Virus record (IMG/VR): IMGVR_UViG_3300048838_001845 | Location: 1-34,518 of that record | DNA length: 34,518 nucleotides | DNA from: a virus | Strand: one strand, 5' to 3' | Shown here: piece after piece, positions 1 to 34,518 of the stretch | Numbering within the stretch: the stretch's first letter is position 1 | Layout of the letters: each line of letters begins with the position of its first letter | Made by a program: the position numbers and the translations under genes | Notes under the pieces: model-generated | Told to the model about the DNA's origin: nothing | Database searches by the model: none | What the model saw: the letters and a program-made list of their open reading frames with translations, nothing else

Positions 1-420
1 TCATTGCAATGGAATAATCAATATGCTATACGTGGCCGTCGATCCTGTTTTGTTTTCGAGCACTATCGCTGCCCCCAGCCCCGCTTTGCTAACGTTGTTA
101 GACGACGCTGTGCCAGCCGCAACAGAAAAGACATTAGATGAATCGGATAGCTCGATGACATTGAAATAGTTAACAAGAAACATTGCTACTGGGCCGCCGC
201 TGTCATTGGCAACGATCATCAGCCCGGCGAACGTAACCCCGCCATTGAGGTTAGAGGTTGCGTTATTAGCCAGTGTGACCGATTGACGATATGTCGCCAG
301 TTGCCTCACGTCCGCAAGCGTCGCCTGTTTGATCGCATTGCTGGCGGCTGAATCCAGCACCAAAACCTTATCAGCCGCCGCCACCGGCGACTTGCTCGCG
401 TAACTATTCGCCTGCGCCAT
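1..420 (-). CDS. Small virion-associated protein, function unknown
   Basis: 139 residues, complete; its TGA is the first three bases of the window. The start ATG at 420 has a good ribosome site (GGAGG nine bases upstream) lying inside the end of the preceding gene, which it overlaps by 17 bases. The protein is rich in Ala, Ser, Thr and Asn, has no signal peptide and has beta-strand-like alternation throughout. Such proteins often follow the tail-fibre gene in phages, so a role as an accessory fibre or receptor-binding decoration is an inference from position and composition only. No family recognised. Confidence 0.6.
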   Translation of the reverse strand: MAQANSYASKSPVAAADKVLVLDSAASNAIKQATLADVRQLATYRQSVTLANNATSNLNGGVTFAGLMIVANDSGGPVAMFLVNYFNVIELSDSSNVFSVAAGTASSNNVSKAGLGAAIVLENKTGSTATYSILIIPLQ

Positions 421-736
421 CGTCGCTCACCTCCTCACTCGCTTCTTCCACCACCGGCACCACCGTCGGCGGGATCTTGCCCAGCGCGACCATGATCTGC
501 ACGGCCAGCCCTTCCAGCTCACGGAACAACCGCACCACGTCGGGGTTGGTCTCCAGATCGCTGCCGGCGGCCACCCCGCGCACCACGTCCACCAGCTCGC
601 CCTGGTGATACACGTTGAACGTCGCCGCCGCGCTCGGCACGCTCACGCGCACCTCCAGCGTGTCCATCGCCCACGTGTCCGCATACTTCACATCCGCCGG
701 CGTAATCGGCACCGGCTCGCCTGTTGTCACTGGCAT
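404..736 (-). CDS. Small acidic protein downstream of the tail-fibre gene, function unknown
   Basis: 110 residues from ATG at 736, chosen because AGGAG stands just upstream; an upstream in-frame extension exists but would run into the fibre gene and has an unrelated arginine-rich composition. The start of the protein (about 1-60) looks beta-rich, the middle is a helix (DVVRLFRELEGLAVQIMVAL, about residues 69-88), and the end is a proline/valine and acidic tail. It sits between the large tail protein and the last small gene, with the same orientation, so it is probably part of the late operon. It could be a fibre assembly factor or minor virion protein; no family recognised. Confidence 0.6.
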   Translation of the reverse strand: MPVTTGEPVPITPADVKYADTWAMDTLEVRVSVPSAAATFNVYHQGELVDVVRGVAAGSDLETNPDVVRLFRELEGLAVQIMVALGKIPPTVVPVVEEASEEVSDDGAGE

Positions 737-744
737 TGTTTCTC

Positions 745-3700
745 CTAGGCATACACTGCGACTTTTCGCAGCGAGCCGTTCACTGTGATCTCGATGTAGC
801 CGGTGTAACCGCCGACGCTGCTGGCCACATAGTTGCCCAGCACCCACTGCGCGCCTGTTGAGCCGACCTGGAAATAACTGCTCGCCCGCACGTAGCCGCT
901 CGACCATAGATTGCTCGGGTTGACATAGCCCAGGTTGCTCGTGACCAGCCCGTTCAGCCGCGTCGGCCCCGTGATCGACACGCCATCCTTGCCTTCGATG
1001 TAGAGAAAGGTGTTCGCGCCGTCATACATCGGGTAGATCTTGCCCTGCTCCGTGCTGGTGCCGGTGAGATACCACGTCACGCTGCTGCCGGCGTAGGCCA
1101 CATTCGGCGTCGTGTTGTCGTAGAACAGGTTGAAGCCGCTGGCATTCATCTCGGCATAGTTGGACAACGAGCCGGCCTTCAGCTTGCCATCGCTCCCAAA
1201 ATACGCCTGAAGCGTGCCGGCGTTGTAGCCCCCCAGCTCGTAGGTGCTGCCGCTCTTGCGCATCCGCAGGCCCGTGAAGCTGCCGCTGAACGTCGTCGCG
1301 TTGCCGAGCAGGATCTCGCCGGCGGTGAGCGTGCCCATGTTGGCCGTGATGACGCTGAGGCTCGCCGCGCTGATCTTGCCGCCGTTGATCAGCGTGCTGT
1401 TGGCATTCACATCAGCCGCCGCGCTGCCACTGGCCAGCGCGTTGCCGCCCGTCACGGTGATCGCGCCGGTGATGCTCAGCGTCGAGCCGTCCCAATTCAA
1501 TCGGCGATCGGCGGTGCTCGTGCCGATCCAGAATGACGCCCCCGTGCTGCTCAGATTCACCGTCTGCACGCCGGCATTGAAAAGCTGCAGCGGCACATTC
1601 TGCAACAACACGCCGGCGCTCGATGCGCGAATGTATTGATCGGCCGTGCTGGTGCCCGTGCCGGCGAAGATGCCGAACTCATCCGCCACGCTGAACAGGC
1701 CGCGCAGGTTGCCCTCACGCGTCCGCACCGTTGCATTCTTCGGATGCAGCGACCAGCTCACCGCCTGCGCGTAGGGCGAATTCGCGCCCCATGCGCCATC
1801 CACGGTAGTGATCTCGTAAAAGCCGCTCTGATTCTTGCCGTAATTCAGCACCACGGCATCGACCGGCACCACCGTGCCGCCGGCCATCCCGCCCTCCGCC
1901 GTGCTCACGTTGTTGGCCAAGATCGGGTCGCCGGTGCTGTCGGTGATAGGGTCGTTGCTCGTGTCGTCGATCGTGATGCCGGCGTGCCGGATGAACGTAT
2001 AACGCTGCGTGCGCGTCGCTGAATCGAAGCCGCTCGTGCCATAGCTCGTGTCGAGCACCACCGCGCCCCACGCATCGGCCACGCTCAGCGAGCCGGCGCT
2101 GCGTGATAGCGTCCTGAATCGCACGAGGTCGCGATTCTCAAACACCCGCACGCCCGGCGCGCTCGGCAGGTCGCGCACGATAAACGTGCCCGACGAGCCA
2201 GGCGGGGGCATCGTGAAAGCGCTATACAGCACCGCCACGCTCTTCGTGATGATCTGCGAGCCGGCCAGCGCCTGCTCCAGATCCGTCACGAAGCTCTTCG
2301 CCAGCAGCTCGTCGCTCGTCAGGTATCGGAAATCCGCGGCGCCGGCGTTTGTAATCCCGAAGCCGGTGGTGCCGCTGGCATAGTTGTGGCTCTGCAATGT
2401 GCCGCCGCTGGCCAGCTTCACCAGGTTGCTGCCGGCCTGCATCACCACGTCGCCGGCCGGCTGCAACGTCAACGCGCCGGCTGCCGTGTCAATCGTCGGC
2501 GTCCTTAGCTTCACCAGCGCCAGCGTGCCAGCCGCATCCGTCGCCAGCAGGCTGGCATTCGCGCCCGGGTTGCTGCTGCTGGTGATCGCGTGCGCGTGCG
2601 TCGTGCCGGTCGCGCTGTTCACGCTGCTCACGCTCAGCGCGCTCGGCGTGCCGATGCCAATGGCCCCGCCGTAGTTGTCGAGGCCGTTGGTGTAATTCAC
2701 GCTGATGGTGCGGTTGGCGCTCAGGTCGCCGATGCTGTTGATGCCGATGCCGCCGATCAGCGTGCGCGATTGCGGCACCCATGCGCCGCCGACATTGTTC
2801 TGAGACTCGGTGAGCGTCGGCGAGCTGCTGGTGCTGTTTTGCAGCTTGTTCACCGTCCGCATCGTGCCGATCAGCGCGTCGGTGCCATCCGGCACGCGCT
2901 CGCCGTTGCTGCTCACCGTGATCTGCGCGATCACGCCATCCGCGTCGAACTTGCGCCGCACTTCCAGCACAAACATGCGCTGGCTGGCGATGCGCAAAAA
3001 CGAGCGCCGGCCGCTCGCATCCTCCACCACCCCGCGAAAGTCCACCACGATCACGCTGCCCGGCATCACCGTCGCCGGCGGGTCGACGCATTCGATCTGA
3101 TATTCAATCGTCGGGTCTTTCAGCTGCTGCATCTGAATCGCAGCCAGGTCGTAGAGCGTATTCGCGCCGGCGGTGCGCTCCGCCGGGTCGGTCGTTGGGC
3201 GCACGTCGTCATATCGGATCAGGCGCTGGCGCAGGCCATACGCCGCCGCGCTGGCCGCGTCCTCGATGTAATGGCGAGAAACGCCGCCGCCCAGGTTGAC
3301 GCTCTGGATCGTGTAGGGCGAGTTGCGCGTGCTGTATTGCAGGTCGATGCGCGCCGAGCCATCGCCGGCCCCGACTGCGACGATGTGGTTGCACAGGTTG
3401 CTCGCGTCAATCGCGTAGCGCAGCCGGGTGATCAGCGTGAGGTCGCTCACCCCGCGCCGCTGCCCCATGGCCGCATTCGCCAGCGTCGCATCCGGCGTCG
3501 CCGCATTCAGCCGCGCCGTCGTGAAGCGCCCGAACCTGAACGCATTCGCGCCGGTTGCCACCCAGTAGCCGCGCTGCAATTGGCGGATGGCATCAATCGC
3601 GCCGAGAAACGACAGGCCTTCCGTGCGCAGCGTCACCGGCCCAAACTCGCCGGCGCTGTTGTCATAGCTCACGCTGATGTTGGTGCCGATCAGCAGCGTC

Positions 3701-5223
3701 GCGAATGCGTCGCTCAGCGTGTCGTTGCTGATGATGCCGGTGCTTTTGTTGGTCAGTAACCAATCAACACTGCCAAACACCTCGCGCGCCACCACCCGCG
3801 CCACCCGCTCGCCGGCGTCCACATCGCCCTGCGCGTGCGTGTAATCGCCAATCTGGCCATACACCGCGTGATACACGCGATAGACCTTGCCCAGCCCGAA
3901 CCCCTGCGCGTTGTAAATATCCGCTGGCAGGCTGAACTCAATCTCGCCGATCTGCGAGGCGCGCTGCGTGATCGACACATCGCTGATCTGCACGCTGGTG
4001 CCGTTGCCATACAGCACGTCGACGCGAAAAGCCGACTTCATGCCGATCAGCGCCGGGTTGCTGCTGCCGCTCACCGGCGCATTGAACACGCCCGCGCCGT
4101 AGGCTGCGAAGGTGGGCAACACAGCCGCGCCGCTGCCGGTATACGTCGGCTTCGTGAATGCGCCGGCCCCGCTGCCCGTGAGTGATGGCAATGAAGGCGC
4201 GCCCGTGCCGGTGTATTGCACCGAGGCGAAGCTGCCCGTGCCGCTGGCGGTGAGCGCGGCCAGCGTGCCGCCGCCGCTGCCCGTGTATTGTGGCGGTGGG
4301 GTGAATGTGCCCGCGCCGGTCGCGGTCAGCGGTTGCAGCAGCGCATCGCCGGCGCCGGTGAACTGAAGTGGGGCAAACGTGCCCGCGCCTGTTGAGGTCA
4401 GCGCCGGCATCAGCAGGTCGCCGTTGCCCGTGTAAACCGGCGCAGTGAACGCCCCCGCGCCCGTCGCGGTCAGGGGTGAAGGCAGCGCCGGCGAGCCGCT
4501 GCCGGTGTAGGTGGTGGTGAACCACTTCGCGGAGAGATATGCCTCGACGTCCTGCCGCTGCTCTGTGGTCAGTGCCGAGTTGTAAACGATCACCTCGGCG
4601 ATGTCCACCGCCGTGCCGTCCCCGCGGCCGTTGATGTCCCATCCGCCCGTGCCGGTCGATGGGTTGAGCGCCGAATAGCTGGCCGGCGTGCCGCCCGTGC
4701 CGTCCACAAACAAATTGACGTTTGTCCCGTCGAGTGTGGCAGCGAGAATCACCGCCGTGCCGGATGCCGCAGCCGCGCCGCGCACCTGATAGCTGGATGA
4801 TGCGTAAGCGGACGCCACCGCCGCATATCCCGACTGCCCCCACCATGCCGATATGCCCGGCATGTATCGGCCCGACACTGAGCGATCAGACGTGAGCAAC
4901 AATTGCGCCCACGTCGTCGGCGTGCTCGTCGGCTTCAACACCATGAAAAGCGTGTAGCTGTTGGCCTTCGCGATGCTGAAGTTGTTGTTGCCGGCGGTCG
5001 ATAAATACTGCGCAGCCGTGAATCGGATCGCCGTTTTGTTGCCGAACGCGCTCGCCTGCGTTGATGGGCGAAGGTTGCTGGTGCCCTGCGCCGCGTGCCG
5101 GCTGTTGCCGCTCTTGTCATTCCACTGACTGACCACGCCGCCGCTCTGCGTGATGCTCCCGCTATCGCTCGCGTCGAGCCATAGCTGGCATCCAGTGATG
5201 TCAGTCGGTGCAGAGATGGCCAT
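745..5223 (-). CDS. Large tail-tip/fibre protein (LamG-like domain, Gly-rich repeats, tail-associated core, fibre region)
   Basis: 1492 residues. Residues 1-236 resemble a concanavalin/LamG-like beta-sandwich (the WLDASD and SQWNDKSGN motifs are typical). Residues 239-384 are six Gly-rich repeats. Residues from about 395 to 790 look like a prophage tail-tip core (ReqiPepy6 gp37-like/tail endopeptidase family), with YRVYHA and AREVFGSVDW segments. The rest to 1492 is Ser/Thr/Gly/Asn-rich fibre sequence. It lies just after a distal-tail-like gene and a small virion gene, the usual place for the tail hub and receptor-binding protein. The N-terminal sandwich probably binds host surface sugar (inference). 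No intramolecular chaperone motif is visible at the C terminus. The ATG follows the previous stop by 3 bases (TAA TCC ATG). Confidence 0.8.
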   Translation of the reverse strand: MAISAPTDITGCQLWLDASDSGSITQSGGVVSQWNDKSGNSRHAAQGTSNLRPSTQASAFGNKTAIRFTAAQYLSTAGNNNFSIAKANSYTLFMVLKPTSTPTTWAQLLLTSDRSVSGRYMPGISAWWGQSGYAAVASAYASSSYQVRGAAAASGTAVILAATLDGTNVNLFVDGTGGTPASYSALNPSTGTGGWDINGRGDGTAVDIAEVIVYNSALTTEQRQDVEAYLSAKWFTTTYTGSGSPALPSPLTATGAGAFTAPVYTGNGDLLMPALTSTGAGTFAPLQFTGAGDALLQPLTATGAGTFTPPPQYTGSGGGTLAALTASGTGSFASVQYTGTGAPSLPSLTGSGAGAFTKPTYTGSGAAVLPTFAAYGAGVFNAPVSGSSNPALIGMKSAFRVDVLYGNGTSVQISDVSITQRASQIGEIEFSLPADIYNAQGFGLGKVYRVYHAVYGQIGDYTHAQGDVDAGERVARVVAREVFGSVDWLLTNKSTGIISNDTLSDAFATLLIGTNISVSYDNSAGEFGPVTLRTEGLSFLGAIDAIRQLQRGYWVATGANAFRFGRFTTARLNAATPDATLANAAMGQRRGVSDLTLITRLRYAIDASNLCNHIVAVGAGDGSARIDLQYSTRNSPYTIQSVNLGGGVSRHYIEDAASAAAYGLRQRLIRYDDVRPTTDPAERTAGANTLYDLAAIQMQQLKDPTIEYQIECVDPPATVMPGSVIVVDFRGVVEDASGRRSFLRIASQRMFVLEVRRKFDADGVIAQITVSSNGERVPDGTDALIGTMRTVNKLQNSTSSSPTLTESQNNVGGAWVPQSRTLIGGIGINSIGDLSANRTISVNYTNGLDNYGGAIGIGTPSALSVSSVNSATGTTHAHAITSSSNPGANASLLATDAAGTLALVKLRTPTIDTAAGALTLQPAGDVVMQAGSNLVKLASGGTLQSHNYASGTTGFGITNAGAADFRYLTSDELLAKSFVTDLEQALAGSQIITKSVAVLYSAFTMPPPGSSGTFIVRDLPSAPGVRVFENRDLVRFRTLSRSAGSLSVADAWGAVVLDTSYGTSGFDSATRTQRYTFIRHAGITIDDTSNDPITDSTGDPILANNVSTAEGGMAGGTVVPVDAVVLNYGKNQSGFYEITTVDGAWGANSPYAQAVSWSLHPKNATVRTREGNLRGLFSVADEFGIFAGTGTSTADQYIRASSAGVLLQNVPLQLFNAGVQTVNLSSTGASFWIGTSTADRRLNWDGSTLSITGAITVTGGNALASGSAAADVNANSTLINGGKISAASLSVITANMGTLTAGEILLGNATTFSGSFTGLRMRKSGSTYELGGYNAGTLQAYFGSDGKLKAGSLSNYAEMNASGFNLFYDNTTPNVAYAGSSVTWYLTGTSTEQGKIYPMYDGANTFLYIEGKDGVSITGPTRLNGLVTSNLGYVNPSNLWSSGYVRASSYFQVGSTGAQWVLGNYVASSVGGYTGYIEITVNGSLRKVAVYA
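4072..4509 (-). repeat. Six tandem 24-25-residue Gly-rich repeats inside the tail-tip gene
   Basis: Residues 239-384 of the tail protein repeat the pattern Tyr/Phe-Thr-Gly-x-Gly, a Leu-x-x-Leu spacer, then Thr/Ser-Gly-x-Gly-x-Phe. Six units are visible, each of about 72-75 bases. They link the LamG-like head to the tail core and probably form a flexible or beta-helical stalk. Near-repeats at DNA level make this a likely place for copy-number change. Confidence 0.75.
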
Positions 5224-5226
5224 GGA

Positions 5227-5664
5227 TTAGCCCGCCGGCAGGGTGATGCTGAACGACGAGATCGCGATCACGCCACCCGCCACAAACACGTTTTCATCGA
5301 AGTTGACGTCGCCGCCGCTCGTCTTCGCAATGCTGAAGTCGAGCCGGCGATCCGTCGTGCCGGCGCTGCTGCCCGGCGATGTGTCACCCGTGCGATAGAA
5401 GCGGCCATAGCCGGCCGTGCCGCTGTTGTCGGCGCTGCTGTCGTTGGTGATCGCCGCGAAGCTGATCGCGCCGGCGCTCGCCGCGCTCGTCACCGCATCG
5501 CTGGCCAGCGTCAACGTGCCGAGCAGCGTGCCCGTGGCCGCGTCATTCGCGCTTGCCGGCTGGCTGCCCGTGTAGATGTTGATCCTGCCGGTGCTGTCAA
5601 ACGCATCGGCCAGCCCACTGTCGAGGATCTTGTTTCTCAATCCGGTTGATATTCTGATTGCCAT
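5227..5664 (-). CDS. Small virion protein between distal tail protein and tail-tip gene
   Basis: 145 residues, ATG at 5664 with GGAGG six bases upstream. The protein opens with MAIRISTGLRNKIL, then a Ser/Ala/Thr-rich beta-like body (INIYTGSQP, LLGTLTLASD, YGRFYRTGD, SSFSITLPAG). This kind of protein is common in siphophage tail modules between the distal tail and fibre genes, but its function is not established. Three bases separate its stop from the tail-tip start and three from the upstream stop, so all are likely on one transcript. A minor tail or decoration protein is the most likely role. Confidence 0.7.
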   Translation of the reverse strand: MAIRISTGLRNKILDSGLADAFDSTGRINIYTGSQPASANDAATGTLLGTLTLASDAVTSAASAGAISFAAITNDSSADNSGTAGYGRFYRTGDTSPGSSAGTTDRRLDFSIAKTSGGDVNFDENVFVAGGVIAISSFSITLPAG

Positions 5665-5667
5665 TGA

Positions 5668-6408
5668 TTACCTCCACGCGCTCCTGAATTCCACACTGCC
5701 ACTCACCGCCGCGCTGAAGGTGAGCGCATTCACACCCGGCACCAGCGACAGAAATTCAATCTGCGTCGCCGGCCGGCTGCTGTTGCCATACTGATTCACA
5801 CTTGCCACGCGCACCGTCTGCGCGCCACAATCGATCACCAGCGCCGCCGCCGTCGCCGCGCCATAGGTGAAGCTCTGCCCGTTCGTCGTGTTGGTGATCA
5901 CCACGCCGCCGGCGAGCGAGTTATTGAAGGTGAACACGAGCGACTTGATCACGTCGGCGTTGCCGGCGTTGGTGAGATTCACGCTCAGCGCGCTCGTCAG
6001 CGTCGCCGTGGTGAGCGAGGTGTCATACCAAAACGGCTCGCGCACAAACGTGCAGCTCACGCGCCGCAGGCCGGCCGGCATCTCGTGCTCGCCTTCGCTG
6101 CGCTCGTCGATCTTCAGCAGCTTCGCCGTGCACTGCCGGCTGCTGCCGCCGGCGTGCGTGCTGGCCACCAGCGTGCCGGCCTTGCCCAGCTTCGCCCGCA
6201 GCGCATCCAGCGCCGTGCGCGCGCCGCCGGTGAATAAGAACTCATAGCTCACTTCCACATCACTGTCGGGTGAAAGCGTGCCATACAGGTCATACGCCCC
6301 CGCCCTGCTGCCCGTGGCGCGCAACGTCGCCTGCTCAGCCTGGCCGGCGATGCCATAGCTCGCCATCGCCGTCGGCAGCGTCACCCCGTCAAATGTTGAG
6401 AGTCTCAT
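5668..6408 (-). CDS. Distal tail (Dit)-like protein
   Basis: 246 residues, starting at ATG 6408 in an ATGA overlap with the tape measure stop. Position directly after the tape measure and before the tip protein is where the distal tail hub is encoded in HK97/SPP1-like tails. The sequence fits: an N-terminal beta region (residues 1-120, with YEFLFTGGARTALDAL) and the phrase VSCTFVREPFWYD followed by a jelly-roll-like C-terminal half ending FSAAVSGSVEFRSAWR, a layout common in Dit proteins. The role would be to form the ring joining tail tube and tip. The call rests on order and general pattern. Confidence 0.65.
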   Translation of the reverse strand: MRLSTFDGVTLPTAMASYGIAGQAEQATLRATGSRAGAYDLYGTLSPDSDVEVSYEFLFTGGARTALDALRAKLGKAGTLVASTHAGGSSRQCTAKLLKIDERSEGEHEMPAGLRRVSCTFVREPFWYDTSLTTATLTSALSVNLTNAGNADVIKSLVFTFNNSLAGGVVITNTTNGQSFTYGAATAAALVIDCGAQTVRVASVNQYGNSSRPATQIEFLSLVPGVNALTFSAAVSGSVEFRSAWR

Positions 6409-8273
6409 GCCGGCATCACCATCAAGCCGGCGCGCCGCAATGCGCGCACCGTGCCATCCTCCACCGCCGCTGCATCAGCATTTCCGTGGAAATGCATCTC
6501 GATGCTCACCGTGTTCTGGCCGGCGAGCGCGCCCCCGCTCACCGATGGAACCTGCACCGCCGCCAGGTCGCTCACCACGCCCTGCAACTGCACCGCCGGC
6601 AGCTCGCCGGCGCGCTCGATGCCGATGGCCATGCCGGCCATCATGTTGCTGCCGATGTTTGCAAACACCTTCGAAGGCGAGGCCATGCCGAGCGACTTCT
6701 TGATCGCGTCAATTGCGCCATTCACAATCCCGCTCAGCGTGCTCAGGATCGTTTGCGGCGCTTGCGTGATGCCGTCGATGATGCCCTGGATGATGTTCTT
6801 GCCGATGTCGATCAGCGTCGTGCCCTGCTCGCCGATCCAGTCGATCGCGCCCTGAATCGCGCCGGTGATCGAGTCCTTCAGCGAATTCCACGCGATCTCG
6901 GCCTTGCCGGTGAGGTCCGTCCAGGCCGCCGCGATGATGCGCCCCACCTCGGCCAGCGTCGTGTCGATGTAATCCTTCGCCGCCTTCAGCACCGTCTCGA
7001 CGGTGGTCTGAATCGTTTGCCACGCGCCAGACCAGTCGCCGTTGAGCGCCTGCATGAACGCCTTGATGATGCCGCCGATCAGCGTCACGGCCACGGTGAT
7101 CACAAACTTGATCGTATTCCACGCGATGCGCAGCGCCGCCTCGATCTCGGTGCGGTGCGCTTCAATAAACGCGCCGATCTTCCCGAAGATCTCGGTGATC
7201 ACCGCGCCGATGCTCTGCACCGTCTCTTGTATCCCGCCGAGGTTGTTTTGCCAGGCATACGCCAGCGCGGCCACCGCCGCCACCACGATCGCGATCACCG
7301 CGACCACCGGCCCGCCGATCACGCCGGCCACCGCTGCGAATGCGCCGCCGATCGCCGGCAGCACCGTCATCAACCCGCCGACGATCGTCAGCACCGGCCC
7401 CAGCGCCGCCGCAATCGCCAGCGCGATCGTCACGTTCTGCTGCATCGCCGGCGAGAGCGTGTTAAACGCCGTCATCAGCGTCGTCACAAACTGCGTCGCC
7501 TGCGTCACTATCGGCAGCAGGCTCGTGCCCAGCGCCGCCGTGGCGTTTGTAAATTCAGCGCTGGCGATGCGCTGTGAATTCGCCAGGCCGTCGCTCGTGC
7601 GGGCAAAATCGCCCTGAGCGGTGCCGGTCTGCGCCAGCATCAGCGAGTAGGCCGCCTGCGCCTTCGCTGCCGGGTCGAGCGCTTCTTTCGTCGTGCTGAT
7701 CAAACCGAGGCGCAGCGCCTCATTCTTCAGGATCGTCTCGTTGATGTTGATGCCGAGCGACTTCAGCGGCTCGCTCTCGCCGGTGAGGCCGGCGCGCAGT
7801 TTCTCCAGCGCTTCGTCGGTGCTGATGTTGTTGAACGATGCGAGGTCGCCGGCCAGCGCCACGAGGCTCTTGCTCATGCCGGCGCTCTTGTCTTCGGTCA
7901 GCCCCATCGACACCAATAAATTGCCGTAGGTTGCCGCCGCGCCGAGCGCTGCATTCTGGCTCATGCCGAAGGCCTGCGCGCTCTGCTCCGACCACGCAAT
8001 GACCGCATCGCCCTGCTTGCCAAACACCACGCCGGCCTTGCTCACCGTCTCGCTGAGGTCGCTCGCGCCATCCACGGCATTAGAAAATAAGCCCACAATC
8101 GGCGCAGTCACGCCCAGCGTCAGGCCGGCGCCGGCCGCCGCCACCTTCGGGCCCAGCTCGCTCATGCGCTGCGTGAAGCCCTTCGCGTCCTTCTCGGCAT
8201 CGCCGATCGACTGCGTGAAGCCGGCCGTGTCGCCGACCAGTTTGACTACAAGGCTCGCAAGTGTGTCGCTCAT
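6405..8273 (-). CDS. Tail tape measure protein
   Basis: 622 residues, ATG at 8273 in an ATGA overlap with the tail assembly extension. It opens LVVKLVGDTAGFTQSIGDAE, a standard tape-measure beginning; residues 40-65 and about 290-345 are hydrophobic (Gly/Ala/Val/Ile-rich, able to span membrane), and the C-terminal part has helical repeats with DWIGEQGTTLIDIGKNIIQG followed by LGMASPSKVFANIG, found in many siphophage tape measures. It sets tail length and is thought to enter the cell with DNA. At about 0.15 nm per residue the tail would be near 90 nm (inference). No peptidase or muramidase domain is evident. Confidence 0.93.
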   Translation of the reverse strand: MSDTLASLVVKLVGDTAGFTQSIGDAEKDAKGFTQRMSELGPKVAAAGAGLTLGVTAPIVGLFSNAVDGASDLSETVSKAGVVFGKQGDAVIAWSEQSAQAFGMSQNAALGAAATYGNLLVSMGLTEDKSAGMSKSLVALAGDLASFNNISTDEALEKLRAGLTGESEPLKSLGININETILKNEALRLGLISTTKEALDPAAKAQAAYSLMLAQTGTAQGDFARTSDGLANSQRIASAEFTNATAALGTSLLPIVTQATQFVTTLMTAFNTLSPAMQQNVTIALAIAAALGPVLTIVGGLMTVLPAIGGAFAAVAGVIGGPVVAVIAIVVAAVAALAYAWQNNLGGIQETVQSIGAVITEIFGKIGAFIEAHRTEIEAALRIAWNTIKFVITVAVTLIGGIIKAFMQALNGDWSGAWQTIQTTVETVLKAAKDYIDTTLAEVGRIIAAAWTDLTGKAEIAWNSLKDSITGAIQGAIDWIGEQGTTLIDIGKNIIQGIIDGITQAPQTILSTLSGIVNGAIDAIKKSLGMASPSKVFANIGSNMMAGMAIGIERAGELPAVQLQGVVSDLAAVQVPSVSGGALAGQNTVSIEMHFHGNADAAAVEDGTVRALRRAGLMVMPA

Positions 8274-8527
8274 GTGTTGCTCTTTACAAACTCAACCACC
8301 GCGCTCCACTCGGCGTCGTAGTTGCGCCGGCGCTTCGGCTTCAGCATGAAATCATCCGCCTTCAGCGCCTTCTTCTTCGGGTCGCGGTTGCTGTTTGCCA
8401 CCGTCGCCGCGATGATGCCGGCGTGCAGGTTGTCACGCTCAGCGCCCCACGGCTCAATGCTGTAATACGCCATCCACTCCACCAGCTCGCCGGCGCCCAT
8501 GCGCGCCATCAACTCGCCGACCGTCAT
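8270..8527 (-). CDS. Tail assembly chaperone extension (gpT-like domain), probably made by -1 frameshift
   Basis: 85 residues if read from ATG 8527. The sequence (LMARMGAGELVEWMAYYSIEP) is that of the T-like domain which in lambda-type phages is fused to the tail chaperone by a -1 frameshift. The same frame is open upstream to 8587 and reads RLALALGMTVGELMARM, which is the usual beginning of this domain, so the ATG at 8527 is probably internal and the real product is the fusion with the gene at 8578-8973. It overlaps the tape measure start by 4 bases. Role: chaperone for tape measure during tail assembly; not part of the finished tail in lambda. Confidence 0.85.
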   Translation of the reverse strand: MTVGELMARMGAGELVEWMAYYSIEPWGAERDNLHAGIIAATVANSNRDPKKKALKADDFMLKPKRRRNYDAEWSAVVEFVKSNT

Positions 8528-8577
8528 GCCCAGCGCCAGCGCCAGCCTGAAAATAAACTTGCGCTCAGCGCTGGCGC

Positions 8578-8973
8578 TCAGCCTTTTACCGCGTCATCGA
8601 CTGCGCCATCGTCCAGGCCGCTCAGCCGGCGCGCGGCCGCTGCGATCTTCTCGACGATCTCATTCGGCATCTGCGCGATCAACTCAATGTCGCCATCTTC
8701 AAACATGCGCGTGCCGCTCTCGCCGAGCGTGCAATACGCCACCAGCCACAGCCGCGCCTGCGCGACCTTACCGGCGTCGATCACCGGCTGCTTCGTGTCC
8801 GGGTTGATGACGAGCTGGCCGCGCGCATCGGTGGCCATCATCTTCAACTGATAGCCATCGCGCTCGCCGGCCGTCATCTCACGCACCGTCACGCACTCGC
8901 CGCCGGCGATCTCAACCACTTCGCGCTTCAGCCCATTCAGCGAAAGCGAGATCAGTTGCGATTTGTTCATCAT
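8578..8973 (-). CDS. Tail assembly chaperone (gpG-like)
   Basis: 131 residues, ATG at 8973 in an ATGA overlap with the tail tube gene. It contains YQLKMMATDARGQLVINP, and a helical C-terminal half ending RRLSGLDDGAVDDAVKG. It lies between tail tube and tape measure, the fixed position of gpG-like chaperones. Its last codons are GTA AAA GGC TGA, with a run of four A residues suited to -1 slippage; shifting there joins it to the T-like domain. The unshifted form is this protein, the shifted form is about 235 residues. Confidence 0.85.
   Translation of the reverse strand: MMNKSQLISLSLNGLKREVVEIAGGECVTVREMTAGERDGYQLKMMATDARGQLVINPDTKQPVIDAGKVAQARLWLVAYCTLGESGTRMFEDGDIELIAQMPNEIVEKIAAAARRLSGLDDGAVDDAVKG
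8581..8589 (-). other. Predicted -1 ribosomal frameshift site
   Basis: On the minus strand the end of the chaperone gene reads GTA AAA GGC TGA. Slippage of tRNA-Lys by one base on the A-AAA-G tetramer moves the ribosome into the frame of the downstream T-like domain, which stays open from 8587 through 8270. No canonical XXXYYYZ heptamer is present, so the site would be a simpler A-AAA-G type. Support comes from the continuity of the domain sequence upstream of its only ATG. Confidence 0.75.
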
Positions 8974-9368
8974 GTGATCGTCACGTTGCCCGTTGGGCTG
9001 ATGGTGATAGTGGCCTTGTGGCCATCTTCCATGTCGCTCTCTTCCGCGATGCTCGACACAAACGCCGAGCCGCTCACCGTGAGCGCCGTGCCCGGCCCCA
9101 CCAGCGAGAACGCGTGCGCGGTGCCGTTGTTGTGCGCCGTCAGCAGCGCGCCATGGCCGGCCAGCGCCTTATCCCACAGCACGGTGATGGTGAAGTCGCT
9201 CGCCGTGAATTTGCCGGTCGCGATGAATTCCTCCCAGCCGCCGGTGCTGTCATGCGCCGTCACCTCGGCCAGCACCTTCTCAATCTCCGGCCAGTCCACC
9301 TCCATGATCTTGGTGATCGACTGCGAGTTATAGGTGAGCGTCGTGCCCAGTCCGCCTTGTGTTGCCAT
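8970..9368 (-). CDS. Tail tube (major tail) protein, copy 1
   Basis: 132 residues from ATG 9368 with GGAGG just upstream. It carries AEVTAHDSTGGWEEFIATGK and TITVLWDKA, shared with the next gene, and ends in a beta-strand pair. Location between terminator-type genes and chaperone, plus the pattern of tail-tube proteins (beta sandwich with long central loop), makes this the tube subunit or a tube-derived paralogue. It is preceded by an unusual heptamer repeat (9380-9414) that separates it from copy 2. Confidence 0.8.
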   Translation of the reverse strand: MATQGGLGTTLTYNSQSITKIMEVDWPEIEKVLAEVTAHDSTGGWEEFIATGKFTASDFTITVLWDKALAGHGALLTAHNNGTAHAFSLVGPGTALTVSGSAFVSSIAEESDMEDGHKATITISPTGNVTIT

Positions 9369-9379
9369 CTTGCCTCCGT

Positions 9380-9414
9380 GAAATTCTCAATTCAGAATTC
9401 ACAATTCAAAATTC
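9380..9414. repeat. Five tandem heptamers NNAATTC
   Basis: Read on the plus strand, 9380-9414 is five adjacent 7-base units, each ending AATTC with two variable bases before it (GA, TC, AG, AC, AA). It is the only strongly AT-rich segment in the tail operon and lies between the two tail-tube paralogues, between the stop of one (9418) and the ribosome site of the other. It resembles short tandemly repeated heptanucleotides known from cyanobacteria and other bacteria. Confidence 0.85.
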
Positions 9415-9417
9415 TGA

Positions 9418-9828
9418 TTACGTCACCGTCGGCGCGCCGTTGGCCTTGCAGGTGAACTGAATCTTGAAGCCATCCTCCAAATCCGATGAAGGCTTCATCT
9501 TGAACCAGTGCGTCGCGGCCGCGATGGTTTCACTCGCGCCGGCCTTCGCGATGCTGCCATTCGTCGTCGCGCTGGCCTTGAAGGCTGTCAGCACCGCCTG
9601 GTGCACCGCATTCGCAGAATCCCACAGCACCGTGAAGTCCCACTCGCCGAGCGAGCGCTTGCCGCTGTTGATCTGCTCCTTGTAGCCGCCGCTGCTGTCG
9701 TGCGCGGTCACCTCCGCCATCGTGCGGCTGCGCTCCGGCAGCGTGCCCTCCACCACCTTCGGGATCGTGGTGAGCACCGCCGTGATGCTGATCTTGTAGA
9801 CGAGGCCAAAGCCTCCGTTCGTTGCCAT
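9418..9828 (-). CDS. Tail tube (major tail) protein, copy 2
   Basis: 136 residues from ATG 9828, which has a GGAGG-type site in front; a longer in-frame start at 9873 would run into the tail terminator gene. It shares MAT-x-GG, AEVTAHDSSGGYKEQ and DFTVLWDSA with the adjacent copy, so the two are paralogues, perhaps 35-40% identical by eye. Both end in a glycine/valine beta segment. One may form the tube and the other a tail-tube variant or terminal ring; sequence alone does not tell which. Confidence 0.8.
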   Translation of the reverse strand: MATNGGFGLVYKISITAVLTTIPKVVEGTLPERSRTMAEVTAHDSSGGYKEQINSGKRSLGEWDFTVLWDSANAVHQAVLTAFKASATTNGSIAKAGASETIAAATHWFKMKPSSDLEDGFKIQFTCKANGAPTVT

Positions 9829-9836
9829 GTTGCCTC

Positions 9837-10235
9837 CTAGCTGCGATAAAGAAACGTCACGTCGACCCGGCACACTGCCGCGTCCATCATCTCGTCGGTG
9901 TCATATTCCTCGCCGACGTTTGCATACTGCACATCGACCCCGCCGACGTTGCCGTTGCGCAGGCCGTTCAGGTCCGTGCGCAGCGCGGCCACCATCGCCT
10001 TCGCGCCGGCGTAAGTCTTCGACTGACACGTGAATTGCATCGTGCACCGGCGAAAATCCGCCGAGCCATCGTGCGCCAGCATCGCATCGCCGCCGCCCAC
10101 GCGCTGATAGGCAATCGCATCGAGCGACACATCCTGCGGGATGATCAGCGGATAGATCCGCGTGCCCACCTTCGTGGCTGTCTGCCGGCCCGCGCCGACG
10201 AGATAAGCGTAGAGACCCTCTTCCAGCGTCGGCAT
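9837..10235 (-). CDS. Tail terminator-like protein (DUF3168/gp17-type)
   Basis: 132 residues, ATG 10235 overlapping the previous stop by one base (TAATG). The start MPTLEEGLYAYLVGAGRQTA followed by RIYPLIIPQDVSLDAIAYQRV is typical of DUF3168 tail terminators, which cap the tail tube next to the head connector. Size (about 130 residues) and position right before the tube genes agree. The C-terminal half has the beta-strand VCRVDVTFLYRS common to the family. Confidence 0.8.
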   Translation of the reverse strand: MPTLEEGLYAYLVGAGRQTATKVGTRIYPLIIPQDVSLDAIAYQRVGGGDAMLAHDGSADFRRCTMQFTCQSKTYAGAKAMVAALRTDLNGLRNGNVGGVDVQYANVGEEYDTDEMMDAAVCRVDVTFLYRS

Positions 10236-10831
10236 TACTTCTTCTCCAACTGCGGCCGGATCACAGACCGCTCAATCGCCGCGCCGAAGGCCGCCTCCAT
10301 GCGCGCCGTGTTGCCAAGAAAATTCTTCCGCAGGAACGGCTGCGCGGCCATCGCGCCACGCCGCACCCGCTTCGCGAAGATCAGCTCGCCGCTCGCGCCG
10401 CTATTGGCATAGAACGCCAGCGCCTGCGCCTCGCCGCGCACCGTGCGGCCGCTCATGCGCCGGCCCGTGCGCTTGTTGATCGCCGTGCGCTTCGACTTCT
10501 TGCGCACCAGGTCGATCTCGAACGGCTGCACGCCCGTCTCGAAGAACTGGTAATACCACCGGCGCTTATCCGGCCCCACCTGAATGGCTTTCGTGTTGGG
10601 TGTGTCGGGCTTCGTCGCGTATTCCGTCACGATGTGCGGGCCCGGCGCATCGGCGCGGATCTGCACCTCCGCCGGCTGAATGCCCTCGTCGAGCGCCTTC
10701 TCCAGCGTCGCGCCGCGTGAGGCCTTCGACATGGCGCGCAGCTTCGCGGCGAGCACATCGCCGCCCTCGATCTTCACATCGAAGGCCATGCCCTTGCCGC
10801 GCTTCGTTACGCTCGGTTTGCGCTTAGCCAT
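10235..10831 (-). CDS. HK97 gp10-like tail completion protein
   Basis: 198 residues, ATG at 10831, overlapping the head closure gene end by 8 bases. Basic protein with GGDVLAAKLRAMSKASR near the start, ADAPGPHIVTEY, the RWYYQFFETGVQPF segment and the closing AAQPFLRKNF, all features of HK97-gp10 family proteins that act in head-tail joining or tail completion. An inserted basic stretch (about 105-130, KKSKRTAINKRTGRR) makes it longer than the common 130-150 residues. Confidence 0.85.
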   Translation of the reverse strand: MAKRKPSVTKRGKGMAFDVKIEGGDVLAAKLRAMSKASRGATLEKALDEGIQPAEVQIRADAPGPHIVTEYATKPDTPNTKAIQVGPDKRRWYYQFFETGVQPFEIDLVRKKSKRTAINKRTGRRMSGRTVRGEAQALAFYANSGASGELIFAKRVRRGAMAAQPFLRKNFLGNTARMEAAFGAAIERSVIRPQLEKK

Positions 10832-11147
10832 CCACCAGCTCCCGGCACATCAGCACCAGCTCCACGCCGGCCAGGTTGCTCTCCTGCACATACACGATGT
10901 CGTAGATGTGGCCCTGCACCGTCACGCGCATCGCCGGCTTGATCCCCGGCGTGTAGCGCAACCGCACCTGCACAGTCACCTCTTCCTGCACCTGTTTGGC
11001 TTGCAGGAACTCGCGGCCGCTGATCGGCCGCACTTCCGCCCAGGTGTTGATCACCGGCGTCCACGTCACCACCTCCGCGCCAAAGGTGTCCTTCACGACG
11101 CTCTTTTGCTCGATGGTGATGAAGCGATCCAGCTTGCCGGCTTGCAT
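10824..11147 (-). CDS. Head closure (head-tail adaptor) protein, gp16/Stopper-like
   Basis: 107 residues from ATG 11147; GGGAG eight bases upstream supports this over GTG 11162, which lies inside the connector gene. MQAGKLDRFITIEQKS followed by TWAEVRPISGREFLQA and QVRLRYTPGIKPAMRV is the standard pattern of the phage head closure family. It closes the portal/adaptor channel and offers the tail a docking surface. Confidence 0.9.
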   Translation of the reverse strand: MQAGKLDRFITIEQKSVVKDTFGAEVVTWTPVINTWAEVRPISGREFLQAKQVQEEVTVQVRLRYTPGIKPAMRVTVQGHIYDIVYVQESNLAGVELVLMCRELVDG

Positions 11148-11149
11148 CG

Positions 11150-11776
11150 TCAGAACTCCCACGCCCGATCGACGCCGATCAGGTCATGCACGCCCAGCGG
11201 CAACTGCGCCGGCACGAGGCCGGCACCCATCACCACCTGCTCGCGGTTTTCATACAGATGGCCGGCGATGAGCTTGATGGCGTGAATGAAATTCACCGGC
11301 ACCAGCGCCCGCGCCGCGCTCACCGTGCCGGCCTGCGCGTTGCTCGCCAGCACATCCGTGAAGCCGGCCACATAGCGAACGCGGATCGCGCCAATGGGCA
11401 ACAGCAAATCACTCGGCCAGCTCTGCGTCGCCTTCAGCGCAATGCGCCCCGGCGTGCTGGTCGTGTCGACGATGTAGTTGTTGCTGCTGAAGGTGAAATC
11501 CACGCCAAGCGCGTCGGTGTATTTGATCGACGTCACCGAGAAGAGAGGCGGCATCGGCAGCTTGATCACGCCGCCAAACGGCCAGCGATCCAGCACCAGC
11601 TCGCACTCCGTGCCCATCAGCACGCGCCACGCCACACCCTCGACATACACCCGCGCCGCGGTGATCAGCGACGCCAAATACGTGTCTTCGGTGCTGCCCG
11701 TGATGCGGCTGTGCATCTTCATGTCGTCGATGCTCACCGGCTCAAACGCGGGGGATGCAATGCGCCGCCATTCCAT
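11150..11776 (-). CDS. Head-tail connector (HK97 gp6-like adaptor)
   Basis: 208 residues, ATG 11776. The N terminus (VSIDDMKMHSRITGSTEDTY followed by LASLITAARVYVEG) is a clear gp6/gp15-type adaptor signature, and IRVRYVAGF with a C-terminal helical part (PVNFIHAIKLIAGHLYENRE) completes it. It forms the ring below the portal. Longer than the minimal family by about 80 residues, mainly through a beta-rich middle, as in many Gram-positive and Chloroflexota-type phages. Confidence 0.9.
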   Translation of the reverse strand: MEWRRIASPAFEPVSIDDMKMHSRITGSTEDTYLASLITAARVYVEGVAWRVLMGTECELVLDRWPFGGVIKLPMPPLFSVTSIKYTDALGVDFTFSSNNYIVDTTSTPGRIALKATQSWPSDLLLPIGAIRVRYVAGFTDVLASNAQAGTVSAARALVPVNFIHAIKLIAGHLYENREQVVMGAGLVPAQLPLGVHDLIGVDRAWEF

Positions 11777-11779
11777 CGC

Positions 11780-12130
11780 TTATCCAGCCTCCCAGAACGC
11801 CGGCGCCGCGCTCGGTCGCTTGCTGGCCGTGATCAGATACGGCAGCGCGTAGATGTCGTATCCGAGATCCCCGCGCACCGTTACCATCAGGCGATTGTGC
11901 GCCGGCCCCAGCACGTCGATCATGAACGTGCCCGGCATCTTGTCGATGCGCACCTCAGCGCCGGGTGCGTCCCATATGCCGCCATCCTGGTCGATGGTGT
12001 GCACAGTGATCACCGCCTGCGCATCCGCGATCCCGACGATCATCACGCCATCCGCGCCGGTCACATCAAACGGAATGCCCGGCGTCACATTCTGCGGGAT
12101 CGTGCGCTTCTCACTGGCCATCGCTTGCAT
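11780..12130 (-). CDS. Small virion-module protein, function unknown
   Basis: 116 residues from ATG 12130 (ATGA overlap with the gene before; GAGG six bases upstream); a second ATG at 12121 is possible. Predicted mostly beta (GVMIVGIADAQAVITVHTID, RLMVTVRGDLGYDIYALPY). Found between the two short paralogous proteins and the connector, so perhaps a capsid-associated or decoration protein, but no family recognised. Confidence 0.65.
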   Translation of the reverse strand: MQAMASEKRTIPQNVTPGIPFDVTGADGVMIVGIADAQAVITVHTIDQDGGIWDAPGAEVRIDKMPGTFMIDVLGPAHNRLMVTVRGDLGYDIYALPYLITASKRPSAAPAFWEAG

Positions 12131-12333
12131 CAGCTCCCTCGCTGTGGGCCGCTTGTGGCCCGCTCGGTTGCCGCCGTCTCACGACGTGAGCGTTTGCCAT
12201 CGACGCGCTCGACGACGCCGGCATTCACCAGCGCCTCAGCGGTCGCCTCGTCAATCTCCGCCTCGGTGCCTTCAGGCATCACACTGCCATCCACCACCGT
12301 GGCGCGAATGAATTTCACCTTGATCTTCGTCAT
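12130..12333 (-). CDS. Short protein with E-x-D-x-ATAEAL-V-x-AG motif, paralogue of the next gene
   Basis: 67 residues. The core EAEIDEATAEALVNAGVVE followed by RVDG matches YEVDAATAQAWIAAGLAE of the gene at 12330-12530, so the pair arose by duplication. Proteins of this short beta-hairpin/helix type, ending in a charged tail, are common just before or after major capsid genes in phages; function unknown. ATG at 12333 overlaps the stop of its neighbour by 4 bases. Confidence 0.65.
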   Translation of the reverse strand: MTKIKVKFIRATVVDGSVMPEGTEAEIDEATAEALVNAGVVERVDGKRSRRETAATERATSGPQRGS

Positions 12334-12530
12334 TTGCGTTTTCGCTTCGGTGTCGCGTCATCCGCCGGCGCATCCGGCGCTGAAGCGGTGGCGGGGGTGT
12401 CCACCGCTTCAGCGAGCCCGGCTGCAATCCATGCCTGCGCGGTTGCCGCGTCCACCTCATACGTCTCGCCCTGCTCGAATACTTTCCAGTCGGGCATGAC
12501 GCACATGGAGACCAGCACCAGCACTTTCAT
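12330..12530 (-). CDS. Short protein, paralogue of the gene at 12130-12333
   Basis: 66 residues. Begins MKVLVLVSMCVMPDWKVFEQ, then the shared ETYEVDAATAQAWIAAGLAE motif, then a proline/alanine and lysine/arginine tail (PKRKRK). Its ATG follows the capsid gene stop with only TCC between, and has no evident ribosome site, so it is probably translated by coupling from the major capsid gene. Function unknown. Confidence 0.65.
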   Translation of the reverse strand: MKVLVLVSMCVMPDWKVFEQGETYEVDAATAQAWIAAGLAEAVDTPATASAPDAPADDATPKRKRK

Positions 12531-12533
12531 GGA

Positions 12534-13700
12534 TTAGGGATGCGTGCCGTATTGAATCGCTTCCGCCACGCTCAGCTTGTAGACCGTGCGCATGTAGTAG
12601 AAGAGATTCACCTGGCCATTGGCCGCGCTCGAATACGGATCGCGCAGCACCACGAGTTGCGGATCTTCGCGCATCTGCATGAAATTGAAGTTGCCGAAGA
12701 TCAGCGATTTCTTGGTTGTGGCCACGGCCTCCGCGTAGCCCGTGTTGAACACCGGCGAGCCCCACAACTGCGCCTGGCCGCTGGCGCCGATTGCGCCGGC
12801 CGGCATCGGCGCAAACTGCCACGCGTTGCCGGCGAGCGAGCGATACGCGCCTTCGGTCGCGCGGCGCATCAGCCAGGCCGTGTTGTCCTGGTAGCCATCC
12901 GGCAGCGCATACACCAGCTTCGGGATGTCGGCTGCGGTGGCCGCAGATGCTGAGCCCAGCGCGTTGGTGCTGCCGCTGGCCAGCGCCTCGGTCACAAGCA
13001 GCTGGTTGTGCGTCTTCGCCCAGGCGCGCCCCACGTAATTCTCCAAATAGGCCATGACCGCCGCGTCTTCGTCCTGCATCAGCTCATAGGAGAGCGTGAG
13101 CTTCTTGGTGTATTTCACCAGGGTGAGCGACTTCTTGGCCAGCACCGGCGCATCGCGGTCGAAGGCGACCGTCTCGCCGGTGCTCACGAATTCGTTGGCC
13201 GTGCCGTTGTCGACCACGCTGTCGACCGTCGTGCCCTTGCCCGGCACGCGCTCCACGCCGAGGCGATCCGCCAGCATGCTCTCGTTGCGCTTCGCGATGA
13301 TGCGATTGTTCAGGCCGGTCGGCACTGTCACGCCGCCATCGGCAGCGGTGCCGATGTTCATGTCGGTGTCGTTGCTGGCGCGCAACTCGCGAGAACGGTC
13401 GCCGGTGCGAATGTAGTGCGCCAGGGCGCGCTCTTCGGTGTCGCCGCGCTGCGTCTTGTTGACGGTGGGCAGCTCGATCTTCGGGTCCGGCTTGCCGGCG
13501 CGCAGGCCATCGCTCTCATCGAGGGTGGCGCTTTCGGCCTCCAGCTTCTCGGCGCGCGCGATGTCGGCCTTCAGCTCGTCGGCCTGCTTCATCAGGTTGT
13601 CGAACGTGGCGCGCGTCTCGGCGGTCTGCTCGCCCTCGGCCACGGCCTTCGCCTGGTCGATCAAGGCCGCGCGCTTTTGCATGAGTTGTTTCTTGTTCAT
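12534..13700 (-). CDS. Major capsid protein, HK97 fold
   Basis: 388 residues. Residues 1-105 are a helical, charged delta (scaffold) region (KKQLMQKRAALIDQAKAVAE at the start), followed by the mature coat from about 108 (DMNIGTAADGGVTVPTGL, then FVSTGETVAFDRD, AYLENYVGRAWAKTHNQLLV, LFYYMRTVYKLSVAEAIQYG). These are hallmark HK97-type motifs. A cleavage near residues 104-112 by the protease encoded just upstream is expected. The gene is 7 bases downstream of the protease stop. Confidence 0.95.
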   Translation of the reverse strand: MNKKQLMQKRAALIDQAKAVAEGEQTAETRATFDNLMKQADELKADIARAEKLEAESATLDESDGLRAGKPDPKIELPTVNKTQRGDTEERALAHYIRTGDRSRELRASNDTDMNIGTAADGGVTVPTGLNNRIIAKRNESMLADRLGVERVPGKGTTVDSVVDNGTANEFVSTGETVAFDRDAPVLAKKSLTLVKYTKKLTLSYELMQDEDAAVMAYLENYVGRAWAKTHNQLLVTEALASGSTNALGSASAATAADIPKLVYALPDGYQDNTAWLMRRATEGAYRSLAGNAWQFAPMPAGAIGASGQAQLWGSPVFNTGYAEAVATTKKSLIFGNFNFMQMREDPQLVVLRDPYSSAANGQVNLFYYMRTVYKLSVAEAIQYGTHP

Positions 13701-13707
13701 GACTGTC

Positions 13708-14397
13708 TTAAATCTCCGTTTGTGCTATTCGCACCCTCATGCGCATTTGCGCTTGCGCCGCCTGGCGCTCCGCGTTGCGCTTGTCACCCTCAGAGGGTGG
13801 CTGCTCATCATTCACGCCGGCCGCCTGGCCGATGTGCTGATTCCTGAATGCTTCAGCGCGCTGCAGCAGCGCATCGCTGAGGCTGCCGGCGCGCACATTC
13901 ACTGATGTGCCCGTGTATGCGGGGAACGTCACCGGCGAGACCTCGTAGAGCCGCACCTTGTTCAGCGTGCGATACACCACGTCCTTCTCGCGGTCGTAGC
14001 GGAACTCATCCTCGATCACGCTGAAGGCGAAGCTCATCTGGCTCACGTCGCCGCGCTGGATGCTCGCCATCAGGTCACGCGCCCATTGCGCATCGGGAGG
14101 CGTGTTCTCAATCCACAGGCCGGTGTTGTCTTCGCGCAGGGTGAGCGTGCCGGCGCCGGTGCGCCCCAGCACATAGTCGGGGTTGTGATTCCACAGCGCG
14201 CGAATGTCGCCATCCTTCAGCGAGTCGGCAAACGCGCCCGGCGCGATCTGCTCGCGCATCTCGAAGCCGAAGCCGCCGAGATCCTCGCTCCACTGGTTGA
14301 AGACCGCCGCATAGCCGGCGAGCTGCTTGCCGTCGCCGGCAGCATCGCGCTGCAAGGCACTCGCGGGGAAGGTGCGTCGCTCGATCTGTTGATTCAT
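13708..14397 (-). CDS. HK97-family prohead protease
   Basis: 229 residues. IERRTFPAS at the start, LAGYAAVFNQWS, the LWNHNPDYVLGRT segment (His71) and RGDVSQMSFAF (Ser122) are the S78/U35 prohead protease motifs with the catalytic His and Ser. The C-terminal tail (about 170-229) is Gln/Arg-rich and probably a scaffold-interacting or self-cleaved part. The ATG has no ribosome site: the bases before it are the T tract of a terminator-like hairpin, which is unusual. Confidence 0.92.
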   Translation of the reverse strand: MNQQIERRTFPASALQRDAAGDGKQLAGYAAVFNQWSEDLGGFGFEMREQIAPGAFADSLKDGDIRALWNHNPDYVLGRTGAGTLTLREDNTGLWIENTPPDAQWARDLMASIQRGDVSQMSFAFSVIEDEFRYDREKDVVYRTLNKVRLYEVSPVTFPAYTGTSVNVRAGSLSDALLQRAEAFRNQHIGQAAGVNDEQPPSEGDKRNAERQAAQAQMRMRVRIAQTEI

Positions 14398-14410
14398 GGT
14401 AAAAAGAACC

Positions 14411-14444
14411 AGGCGGCCACATTTCCATGGAAATGTGGCCGCCT
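14411..14444. terminator. Perfect 34-bp palindrome with T tracts on both sides
   Basis: AGGCGGCCACATTTCCA followed at once by its exact complement. Leftward reading gives the hairpin and then TTCTTTTT directly before the prohead protease ATG; rightward, a small CCTGTAACAGG hairpin and TTTTT follow. It is therefore terminator-like in both directions. A near-identical element occurs at 20448-20479. Confidence 0.75.
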
Positions 14445-14514
14445 GTAACAGGTTTTTCAGCCGGGTATTAAATTGCTGCCCGTGATTCTATACCCATTTT
14501 GCCGGCGTGCGCAA

Positions 14515-14619
14515 CTAGCCGCCGGCACAGCCTCGCAGCACCGCCGTGATGATCAGCAGCGCCAAAGGCAGCGCGATCCACCACGGCAACACAGCCTTGT
14601 TGTATTTATTCCTGAACAC
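14515..14619 (-). CDS. Possible 34-residue single-span membrane peptide
   Basis: GTG at 14619, stop TAG at 14515. Positively charged start (FRNKYNK), then PWWIALPLALLIITAVL as one membrane span, ending RGCAGG. A weak AAGG site precedes the GTG. It lies in the control region between portal and protease, and could be a small regulatory or holin-like peptide. Low certainty because of its size, start codon and weak ribosome site. Confidence 0.35.
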   Translation of the reverse strand: MFRNKYNKAVLPWWIALPLALLIITAVLRGCAGG

Positions 14620-14663
14620 TTGCCTTTTATTTTAGTTCGCGTATCATGCCTTTAGTCAATAGA

Positions 14664-14693
14664 GAACCCGATTAATTGCAGTTAATCGGGTTC
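14664..14693. terminator. 12-bp perfect inverted repeat, possible terminator
   Basis: GAACCCGATTAA, six-base loop, then its complement. It lies between the two very small genes of the control region. No clear T tract on either side, so termination is uncertain; it may instead be a protein-binding dyad or an RNA stability element. Confidence 0.45.
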
Positions 14694-14718
14694 ACTCATA
14701 GACTTCAGTGATTCAGGG

Positions 14719-14865
14719 TTAGCTTGCCATCAAGTAAAGCCCCACAATCACCATCGTCGCGCCGGTGATCTGACGGTTGTTCACAGCGATGCCACTCGCG
14801 AGAATTGGCAACATTGCTGCATCCGTCAGCCGCCGGTTTTTTTTTGCCCTGCGCGGTTTCTTCAT
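14719..14865 (-). CDS. 48-residue basic small membrane protein
   Basis: ATG 14865 with a perfect ribosome site (AGGAGG five bases upstream), stop TAA at 14719. Residues 1-13 are strongly basic (MKKPRRAKKNRRL), followed by a moderately hydrophobic helix and a clear C-terminal span (ITGATMVIVGLYLMAS). A run of nine A residues falls within codons 7-10. A TTGACA promoter and a dyad lie just upstream. Function unknown; a small membrane-active or regulatory protein at the head of the capsid genes. Confidence 0.6.
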   Translation of the reverse strand: MKKPRRAKKNRRLTDAAMLPILASGIAVNNRQITGATMVIVGLYLMAS

Positions 14866-14885
14866 TGATACCTCCTAGAAGTTTT

Positions 14886-14911
14886 GATGATGCGCCTTAG
14901 TGCACATCATC
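14886..14911. promoter_or_regulatory. Imperfect dyad (operator or leader hairpin)
   Basis: Arms GATGATGCGC and GCACATCATC (9 of 10 paired) around a 6-base loop, just downstream of the predicted -10 box and upstream of the AGGAGG of the 48-residue gene. Position over the expected transcription start suggests an operator; it could also fold in the leader. Confidence 0.5.
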
Positions 14912-14915
14912 AGGA

Positions 14916-14944
14916 TTGATAATCTTCTGGCAAGGCAATGTCAA
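14916..14944 (-). promoter_or_regulatory. Predicted sigma70-type promoter for the capsid segment
   Basis: Minus strand: -35 TTGACA at 14944-14939, 17-base spacer, -10 TATCAA at 14921-14916. The surrounding sequence is AT-richer than the flanking genes. It would drive the 48-residue gene and, if the hairpin at 14411 is read through, the protease and capsid genes. Confidence 0.6.
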
Positions 14945-15053
14945 TCTGTAGGATGCCCCAATCCGATCAATTTTAAGGTGATTACTTGTAAATAACGCCA
15001 CTTCTTACATTATTCACTTCCGATAACAAGTAAAGCCGGCACGGGGCTCGATT

Positions 15054-16553
15054 CTATAGGTCGGCAAGCAACCGCATCGCCAGTTCGTCACCTGTCAGCG
15101 CCGGCTTCGAACTGAACCACCACGCTGCCAGCGCCTCCGTGTCACTCTCCACCTCACCTTCAGTATCCCGTCCGATAGCACGCACCAGCGGCCGGATCAC
15201 ATCCGCCACCCATGCGCGGTGCTTCTCATCGCGATCGCCGGCGCGCTGCTCGATGCGCTTGCACGCATCCTGCACGAGCAATTGCACAGCGCGCTGTGTG
15301 TTGCTCCCCTCCCCCTCTGGCGGGGGAGGCTGGGTGGGGGCCGGCTCCCCCGCCGGCGTCATGTTCAGCGGCTGCAAATACACATCGCCGCTCTCCACCG
15401 GGTTGAGATTCTCCAAGGCGCGAATGTCATTAACAGACAACCAGCCCCAGTTGCGCCCCGTCGCGTAGGCGGTGTATCGGCTCGCAATGTCGCCGCGCAG
15501 CAGGCCGTCCACATTGAACTCCGCGAAGATCGTCTTACGCTCCATCTCGCCGATCAGCGCCCGCCCGATGGCCTGCTCCCACCGCACCAGCCACGGCCGC
15601 AAGCTGTTGATCACATAGTCGAGCGACTGGTGCTCGATGTTGCTGAACGTCGCGCGATCCAGGTCGCCGATCATGTGCGGGGGCACGCGATACAGGCCGG
15701 CGATCTCGCTGCGCGTGTATTTGCGCGTTTCCAGAAATTGCGCATCCTCCGGCGGGATGCCGGCCCGCGTCACGTCCATGCCCTCTTCGATGATCATGAA
15801 CTTGTGCGCATTGTCAGCGCCGGCGTAGCTCCCCTGAATGCTCCCCTGCAGCCGCTTATACGCCTGGTCGCTCAGCTTGCCCGGGTGCTTGAACGTCGTG
15901 CCGATCTGCGCGCCATTCTCGAAGAAGTTGAGGCCGAACGTCTCAGTCGCCGCCGCCAGATTCAGCGTGCGCCGCGCCACCGCAATCGGCGAATAGCCGA
16001 CGATGCCGTTGCTGCTCAGCCCGCGCACGTGGAACATGCGATAGGCGCTGATCGGTCGCGCCGGCCGGCCCGGCTCGCGATAGACATACACCAGCTCGCC
16101 CGTGTCGCGGTCGCGCTGAATCTCCATCCAGTCCGGCCGCTTCGGCCACAGCCCCAGCACGTCGGCGCGGTTGCTCAGCTCGATCTCCGCGTAGGCGTTG
16201 CCGTAGAGCAGCAGGTTGTGCATCATCGCTTCCCTGAATTCAAAGCTCGTCATTTCCGGGTTGGCCATGTCATGCAGCACCTGGTAGAGCCGGTGATCGG
16301 TCGCCACGTCCTTGCTCGTGCCGTTGCGCCGGTAAAGCTTCAGCGGCAGCGAGGCCACGCTCTCGGCCAGCACCCGCACGCAGGCATACACCGCCGCGAT
16401 CGTCAGCGCGTTGTCGGTGGTGATGCGCATGCGGTTGCCCGGCGCGCCCATCAGCGCCAGCCACTCCGCCGTCGCGGCATCGCTGCGCTGTTCAGCCTGC
16501 CCTGCCGGCCCCGCGCCGAAGAAGCGATCCATGAAACGATTCATCAAGCTCAT
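15054..16553 (-). CDS. Portal protein, HK97 family
   Basis: 499 residues. ALTIAAVYACVRVLAESVAS, LYGNAYAEI, MFHVRGLSSNGIVGYSPIAV, GLNFFENGAQIGTTFKHPGK and RSEIAGLYRVPPHMIGDLDR are the standard HK97 portal motifs. It overlaps terL by 4 bases (ATGA). The last 110 residues are a variable tail, with a proline-rich insertion at about 401-417 produced by a GC-rich palindromic repeat. It forms the dodecameric DNA channel at the capsid vertex. Confidence 0.95.
   Translation of the reverse strand: MSLMNRFMDRFFGAGPAGQAEQRSDAATAEWLALMGAPGNRMRITTDNALTIAAVYACVRVLAESVASLPLKLYRRNGTSKDVATDHRLYQVLHDMANPEMTSFEFREAMMHNLLLYGNAYAEIELSNRADVLGLWPKRPDWMEIQRDRDTGELVYVYREPGRPARPISAYRMFHVRGLSSNGIVGYSPIAVARRTLNLAAATETFGLNFFENGAQIGTTFKHPGKLSDQAYKRLQGSIQGSYAGADNAHKFMIIEEGMDVTRAGIPPEDAQFLETRKYTRSEIAGLYRVPPHMIGDLDRATFSNIEHQSLDYVINSLRPWLVRWEQAIGRALIGEMERKTIFAEFNVDGLLRGDIASRYTAYATGRNWGWLSVNDIRALENLNPVESGDVYLQPLNMTPAGEPAPTQPPPPEGEGSNTQRAVQLLVQDACKRIEQRAGDRDEKHRAWVADVIRPLVRAIGRDTEGEVESDTEALAAWWFSSKPALTGDELAMRLLADL
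15304..15351. repeat. GC-rich double hairpin repeat inserted in the portal gene
   Basis: Two adjacent hairpins: CCTCCCCC pairing with GGGGGAGG (15308-15329), then GGGGG/CCCCC around CCGGCT (15336-15351). The string resembles the widely dispersed CCCTCCCC-type intergenic repeats of bacterial genomes. Here it stays in frame and encodes a PTQPPPPEGEG-like linker in the portal C-terminal region. Confidence 0.6.
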
Positions 16554-18253
16554 AGCGTTAACACTCCTCGATCATCGTAGACGCTCGATGCGTCGCCGTT
16601 AACCAGCGCGCGCCCCAGCGCCATGATGAGCGCAACCATGCCGTCGATGCGCTCAGTAGATTTTTCTTTGTCCGGCTTGATGTTGCCGGCCGGGTCCTGA
16701 CTGGCCACCAGGTTGTTGCCCATCCACGTCAGCACCGGGTTGTTGCCGTGCGCGATGCGGTGCTGCACGATCATCTTTTCGAGGTCTTTCATCGGCGCAT
16801 TCATGCTGCTATAGCCCATGCCGTGCTGAATCATGACCGGCGCGCCGTCTTTCGTATCCAGTACCGCGATGCCGTGATTCACCAGATTGTTGATGAGCTG
16901 CGAAGCATTCCAGCGGTCGAAGGCAATCTCACGCAGGTCGTATCGCTCTGCGTCTTCTTTGATCTGGTCCTCGATGTAGTCGTAATCGATCACCTCACCC
17001 GGCGTCGCGGTGATGAAGCCCTGCCGCACCCAGACGTCATACGGCACGCGGTCGCGCTTCGAGCGCTCACGCATGGCTGCTTCAGGGATGAAAAACCGGC
17101 AGAGCACGCTGTAGTTGTCTTCATCTGTTTCAGGCGGGAAGACCATCACAAACGCAGAGATGTCGAGCGTCGACGACAGGTCGAGGCCGGCGTAGCACAC
17201 CCGCCCGCGCAGCCCGTTGTCATCCGCCGGCGCGCCGCACGCCTGCCAATGCGCCAGGCTGATCCACTTCGTTTCAGCCTGCGTCCACACATTCAACTCC
17301 AGCCGCAAGAAGGCATTCAGCGCGGTGGGCATCTCCTTCGCCTTCTTCGCCTTGCGCCGCATGTCGTCGATCTTCTTCGACACGCCGAGGTTGGGGTTGG
17401 CCTTGATCCAGTTGCGCTCATCCTCCCAGTCATCGCTCTCATCCAGCCCGTAAACGATGCCGAAAAATGAATCGTCCTCAACCACGCCGCTCAGCACTTT
17501 GTCGGTGTATTCATGCTGCTCCCAGCACACACTGTTGCGATCAAAGCCAGCAGTGGTGATCATGAATATAAGTGGCTGCCGGCGGGATCCGGTTGCCGTG
17601 TCGAGGATGTCCACCATATCGCGGCTCTTGTGCGCATGCACCTCATCGATCACCGCGCAATGCACATTCAGGCCGTCGAGCGAGTCCGCATCTTTGCCTA
17701 GCGGCTCAAACTTACTTGCGGTTTCAGGGATGTGGATATTGTCTTTGAACACGCGCAGCCGCTTGCGCAGCGCCGGCGATGCTTTCACCATGCGCGTAGC
17801 TTCGCTGTGGGTGATGCGCGCCTGGTCGCGCTTCGTGGCAGCGGTGTAAACCTCAGCGCCGGCCTCGTGGTCGGCCAGCAACATATAAAGACCGACGCCG
17901 GCCAGCATCGTGCTCTTGCCGTTTTTGCGCGCCACTTCCTGATAGGCTGTCCGGAAACGCCGCGTGCCATCTTCGCGCATCCAGCCAAACACGCACCAGA
18001 TGATGAACTGCTGCCACGGCTCCAGCTCAATCGTGCGGCCGGCCCACTCGCCCTTGCTGTGCTTCAGCCAGCCAAAAAAATCAATGGCATGTTGAGCTGC
18101 ATCAGGGTCGAATTCCAGCCCGCGCTCGTGCCCGGTCTCCAGGTCGCGCAGGTGGCGCTCACACGCAGCGCGCACCGACTTACAGGCGGCAATCTTGCCT
18201 GCAACGACATCGTGCGCGTATTTCATTGCGGGGTGCTGTGCGCCCTTGCTCAT
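16550..18253 (-). CDS. terL: Terminase large subunit
   Basis: 567 residues, HK97-type. N-terminal ATPase: Gln/Trp region EPWQQFIIWCVFGWM, Walker A variant QEVARKNGKST (about 106-115), Walker B AVIDEVHAH (acidic pair 203-204), coupling motif MITTAG (about 231-236). C-terminal nuclease: AGLDLSSTLD (Asp358) and later AFDRWNAS, with a closing acidic/helical part RIDGMVALIMALGRA. It packages DNA into the prohead and cuts it. Overlaps terS and portal genes by 4 bases each. Confidence 0.96.
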   Translation of the reverse strand: MSKGAQHPAMKYAHDVVAGKIAACKSVRAACERHLRDLETGHERGLEFDPDAAQHAIDFFGWLKHSKGEWAGRTIELEPWQQFIIWCVFGWMREDGTRRFRTAYQEVARKNGKSTMLAGVGLYMLLADHEAGAEVYTAATKRDQARITHSEATRMVKASPALRKRLRVFKDNIHIPETASKFEPLGKDADSLDGLNVHCAVIDEVHAHKSRDMVDILDTATGSRRQPLIFMITTAGFDRNSVCWEQHEYTDKVLSGVVEDDSFFGIVYGLDESDDWEDERNWIKANPNLGVSKKIDDMRRKAKKAKEMPTALNAFLRLELNVWTQAETKWISLAHWQACGAPADDNGLRGRVCYAGLDLSSTLDISAFVMVFPPETDEDNYSVLCRFFIPEAAMRERSKRDRVPYDVWVRQGFITATPGEVIDYDYIEDQIKEDAERYDLREIAFDRWNASQLINNLVNHGIAVLDTKDGAPVMIQHGMGYSSMNAPMKDLEKMIVQHRIAHGNNPVLTWMGNNLVASQDPAGNIKPDKEKSTERIDGMVALIMALGRALVNGDASSVYDDRGVLTL

Positions 18254-18720
18254 TTCTTCTTTTGCATGAACTCGTCAAATGGATCTTCGTCGGGCTTCGT
18301 CTCGATCTTGATGCGAGACCGCGACGCCGGCGTGATGCCCAGTTCGCTCGCCAGCTTCACCATCTGCTGCACGGCCATGTTGCTCACCCGCACCCACGGA
18401 GACACCACCTCATCGCCACGCGAGTTTTTTATAACCAATGCCTTGCGCTTCAACTCACGCTGCGCCTCACCCCACTGCCCGAACGCCTGGCAATACAGGG
18501 CCAGCGTGCCCGTGTCCACCTTCGTTAACACCTTTGATGCTGTCAGCTCAGCGGCCAGCCGGCGCCATTCCTCCGCAGCGGCAGCAGATAAATAAACAGG
18601 CGGCGCAAGCTCATCACTCACCACCGGCGCAATCACCGGCTCGGCGTGCTTGATCTTTCGCTTGCCGGGGTTGCCGGCCAGCTTCTTCGCCGCTGTTGGC
18701 GTCGGTTTACGTCCTCTCAT
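18250..18720 (-). CDS. terS: Terminase small subunit, P27 family
   Basis: 156 residues. MRGRKPTPTAAKKLAGNPGK is the classic beginning of P27-family small terminases; AAAAEEWRRLAAELTASKVL and TGTLALYCQAFGQWGEAQR follow. It recognises phage DNA and loads the large subunit. It overlaps terL by four bases (ATGA) and follows the HNH gene by 81 bases, as in many HK97-like phages. Confidence 0.93.
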   Translation of the reverse strand: MRGRKPTPTAAKKLAGNPGKRKIKHAEPVIAPVVSDELAPPVYLSAAAAEEWRRLAAELTASKVLTKVDTGTLALYCQAFGQWGEAQRELKRKALVIKNSRGDEVVSPWVRVSNMAVQQMVKLASELGITPASRSRIKIETKPDEDPFDEFMQKKK

Positions 18721-18801
18721 CGCCCTTTTTGCGAAAATCGCAATTTTGCGGATGCACGCACGCGACGGACAGGCGGTAATACTTCGAGACCTGTAGAGAT
18801 T

Positions 18802-19176
18802 TCACCCGCCCCTCCCCGCCGGCGCCGCCCCGCGCAGCTCGTCGAGCGTCTTGCGCGAGTGGCACGACTCGCAAAGTGGTTGCAAATTGCCGAAGTCGTC
18901 GGTGCCACCATCTCGTCGAGGCTTGATGTGATCGACATCAGTGGCCAGCACCGGCCGGCCCTCGTGCACCTGGTAAGGGTCGCGGCACAGCGGCTCGCCG
19001 GCCAGCACCATGCGGCGCAGCTTGCGCCATGTTGCGCCATAGCCACGATCTGCAGCAGAGCCGCGACGCGCAACGTCGGCCTGCTCGGCGCGCTTGCGGC
19101 AGGCGTCGCAGTAGTCACCCCGCTCAATCACAGCAGGGCACCCCGGCATTTTGCAAGGCCGGCCGGCCTTTTTCAT
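18802..19176 (-). CDS. HNH endonuclease next to terminase
   Basis: 124 residues from ATG 19176 (ATGA overlap with the gene before; a GTG nine bases upstream is less likely). N-terminal cysteines 8, 13, 23, 26 form a zinc knuckle. The HNH core is TDVDHIKPRRDGGTDDFGNL with His83 and Asn97, followed by LCESCHSRKT (Cys102, Cys105, His106). HNH proteins of this type next to terminase genes are needed for specific cutting during packaging in HK97-like phages. Confidence 0.92.
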   Translation of the reverse strand: MKKAGRPCKMPGCPAVIERGDYCDACRKRAEQADVARRGSAADRGYGATWRKLRRMVLAGEPLCRDPYQVHEGRPVLATDVDHIKPRRDGGTDDFGNLQPLCESCHSRKTLDELRGAAPAGRGG

Positions 19177-19472
19177 CGAGGGCACCCCGTCAAATAGACG
19201 AAGGATTCCAGCCGATACATCCGCTTCAAATCTTCGCCCCGCTTCAATTCGAGCTGGCGCACGTCATCCTCCAGCGCGGTGATGCGCTTGTGCGCGGCAA
19301 ACAGATCGCGCCGCAGATCGGTGATGTCGTTGCGCATGGCGAGCATGTCGTCGATGGACTGGTAGCGCGATGTGACCGCCGGCGCTTCAGGCAGATCAGG
19401 GAACGGCTTCGCGTTGGCACTCGCAACTCCAGCGCCGGCCACCACGCACAGCAGCAGCGTGATGGCGATCAC
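19173..19472 (-). CDS. Secreted or membrane-anchored coiled-coil protein
   Basis: About 99 residues starting at GTG 19472, whose GTGA overlaps the stop of the gene before; a longer reading reaches 19583 but would overlap that gene over its whole second half. The start (IAITLLLCVVAGAGVASANA) looks like a signal peptide or single anchor, and residues 35-85 are a coiled coil (SIDDMLAMRNDITDLRRDLF, then ALEDDVRQLELKRGEDLKRM). Layout of anchor plus coiled coil is compatible with a spanin or lysis accessory, but this is inference. Confidence 0.55.
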   Translation of the reverse strand: MIAITLLLCVVAGAGVASANAKPFPDLPEAPAVTSRYQSIDDMLAMRNDITDLRRDLFAAHKRITALEDDVRQLELKRGEDLKRMYRLESFVYLTGCPR

Positions 19473-19651
19473 AATGGGCGCAAACTTTCGATGACGCGCA
19501 ACAGCGCCGGCAAATTGCCGTGCCGCGTGCAGGCCTCTACCAATTTTCGCGCCCGCTCGTCGATCGTTGCGTCGTCGCTCCATAGTTCATCTTCCTTCCA
19601 TCCGAGCTTCGCTCTCAGGTCATCGATCTCGTCGTTGTTGAACTGATCCAT
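19469..19651 (-). CDS. Small acidic protein, function unknown
   Basis: 60 residues from ATG 19651 (a TTG at 19666 is an alternative). Acidic helical N-terminal half (MDQFNNDEIDDLRAKLGWKE followed by DELWSDDATIDERARKLVEA), then CTRHGNLPALLRVIESLRPL. Its stop overlaps the next start by GTGA. The order within a coupled run of membrane genes suggests a role with them; no family recognised. Confidence 0.5.
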   Translation of the reverse strand: MDQFNNDEIDDLRAKLGWKEDELWSDDATIDERARKLVEACTRHGNLPALLRVIESLRPL

Positions 19652-19701
19652 CAACCGGCCGGTCAACGTCTCGCGGATTTGTCCAGCGCCGTCGGGCCGG
19701 C

Positions 19702-20043
19702 CTACGAGCCGGCGCTGTAATCGTTTGGGCTGCGCCTCGCATCCATCACCGCGAGCTGCGTGATGATCGACTGTTGAACGCGCGACTGCTCGCGCTGGGT
19801 GTCGGCAATCTGTGCCTGCGTGCGCGCCTGCTCGCGCTGGGTGTCCGAGATCTGCGCCTGCGTGTTGCTGATGCGATCCAGCGTCGCAGCGATCTCTCGC
19901 ATCATTTGCCGTGCCTCCTGGCGGTCATGCACGACCAGCCGATAGAGCAGCCACAACAGCACCAGCACGATCACGTTCGTGATGATGGATGTGGCGTTGG
20001 TGGCAACGTTCCAATCTGTGTAGCTCATGTGGCTTTGAATCAC
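19702..20043 (-). CDS. Single-span membrane protein with coiled-coil repeats
   Basis: 113 residues from GTG 20043 (GTGA overlap with the gene before); ATG 20028 is an alternative. One membrane helix near residues 19-40 (IITNVIVLVLLWLLYRLVV) and then a long amphipathic coil with a 14-residue unit repeated twice (TQAQI-DTQREQ). It could be a holin partner, membrane scaffold or spanin-like component; no family recognised. Confidence 0.6.
   Translation of the reverse strand: MIQSHMSYTDWNVATNATSIITNVIVLVLLWLLYRLVVHDRQEARQMMREIAATLDRISNTQAQISDTQREQARTQAQIADTQREQSRVQQSIITQLAVMDARRSPNDYSAGS
19780..19863. repeat. Two tandem 42-bp units in the membrane/coiled-coil gene
   Basis: Units 19780-19821 and 19822-19863 are almost the same and encode the 14-residue coil repeat. 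The length is a multiple of three, so unit gain or loss would keep the frame. Confidence 0.75.
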
Positions 20044-20417
20044 CGCAACAGCTTGCCGGCGACGCCGGCGAAGATCGACTTCTCATTGCCGGCCTGCGCT
20101 CTGGCATCCCACCAGCGCGCCGCCGCGAATGTCGCCTTGCTCACACGATCGCCGACGATGGCCGCCACCACCACCGTGAGCGCATATTCGCTGATCGACA
20201 TCACCGTGCAGGGGATGAACACGATCACGCCGGCGCACCCGAGCGCCACAGCGATGGCCGCGATGGCGATGATGCCGGCGCCGATCACCGCCTGCTGCGT
20301 GTCAGCATCAAGCGCGGCGAAGCGGACGCGCAGCGGGGGGATGAGGATGAAAGCGAGCGAGAGCAGCAATGAGAATGCGGCAGTGAGGCCGCCGGCGGAT
20401 AACAGATCGAGCGTCAT
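20040..20417 (-). CDS. Multi-span membrane protein, holin-like
   Basis: 125 residues, ATG 20417 with GGAGG four bases upstream. Two clear hydrophobic helices (about 5-28, GLTAAFSLLLSLAFILIPP; about 43-70, VIGAGIIAIAAIAVALGCAG), a weaker third near 76-95, and a basic C terminus. Size and layout fit phage holins, and similar short proteins are, as I recall, frequent in Chloroflexota phages, but the call is by topology only. First gene of a coupled run ending at the HNH gene; no endolysin accompanies it in the window. Confidence 0.55.
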   Translation of the reverse strand: MTLDLLSAGGLTAAFSLLLSLAFILIPPLRVRFAALDADTQQAVIGAGIIAIAAIAVALGCAGVIVFIPCTVMSISEYALTVVVAAIVGDRVSKATFAAARWWDARAQAGNEKSIFAGVAGKLLR

Positions 20418-20447
20418 ACAACCTCCATCGGATCAGGAAAAACAACA

Positions 20448-20479
20448 GGCGGCCACATTTCCGCAGAAATGTGGCCGCC
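20448..20479. terminator. 14-bp stem terminator, near copy of 14411-14444
   Basis: Arms GGCGGCCACATTTC and its exact complement around the loop CGCA. Leftward it is followed by TTGTTTTT, giving a normal intrinsic terminator for the gene at 20518-20724; rightward a CCGAGAATTCGG hairpin and TTTT follow. The same order of parts occurs in the first copy. Confidence 0.8.
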
Positions 20480-20517
20480 GAGAATTCGGTTTTACAGCCG
20501 TCTTCAGTTGGCTGTGA

Positions 20518-20724
20518 TTATAGGGCTTTCCGGCGTTTTGGCGCGAGATACATCACCGAGAGATTTTGAAGACTCAGATTCTCAATCGGCAAGCGGATCT
20601 CCACGCGCTGAGACAACCGGCCAATGGTCATCAGGTTGCGCAGCTCAGCGCGCACCGCTTCCATCACCTGTTTCTCTAACTCATGAAGTTTTTGAATCTC
20701 TTCAGAGGTGGTCTGCTGCTCCAT
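20518..20724 (-). CDS. Small charged helical protein
   Basis: 68 residues from ATG 20724. TSEEIQKLHELEKQVMEAVR is an amphipathic helix, followed by ENLSLQNLSVMYLAPKRRKA. No ribosome site is visible at the start, but a terminator follows its stop, which supports an expressed gene. Might be a small DNA-binding or regulatory protein; no family recognised. Confidence 0.45.
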   Translation of the reverse strand: MEQQTTSEEIQKLHELEKQVMEAVRAELRNLMTIGRLSQRVEIRLPIENLSLQNLSVMYLAPKRRKAL

Positions 20725-21087
20725 CGAAACAACAACGGCAAAAAATGAATGACTAGAACACCTGAGCGAATATTAACAAAATCCCCCTGATATTGCTATC
20801 TTCCCCCGAAAGTTGCTACTTTTGCAGTATCTCGCCGGCCACGCCGCCGGCGCTTCTCATATATATCCTATGGCGCGCCGGCATATAGGCATCGGCCATC
20901 AGTCGCGAAAAAAAAAATAAGCTGCAATCTTCATGGCACCGCGCCGCACGCATATATACATGCTCTGCACTAATTGGAAGGCCTGTGCAAGTGGGCAGGC
21001 CAGCCGGCGCAATGTTGCGCGAAAGTTGCGCGCAGTTAGTGCCGGCAAACGTCTACTTAGTGCCAGGAGGGCAATAAACGAAACAGA
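20725..21087. other. Intergenic region with dyads, no supported gene
   Basis: 363 bases between the small gene at 20518 and the repressor. It includes AT tracts (CATATATAT near 20859, a run of ten A at 20909-20918), a hairpin GGCCTG/CAGGCC at 20980-21001, a GCGCAA-TG-TTGCGC palindrome at about 21009-21022 followed by more GTTGCGCG copies, and a CCTAT/ATAGG dyad at 20867-20889. Short reading frames on either strand have no ribosome site or convincing composition. Likely carries late leftward control sites. Confidence 0.5.
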
Positions 21088-21516
21088 TCAGCGCGGCGCG
21101 GGCTTCTTGCGCGGCTCGGTGTAGGTGAGGGGGCCGGCCGCGCCGGCCTTCCGGTCGCGGTTGCGCTTCGCCATCAGCCTCAGCAGATCGTTGATCGTGG
21201 TGATCGCCGTTTGGCGCTCGGCCTCGTCGGGGAATTCGGTGCGCAGGATGTGGGCCGTCTCCTCGACGTCGTTGTAATACGCTGCCTGCGGCTCCCTGAA
21301 GGTGGCCTCGATGCCGGCCTTCAGCAACGCCACGGCCAGGTCGATCTTTAGCGCGCCGGATAAGGCCAAGGCAAAATCCGCGCTCGGCTTCGCGCCCAGC
21401 TCCACCTTGCTCACCAGCGTCTGATCCACGCGCATGGCCTGCGCCAGCTCGCCCTGCGTCATGCCGCGCTTTATGCGCTCTTCGCGCACCCACTCGCCAA
21501 AATCATCTTGTGCCAC
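21088..21516 (-). CDS. XRE-family repressor
   Basis: 142 residues from GTG 21516; an earlier in-frame TTG (21576) would lie inside the divergent promoter and is rejected. Helix-turn-helix at about residues 10-45: VREERIKRGMTQGELAQAMR, then VDQTLVSKVELGAKPS, very typical of Xre/Cro folds. The C-terminal part is helical with a basic tail (MAKRNRDRKAG) and no LexA-like peptidase, so induction would not be by self-cleavage. Being the only leftward gene at the arm boundary, it is the likely lysogeny repressor. Confidence 0.82.
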   Translation of the reverse strand: MAQDDFGEWVREERIKRGMTQGELAQAMRVDQTLVSKVELGAKPSADFALALSGALKIDLAVALLKAGIEATFREPQAAYYNDVEETAHILRTEFPDEAERQTAITTINDLLRLMAKRNRDRKAGAAGPLTYTEPRKKPAPR

Positions 21517-21547
21517 GGATTCATATTGTAGGACTTTCGTCGTAATT

Positions 21548-21576
21548 CTTAAAATTGAACTGATTCCTATTGACAA
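21548..21576 (-). promoter_or_regulatory. Predicted repressor promoter
   Basis: -35 TTGTCA (21576-21571), 17-base spacer, -10 TTTAAG (21553-21548). Transcription would start near 21541, giving a leader of about 25 bases to GTG 21516 with no ribosome site. Confidence 0.5.
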
Positions 21577-21590
21577 GCGATGAACATAGG
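21566..21590. promoter_or_regulatory. CCTAT/ATAGG dyad over the divergent -35 boxes
   Basis: CCTAT at 21566-21570 and ATAGG at 21586-21590, 15 bases apart, framing the shared -35 region. It is a plausible operator for the XRE protein or the ribbon-helix-helix protein. Confidence 0.45.
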
Positions 21591-21598
21591 CGTATATA
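21570..21598 (+). promoter_or_regulatory. Predicted early rightward promoter
   Basis: -35 TTGACA (21570-21575), exact 17-base spacer, -10 TATATA (21593-21598). The strongest promoter match in the window. Its -35 overlaps the -35 of the repressor promoter on the other strand, so the two cannot easily be occupied together. Confidence 0.75.
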
Positions 21599-21615
21599 TG
21601 AAGCCATTCCTAGAC

Positions 21616-21948
21616 ATGAGCACACCCAGCAACTCCCCATACAAGCTCCTGCTGAACCTTGGCAGCGAGCGCCAGACGAAATTGAGCCGCATAGTGGCGC
21701 AGAGCATGCTTGCCGACCCGAGCACGAAGGTCAACATGACCACCATCATCCTCGAAGCACTCGATGCTCATCTCGCCGAAATGGGGGAACTCCCCGATGC
21801 AGGGAAGGCCGGCAAGCCGATCGTGTTCAAACCATCGCCGGAGGTGCGCGACTTCATCAACCGGGCGCGCCTCAACAGCGGCATGACCACCGATCAGGTG
21901 CTCAATCAGATGATTCTGGCCGCCGTGGCCGAAGGAGCCGGCGCATGA
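21616..21948 (+). CDS. Protein with two ribbon-helix-helix-like motifs, early regulator
   Basis: 110 residues from ATG 21616; earlier ATGs (21580, 21598) fall inside the promoter. Two segments have the strand-helix-helix pattern: KLLLNLGSERQTKLSRIV with VNMTTIILEALDAHLAEM, and PIVFKPSPEVRDFINRAR with GMTTDQVLNQMILAAVAE. One chain could form a complete DNA-binding unit, as in tandem proteins such as TraY. It is first after the early promoter, the place of a Cro-type regulator. The motif call is by pattern only. Confidence 0.6.
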   Translation: MSTPSNSPYKLLLNLGSERQTKLSRIVAQSMLADPSTKVNMTTIILEALDAHLAEMGELPDAGKAGKPIVFKPSPEVRDFINRARLNSGMTTDQVLNQMILAAVAEGAGA

Positions 21949-21957
21949 AATGACGAA

Positions 21958-21977
21958 AGCCGGCGGGAAGGCCGGCT
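21958..21977. terminator. GC-rich hairpin after the early regulator gene
   Basis: AGCCGGC, loop GGGAAG, GCCGGCT; ten bases after the stop. No T tract follows, so it may attenuate rather than stop transcription. A weaker CACGC/GCGTG dyad follows at about 22011-22031. Confidence 0.45.
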
Positions 21978-22074
21978 CTCAGATTCCCACACCCAGCAAC
22001 GAGTGAGGAACACGCTTCGGATATTAGCGTGCGCCTCGTAAATGTCAAGACACAACAGCAACGGAGGAACGCAA

Positions 22075-22269
22075 ATGCAACCCGCACTCTCAGTCGGTGA
22101 TCGCATCACCGCCACCATCATGAGCCTCACGCTCGACGGCACCGTGGTCGACCTCACACCACGCGGGCCGCGCGTCCAATTCGATCACTACCTCTCGCCG
22201 ATGCTCGTGCTGCCGGCCGAGATCGTCAACATCAACGGCCAGCCCGTCGCACAAGAGGCACACGCATGA
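22075..22269 (+). CDS. Small beta-rich protein, function unknown
   Basis: 64 residues from ATG 22075, GGAGG seven bases upstream; an upstream in-frame ATG (22042) lacks a site. ALSVGDRITATIMSLTLDGT and VVDLTPRGPRVQFDHYL suggest a small beta barrel of the SH3/S1 kind. First of three genes coupled by ATGA overlaps. Confidence 0.65.
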   Translation: MQPALSVGDRITATIMSLTLDGTVVDLTPRGPRVQFDHYLSPMLVLPAEIVNINGQPVAQEAHA

Positions 22270-22493
22270 GCCGCTGCCCGATCTGCCACAAGCGCAACTG
22301 CACCACGCAGCACCGCGCCGGCACCCGAGACCGCCGCGCCGTTGCCCGTGCAGCCTACGCCCGACGCCGCGCCGCCCGCTATGGCCGAGGGCACTGGCCG
22401 ACCGGCAGCACGTCGCAACTCGCGCCGAGCAACACGCCCGGGCAGATCGTCGCCACCGGCATCAGCAGCAACACAGAGCAGGTGAACGCATGA
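22266..22493 (+). CDS. Small basic protein with CPIC knuckle
   Basis: 75 residues, overlapping both neighbours by ATGA. Begins MSRCPICHKRNCTTQH (Cys4, Cys7, His8, Cys12, His16), then an arginine-rich region (about 18-40), then a Ser/Thr/Pro-rich tail. A zinc-binding nucleic-acid-binding protein is plausible; no family recognised. Confidence 0.6.
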   Translation: MSRCPICHKRNCTTQHRAGTRDRRAVARAAYARRRAARYGRGHWPTGSTSQLAPSNTPGQIVATGISSNTEQVNA

Positions 22494-22822
22494 CCCAGCT
22501 CACCCTCGACGACGCCGCCGCATTCGCCCGCGAAGCCGCCATCCAGCGCGTGCACGAAGCCGCCACGCTCACCGAGCGCGACATCGTGCGCAACGCCCTG
22601 GACGCCGTGATCGCACGCCGGCGCGCCTTCACCAGTGAAGACGTGATCAACGAGCTGGGCGAGGCATACGCCACCATTCGCGAGCCGCGCCTTCTCGGCG
22701 CGATCATCCGCATCGCGGCCAAAGAGGGCCGCATCATCGCCGGCGCATACGTGCCCGGCACACGTGCCGAGCGCCACAAAGCGCCCATCCGCACGTGGCA
22801 CGTCGCACCCATCGATCACTGA
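22490..22822 (+). CDS. Winged-helix-like phage early protein
   Basis: 110 residues, ATGA overlap at 22490. The pattern (AREAAIQRVHEAA, then FTSEDVINELGEAYATIREP, RLLGAIIRIAAKEGRIIAGA, RHKAPIRTWHV) matches a small protein family I have seen often in actinophages and other phages, with a conserved Pro-Arg-x-x-Gly-Ala segment and a terminal R-P/I-x-x-W. Function is not known; it may bind DNA. Confidence 0.7.
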   Translation: MTQLTLDDAAAFAREAAIQRVHEAATLTERDIVRNALDAVIARRRAFTSEDVINELGEAYATIREPRLLGAIIRIAAKEGRIIAGAYVPGTRAERHKAPIRTWHVAPIDH

Positions 22823-22824
22823 CA

Positions 22825-22856
22825 CCGGCGAGGGGTTAACTCCTTACCCTCGCCGG
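22825..22856. terminator. 10-bp stem hairpin after the early triplet of genes
   Basis: CCGGCGAGGG, 12-base loop, CCCTCGCCGG, starting two bases after the stop at 22822. No T tract, so a weak terminator, processing site or stability hairpin. Confidence 0.5.
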
Positions 22857-22871
22857 CTCTCCTCCAAGACG

Positions 22872-22902
22872 CCCTGGCGTGCCTTAGGCAAGCGCGCCAG
22901 GG
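22872..22902 (+). promoter_or_regulatory. Nested hairpin before a small membrane gene
   Basis: CCCTGGCG pairs with CGCCAGGG and the interior contains TGCC-TTA-GGCA. The 3' arm ends immediately before the GGAG ribosome site of the gene at 22917, so folding may affect its translation. Confidence 0.4.
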
Positions 22903-22916
22903 TGGAGCAGCCAAAC

Positions 22917-23048
22917 ATGAAAAACACCCAGCAACAACCTGAAGACAACGCCACCGTCGTGGAGATCACGATGCCGGCGGCCATGTATGTCGCCATTGGC
23001 ATCGCCATCGGCGTCGTGATTGCCTTCGTTTTCTTCTCAATCCGATGA
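22917..23048 (+). CDS. 43-residue single-span membrane protein
   Basis: ATG 22917 with GGTGGAG in front. A polar start (MKNTQQQPEDNATVVEITMP) and one C-terminal helix (AAMYVAIGIAIGVVIAFVFF) then SIR. Stop overlaps the next ATG. Function unknown. Confidence 0.65.
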   Translation: MKNTQQQPEDNATVVEITMPAAMYVAIGIAIGVVIAFVFFSIR

Positions 23049-23431
23049 CAACGCAACCAACACAACAACCCGCGCTCAGCACGCCGCTGATCGCCATCCC
23101 GTCACCGATCACGCCGAAGGTCGCCGAGATCTTCGACGCGCACGGCTGCCGCTTATGCCACATCAACGCCGGCATGGCCGCCGAGATGGTCGCGCTGATT
23201 AACTGCAGCGCCCAGGCCGTGCAGATGTGGGATGAGGCGATGGAGCGCCACGCCAAGGTCGACACGCTCGTCGCCGCGCTGAAGAAGCTCAGCGCCTTCG
23301 TGTATCGCCTCAACCGCGACGAGAAGTGGATCACCGAAGAGCATCTCATCAACGCCGCCGCCGATGGCGAGGAGGCCGTGCGCCTCATCGATCCGGCATG
23401 GACCGTCTACATGGAGGCGCGCAATGGCTAA
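23045..23431 (+). CDS. Hypothetical early protein
   Basis: 128 residues. After a proline-rich start (about 1-25), FDAHGCRLCHINAGMAAEMV holds a CxxC pair, and the rest is helical (AVQMWDEAMERHAKVDTLVA, then ALKKLSAFVYRLNRDEKWIT). It precedes the replication gene, overlapping it by 8 bases. Could be a replication or regulatory helper; not recognised. Confidence 0.6.
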   Translation: MTTQPTQQPALSTPLIAIPSPITPKVAEIFDAHGCRLCHINAGMAAEMVALINCSAQAVQMWDEAMERHAKVDTLVAALKKLSAFVYRLNRDEKWITEEHLINAAADGEEAVRLIDPAWTVYMEARNG

Positions 23432-24179
23432 TTTGTCGATGCCTTGGATCAAGCTCTACATAGACCTACTGGATGATCCAAAGATCGGCAAGCTGCCGCG
23501 CTCGGCGCGCCTGCGCTTCATCGAGTTGATGCTGCTGGCCGGCGAGTGCGACGCCGACGGCGAGCTTGTCATCGGAGGCAAGCCCATGACCACAACCGAC
23601 ATCGGATGGCGCCTGCGCGACACCGCCAAAAACATCGAAGCGGAGATCGCCGCGCTCGTCGACGCCGGCATTGTGACCATCCACGGCGACCGCATCTACG
23701 TGACCAACTTCTCCAAACGCCAGGGGCGCAGCCAGTCCGAAAAGCGCGAAGCGTGGCGAGAACGCAAGGCGAGAAAGCAGGGGGATTCACGCGGGAATCA
23801 CGCGGGAATCACGCGGGAATCACGCGGGAATCCCCCTACAGACAAAGACAAAGACAAAGAACAAGACAAAGAGAAAGACAAAGACAAAGACTTGTTTGCA
23901 TTGGAGGCGCGCGCGAGCGCTAAAGATCGCCTGGTCGATCTGTTCATCGGAGCCGGCCTGCGCGAGCGCGACGCCGGCACCTACGCGCAGCACATCGCCG
24001 CCACTGTCGACAGCGAGTCGCATATGCGACGCGTCGAGAATGCAATCAGGAGTCTCGTTTTAGGCCTCCGTGATCAGAAAACCGTGCGCAACCCCGCCGG
24101 CCTCGTGATCAGCACCCTGCGCGAATGGGAACTCATCCCCGAGAGCATGGAGCTGGTCGCCACGCTGAGGAACTCATGA
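23424..24179 (+). CDS. Replication initiator/replisome organiser-like protein
   Basis: 251 residues from ATG 23424. Residues 1-100 (WIKLYIDLLDDPKIGKLPRS, then ARLRFIELMLLAGECDADGE, ending YVTNFSKRQGRSQ) match the N-terminal winged-helix domain of phage replisome organisers/DnaD-like initiators. Residues 120-157 are a low-complexity linker whose DNA contains 11-bp iterons and GACAAA units; residues 158-251 form a helical C-terminal domain (DRLVDLFIGAGLRERDAGT). Lambda O has the same plan of DNA-binding head, origin-bearing linker and helicase-loading tail. No replicative helicase loader is evident next to it. Confidence 0.75.
   Translation: MANLSMPWIKLYIDLLDDPKIGKLPRSARLRFIELMLLAGECDADGELVIGGKPMTTTDIGWRLRDTAKNIEAEIAALVDAGIVTIHGDRIYVTNFSKRQGRSQSEKREAWRERKARKQGDSRGNHAGITRESRGNPPTDKDKDKEQDKEKDKDKDLFALEARASAKDRLVDLFIGAGLRERDAGTYAQHIAATVDSESHMRRVENAIRSLVLGLRDQKTVRNPAGLVISTLREWELIPESMELVATLRNS
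23780..23888 (+). other. Candidate phage replication origin inside the initiator gene
   Basis: Four perfect tandem 11-bp units (23788-23831) are framed by GGGGGATT (23780-23787) and its complement AATCCCCC (23829-23836), then eight 6-base units of GACAAA type (23841-23888), which are purine-rich and A-rich. Iterons next to an easily melted tract within an initiator gene is the design of the lambda origin. Confidence 0.6.
23788..23831 (+). repeat. Four perfect 11-bp direct repeats (iterons)
   Basis: Unit CACGCGGGAAT at 23788, 23799, 23810 and 23821. The period is about one helical turn, putting each copy on the same DNA face. As 11 is not a multiple of three, successive copies encode different residues, so the repeat is kept for DNA rather than for protein. 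Confidence 0.9.
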
Positions 24180-24460
24180 CACCCGAACAAATCACCGCCG
24201 AAGCGATCCGCATCGCCGGCGACCGCGCCATCAGCCAGACCATCACCAAGAACACGCTGATGCTCACCTGCGACACCACGGCCATCGCCGAGCAGCTCGT
24301 CGCCGACCTGAACGCCGGCGGCATCAAGGCGCGGGTGCATGACCGCTTCCCCTGCGTCGCCGTCGTGTCGCGCCGGCCGCATCAGCAGTTTCACATCGTG
24401 CCATCGGCGCGCCGGCGCTTCTACCTGCCGCGCTTCTATGGCGAAAAGGGGGAGCGATAA
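24176..24460 (+). CDS. Hypothetical early protein
   Basis: 94 residues, ATGA overlap with the initiator gene. An N-terminal helix (MTPEQITAEAIRIAGDRAIS), a strand-helix-strand core (LMLTCDTTAIAEQLVADLNA, then GGIKARVHDRFPCVAVVSRR) and a basic end (RRRFYLPRFYGEKGER). Two bases before the helicase gene. Not recognised; may act with the initiator or helicase. Confidence 0.65.
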   Translation: MTPEQITAEAIRIAGDRAISQTITKNTLMLTCDTTAIAEQLVADLNAGGIKARVHDRFPCVAVVSRRPHQQFHIVPSARRRFYLPRFYGEKGER

Positions 24461-24462
24461 CC

Positions 24463-25842
24463 ATGCACTACAGCGAGTTTTTGGACCGCAAGGCGCAGCT
24501 CGGCGGCAACTATGGCTTCTCGCCGCGCTACATGCCCGACTTCCTCTTCCCGTTTCAAGCCGCGCTCGTCGAGTGGGCTGTGCAAAAGGGGCGCGGCGCA
24601 ATCTTCGCCGATTGCGGCCTCGGCAAGACGGCGATGGAGTTTGTATGGGCTGAGAACGTCGTGCGCCACACGAAGAGCCGCGTGCTGATCGCCACGCCGC
24701 TGGCCGTCGCCATTCAGATGCAGCGCGAGGCCGAAAAGTTTGGCATCCGCGTGCATCTCTCACGCGATGGCAAGCTGAAGCCCGGCATCAATATCACAAA
24801 CTACGAGCAGCTGCATCTCTTCAACCCGTCCGACTTCGCCGGCATGGTATGCGATGAGTCGAGCATTCTGAAAAGCTTCGACGGCGTGCGCAAGGCCGAG
24901 ATCACCAGCTTCATGCGCAAGATGCGCTATCGCTTGCTGGCGACTGCGACTGCTGCGCCGAATGACTACGTAGAACTTGGCACCTCATCGGAGGCGCTGG
25001 GCTGCCTCGGCCACATCGACATGCTCAACCGCTTCTTTAAAAATGACAACAACAACAGCACGGCCACGAAGCGCAACCACCGCGAGGCCGTGAAGTGGCG
25101 CTTCAAGGGCCACGCCGAGACGCCCTTCTGGCGCTGGGTGTGCTCATGGGCGCGTGCCGTGCGCCGGCCTTCCGACATGGGCTTCAACGATGAAGGCTTC
25201 ATCCTGCCGCCCCTGCACCAGGTCGAGCACATCGTCGAGAGCGAGCCATTTGACAACGGCATGCTCTTCACACTGCCGGCCATCGGCCTGCACGAGCAAC
25301 GCGAAGAGCACCGCCGCACCATCGGCGAGCGATGCGAGCAGGTGGCCGCGCTGGTGAACGGCACCGGCCAGCCGGCGCTCGTGTGGTGCCATCTCAACGA
25401 AGAGGGCGACACGCTTGAGGAGCTGATCCCTGACGCCGTGCAGGTCAGCGGCAGCGATGCCGACCGCGCCAAAGAAGACAAGCTCATGGCCTTCGCTGAT
25501 GGCCGCGCCCGCGTGCTCATCACAAAGCCCAAGATCGGCGCATGGGGGCTGAACTATCAGCACTGCAACCATGTGACCTTCTTCCCGTCGCACTCATTCG
25601 AGCAGTATTACCAGGCCGTGCGCCGCTGCTGGCGCTTCGGCCAGACGCGCCCCGTCACGGTGGACATGATCACCACCGAGGGCGACAAAGACGTGCTCAA
25701 GAACCTCAACCGAAAGGCCGAGAATGCCGACCGCATGTTCGCCGCGCTGGTGCGCGAGATGAACAACGCGCTCGCCATCGACCGCCACGTTTCATTTCAA
25801 AACAAAGAGGAGATCCCCTCATGGCTGTCCTTGACCAAGTGA
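24463..25842 (+). CDS. SNF2/SF2-type DNA helicase
   Basis: 459 residues. Q-like motif PFQAALVEWA (about 30-39), Walker A ADCGLGKTA (49-57), LIATPL (75-80, motif Ia), motif II CDESS (130-134, an altered DEAD/DEAH box), motif III ATATAAPND (160-168), motif V AWGLNYQHCNHV, motif VI YQAVRRCWRFGQ (about 383-394). All helicase motifs are present in order. These phage SNF2-like proteins are often paired with a DNA methyltransferase, as here. Likely a DNA translocase or helicase in replication, repair or host-control. Overlaps the methyltransferase start by 22 bases. Confidence 0.9.
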   Translation: MHYSEFLDRKAQLGGNYGFSPRYMPDFLFPFQAALVEWAVQKGRGAIFADCGLGKTAMEFVWAENVVRHTKSRVLIATPLAVAIQMQREAEKFGIRVHLSRDGKLKPGINITNYEQLHLFNPSDFAGMVCDESSILKSFDGVRKAEITSFMRKMRYRLLATATAAPNDYVELGTSSEALGCLGHIDMLNRFFKNDNNNSTATKRNHREAVKWRFKGHAETPFWRWVCSWARAVRRPSDMGFNDEGFILPPLHQVEHIVESEPFDNGMLFTLPAIGLHEQREEHRRTIGERCEQVAALVNGTGQPALVWCHLNEEGDTLEELIPDAVQVSGSDADRAKEDKLMAFADGRARVLITKPKIGAWGLNYQHCNHVTFFPSHSFEQYYQAVRRCWRFGQTRPVTVDMITTEGDKDVLKNLNRKAENADRMFAALVREMNNALAIDRHVSFQNKEEIPSWLSLTK

Positions 25843-26831
25843 TAACCGATCGATACGCGCTTTACAACGGCGACTGCCACGAAGTGATGGCGGAATTCCC
25901 CGACGAGTCGATCGGTCTGTCGGTGTATTCGCCGCCCTTCGGCGGGCTTTACAACTACTCATCAGACGAGCGTGATCTGAGCAACTGCAACGACTACGAC
26001 GAGTTTTTTGAGCACTACACCTTCACCGTGCGCGAGCTGCACCGCATCACGATGCCGGGCCGCATAACCGCCGTGCACTGTATGGACATCCCAAAGAGCA
26101 ACACCGGCAGCGATAGCTACATCGACTTCCCCGGCGACATCATCCGATTGCACGAGCGAGAAGGGTGGGCTTACTGTGGCCGGCATTGCATCTGGAAAGA
26201 ACCGCTCGCCGTGCGCAACCGCACCATGCAAAAGAACCTCGCGCACATGACGCTGGTGAACGATTCAACGAAGTGCGGCATGGCGAGCGCTGACTACCTG
26301 CTGATCTTCCGGCGCAGTGGAGACAACCCGGTGCCAGTGGCGCACCCCGTCGGCATGCTGGAGTATGCCGGCGAGCGTCAGATCCCCCGCGAGGTGATGC
26401 ACTTTCGCGGATGGGCAGGCAAGCAAACTGAGAACCGCTATTCGCACTGGATCTGGCGGCAGTATGCCTCATCCTTTTGGGATGACATCCGCATCGACCG
26501 CGTGCTGCCTTACAAGGCTGCGCGCGACAAAGACGATGAGAAGCACGTGCACCCGTTGCAGCTCGACGTGATCGACCGCGTGATCGTCCTGCGCAGCAAT
26601 CCAGGCGAGACCGTGCTTACCCCGTTCATGGGGGTCGGCAGCGAAGTCTATGGCGCAGTCCGGGCAGGCCGGCGCGGCATCGGCATCGAACTCAAGCCCA
26701 GCTACTACCGGCAGGCCGTGCGCAACGTGTTCGCAGCCGCCGGCGGCACGCTGGAGGCCGAGACGATCCCCATGCACCTGGACGAAGCCGGCAGCATGGA
26801 CGATCTTGAGGAGGCGATTCCGGCGCAATAA
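25821..26831 (+). CDS. DNA methyltransferase, beta class (adenine-N6 or cytosine-N4)
   Basis: 336 residues from ATG 25821, GAGGAG about nine bases upstream. The catalytic motif IV is YSPPFG (36-41), near the start; the SAM-binding motif I FMGVGS (269-274) with RRGIGIELKPSYYRQA is near the end, which is the beta-class order. SPPF can serve amino-methyltransferases acting on N4-cytosine or N6-adenine. No restriction endonuclease lies beside it, so it may be a lone phage methylase protecting DNA. Motif spacing is complete, so it should be active. Confidence 0.92.
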   Translation: MAVLDQVITDRYALYNGDCHEVMAEFPDESIGLSVYSPPFGGLYNYSSDERDLSNCNDYDEFFEHYTFTVRELHRITMPGRITAVHCMDIPKSNTGSDSYIDFPGDIIRLHEREGWAYCGRHCIWKEPLAVRNRTMQKNLAHMTLVNDSTKCGMASADYLLIFRRSGDNPVPVAHPVGMLEYAGERQIPREVMHFRGWAGKQTENRYSHWIWRQYASSFWDDIRIDRVLPYKAARDKDDEKHVHPLQLDVIDRVIVLRSNPGETVLTPFMGVGSEVYGAVRAGRRGIGIELKPSYYRQAVRNVFAAAGGTLEAETIPMHLDEAGSMDDLEEAIPAQ

Positions 26832-26946
26832 AAGCGCCGTCGCGACGCGACGATGCCGGCTCCTCGATCCTGCAGCACGCTGCTCTCTGTTTACTATGGA
26901 TCGCAGATCAGGGTGCAAGGGTGGCCGGCATCGTTAGTAAATCATC

Positions 26947-27270
26947 ATGAACAAGCTGCAGCAACTCATCGACCGCATCTTCTTCGCCGGCGAGATTGAA
27001 CGCCTCGCCGATGACAACCTCGCGCTGATCAAAGAGTGCGGCCGGCTCACCGCCGCGCTGCGCAAACTGAAGCGCGAGCCGGAGCTGGTTAGCACCCACA
27101 GCGCCATCATCCGCGTCGAAGAGAACACCGCCGGCGCATACGAGTGGAGCGCGAAGATGGGCGACGAGCTGATCGACCGAGGCCAGCGCAGCACCGCCGC
27201 CGACGCCAAACGCGACGCCGTGGCCGCTGTCATGGCCTACGTCGCCGAGCATGGAGGCACAAGCGCATGA
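26947..27270 (+). CDS. Hypothetical protein with coiled-coil start
   Basis: 107 residues. LQQLIDRIFFAGEIERLADD and LTAALRKLKRE form amphipathic helices (about 4-42), followed by a compact alpha/beta part (RVEENTAGAYEWSAKMGDEL to the end). 115 bases separate it from the methyltransferase, with a GTCGCGAC palindrome inside that gap and no clear promoter. Function unknown. Confidence 0.6.
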   Translation: MNKLQQLIDRIFFAGEIERLADDNLALIKECGRLTAALRKLKREPELVSTHSAIIRVEENTAGAYEWSAKMGDELIDRGQRSTAADAKRDAVAAVMAYVAEHGGTSA

Positions 27271-27623
27271 CCAAAGACGAGCTGATCAACCGCTACCTCT
27301 ACGGGCAGCGCCTCACGCGAGACGAGCGCAGCGCCCTGGCGAAGCAGCTCGGTGGCGCGCCGCAAGCCGCGCAGGCCATCAAGCTGGCGAAAGAAGCTGC
27401 ACGCGAAGCCTGCCACGACTGGCAGCCGGCCGTGCCGCGCGTGGGTTGGGTGGGTTATTGCTACGTCAAATACAAGCAGCTCTGGCGGGTGATCCGCGAT
27501 GGCGAGATCGTCATCGCCTACGAGACCGAAGGCGAAGCGCGCCACCACGCCGCGCTGCTCGCCGACGATGTGGATGCTGAATGGATCGGCAAGATCGCCG
27601 ACCCGCACGCAAAAAGCGCGTGA
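27267..27623 (+). CDS. Hypothetical protein
   Basis: 118 residues from ATG 27267, ATGA overlap with the preceding gene. Helical first half (DELINRYLYGQRLTRDERSA, then helical AAQAIKLAKEAAREAC), then a small beta region (GWVGYCYVKYKQLWRVIRDG with EIVIAYETEGEARHHA). Not recognised. Its stop codon forms the first of the repeated TGAAACA units of the following control region. Confidence 0.6.
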   Translation: MTKDELINRYLYGQRLTRDERSALAKQLGGAPQAAQAIKLAKEAAREACHDWQPAVPRVGWVGYCYVKYKQLWRVIRDGEIVIAYETEGEARHHAALLADDVDAEWIGKIADPHAKSA

Positions 27624-27685
27624 AACAAAGTTGATGTTTCACGAAATGAAACACGTCAAACGTGAAACAACAGGGGAGTGAAACA
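27620..27685. promoter_or_regulatory. Array of parS-like half sites (TGAAACA)
   Basis: TGAAACA occurs at 27621, 27647, 27663 and 27679, and its complement at 27635. Three of the direct copies are GTGAAACA, one half of the parS consensus. Last three direct copies are spaced by 16 bases. Two overlapping perfect dyads can form: 27620-27642 (8-bp arms) and 27635-27653 (7-bp arms). It stands just before the ribosome site of the membrane gene at 27687. Confidence 0.8.
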
Positions 27686-27686
27686 C

Positions 27687-28100
27687 ATGACCAACATCAG
27701 CAAAACCGCCGCCGCCGGCATCATCTTCTTCAGCATCGTGCTGGCCGGCTTCGTCGGCATCAAAGTCGATCAAACCACCGTCGCGCTGCTCGGCGGCGCA
27801 TTCATCGGCCTAGTCGTTGCGATCCCGACCACCGCGCTCATCTTGATCATGGGGCTGAAGCCGCGCAACACAGAACAGGGGCAGGTGCACATGCCGCCCC
27901 AGACGCCGGCGCAAACACACACGCACTACCACACGCACAACAACAACACGATGACCATTTACGTGAGCCGGCGCGGCTTGTCGCCATTCGATCAATGCAC
28001 CGAGGTGGCGCGCACGCTGCAGGTGAGCCGGCACATGGCTGAGCGTTTGATGCAGGCGGGGGATGTGAAGCTCATCGAGCCGCCGCAGGGGATTAATTGA
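27687..28100 (+). CDS. Two-span membrane protein with His-rich linker and soluble C terminus
   Basis: 137 residues from ATG 27687, GGGGAG eight bases upstream (a GTG at 27678 is less likely). Spans at about 9-27 and 31-56, a linker with THTHYHTHNNN (77-87), and a C-terminal part (ARTLQVSRHMAERLMQAGDV) resembling a small helix-turn-helix. First gene of four consecutive membrane proteins. A membrane-tethered regulator or sensor is possible; not recognised. Confidence 0.65.
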   Translation: MTNISKTAAAGIIFFSIVLAGFVGIKVDQTTVALLGGAFIGLVVAIPTTALILIMGLKPRNTEQGQVHMPPQTPAQTHTHYHTHNNNTMTIYVSRRGLSPFDQCTEVARTLQVSRHMAERLMQAGDVKLIEPPQGIN

Positions 28101-28101
28101 G

Positions 28102-28512
28102 ATGAACAAAAACAGGATGCCTGAAGAGCCCATGCTGGAAGGCAAGCCGGCGAGCGCGTGGGGGTGGTTTCTCGCCGGCTTCGCCTGGCTGGTGCTGGTT
28201 GCCATCGTCGTGGTGCCGGCAGCATTCAGAAACGACTCGCAGATCGACAAGATCATCGCCGCGCTCGATGCCGCAGGCGTCGACCGGGCGGCCGCCGTGC
28301 TTGTCATGTGGGCGCTGGCGCTCGCGCCGTTCATGGTCGCGCTGGATCGCGCTGTGAACATCAAGCACCGCTACCGCAAAGAGCGCGGCATGGTCACGCA
28401 GGAAGAGCAGGCAAACCACGACAAAGGGAACTTTTACAAGACGCTGCTGATCGTGGGGCTCCCGCTTGCGATCATCGCCATGGTTTATCTGCAGGCCGCC
28501 GGGGGCAAATAA
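28102..28512 (+). CDS. Three-span membrane protein
   Basis: 136 residues. Hydrophobic helices at about 20-42 (WFLAGFAWLVLVAIVVVPAA), 63-83 (RAAAVLVMWALALAPFMVAL) and 114-132 (TLLIVGLPLAIIAMVYL) with a basic loop (RAVNIKHRYRKERG). No known family visible. It starts one base after the stop of the previous gene and probably acts with the neighbouring membrane proteins. Confidence 0.65.
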   Translation: MNKNRMPEEPMLEGKPASAWGWFLAGFAWLVLVAIVVVPAAFRNDSQIDKIIAALDAAGVDRAAAVLVMWALALAPFMVALDRAVNIKHRYRKERGMVTQEEQANHDKGNFYKTLLIVGLPLAIIAMVYLQAAGGK

Positions 28513-28525
28513 GGCAAACAACATC

Positions 28526-28963
28526 ATGAGGTGCATCGTGGCAACAATCATCAGCGTGTTAATGGTGGCAGCGCCGGCACCGGCAATGGCGCAGACCCTC
28601 ACACCCCAGGACGCCCGCGCAACGCTCACCATGGCGCGCGCGCAGGCCACCGCGGCCAGCGACCTGGCCACAGCCAACGCGCCGACCGCCACGATGCCAC
28701 CGACCAGCACGCCCTGGCCGCCATCGGCCACGCCGGCGCCAACGGCCACATCGACCAGCACGCCGACGCCATCGCCAACGATGAGCAGCACGCCACAGCC
28801 GACAGCGACGCCGGCCGCAACGCCAGCACCCACGTCGCGCCCGCGCACCTTCATGGATGACATCCCGATCATCATCCTGCTGGCCGCGCTGCTCATCGCC
28901 GGGCTGATCGGCGCCTACGCCATCACCGCGTGGAGACGCGAAAGGATCGAGCCAAATGAATGA
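28526..28963 (+). CDS. Exported type I-like membrane protein with Pro/Thr-rich stalk
   Basis: 145 residues from ATG 28526. Signal peptide (MRCIVATIISVLMVAAPAPA, with the AMA site near residue 22), a short helical part (25-50), a stalk of repeated Pro-Thr/Ala-Thr steps (52-106), then a span (about 112-134, IPIIILLAALLIAGLIGAYA) and a basic tail (RRERIEPNE). The topology, an outer stalk held by one C-terminal helix, is unusual in phages and suggests a cell-surface product. The DNA is low-complexity. No sortase motif. Confidence 0.65.
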   Translation: MRCIVATIISVLMVAAPAPAMAQTLTPQDARATLTMARAQATAASDLATANAPTATMPPTSTPWPPSATPAPTATSTSTPTPSPTMSSTPQPTATPAATPAPTSRPRTFMDDIPIIILLAALLIAGLIGAYAITAWRRERIEPNE

Positions 28964-29843
28964 GATCGAGACCATCCACAAGCACAGCCGCGACATCGCG
29001 CTGAAGGTGGGCGTTTTTGGCGCGATCACCACGCTGGCCGTCACGCTGGCCGTCGGTTTTCTCTTTGCCGATGTCGACGATGCGCTCGCCCGCAAGGCGC
29101 ACTGGATCGTCTTCATGCTCGGCGTGCTGATCACATCCACCACCGCCATCGCGGTGCTGCTCAACGACAACGAGCAGCACCACTACCGGCGCAACCTGCA
29201 GGCCGAGTCGCGCAAGGCAAACGACGACGCCGACGCTGAGCTGAAGCGCACCCGCGCCAAGCTCGCCGAGGCGCGCATCGAATACATCAACGAGCAGCGC
29301 CGCGTGATCGGCCGGCCCATCGGCGCGCGCGTGTATGAGCGCCCCGCGCTGCCCGCCGCATCGAGCGCGACCGTTTACACCAACGGCCAGCGCAACGACG
29401 ATTCGATGGCCGATGAAGAAGCGCTGCCGGTCGAAGCCGAGATGGAGATGCCAGGCGATGACGATGAAGGCGACGACGTGGCCGGCGAGACCGCCGCCGA
29501 CGTGCAGACCACCGCCACCGGGCAGGTGATCGTCACCGAGTCCATGGCCGAGCGCCAGGTGCGCATCTACACCCTGGCACAGCGCATCTACGAGATCTGC
29601 CGCGACTGCGACCCGCTCACCCAGGACGCCATCAAGCGGCGCATCCCGATGAAGGCTGGCGGGTTGCTGCGCAGCAACCAGGACATCACCGACGCGCTCG
29701 ACCTCATGGCCGATCGCAACCTCGTCACCCCGTCGATGGGGAAGGGGATCGCGCGCCGGTGGACGACGGCCGTGCAGGCAGAGCAGGCGAGGCGCGCCGG
29801 CGGGCAGGGCACGCGTGCGCGCACGCAAGGAGCAGGGCAATGA
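28956..29843 (+). CDS. Membrane protein with coiled coil and winged-helix-like C terminus
   Basis: 295 residues, overlapping the stalk gene by 8 bases. Spans at about 18-38 (VGVFGAITTLAVTLAVGFLF) and 50-68, a coiled coil (70-118, AESRKANDDADAELKRTRAK), an acidic spacer (about 148-175), then ESMAERQVRIYTLAQRIYEI to RRIPMKAGGLLRSNQDITDA, which looks like a winged helix domain. It could couple membrane and nucleic acid. No family recognised. Confidence 0.65.
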   Translation: MNEIETIHKHSRDIALKVGVFGAITTLAVTLAVGFLFADVDDALARKAHWIVFMLGVLITSTTAIAVLLNDNEQHHYRRNLQAESRKANDDADAELKRTRAKLAEARIEYINEQRRVIGRPIGARVYERPALPAASSATVYTNGQRNDDSMADEEALPVEAEMEMPGDDDEGDDVAGETAADVQTTATGQVIVTESMAERQVRIYTLAQRIYEICRDCDPLTQDAIKRRIPMKAGGLLRSNQDITDALDLMADRNLVTPSMGKGIARRWTTAVQAEQARRAGGQGTRARTQGAGQ

Positions 29844-29870
29844 TCACCCCGCTCCCCCGCTGCAAAAGCA

Positions 29871-30111
29871 GGCCTACGGAGGCCGAAAAGGCCTACCAGG
29901 TAGGTGGGTAGGGGGTGAGCGGGTAGGTAGGTAGGCTATAGCGGCGAGGCGAAAGCCTCACCGAGTAGTGGGCAGCAGGGCGGCCCGGCGGAGGCTGGGC
30001 GCGGCACCGGCCCTTTCGACGATGGGATGGGCGCGAGAACACCCTACAAGCACTCGCAACGTGCAGAGCTAAGACGTCGCGGGCGCGGCACAGAGATCGC
30101 GTCCCATCCTG
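29871..30111 (+). ncRNA. Candidate structured RNA or G-rich control region
   Basis: In the 284-base gap 29844-30127 no gene is supported. Elements: hairpin GGCCT/AGGCC at 29871-29884; a G-rich tract 29899-29935 with many GG runs; GAGGC-GAAA-GCCTC at 29946-29959, a GNRA-capped stem with an outer CGG/CCG; GCAC/GTGC hairpin at 30050-30064; and a long-range stem, 30025-30036 with 30097-30109, of 12 pairs and a single bulge. Such density argues for a folded RNA, but expression and family are unknown. Confidence 0.4.
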
Positions 30112-30127
30112 TTGGAATAGGAGTGAC

Positions 30128-30451
30128 ATGCAATACACACCAATGATTGATCGGTTGGAATTACGCACCATCAACAGATTAGAGACAAACTCTATTGAAA
30201 TTCATGGCGTTGTGAGAGGCCCTCAAAACAACACCTTCCTTTCGCCGGCTGTGCTCGGAGCCCCTCAACCAATCAGAAGCGACATCCCTGCGCCTGCGCT
30301 CAATTTGACATTTGAGCAGGCAGCAAGGCTTTATCTAGAGCTGGGCCGAGCGCTGGGCAAGATCGATTCAGAGGCATTGCAGGCTGCCAGCAAAGCACAA
30401 GCCGCGCACATTGCAGACCTGCGCGAAATTGTCCTACGCCTGGTCAAGTAG
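30128..30451 (+). CDS. Hypothetical protein, AT-richer codons
   Basis: 107 residues from ATG 30128, GGAG four bases upstream. N-terminal half looks beta-rich (MIDRLELRTINRLETNSIEI), C-terminal half helical (LTFEQAARLYLELGRALGKI). Its codon choice is clearly more AT-rich than neighbouring genes (about 50% GC by eye), which suggests recent arrival. Not recognised. Confidence 0.65.
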   Translation: MQYTPMIDRLELRTINRLETNSIEIHGVVRGPQNNTFLSPAVLGAPQPIRSDIPAPALNLTFEQAARLYLELGRALGKIDSEALQAASKAQAAHIADLREIVLRLVK

Positions 30452-30461
30452 GGGACAGATC

Positions 30462-30767
30462 ATGCTAGAAATCATTTTGAGAGAAATCATCGCCGGCACA
30501 CGGCCAACGCCATATCACATGACCAACGGTGCGCGGCTCGACTGGGACGCCGGCGCGCAGCAGCTCACCGTCACGCGCATCAACCGCTCGCCCGGCGAGC
30601 GCGAGATAGCCATTTTCAAGGCCTACCTCAAGCGTATCGGCTACCGCGCCAGCACCAGCACGCCCGTGGAGATCGCGCCCGGGTTGAATAGCTGGATCGG
30701 GCAGCGACTGCAACTCGTGAAGATCGAGCAGCCGGCGCCGGCCGCCAGCCAGGGGAGCTTGTTCTGA
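30462..30767 (+). CDS. Hypothetical protein
   Basis: 101 residues from ATG 30462 with GGGG upstream. Compact alpha/beta protein (LEIILREIIAGTRPTPYHMT, then LTVTRINRSPGEREIAIFKA) ending in an alanine/proline tail and GSLF. Its stop overlaps the next ATG by one base. Not recognised. Confidence 0.6.
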   Translation: MLEIILREIIAGTRPTPYHMTNGARLDWDAGAQQLTVTRINRSPGEREIAIFKAYLKRIGYRASTSTPVEIAPGLNSWIGQRLQLVKIEQPAPAASQGSLF

Positions 30768-31003
30768 TGAAAGCAATCGATCTTCTACAACGACTTCAGC
30801 GCAACCCAGATGAAGCCGTTATTGCGTATGAAGGCACGCCAAAAAATTGCGCGTGGATCATCAACCGGCAAGGCGTTGTGATGCACAGAGCAAACGTCGA
30901 TGAGCCGGCTGCGCACCTAGCGGCTCGCTTGCCCATTCAGCTTGTGTGCGTGGCGTGCCAATGGCCGAGCAAGGCCCGTATTTATCGCCCAATATCGGGG
31001 TGA
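30767..31003 (+). CDS. Hypothetical protein
   Basis: 78 residues, TGATG overlap with the gene before. MKAIDLLQRLQRNPDEAVIA then YEGTPKNCAWIINRQGVVMH; two Cys near the end (VCVACQWPSK). AT-richer than average, similar to the 30128 gene. Not recognised. Confidence 0.6.
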   Translation: MKAIDLLQRLQRNPDEAVIAYEGTPKNCAWIINRQGVVMHRANVDEPAAHLAARLPIQLVCVACQWPSKARIYRPISG

Positions 31004-31014
31004 AAGTCATTTAA

Positions 31015-31030
31015 TTTAAGCCTACTTAAA
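31015..31030. promoter_or_regulatory. TTTAAG/CTTAAA dyad before the tyrosine recombinase
   Basis: Perfect 6-bp arms around CCTA in an AT-rich stretch, adjacent to the AAGGA ribosome site. May be an operator, recombinase arm or leader hairpin. Confidence 0.4.
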
Positions 31031-31037
31031 GGAAACA

Positions 31038-31997
31038 ATGAGCAAAGAACTCGTTACCACCAGCCCAAAGGCCGACTACCAGGCCGCGACCGCTTATCTG
31101 ATGTCTCTCAGCACCACCGGGCGCAGCAGCATGGAGTCGACGTTGCGGCTGGTGGCGCGCATCATGGGCGCCGAGGATTACACGCAAGTGAACTGGGCAT
31201 CGCTCAACGCCGCAAACGTGCAGGCGCTCGTCGCCAAAATCCGCGACACCCCCACTGAGCGAGGATCGGCCAGATCGCCCAATAGCGTCGCCACCGTCCT
31301 CAACGCCCTCAAAGGCGTGGCCAAGGCCGCCTGGCGACGCAACACGCTCGCCACCGACGCATGGGAGCGCATCCGCGACCTGAAAGCCCCGCGTGGCTCA
31401 CGCCTGCCGGCTGGCCGCGACATCGCGCCCATCGAGCGCGCCGTGCTCATCTCCGCCGCCGTCGAAGATCCACGCATCGCCGGCATCCGCGACGCTGCCA
31501 TCATGGCCGTGCTGATGGCCACCGGCATGCGCCGCGCCGAGCTGGTCGCGCTGGCCCTCGAAGATGTGGAGATGAGCACCGGCAAAATCACCATCATCGG
31601 CAAGGGCGACAAAGAGCGCACCGCCTACATCGCCGACGAGCCGATGCAGGCCGTGCGCGACTGGCTGCAGGTGCGCGGCATGAATGAAGGGCCGCTCTTT
31701 TGCGCGATCACCAAAACCGGCAAATTGCAACGCGACCGGCACATGAGCCCGACCGCGCTGCACTACATCATCCAGCGCCGCGTGACCAGCGCCGGCCTTA
31801 GCAAGATGACCGCGCACGACTTCCGCCGCACGCTCGCCGGCGATCTGCTCGATGAGAACATCGACATCGCCACCGTCGGCGAGCTGCTCGGCCACTCCGA
31901 CCCGAAGACCACCAAACGCTACGACCGCCGTGGCGAGCGAGCGAAGAAGCGCGCCGCCACGCACGTGCACGTGCCCTACAAGCGAGGCAATTCATGA
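31038..31997 (+). CDS. Tyrosine recombinase/integrase
   Basis: 319 residues. N-terminal SAM-like core-binding domain (about 10-110), then catalytic domain: ATGMRRAEL (Arg165), GKGDKER (Lys about 189-192), TAHDFRR (His260, Arg263), LLGHSDPKTTKRY (His286, Tyr295). All catalytic residues are present. Similar in size and layout to XerC/XerD. It would integrate or excise the element or resolve multimers. It follows an AT-rich leader with TTTAAG/CTTAAA and overlaps the next gene by 4 bases. Confidence 0.94.
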   Translation: MSKELVTTSPKADYQAATAYLMSLSTTGRSSMESTLRLVARIMGAEDYTQVNWASLNAANVQALVAKIRDTPTERGSARSPNSVATVLNALKGVAKAAWRRNTLATDAWERIRDLKAPRGSRLPAGRDIAPIERAVLISAAVEDPRIAGIRDAAIMAVLMATGMRRAELVALALEDVEMSTGKITIIGKGDKERTAYIADEPMQAVRDWLQVRGMNEGPLFCAITKTGKLQRDRHMSPTALHYIIQRRVTSAGLSKMTAHDFRRTLAGDLLDENIDIATVGELLGHSDPKTTKRYDRRGERAKKRAATHVHVPYKRGNS

Positions 31998-32524
31998 TCA
32001 CACTCACCGTCAGAGAACTCATCACCGAAGACTGGAGCCGTTTTGCGCGAGAGCGGGATGCTTATGCCGCCACGCTGCCCGACAAACCCTCCAAGAAATA
32101 TCTACTGGCCGGCTGGTCGCCGATGAACTTCGCCGGCCTGTATGTTTGGCGTGCGGTCGATGTGGTGCTCTATGTGGGCATCAGCGCCAATGTCGGCGAG
32201 CGCCTGTATTCACACTTGGGAGATGAGCGCGGCCACAGATCGCAGCAGATCAGCCAGGTCGGGCAGCTCGTGAAAGCAAACGAGCCACAGTCGCACGGCT
32301 GGAGCATCGACGTTTATCCGATCAGCGATCTTCGTGAAGGGCGCAGCCCCATCGCCGGCGCGCCGTATGTAGATCGGCTGTCTGAATATGAAGCGATCAC
32401 AATAGACGCATTGCAACCGGCATTAAACGAGAGTTTGAATCACAAGCGCATGCCACTGCCCGCGCACATCCGCGCCGACGGCAAGGGCGCGATGGATGCC
32501 GCCAATGCAGCGTTTGGAGGTTGA
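31994..32524 (+). CDS. GIY-YIG family endonuclease-like protein
   Basis: 176 residues. GLY (48-50) and YVG (60-62) strands, Arg70 and Tyr72/His74 in ERLYSH, and EYEAITIDALQPALN with a metal-binding Glu (about 131-133) and Asn145 make a GIY-YIG core. The rest has no added DNA-binding domain visible. It could be a phage host-DNA nuclease, repair nuclease or free-standing homing-type enzyme. Placed directly after the integrase. Confidence 0.8.
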   Translation: MITLTVRELITEDWSRFARERDAYAATLPDKPSKKYLLAGWSPMNFAGLYVWRAVDVVLYVGISANVGERLYSHLGDERGHRSQQISQVGQLVKANEPQSHGWSIDVYPISDLREGRSPIAGAPYVDRLSEYEAITIDALQPALNESLNHKRMPLPAHIRADGKGAMDAANAAFGG

Positions 32525-32525
32525 T

Positions 32526-32816
32526 GTGAGCGAAGAACGCGAGACCTATGACATGACCAGCGCCATTTTGGACGCAACCGAGCGCCGGCAGGCGACAACC
32601 GAACATCTTGCCGCCTTCGGGCGCGATGTGTTGGAGTGGATCATCGCTAACGATTTTTGGAACGATGACGCCGGCGAAGACTTCATGCCATTGGCCGAAA
32701 AACACGGGCTTGCGCAGCGCGTGCCATATGACCCAGAGACGCATGGCGAGATTGACGCCGACGAAGGCGTCATGATCTGGTGGATAGACGCGACGCAATG
32801 GGACGGTGGCAAATGA
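32526..32816 (+). CDS. Hypothetical acidic protein
   Basis: 96 residues from GTG 32526, GGAGG five bases upstream (a closer match than the out-of-frame ATG two bases earlier). Acidic and helical (SEERETYDMTSAILDATERR, FGRDVLEWIIANDFWNDDAG), ending with MIWWIDATQWDGG. Not recognised. Overlaps the next gene by ATGA. Confidence 0.6.
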   Translation: MSEERETYDMTSAILDATERRQATTEHLAAFGRDVLEWIIANDFWNDDAGEDFMPLAEKHGLAQRVPYDPETHGEIDADEGVMIWWIDATQWDGGK

Positions 32817-33001
32817 CCACCCTGCCCCACCCCGCGCCGGCCCCTGATCGCGCCGACTTGCGCATCGTGCAGCACCCTGCACAATATGTTGCACCGATCA
32901 ACCTGAACGATCCACATGCGCGTGGATTCATCGCCGCTATCGCCGAAGGCCTGAAGCAATGCAACCAGACACCCAGCAACAACACAGGGCGACCGTCCTG
33001 A
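32813..33001 (+). CDS. Small protein upstream of serine recombinase
   Basis: 62 residues from ATG 32813; its end overlaps the recombinase start by 43 bases, suggesting coupling. Proline-rich start, then RIVQHPAQYVAPINLNDPHA. It might control the recombinase; not recognised, and too small for a confident call. Confidence 0.5.
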   Translation: MTTLPHPAPAPDRADLRIVQHPAQYVAPINLNDPHARGFIAAIAEGLKQCNQTPSNNTGRPS

Positions 33002-34518
33002 TTTACGCCCGCCGCTCGAAGGTCATCAACGAGAGCGACCGTTTCAACGTCGACGGCCAGCTCGCCGCGCTGCGCGCCGAATGCACCAAGCGCGGCTACG
33101 ACCTGCCGCCCTTCCGCATCGAGGAATACATCGACGCGCAAGGGCATCGCAGCGGCCGGCACGAGCACACCCGCCCCGAATGGCTGAAGCTGCGCGCCAG
33201 GCTGAACGCGCCCGACGTGCTCGCCGTCATGTTCTACACCATCGACCGCGCCAGCAGATCCGTGCGCGACTTCGCCGACCTGATCGAGGTGTGCAAGACG
33301 CTGAACGTCGGCATCATCTCCATCATCGATGGCGTGGATACGCTCGCCGGCGTGGGCCGCCGCCACCTCGACCTTCACCTGCGCGCCATGATCGCGCAGG
33401 ATGAATCAGACCTTGCCAGCGAGCGCATGACGCGCCGCATCATGCTGAAGCGCCAGGCTGGTATCCCGCACGGCACCCCACCCTTCGGCACCCGCTACGC
33501 CGGCCAGGGCGCGGCCATGCGCCGCGTCGCCAATGAGCACGCGCCGACCGTCGTGCAGCTCATGCAGTGGTATACCGAAGGCATCAGCAACCGCGCCGTG
33601 ATGCACCGCGCCAATGCTGCCGGCCTGCTCCACGTCGACCGCCACGGCCGGCTGGAGCCGTTCAGGCTCGGCGCCGTGCAAACCATCATCAGCAACGTGC
33701 TGGCCTATGCCGGCTACCTGCAGCACGGGCCGCACACCAAGCGAGACAAGGTGCAGCTCGCCGGCGAAGGCGCGCTCGTCGACCGCTACGCCCGCGCCGT
33801 GGGTGCGGTGCGCTCGCCGGCCATCGAGCCGATCATTTCCATGGAAATGGCCGAGGCCGTCATCGAGCGCAAGCTGGGACGTCAGCGCACAGGCCGGCCG
33901 GCGCGCTCGCTCGCGCTGCTCACGCATGCGCTGTGGCACGAAGGGCGAAGGGTGTATAGCGCCGCGCGGCATGGCGGCCGCTATCGGTTGCACGGCCGTG
34001 GCTCTGAATCCTGGCCGATCGCGCACGTTGACAGCCAACTGCTCGACCAGCTCGCCGGCCTGCGCTTCAGCGACGCGCTACAGGCCGCCATTGTGGCGCA
34101 CGTGATGGATCACACCCGCGACGATGAACGCGACGCGCTGCGCGCACGCCAGCGCGACTACGAGGCACGTTTACAGCGCGTGCAGGATATGTATGAAACG
34201 GGGATGCTCAGCCGCGCCGATTTTCAATCGCGTTTCATGGCCATCGATGGCGTGCTGAGCGAGACGCGCCGGCTGCTCCTCGCGCCGTCGCAGATCGACA
34301 CCGTGTTGCAGCAGCTCCGGATTCTCGCCGAGACGCTGCACCTCATCCCGCACGAGCAGCGCCGGCGCGCTTTGTATCACCTCATCGAGCGCGTCGACAT
34401 CGACGCCGGCGGCATCATCACCCGCGTGCAGTTGCGGGAATGGGCACGGGCCGCATTCCATCAAACGATAGAAGCGGCCCGTGTTCTGAGGCTAAACGAT
34501 GCCCTGGACAGGATTTGA
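32959..34518 (+). CDS. Large serine recombinase (integrase)
   Basis: 519 residues; stop is the last codon of the window. Catalytic domain: YARRSK (Ser20), YTIDRASRSVRDFADLIE (DRxSR, Arg97 and Arg100), DESDLASERM helix; then the recombinase domain (about 165-300, IPHGTPPFGTRY) and a coiled coil (about 385-440, RDYEARLQRVQDMYETGMLS). Where a zinc ribbon with four Cys is normal (about 320-350), it has LLTHALWHEGRR and no Cys at all; Cys occur only at 42 and 112. ATG 32959 has GAAGG nine bases upstream. Confidence 0.93.
   Translation: MQPDTQQQHRATVLIYARRSKVINESDRFNVDGQLAALRAECTKRGYDLPPFRIEEYIDAQGHRSGRHEHTRPEWLKLRARLNAPDVLAVMFYTIDRASRSVRDFADLIEVCKTLNVGIISIIDGVDTLAGVGRRHLDLHLRAMIAQDESDLASERMTRRIMLKRQAGIPHGTPPFGTRYAGQGAAMRRVANEHAPTVVQLMQWYTEGISNRAVMHRANAAGLLHVDRHGRLEPFRLGAVQTIISNVLAYAGYLQHGPHTKRDKVQLAGEGALVDRYARAVGAVRSPAIEPIISMEMAEAVIERKLGRQRTGRPARSLALLTHALWHEGRRVYSAARHGGRYRLHGRGSESWPIAHVDSQLLDQLAGLRFSDALQAAIVAHVMDHTRDDERDALRARQRDYEARLQRVQDMYETGMLSRADFQSRFMAIDGVLSETRRLLLAPSQIDTVLQQLRILAETLHLIPHEQRRRALYHLIERVDIDAGGIITRVQLREWARAAFHQTIEAARVLRLNDALDRI

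Follow-up and report, generated by a model that had tools for sequence, protein, structure and literature searches.

A probable iteron-type replication origin within the replisome organiser gene of a phage likely to infect Chloroflexota

The placement of a replication origin inside the gene of its own initiator is already known from lambda, SPP1, TP901-1, Tuc2009, 80alpha and the plasmid pSK41. In lambda, iterons with units of about 18 bp and a weak A+T-rich stretch lie midway along the initiator gene O. The organisers of TP901-1 and Tuc2009 bind direct repeats in their own genes, which act as origins (PMC8965321), and the origins of SPP1 consist of direct repeats plus an AT-rich unwinding element, the oriL repeats lying within gene 38 (PMC6316719). 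ORF20 of 80alpha does not complement in trans, a plasmid carrying ORF20-21 replicates autonomously, and the ori is apparently embedded in the organiser gene (PMC5499656). On plasmid pSK41, four Rep boxes occupy the centre of rep and are bound by the N-terminal domain of the protein, the central linker that this region encodes being dispensable (PMC5703833). Given these precedents, the locus described here is a further case of a known plan, with a variant iteron; the phage group and the sequence of the iteron unit are new to this survey.

We analyzed the virus record IMGVR_UViG_3300048838_001845 of IMG/VR over its full 34,518 bases, hereafter called the window, which may be a fragment. Profile matches identified a phage terminase and integrases among its genes, and the sole genome match of the terminase is an Anaerolineae MAG, at 64% identity, which makes Chloroflexota the likely host of this phage. 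The gene of interest (23424-24179, + strand) encodes 251 aa and had been proposed to be replisome organiser-like; its sequence bears this out and places it among the replisome organisers of the PF09681 family. The N-terminus matches PF09681 (Phage_rep_org_N) over residues 8-118 with E = 2.4e-9 and 37.6 bits, above the curated cut-off of 23.3 bits, and the protein also matches the PHROG replisome organizer (6e-13). No other Pfam family matched it at E <= 0.1, and the lambda O family, RepA_N and the DnaB_2 C-terminal domain are absent from its Pfam matches. The protein is laid out as an N-terminal winged helix (about residues 8-118), a disordered linker (about 121-150) and a helical C-terminal part. 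The AlphaFold model is confident at residues 21-100 (pLDDT at least 90), where helices are followed by a two-strand wing, and falls to pLDDT 49-63 at residues 121-150; the Foldseek neighbours are CRP/ArsR-type wHTH proteins, with weak E-values. Two DNA elements, an iteron array and a purine-rich tract, both map to the disordered linker, between the DNA-binding domain and the C-terminal part.

The array lies some 360 bp into the gene and holds four exact copies of the 11-bp unit TCACGCGGGAA on the + strand, at 23787-23797 (codon frame 0), 23798-23808 (frame 2), 23809-23819 (frame 1) and 23820-23830 (frame 0), confirming the original prediction that four perfect units lie out of phase with the codons; the peptides beneath them read SRGN, NHAG, ITRE and SRGN. 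A tandem-repeat search extends the array to 23782-23832 (period 11, 4.6 copies, 97% match). The inverted repeat predicted on both sides is present, its arms measuring 9 bp rather than 8 (AGGGGGATT at 23779-23787 and AATCCCCCT at 23829-23837), and the single strand of the enclosed region (23779-23837, + strand) folds as a hairpin with a fold z of -10. An intrinsic terminator was considered for this region and rejected: the array folds well, yet it is a purine tract and not a run of T that comes after it. When one mismatch was allowed, TCACGCGGGAA matched the window at six places where 1.26 were expected, and none of 100 shuffles reached six. Moreover, the period-11 run scores 36, while scores did not exceed 14 across 2000 synonymous-codon shuffles of the organiser gene, in which codons were drawn from the other genes of the window; the run of four iterons is therefore neither chance nor a codon effect. 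The accompanying argument that protein function cannot keep out-of-phase units identical is sound so far as it reaches, but a recent tandem duplication alone could yield four identical copies, so that the case rests on the relatives rather than on copy identity.

Directly beside the array, the GACAAA-rich tract that had been predicted to end at 23888 was confirmed and runs slightly further, from 23840 to 23891 (+ strand), as judged by tandem-repeat search; it has counterparts in most relatives. It is composed of GACAAA-like purine-rich hexamers, has a GC content of 35% and, at 85% purine, exceeds every other 52-mer of the window in purine content. In duplex stability it falls in the lowest 0.4% of 50-bp stretches, giving an easily melted region next to the iterons, and its lysine codons are all AAA, whereas the other genes use 18 AAA to 46 AAG. 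We propose this tract as an unwinding and helicase-entry element.

The locus can thus be set against the described systems. The parallel with lambda O/ori drawn in the original prediction holds for the plan, and the units differ in sequence and length as stated there (11 bp against about 18 bp, with unrelated unit sequence); the organiser itself has no lambda O Pfam match. TP901-1 and Tuc2009 likewise have direct repeats inside the organiser gene, with different repeat sequences, and Tuc2009 orf16 is annotated as 'contains origin of replication'; their proteins have other domains than the PF09681 of the window, TP901-1 Rep having DnaB_2 with a weak HTH_36 match and Tuc2009 Rep2009 having Rep_Org_C. 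In 80alpha, repeats are followed by a tract as in the window (A-rich in 80alpha) and a putative rep_origin is annotated in the gene, whereas ORF20 carries a Phg_2220_C domain and a weak HTH_36 match instead of PF09681 and is adjoined by a DnaC-like loader. Plasmid pSK41 shares four repeats at the centre of the initiator gene but is a plasmid, and its RepA_N domain is not a Pfam match of the window organiser. Closer in protein family are organisers of Firmicutes phages, namely those of phi11 (phi11_15) and Listeria A500 (gp44), which have an N-terminal PF09681 domain like that of the window; in these two and in Oenococcus phiS11, linker repeats are again followed immediately by a purine or AT hexamer tract. 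The sites of these three phages are GTTACG/GTAACG palindromes as opposed to TCACGCGGGAA, and a DnaB_2 C-terminal domain, not found in the window organiser, is present in phi11 and A500.

Used as a direct query, the full organiser protein gave no matches in viral_contigs, phages or genome_contigs, and relatives came only by way of Anaerolineae genomes, alignment scans and DNA patterns. The closest ones are L164 (59%, over domain and linker), L163 (48%) and L041 (44%, domain). All three have two TCACGCGNGA units each, at 11-bp spacing and with the site as in the window, followed by a purine tract, and their units encode different peptides and are read in different codon frames. The repeat is thus kept in position but not as peptide in close relatives, as had been predicted; none of these relatives was seen to keep the peptide without the repeat, and the reverse was seen in L162. 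The four perfect copies of the window look as if an array of two units had expanded. The L041 organiser (888-1600) has its C-terminal part in a different frame once past the purine tract, which may reflect sequencing error, slippage or frameshifting.

Among 2.9 million viral contigs, the two-unit pattern TCACGCGNGANTCACGCGNGA, which relies on DNA only, matched nine stretches, L164 and L163 being found in this way by DNA alone. Eight fall within winged-helix initiator genes (PHROG replication-initiation or replisome-organizer) or immediately behind them, the ninth, L165, being not initiator-like; the reversed pattern gave two matches, neither in an initiator-like ORF, and two exact window units (GAATCACGCGGGAATCACGC) gave none. 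Three GTTACG sites at 11-bp spacing were found in 65 stretches, in 17 of which an ORF at the match fits a profile of the same domain. In two of the contigs the array and the reading frame part company: the initiator frame of L161 ends inside the array, and in L162 the stop codon precedes the array, so that the iterons lie wholly beyond it; a frameshift error in these contigs may be involved. These data bear on the idea that the array is a phase-variation switch, in which slippage by an 11-bp unit shifts the frame, truncates the C-terminal part and leaves a DNA-binding fragment. Eleven is indeed not divisible by 3, truncated proteins of 162-216 aa would result if the array changed by one or two units, and L041 has its C-terminal part out of frame, but the unit is kept in relatives even at two copies and with divergent units, and in L162 it lies where slippage cannot switch the initiator, which makes a switch most unlikely. 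As further observations on what follows the iteron, initiators that share it can have a different tract: L158, L160 and L162 carry ACCCG-type repeats in place of the purine tract, and L159 has a pyrimidine CTCCC tract, a strand bias opposite to that of the purine tracts.

We then considered the family more broadly. The Anaerolineae genome search found homologues in 14 genomes, and others came from scanning viral contigs with two alignments. Once duplicates were removed, 66 genes encoding 150 aa or more remained, or 75 with nine homologues from cultured phages; terminase-bearing relatives had no PF09681 match. In most homologues, the linker holds GTNACG-type sites followed by a purine-rich tract. 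Among the cultured phages, phi11, A500, phiS11, Javan393, IPP18, StB20 and StB12 show GTTACG sites in the linker with tracts of the GAAGAA or GATATA type behind them (phi11 and A500 confirmed as PF09681, the other five found by similarity). Across the linkers of the 66 homologues, GTNACG/CGTNAC occurs 234 times, compared with 97 +/- 8 in synonymous shuffles, and the sites fall in all codon frames; a peptide-only cause of the iterons was rejected. In the 75 genes, neighbouring GTNAC centres lie most often 11 (63 cases), 10 (38) or 12 bp (19) apart, and the tract starts at a median of 12 bp after the last site. The linker is without GTNAC in 13 of the 75, including the window, where the site is ATCACG; some of these carry other repeats and a few none. 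The alternative raised by the perfect identity of the four copies, and by the two units of the closest relatives, is that of functionless low-complexity repeats left in the linker by recent tandem duplication. We regard it as highly improbable, as the sequence of the unit, its spacing and its position are found again in divergent relatives, also across host phyla, and the sites are commoner than in synonymous shuffles.

Two kinds of rearrangement were observed at homologous loci. In L045 (546-1653, - strand), the first 51 residues are PF09681-like, and behind them, in a different frame, comes an HTH_36 initiator that has its own linker with different repeats (of the CCTAGTGACT type) and then an ACAAGA-rich stretch; to judge from the sequence, this looks like a natural swap of a DNA-binding domain together with its repeats. 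HNH endonuclease domains occur in or near the organiser linker of L048, L052 and L100 (and of L038, by eye), and in L048 and L052 the HNH domain sits between the DNA-binding domain and the repeats.

The tract takes such forms as ACAGAT, ACAGAA, GAAGAAGTA, GATAAA and CAGAAC in relatives. In the linkers of the 66 homologues, ACAGA was counted 180 times against 63 +/- 6 in synonymous shuffles, and AGAnnnAGA 291 times against 44 +/- 6. However, 259 of these 291 occurrences lie in one codon frame, and the 6-bp period of the tract across homologues (autocorrelation 0.61) is largely expected from dipeptide repeats (0.52 in synonymous shuffles), so that conservation of the tract may be partly at the protein level, and a peptide-only cause was rejected only in part. 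We consider the tract to be probably a melting or loading element. For the B. subtilis origin, a strand-specific loading element has been proposed for DnaD (PMC10201434). The DnaD element 5'-TnnT-3' is found 665 times on the complement of the tract against 453 expected, but was not adopted as an explanation because the common ACAGAT form, by inspection, lacks it. More tentatively, the tract might be more than weak DNA, namely a conserved strand-specific single-strand element that dictates the strand for helicase loading and is common to unrelated winged-helix phage initiators; it is conceivable, at a similarly speculative level, that such an element compares in role to DnaA-trios or to the DnaD recognition element. 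The recurrence of hexamer purine tracts behind iterons across the family is less familiar than the in-gene origin plan and is the most interesting by-product of this survey.

The gene family, the domain layout, the presence and non-randomness of the two elements and the DNA conservation in relatives are direct observations. Based on these and on the analogous systems, array and tract very probably form a theta-replication origin of the phage inside its own initiator gene, which would provide for binding, melting and helicase recruitment; the iteron origin that had been predicted in this gene is supported both by the position conserved without peptide in relatives and by the published origins of the same plan, for which experimental support exists. 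From conservation and related systems, we infer that origin firing would involve binding of the 11-bp iterons, one per helical turn, by the N-terminal winged helix, assembly of the bound organiser into a nucleoprotein complex, and melting of the adjoining weak purine-rich hexamer tract by this complex, after which the C-terminal part would recruit the host replicative helicase or its loader to the opened strand. This recruitment step is unsupported by the gene content, because a search of early ORFs in this possibly fragmentary record recognised neither a helicase loader nor a replicative helicase. The suggested check of GC skew likewise lent no support, the cumulative skew of the window having no extremum at the 23.8-kb repeat site. 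Units that are imperfect palindromes, with an inverted repeat flanking them, would also suit an operator, by which the initiator controls its own transcription rather than the start of replication. This reading is very unlikely, given that the array sits so deep in the gene with a weak purine tract behind it, an arrangement found in most relatives, and that in-gene repeats of the same plan are origins in published cases (PMC8965321, PMC5499656, PMC5703833); operator and origin roles are not exclusive.

Read as an origin, the locus adds a phage that probably infects Chloroflexota to those with an in-gene iteron origin. It would also make the origins of this large initiator family readable from sequence, as GTNACG-type linker sites spaced by 11 bp and then a hexamer purine tract, and hence predictable in uncultured phages, and it gives the low-complexity linker a testable reason, namely selection on DNA and not on peptide. 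Elsewhere in the window, genes for a DEAD/SNF2-like helicase and a DNA methylase lie downstream of the organiser gene. The top-scoring tandem repeat of the window (score 135) is a 42-bp repeat in two copies at 19780-19864, and the stretch 31038-34518 encodes a tyrosine integrase and, 1 kb further on, a large serine recombinase that reaches the end of the record.

Follow-up and report, generated by a model that had tools for sequence, protein, structure and literature searches.

Five copies of a half-parS word in front of a phage membrane-protein operon: a candidate operator

Here, we describe an array of five copies of an 8-bp word, four direct and one inverted, in front of a putative membrane-protein operon of IMG/VR virus record IMGVR_UViG_3300048838_001845 (34,518 bases, one strand; this whole stretch is the window in what follows). 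The array lies in an intergenic gap, is not a product of chance, and keeps only the 8-bp word while its spacers differ. We consider it about an even call that the array is an operator for a sequence-specific DNA-binding regulator of the membrane operon, encoded by either the phage or its host; from this arrangement we infer both protein binding to the array and a regulatory effect. Binding-site arrays with several copies are already known to precede operons, and this array would be one more of them.

The array and its setting

Judged by gene content, the window reads as a tailed temperate phage. Its genes include a helicase, an N6/N4 DNA methylase and a terminase whose relatives number in the thousands, together with the following.

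21088-21576: phage repressor (HTH_3)
23424-24176: replisome organiser
31038-31994: tyrosine integrase
32959-34518: large serine recombinase that continues past the right end of the window

A tyrosine integrase and a large serine recombinase thus occur together in a single phage record. The array and its neighbours are arranged as follows.

27267-27623, plus strand: upstream ORF, 118 aa, without family match
27620-27627, plus strand: F1, direct copy, GTGAAACA, whose TGA serves as stop codon for the upstream ORF
27635-27642, minus strand: R, inverted copy, TGTTTCAC on the plus strand
27646-27653, plus strand: F2, direct copy, ATGAAACA
27662-27669, plus strand: F3, direct copy, GTGAAACA, 16 bp past F2
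27671-27677, plus strand: Shine-Dalgarno-like AGGGGAG for the ORF at 27687-28100, read from the sequence
27678-27685, plus strand: F4, direct copy, GTGAAACA, 16 bp past F3, between the Shine-Dalgarno-like sequence and the ATG at 27687
27687-28100, plus strand: first ORF past the array, 137 aa, predicted to form two long helices that look membrane-like in sequence, with an HTH-like tail at the C-terminus
28102-28512, plus strand: membrane-protein-like ORF, 136 aa, no family, hydrophobic stretches by eye
28526-28963, plus strand: ORF, 145 aa, by eye with a signal-like N-terminus, a Pro/Thr-rich stretch and a C-terminal hydrophobic segment
28956-29843, plus strand: ORF, 295 aa, by eye only with a hydrophobic N-terminus and a winged-helix-like C-terminal stretch

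As an earlier note on this DNA had described, four direct copies and one inverted copy of TGAAACA, three of them at 16-bp spacing, are present at 27620-27685, in the gap directly 5' of the ATG at 27687 and the membrane-protein genes. This gap measures 63 bp from the stop of the upstream ORF to that ATG. Both strands of the window together hold six TGAAACA (27621+, 27635-, 27647+, 27663+, 27679+ and 17126-), only the last of which lies outside the array. The longer word GTGAAACA is exact in four of the five copies, one of them inverted, and the fifth reads ATGAAACA. Successive direct copies are separated by 26 bp (F1 to F2) and twice by 16 bp (F2 to F3 and F3 to F4), corresponding to 2.48 and 1.52 helical turns. 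A 16-bp step turns each copy to the opposite side of the DNA from its neighbour, and a common face is shared by the first and third direct copies (4.0 turns) and by the second and fourth (3.05 turns). The 8-base spacers CGTCAAAC, ACAGGGGA and CATGACCA bear no resemblance to each other, which argues against a recent tandem duplication and makes the 8-bp word itself look selected. With a GC content of 0.39, the array falls into the lowest 0.7% of the window's 64-bp windows.

Five copies within 70 bp make this the densest 7-mer cluster of the window. First-order Markov resampling of the window (n = 300) yielded at most four copies, with 0/300 reaching five, and four was likewise never exceeded when the surrounding 500 bp were resampled 5000 times or when the 66-bp array itself was Markov-resampled (20000 times) or mononucleotide-shuffled (20000 times); by these maxima, the five-copy array is not due to chance. 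As a natural control, another 7-mer reached five copies in one of 46 helicase-relative loci (L126), where it forms, by eye, a head-to-tail run within an apparent replication-protein linker. That the array is a neutral relic or a functionless chance cluster, as the failure to find it in any of the 75 viral relative contigs might suggest, is highly improbable given the resampling maxima below five and the unrelated spacers, which are contrary to recent duplication.

Relatives were sampled through the helicase (42 viral and 4 bacterial contigs) and the terminase (33 viral contigs). None of these 75 viral and 4 bacterial contigs, many of which are fragments that perhaps do not reach the locus, yielded the array or an operon protein, and searches of the whole records for 33 of the contigs returned no match for either. 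The nearest relative, L120, shares 83% DNA identity with the window up to 26860, matches it again at 30546-30644, and carries other genes between the equivalents of 26860 and 30546. As judged from this comparison, the array and operon belong to a segment, about 3.6 kb long, that is variable. Absence from close relatives had been proposed beforehand as evidence against a function; the array is indeed absent from the relatives found, but the operon is missing too, so that the result is not decisive and carries no weight against a local role. Other 7-mers cluster at a comparable distance past the helicase in L126, L164 and L162; as positional equivalents of the array these were rejected, being by eye repeats inside replication-protein coding sequence.

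A candidate operator and its putative regulator

In the mechanism that we favour, five 8-bp recognition words filling the 63-bp gap would be bound by a sequence-specific protein, which would control transcription of the membrane operon, or its translation via the F4 copy beside the ribosome site. The product of the first operon gene could itself be this protein, a membrane-bound autoregulator binding through a tail predicted as helix-turn-helix plus strand; this is the most economical guess. The operator reading is favoured by the five copies, matched in density by 0/300 window and 0/45000 local resamples, by the low GC and the exactly intergenic position adjoining the ribosome site, by the unrelated spacers, and by the modelled tail of the adjacent protein with its weak HTH_17 and low-ranked BldC/Xis matches. 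It is weakened by an HTH_17 match far below the cut-off and by fold matches that are not significant, and the absence of any promoter-like site in 26700-28200 also counts against it, as do a step longer than that of BldC-type repeats and the lack of the array in every relative found.

A single-sequence model of the 27687-28100 protein has long helices at residues 4-24 and 29-56, followed by a helix-helix-strand tail. Modelled alone, the tail folds as strand-helix-helix-strand (mean pLDDT 85.6, pTM 0.67). Its match to HTH_17 (E 0.2) scores 12.4 bits against a cut-off of 27 bits. A fold search ranked BldC (6ama) and Pukovnik Xis (4j2n) low, with no match at E <= 0.001, and a second fold comparison placed HU proteins first (Z 3.1) and BldC at Z 2.1. 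These fold comparisons are weak, and together with the models they are no more than suggestive of an HTH-like fold. The products of 27687-28097 and 28956-29840 had no match in phage records, the operon proteins had no relatives among viral contigs, and searches of PHROG, Pfam and a defence library gave no convincing match for them, an outcome that excludes no family. A plasmid search returned one 94-bp Herpetosiphon match, which lies in the Pro/Thr-rich stretch and is too short to name a host.

BldC is reported to bind direct repeats of DNA head to tail, at a spacing of about 9 bp and with a different, AT-rich word (PMC5859096), and autoregulation is described for RdfS, which is related to BldC/Xis-type proteins (PMC11963761). 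The array resembles operators of such winged HTH proteins in being made of multi-copy direct repeats near the gene for an HTH-like protein. It differs in its step, which is 16 bp as against about 9-11 bp; neither its 16-bp steps (1.52 turns) nor the 26-bp one (2.48 turns) come near the one helical turn of this class. The adjacent protein is moreover no more than a candidate member of the BldC/Xis type. The phage repressor was considered as the regulator and is not favoured, because no TGAAACA occurs close to its promoter region.

As an operator, the array would offer a small, clean target for finding the regulator of an uncharacterised phage membrane operon, and if the adjacent membrane protein binds it, the phage would encode its own link between DNA and membrane. 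A further extension, in which the 27687-28100 protein is anchored in the membrane and its tail binds the array in front of its own gene, so that this array would regulate the operon and also tether the phage genome or lysogen locus to the membrane, we regard as very improbable.

RNA folding and host ParB

Of the alternatives to an operator, an RNA element survives best, and we still hold it to be unlikely. Here, R would base-pair in the mRNA with a direct copy, and the end of the upstream ORF within F1 would link its translation to that of the operon. The repeats form both of the alternative hairpins that the earlier note had mentioned.

27619-27643, no strand assigned: hairpin F1:R, 9 bp, loop 7
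27632-27672 (arms 27632-27643 and 27661-27672), plus strand: alternative hairpin R:F3, favoured in the longer fold

The predicted folds beat shuffled sequences (z -4.86 for 161 nt, z -2.53 for 84 nt), and in the longer fold model R pairs with F3 at a mean probability of 0.93 and with F1 at 0.06. F1 also contains the upstream stop codon, and a ribosome-sized mask over 27606-27638 lifts the modelled unpaired fraction of the Shine-Dalgarno region from 0.41 to 0.70. Translational coupling of the upstream ORF to the operon is possible. Masking of R opens the ribosome site to 0.68 unpaired. The switch between hairpins that had been suggested, however, did not emerge from the models: masking F1 hardly alters access to the ribosome site (0.41 to 0.38), so hairpin exchange is not an evident switch, and access to the start codon stays at 0.35 in all four modelled states. 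Four direct copies would be unnecessary for an RNA switch, and an Rfam search found no family, only two chance matches below the gathering score. On the minus strand, the F1:R hairpin (27643-27619) is followed by CGCTTTTTGC and looks terminator-like; no minus-strand gene is evident there.

The resemblance to parS has a sound core, as the word GTGAAACA is exactly one half of parS. Searching for the half-parS heptamers GTTTCAC or GTTCCAC gives four exact matches in the array (27620, 27636, 27662 and 27678), and four of the window's six GTGAAAC/GTTTCAC heptamers sit there. The parS-like label itself did not hold in full: the 16-bp palindrome TGTTNCACGTGAAACA has no match in the window at up to two mismatches, and the sole pair in parS orientation, TGTTTCAC-GAA-ATGAAACA, has its halves 3 bp too far apart, an insertion. 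The array is therefore not a parS site. Three of its five copies are lone direct repeats, and the direct copies follow each other at 16- or 26-bp steps, in contrast to the parS arrangement of chromosomal ParB proteins. The earlier observation that no ParB gene is visible in the window is borne out by the ParB_N profile, which had no match at E <= 1 in this possibly incomplete record, leaving only a host ParB to serve.

Capture of host ParB onto phage or prophage DNA by the clustered half-sites is, in our estimate, a little less probable than an RNA element. By analogy with other ParB proteins, binding of a host ParB to the half-sites is possible: one study reports that Pseudomonas aeruginosa ParB binds single half-parS heptamers (GTTTCAC) at hundreds of sites and, in a re-analysis of other ParBs, that five bind half-sites clearly, four weakly and nine not at all (PMC7022226). 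Such binding by the P. aeruginosa protein also features in a second study, which describes no dominant effect of it on nearby transcription (PMC10419367). Together with the four exact heptamers, these reports favour capture, whereas the nine ParBs without half-site binding weigh against it, as do the missing palindrome, the 3-bp insertion in the only correctly facing pair and the lack of a dominant effect on local transcription. If bound by ParB, the array is probably not a segregation site. With ParB bound there, the phage would be exploiting isolated half-parS words, which are not known to act in local control. Our literature searches on parS half-sites with ParB and spacing, and on parS sites with prophages and host ParB, found nothing, by which we do not claim absence from print.

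True parS clusters do occur in other phage contigs, which lends the capture reading some support. At least two exact 16-bp parS palindromes (TGTTTCACGTGAAACA) per contig were seen in L281, L282, L284, L286, L288, L289, L291, L292, L294, L302, L309, L311 and L207, and ParB_N exceeded its cut-off in 0/20 array-bearing records, including 8 of these 13 contigs. For host-ParB capture, phages of this kind, bearing host-type parS clusters but lacking ParB, would make a better test case than the window. By eye, L284, L294 and L311 carry an apparent protein-primed (phi29-type) DNA polymerase.

Comparable arrays and replication iterons

Among the matches listed by scans of viral contigs for the TGAAACA pattern, coding repeats whose steps are multiples of 3 predominate. 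The 268 loci classified comprise 174 without a cluster of four, 58 that are coding, 6 with parS only and 30 non-coding arrays (27 once duplicates were removed). The F-R-F-F-F order of the window was found in none of the 34 F-R-F or 4 R-F-9-F matches listed, and the nearest arrangement is R-F-F-F-F in L312.

At eight loci (L024, L073, L074, L079, L293, L296, L312 and L313), irregular non-coding TGAAACA/TGTTTCA arrays in unrelated phages lie beside VapE, DUF5906, AAA_25 or DnaB-type genes, and these arrays are possible iterons. Among the matches listed, a primase or replicative helicase, by name, thus flanks 8 of the 27 distinct non-coding arrays. Satellite phage P4 has iterons of the form GGTGAACA, and the array in the window is like these in its short words clustered in both orientations. 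That it is likewise a set of replication-origin iterons bound by a replication protein is about as doubtful as ParB capture, although it lies 0.8 kb past the organiser, helicase and methylase genes. Replication proteins make up 8 of 48 flanking proteins against at least 3 of 53 control proteins, the latter a lower bound drawn from the 25 families listed, and the difference is not significant (Fisher p 0.11). With L024/L073 and L079/L312 apparently of the same families, the link to replication genes is a hint only. Unlike P4-type iterons, the array is located at a ribosome site, and a primase-helicase of this kind is missing from the window, beside the array as elsewhere. Neither adjacent ORF matches a replication family, so no recognisable initiator stands beside the array; the organiser lies at 23424-24176.

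A repeat cluster with units CGCGGGAATCA and GACAAAGA at 23787-23860, inside the replisome organiser gene, is a candidate origin, and the organiser's own repeats are the more usual place for one, which is a further point against iterons at the array. Two other arrays, L007:7532-7574 and L086:4113-4155, consist of four GTGAAACA words at 12-bp steps near a phage integrase gene; they may serve as arm sites of the integrase or, for L086, as operator of the neighbouring ORF, which encodes an HTH-like regulator.
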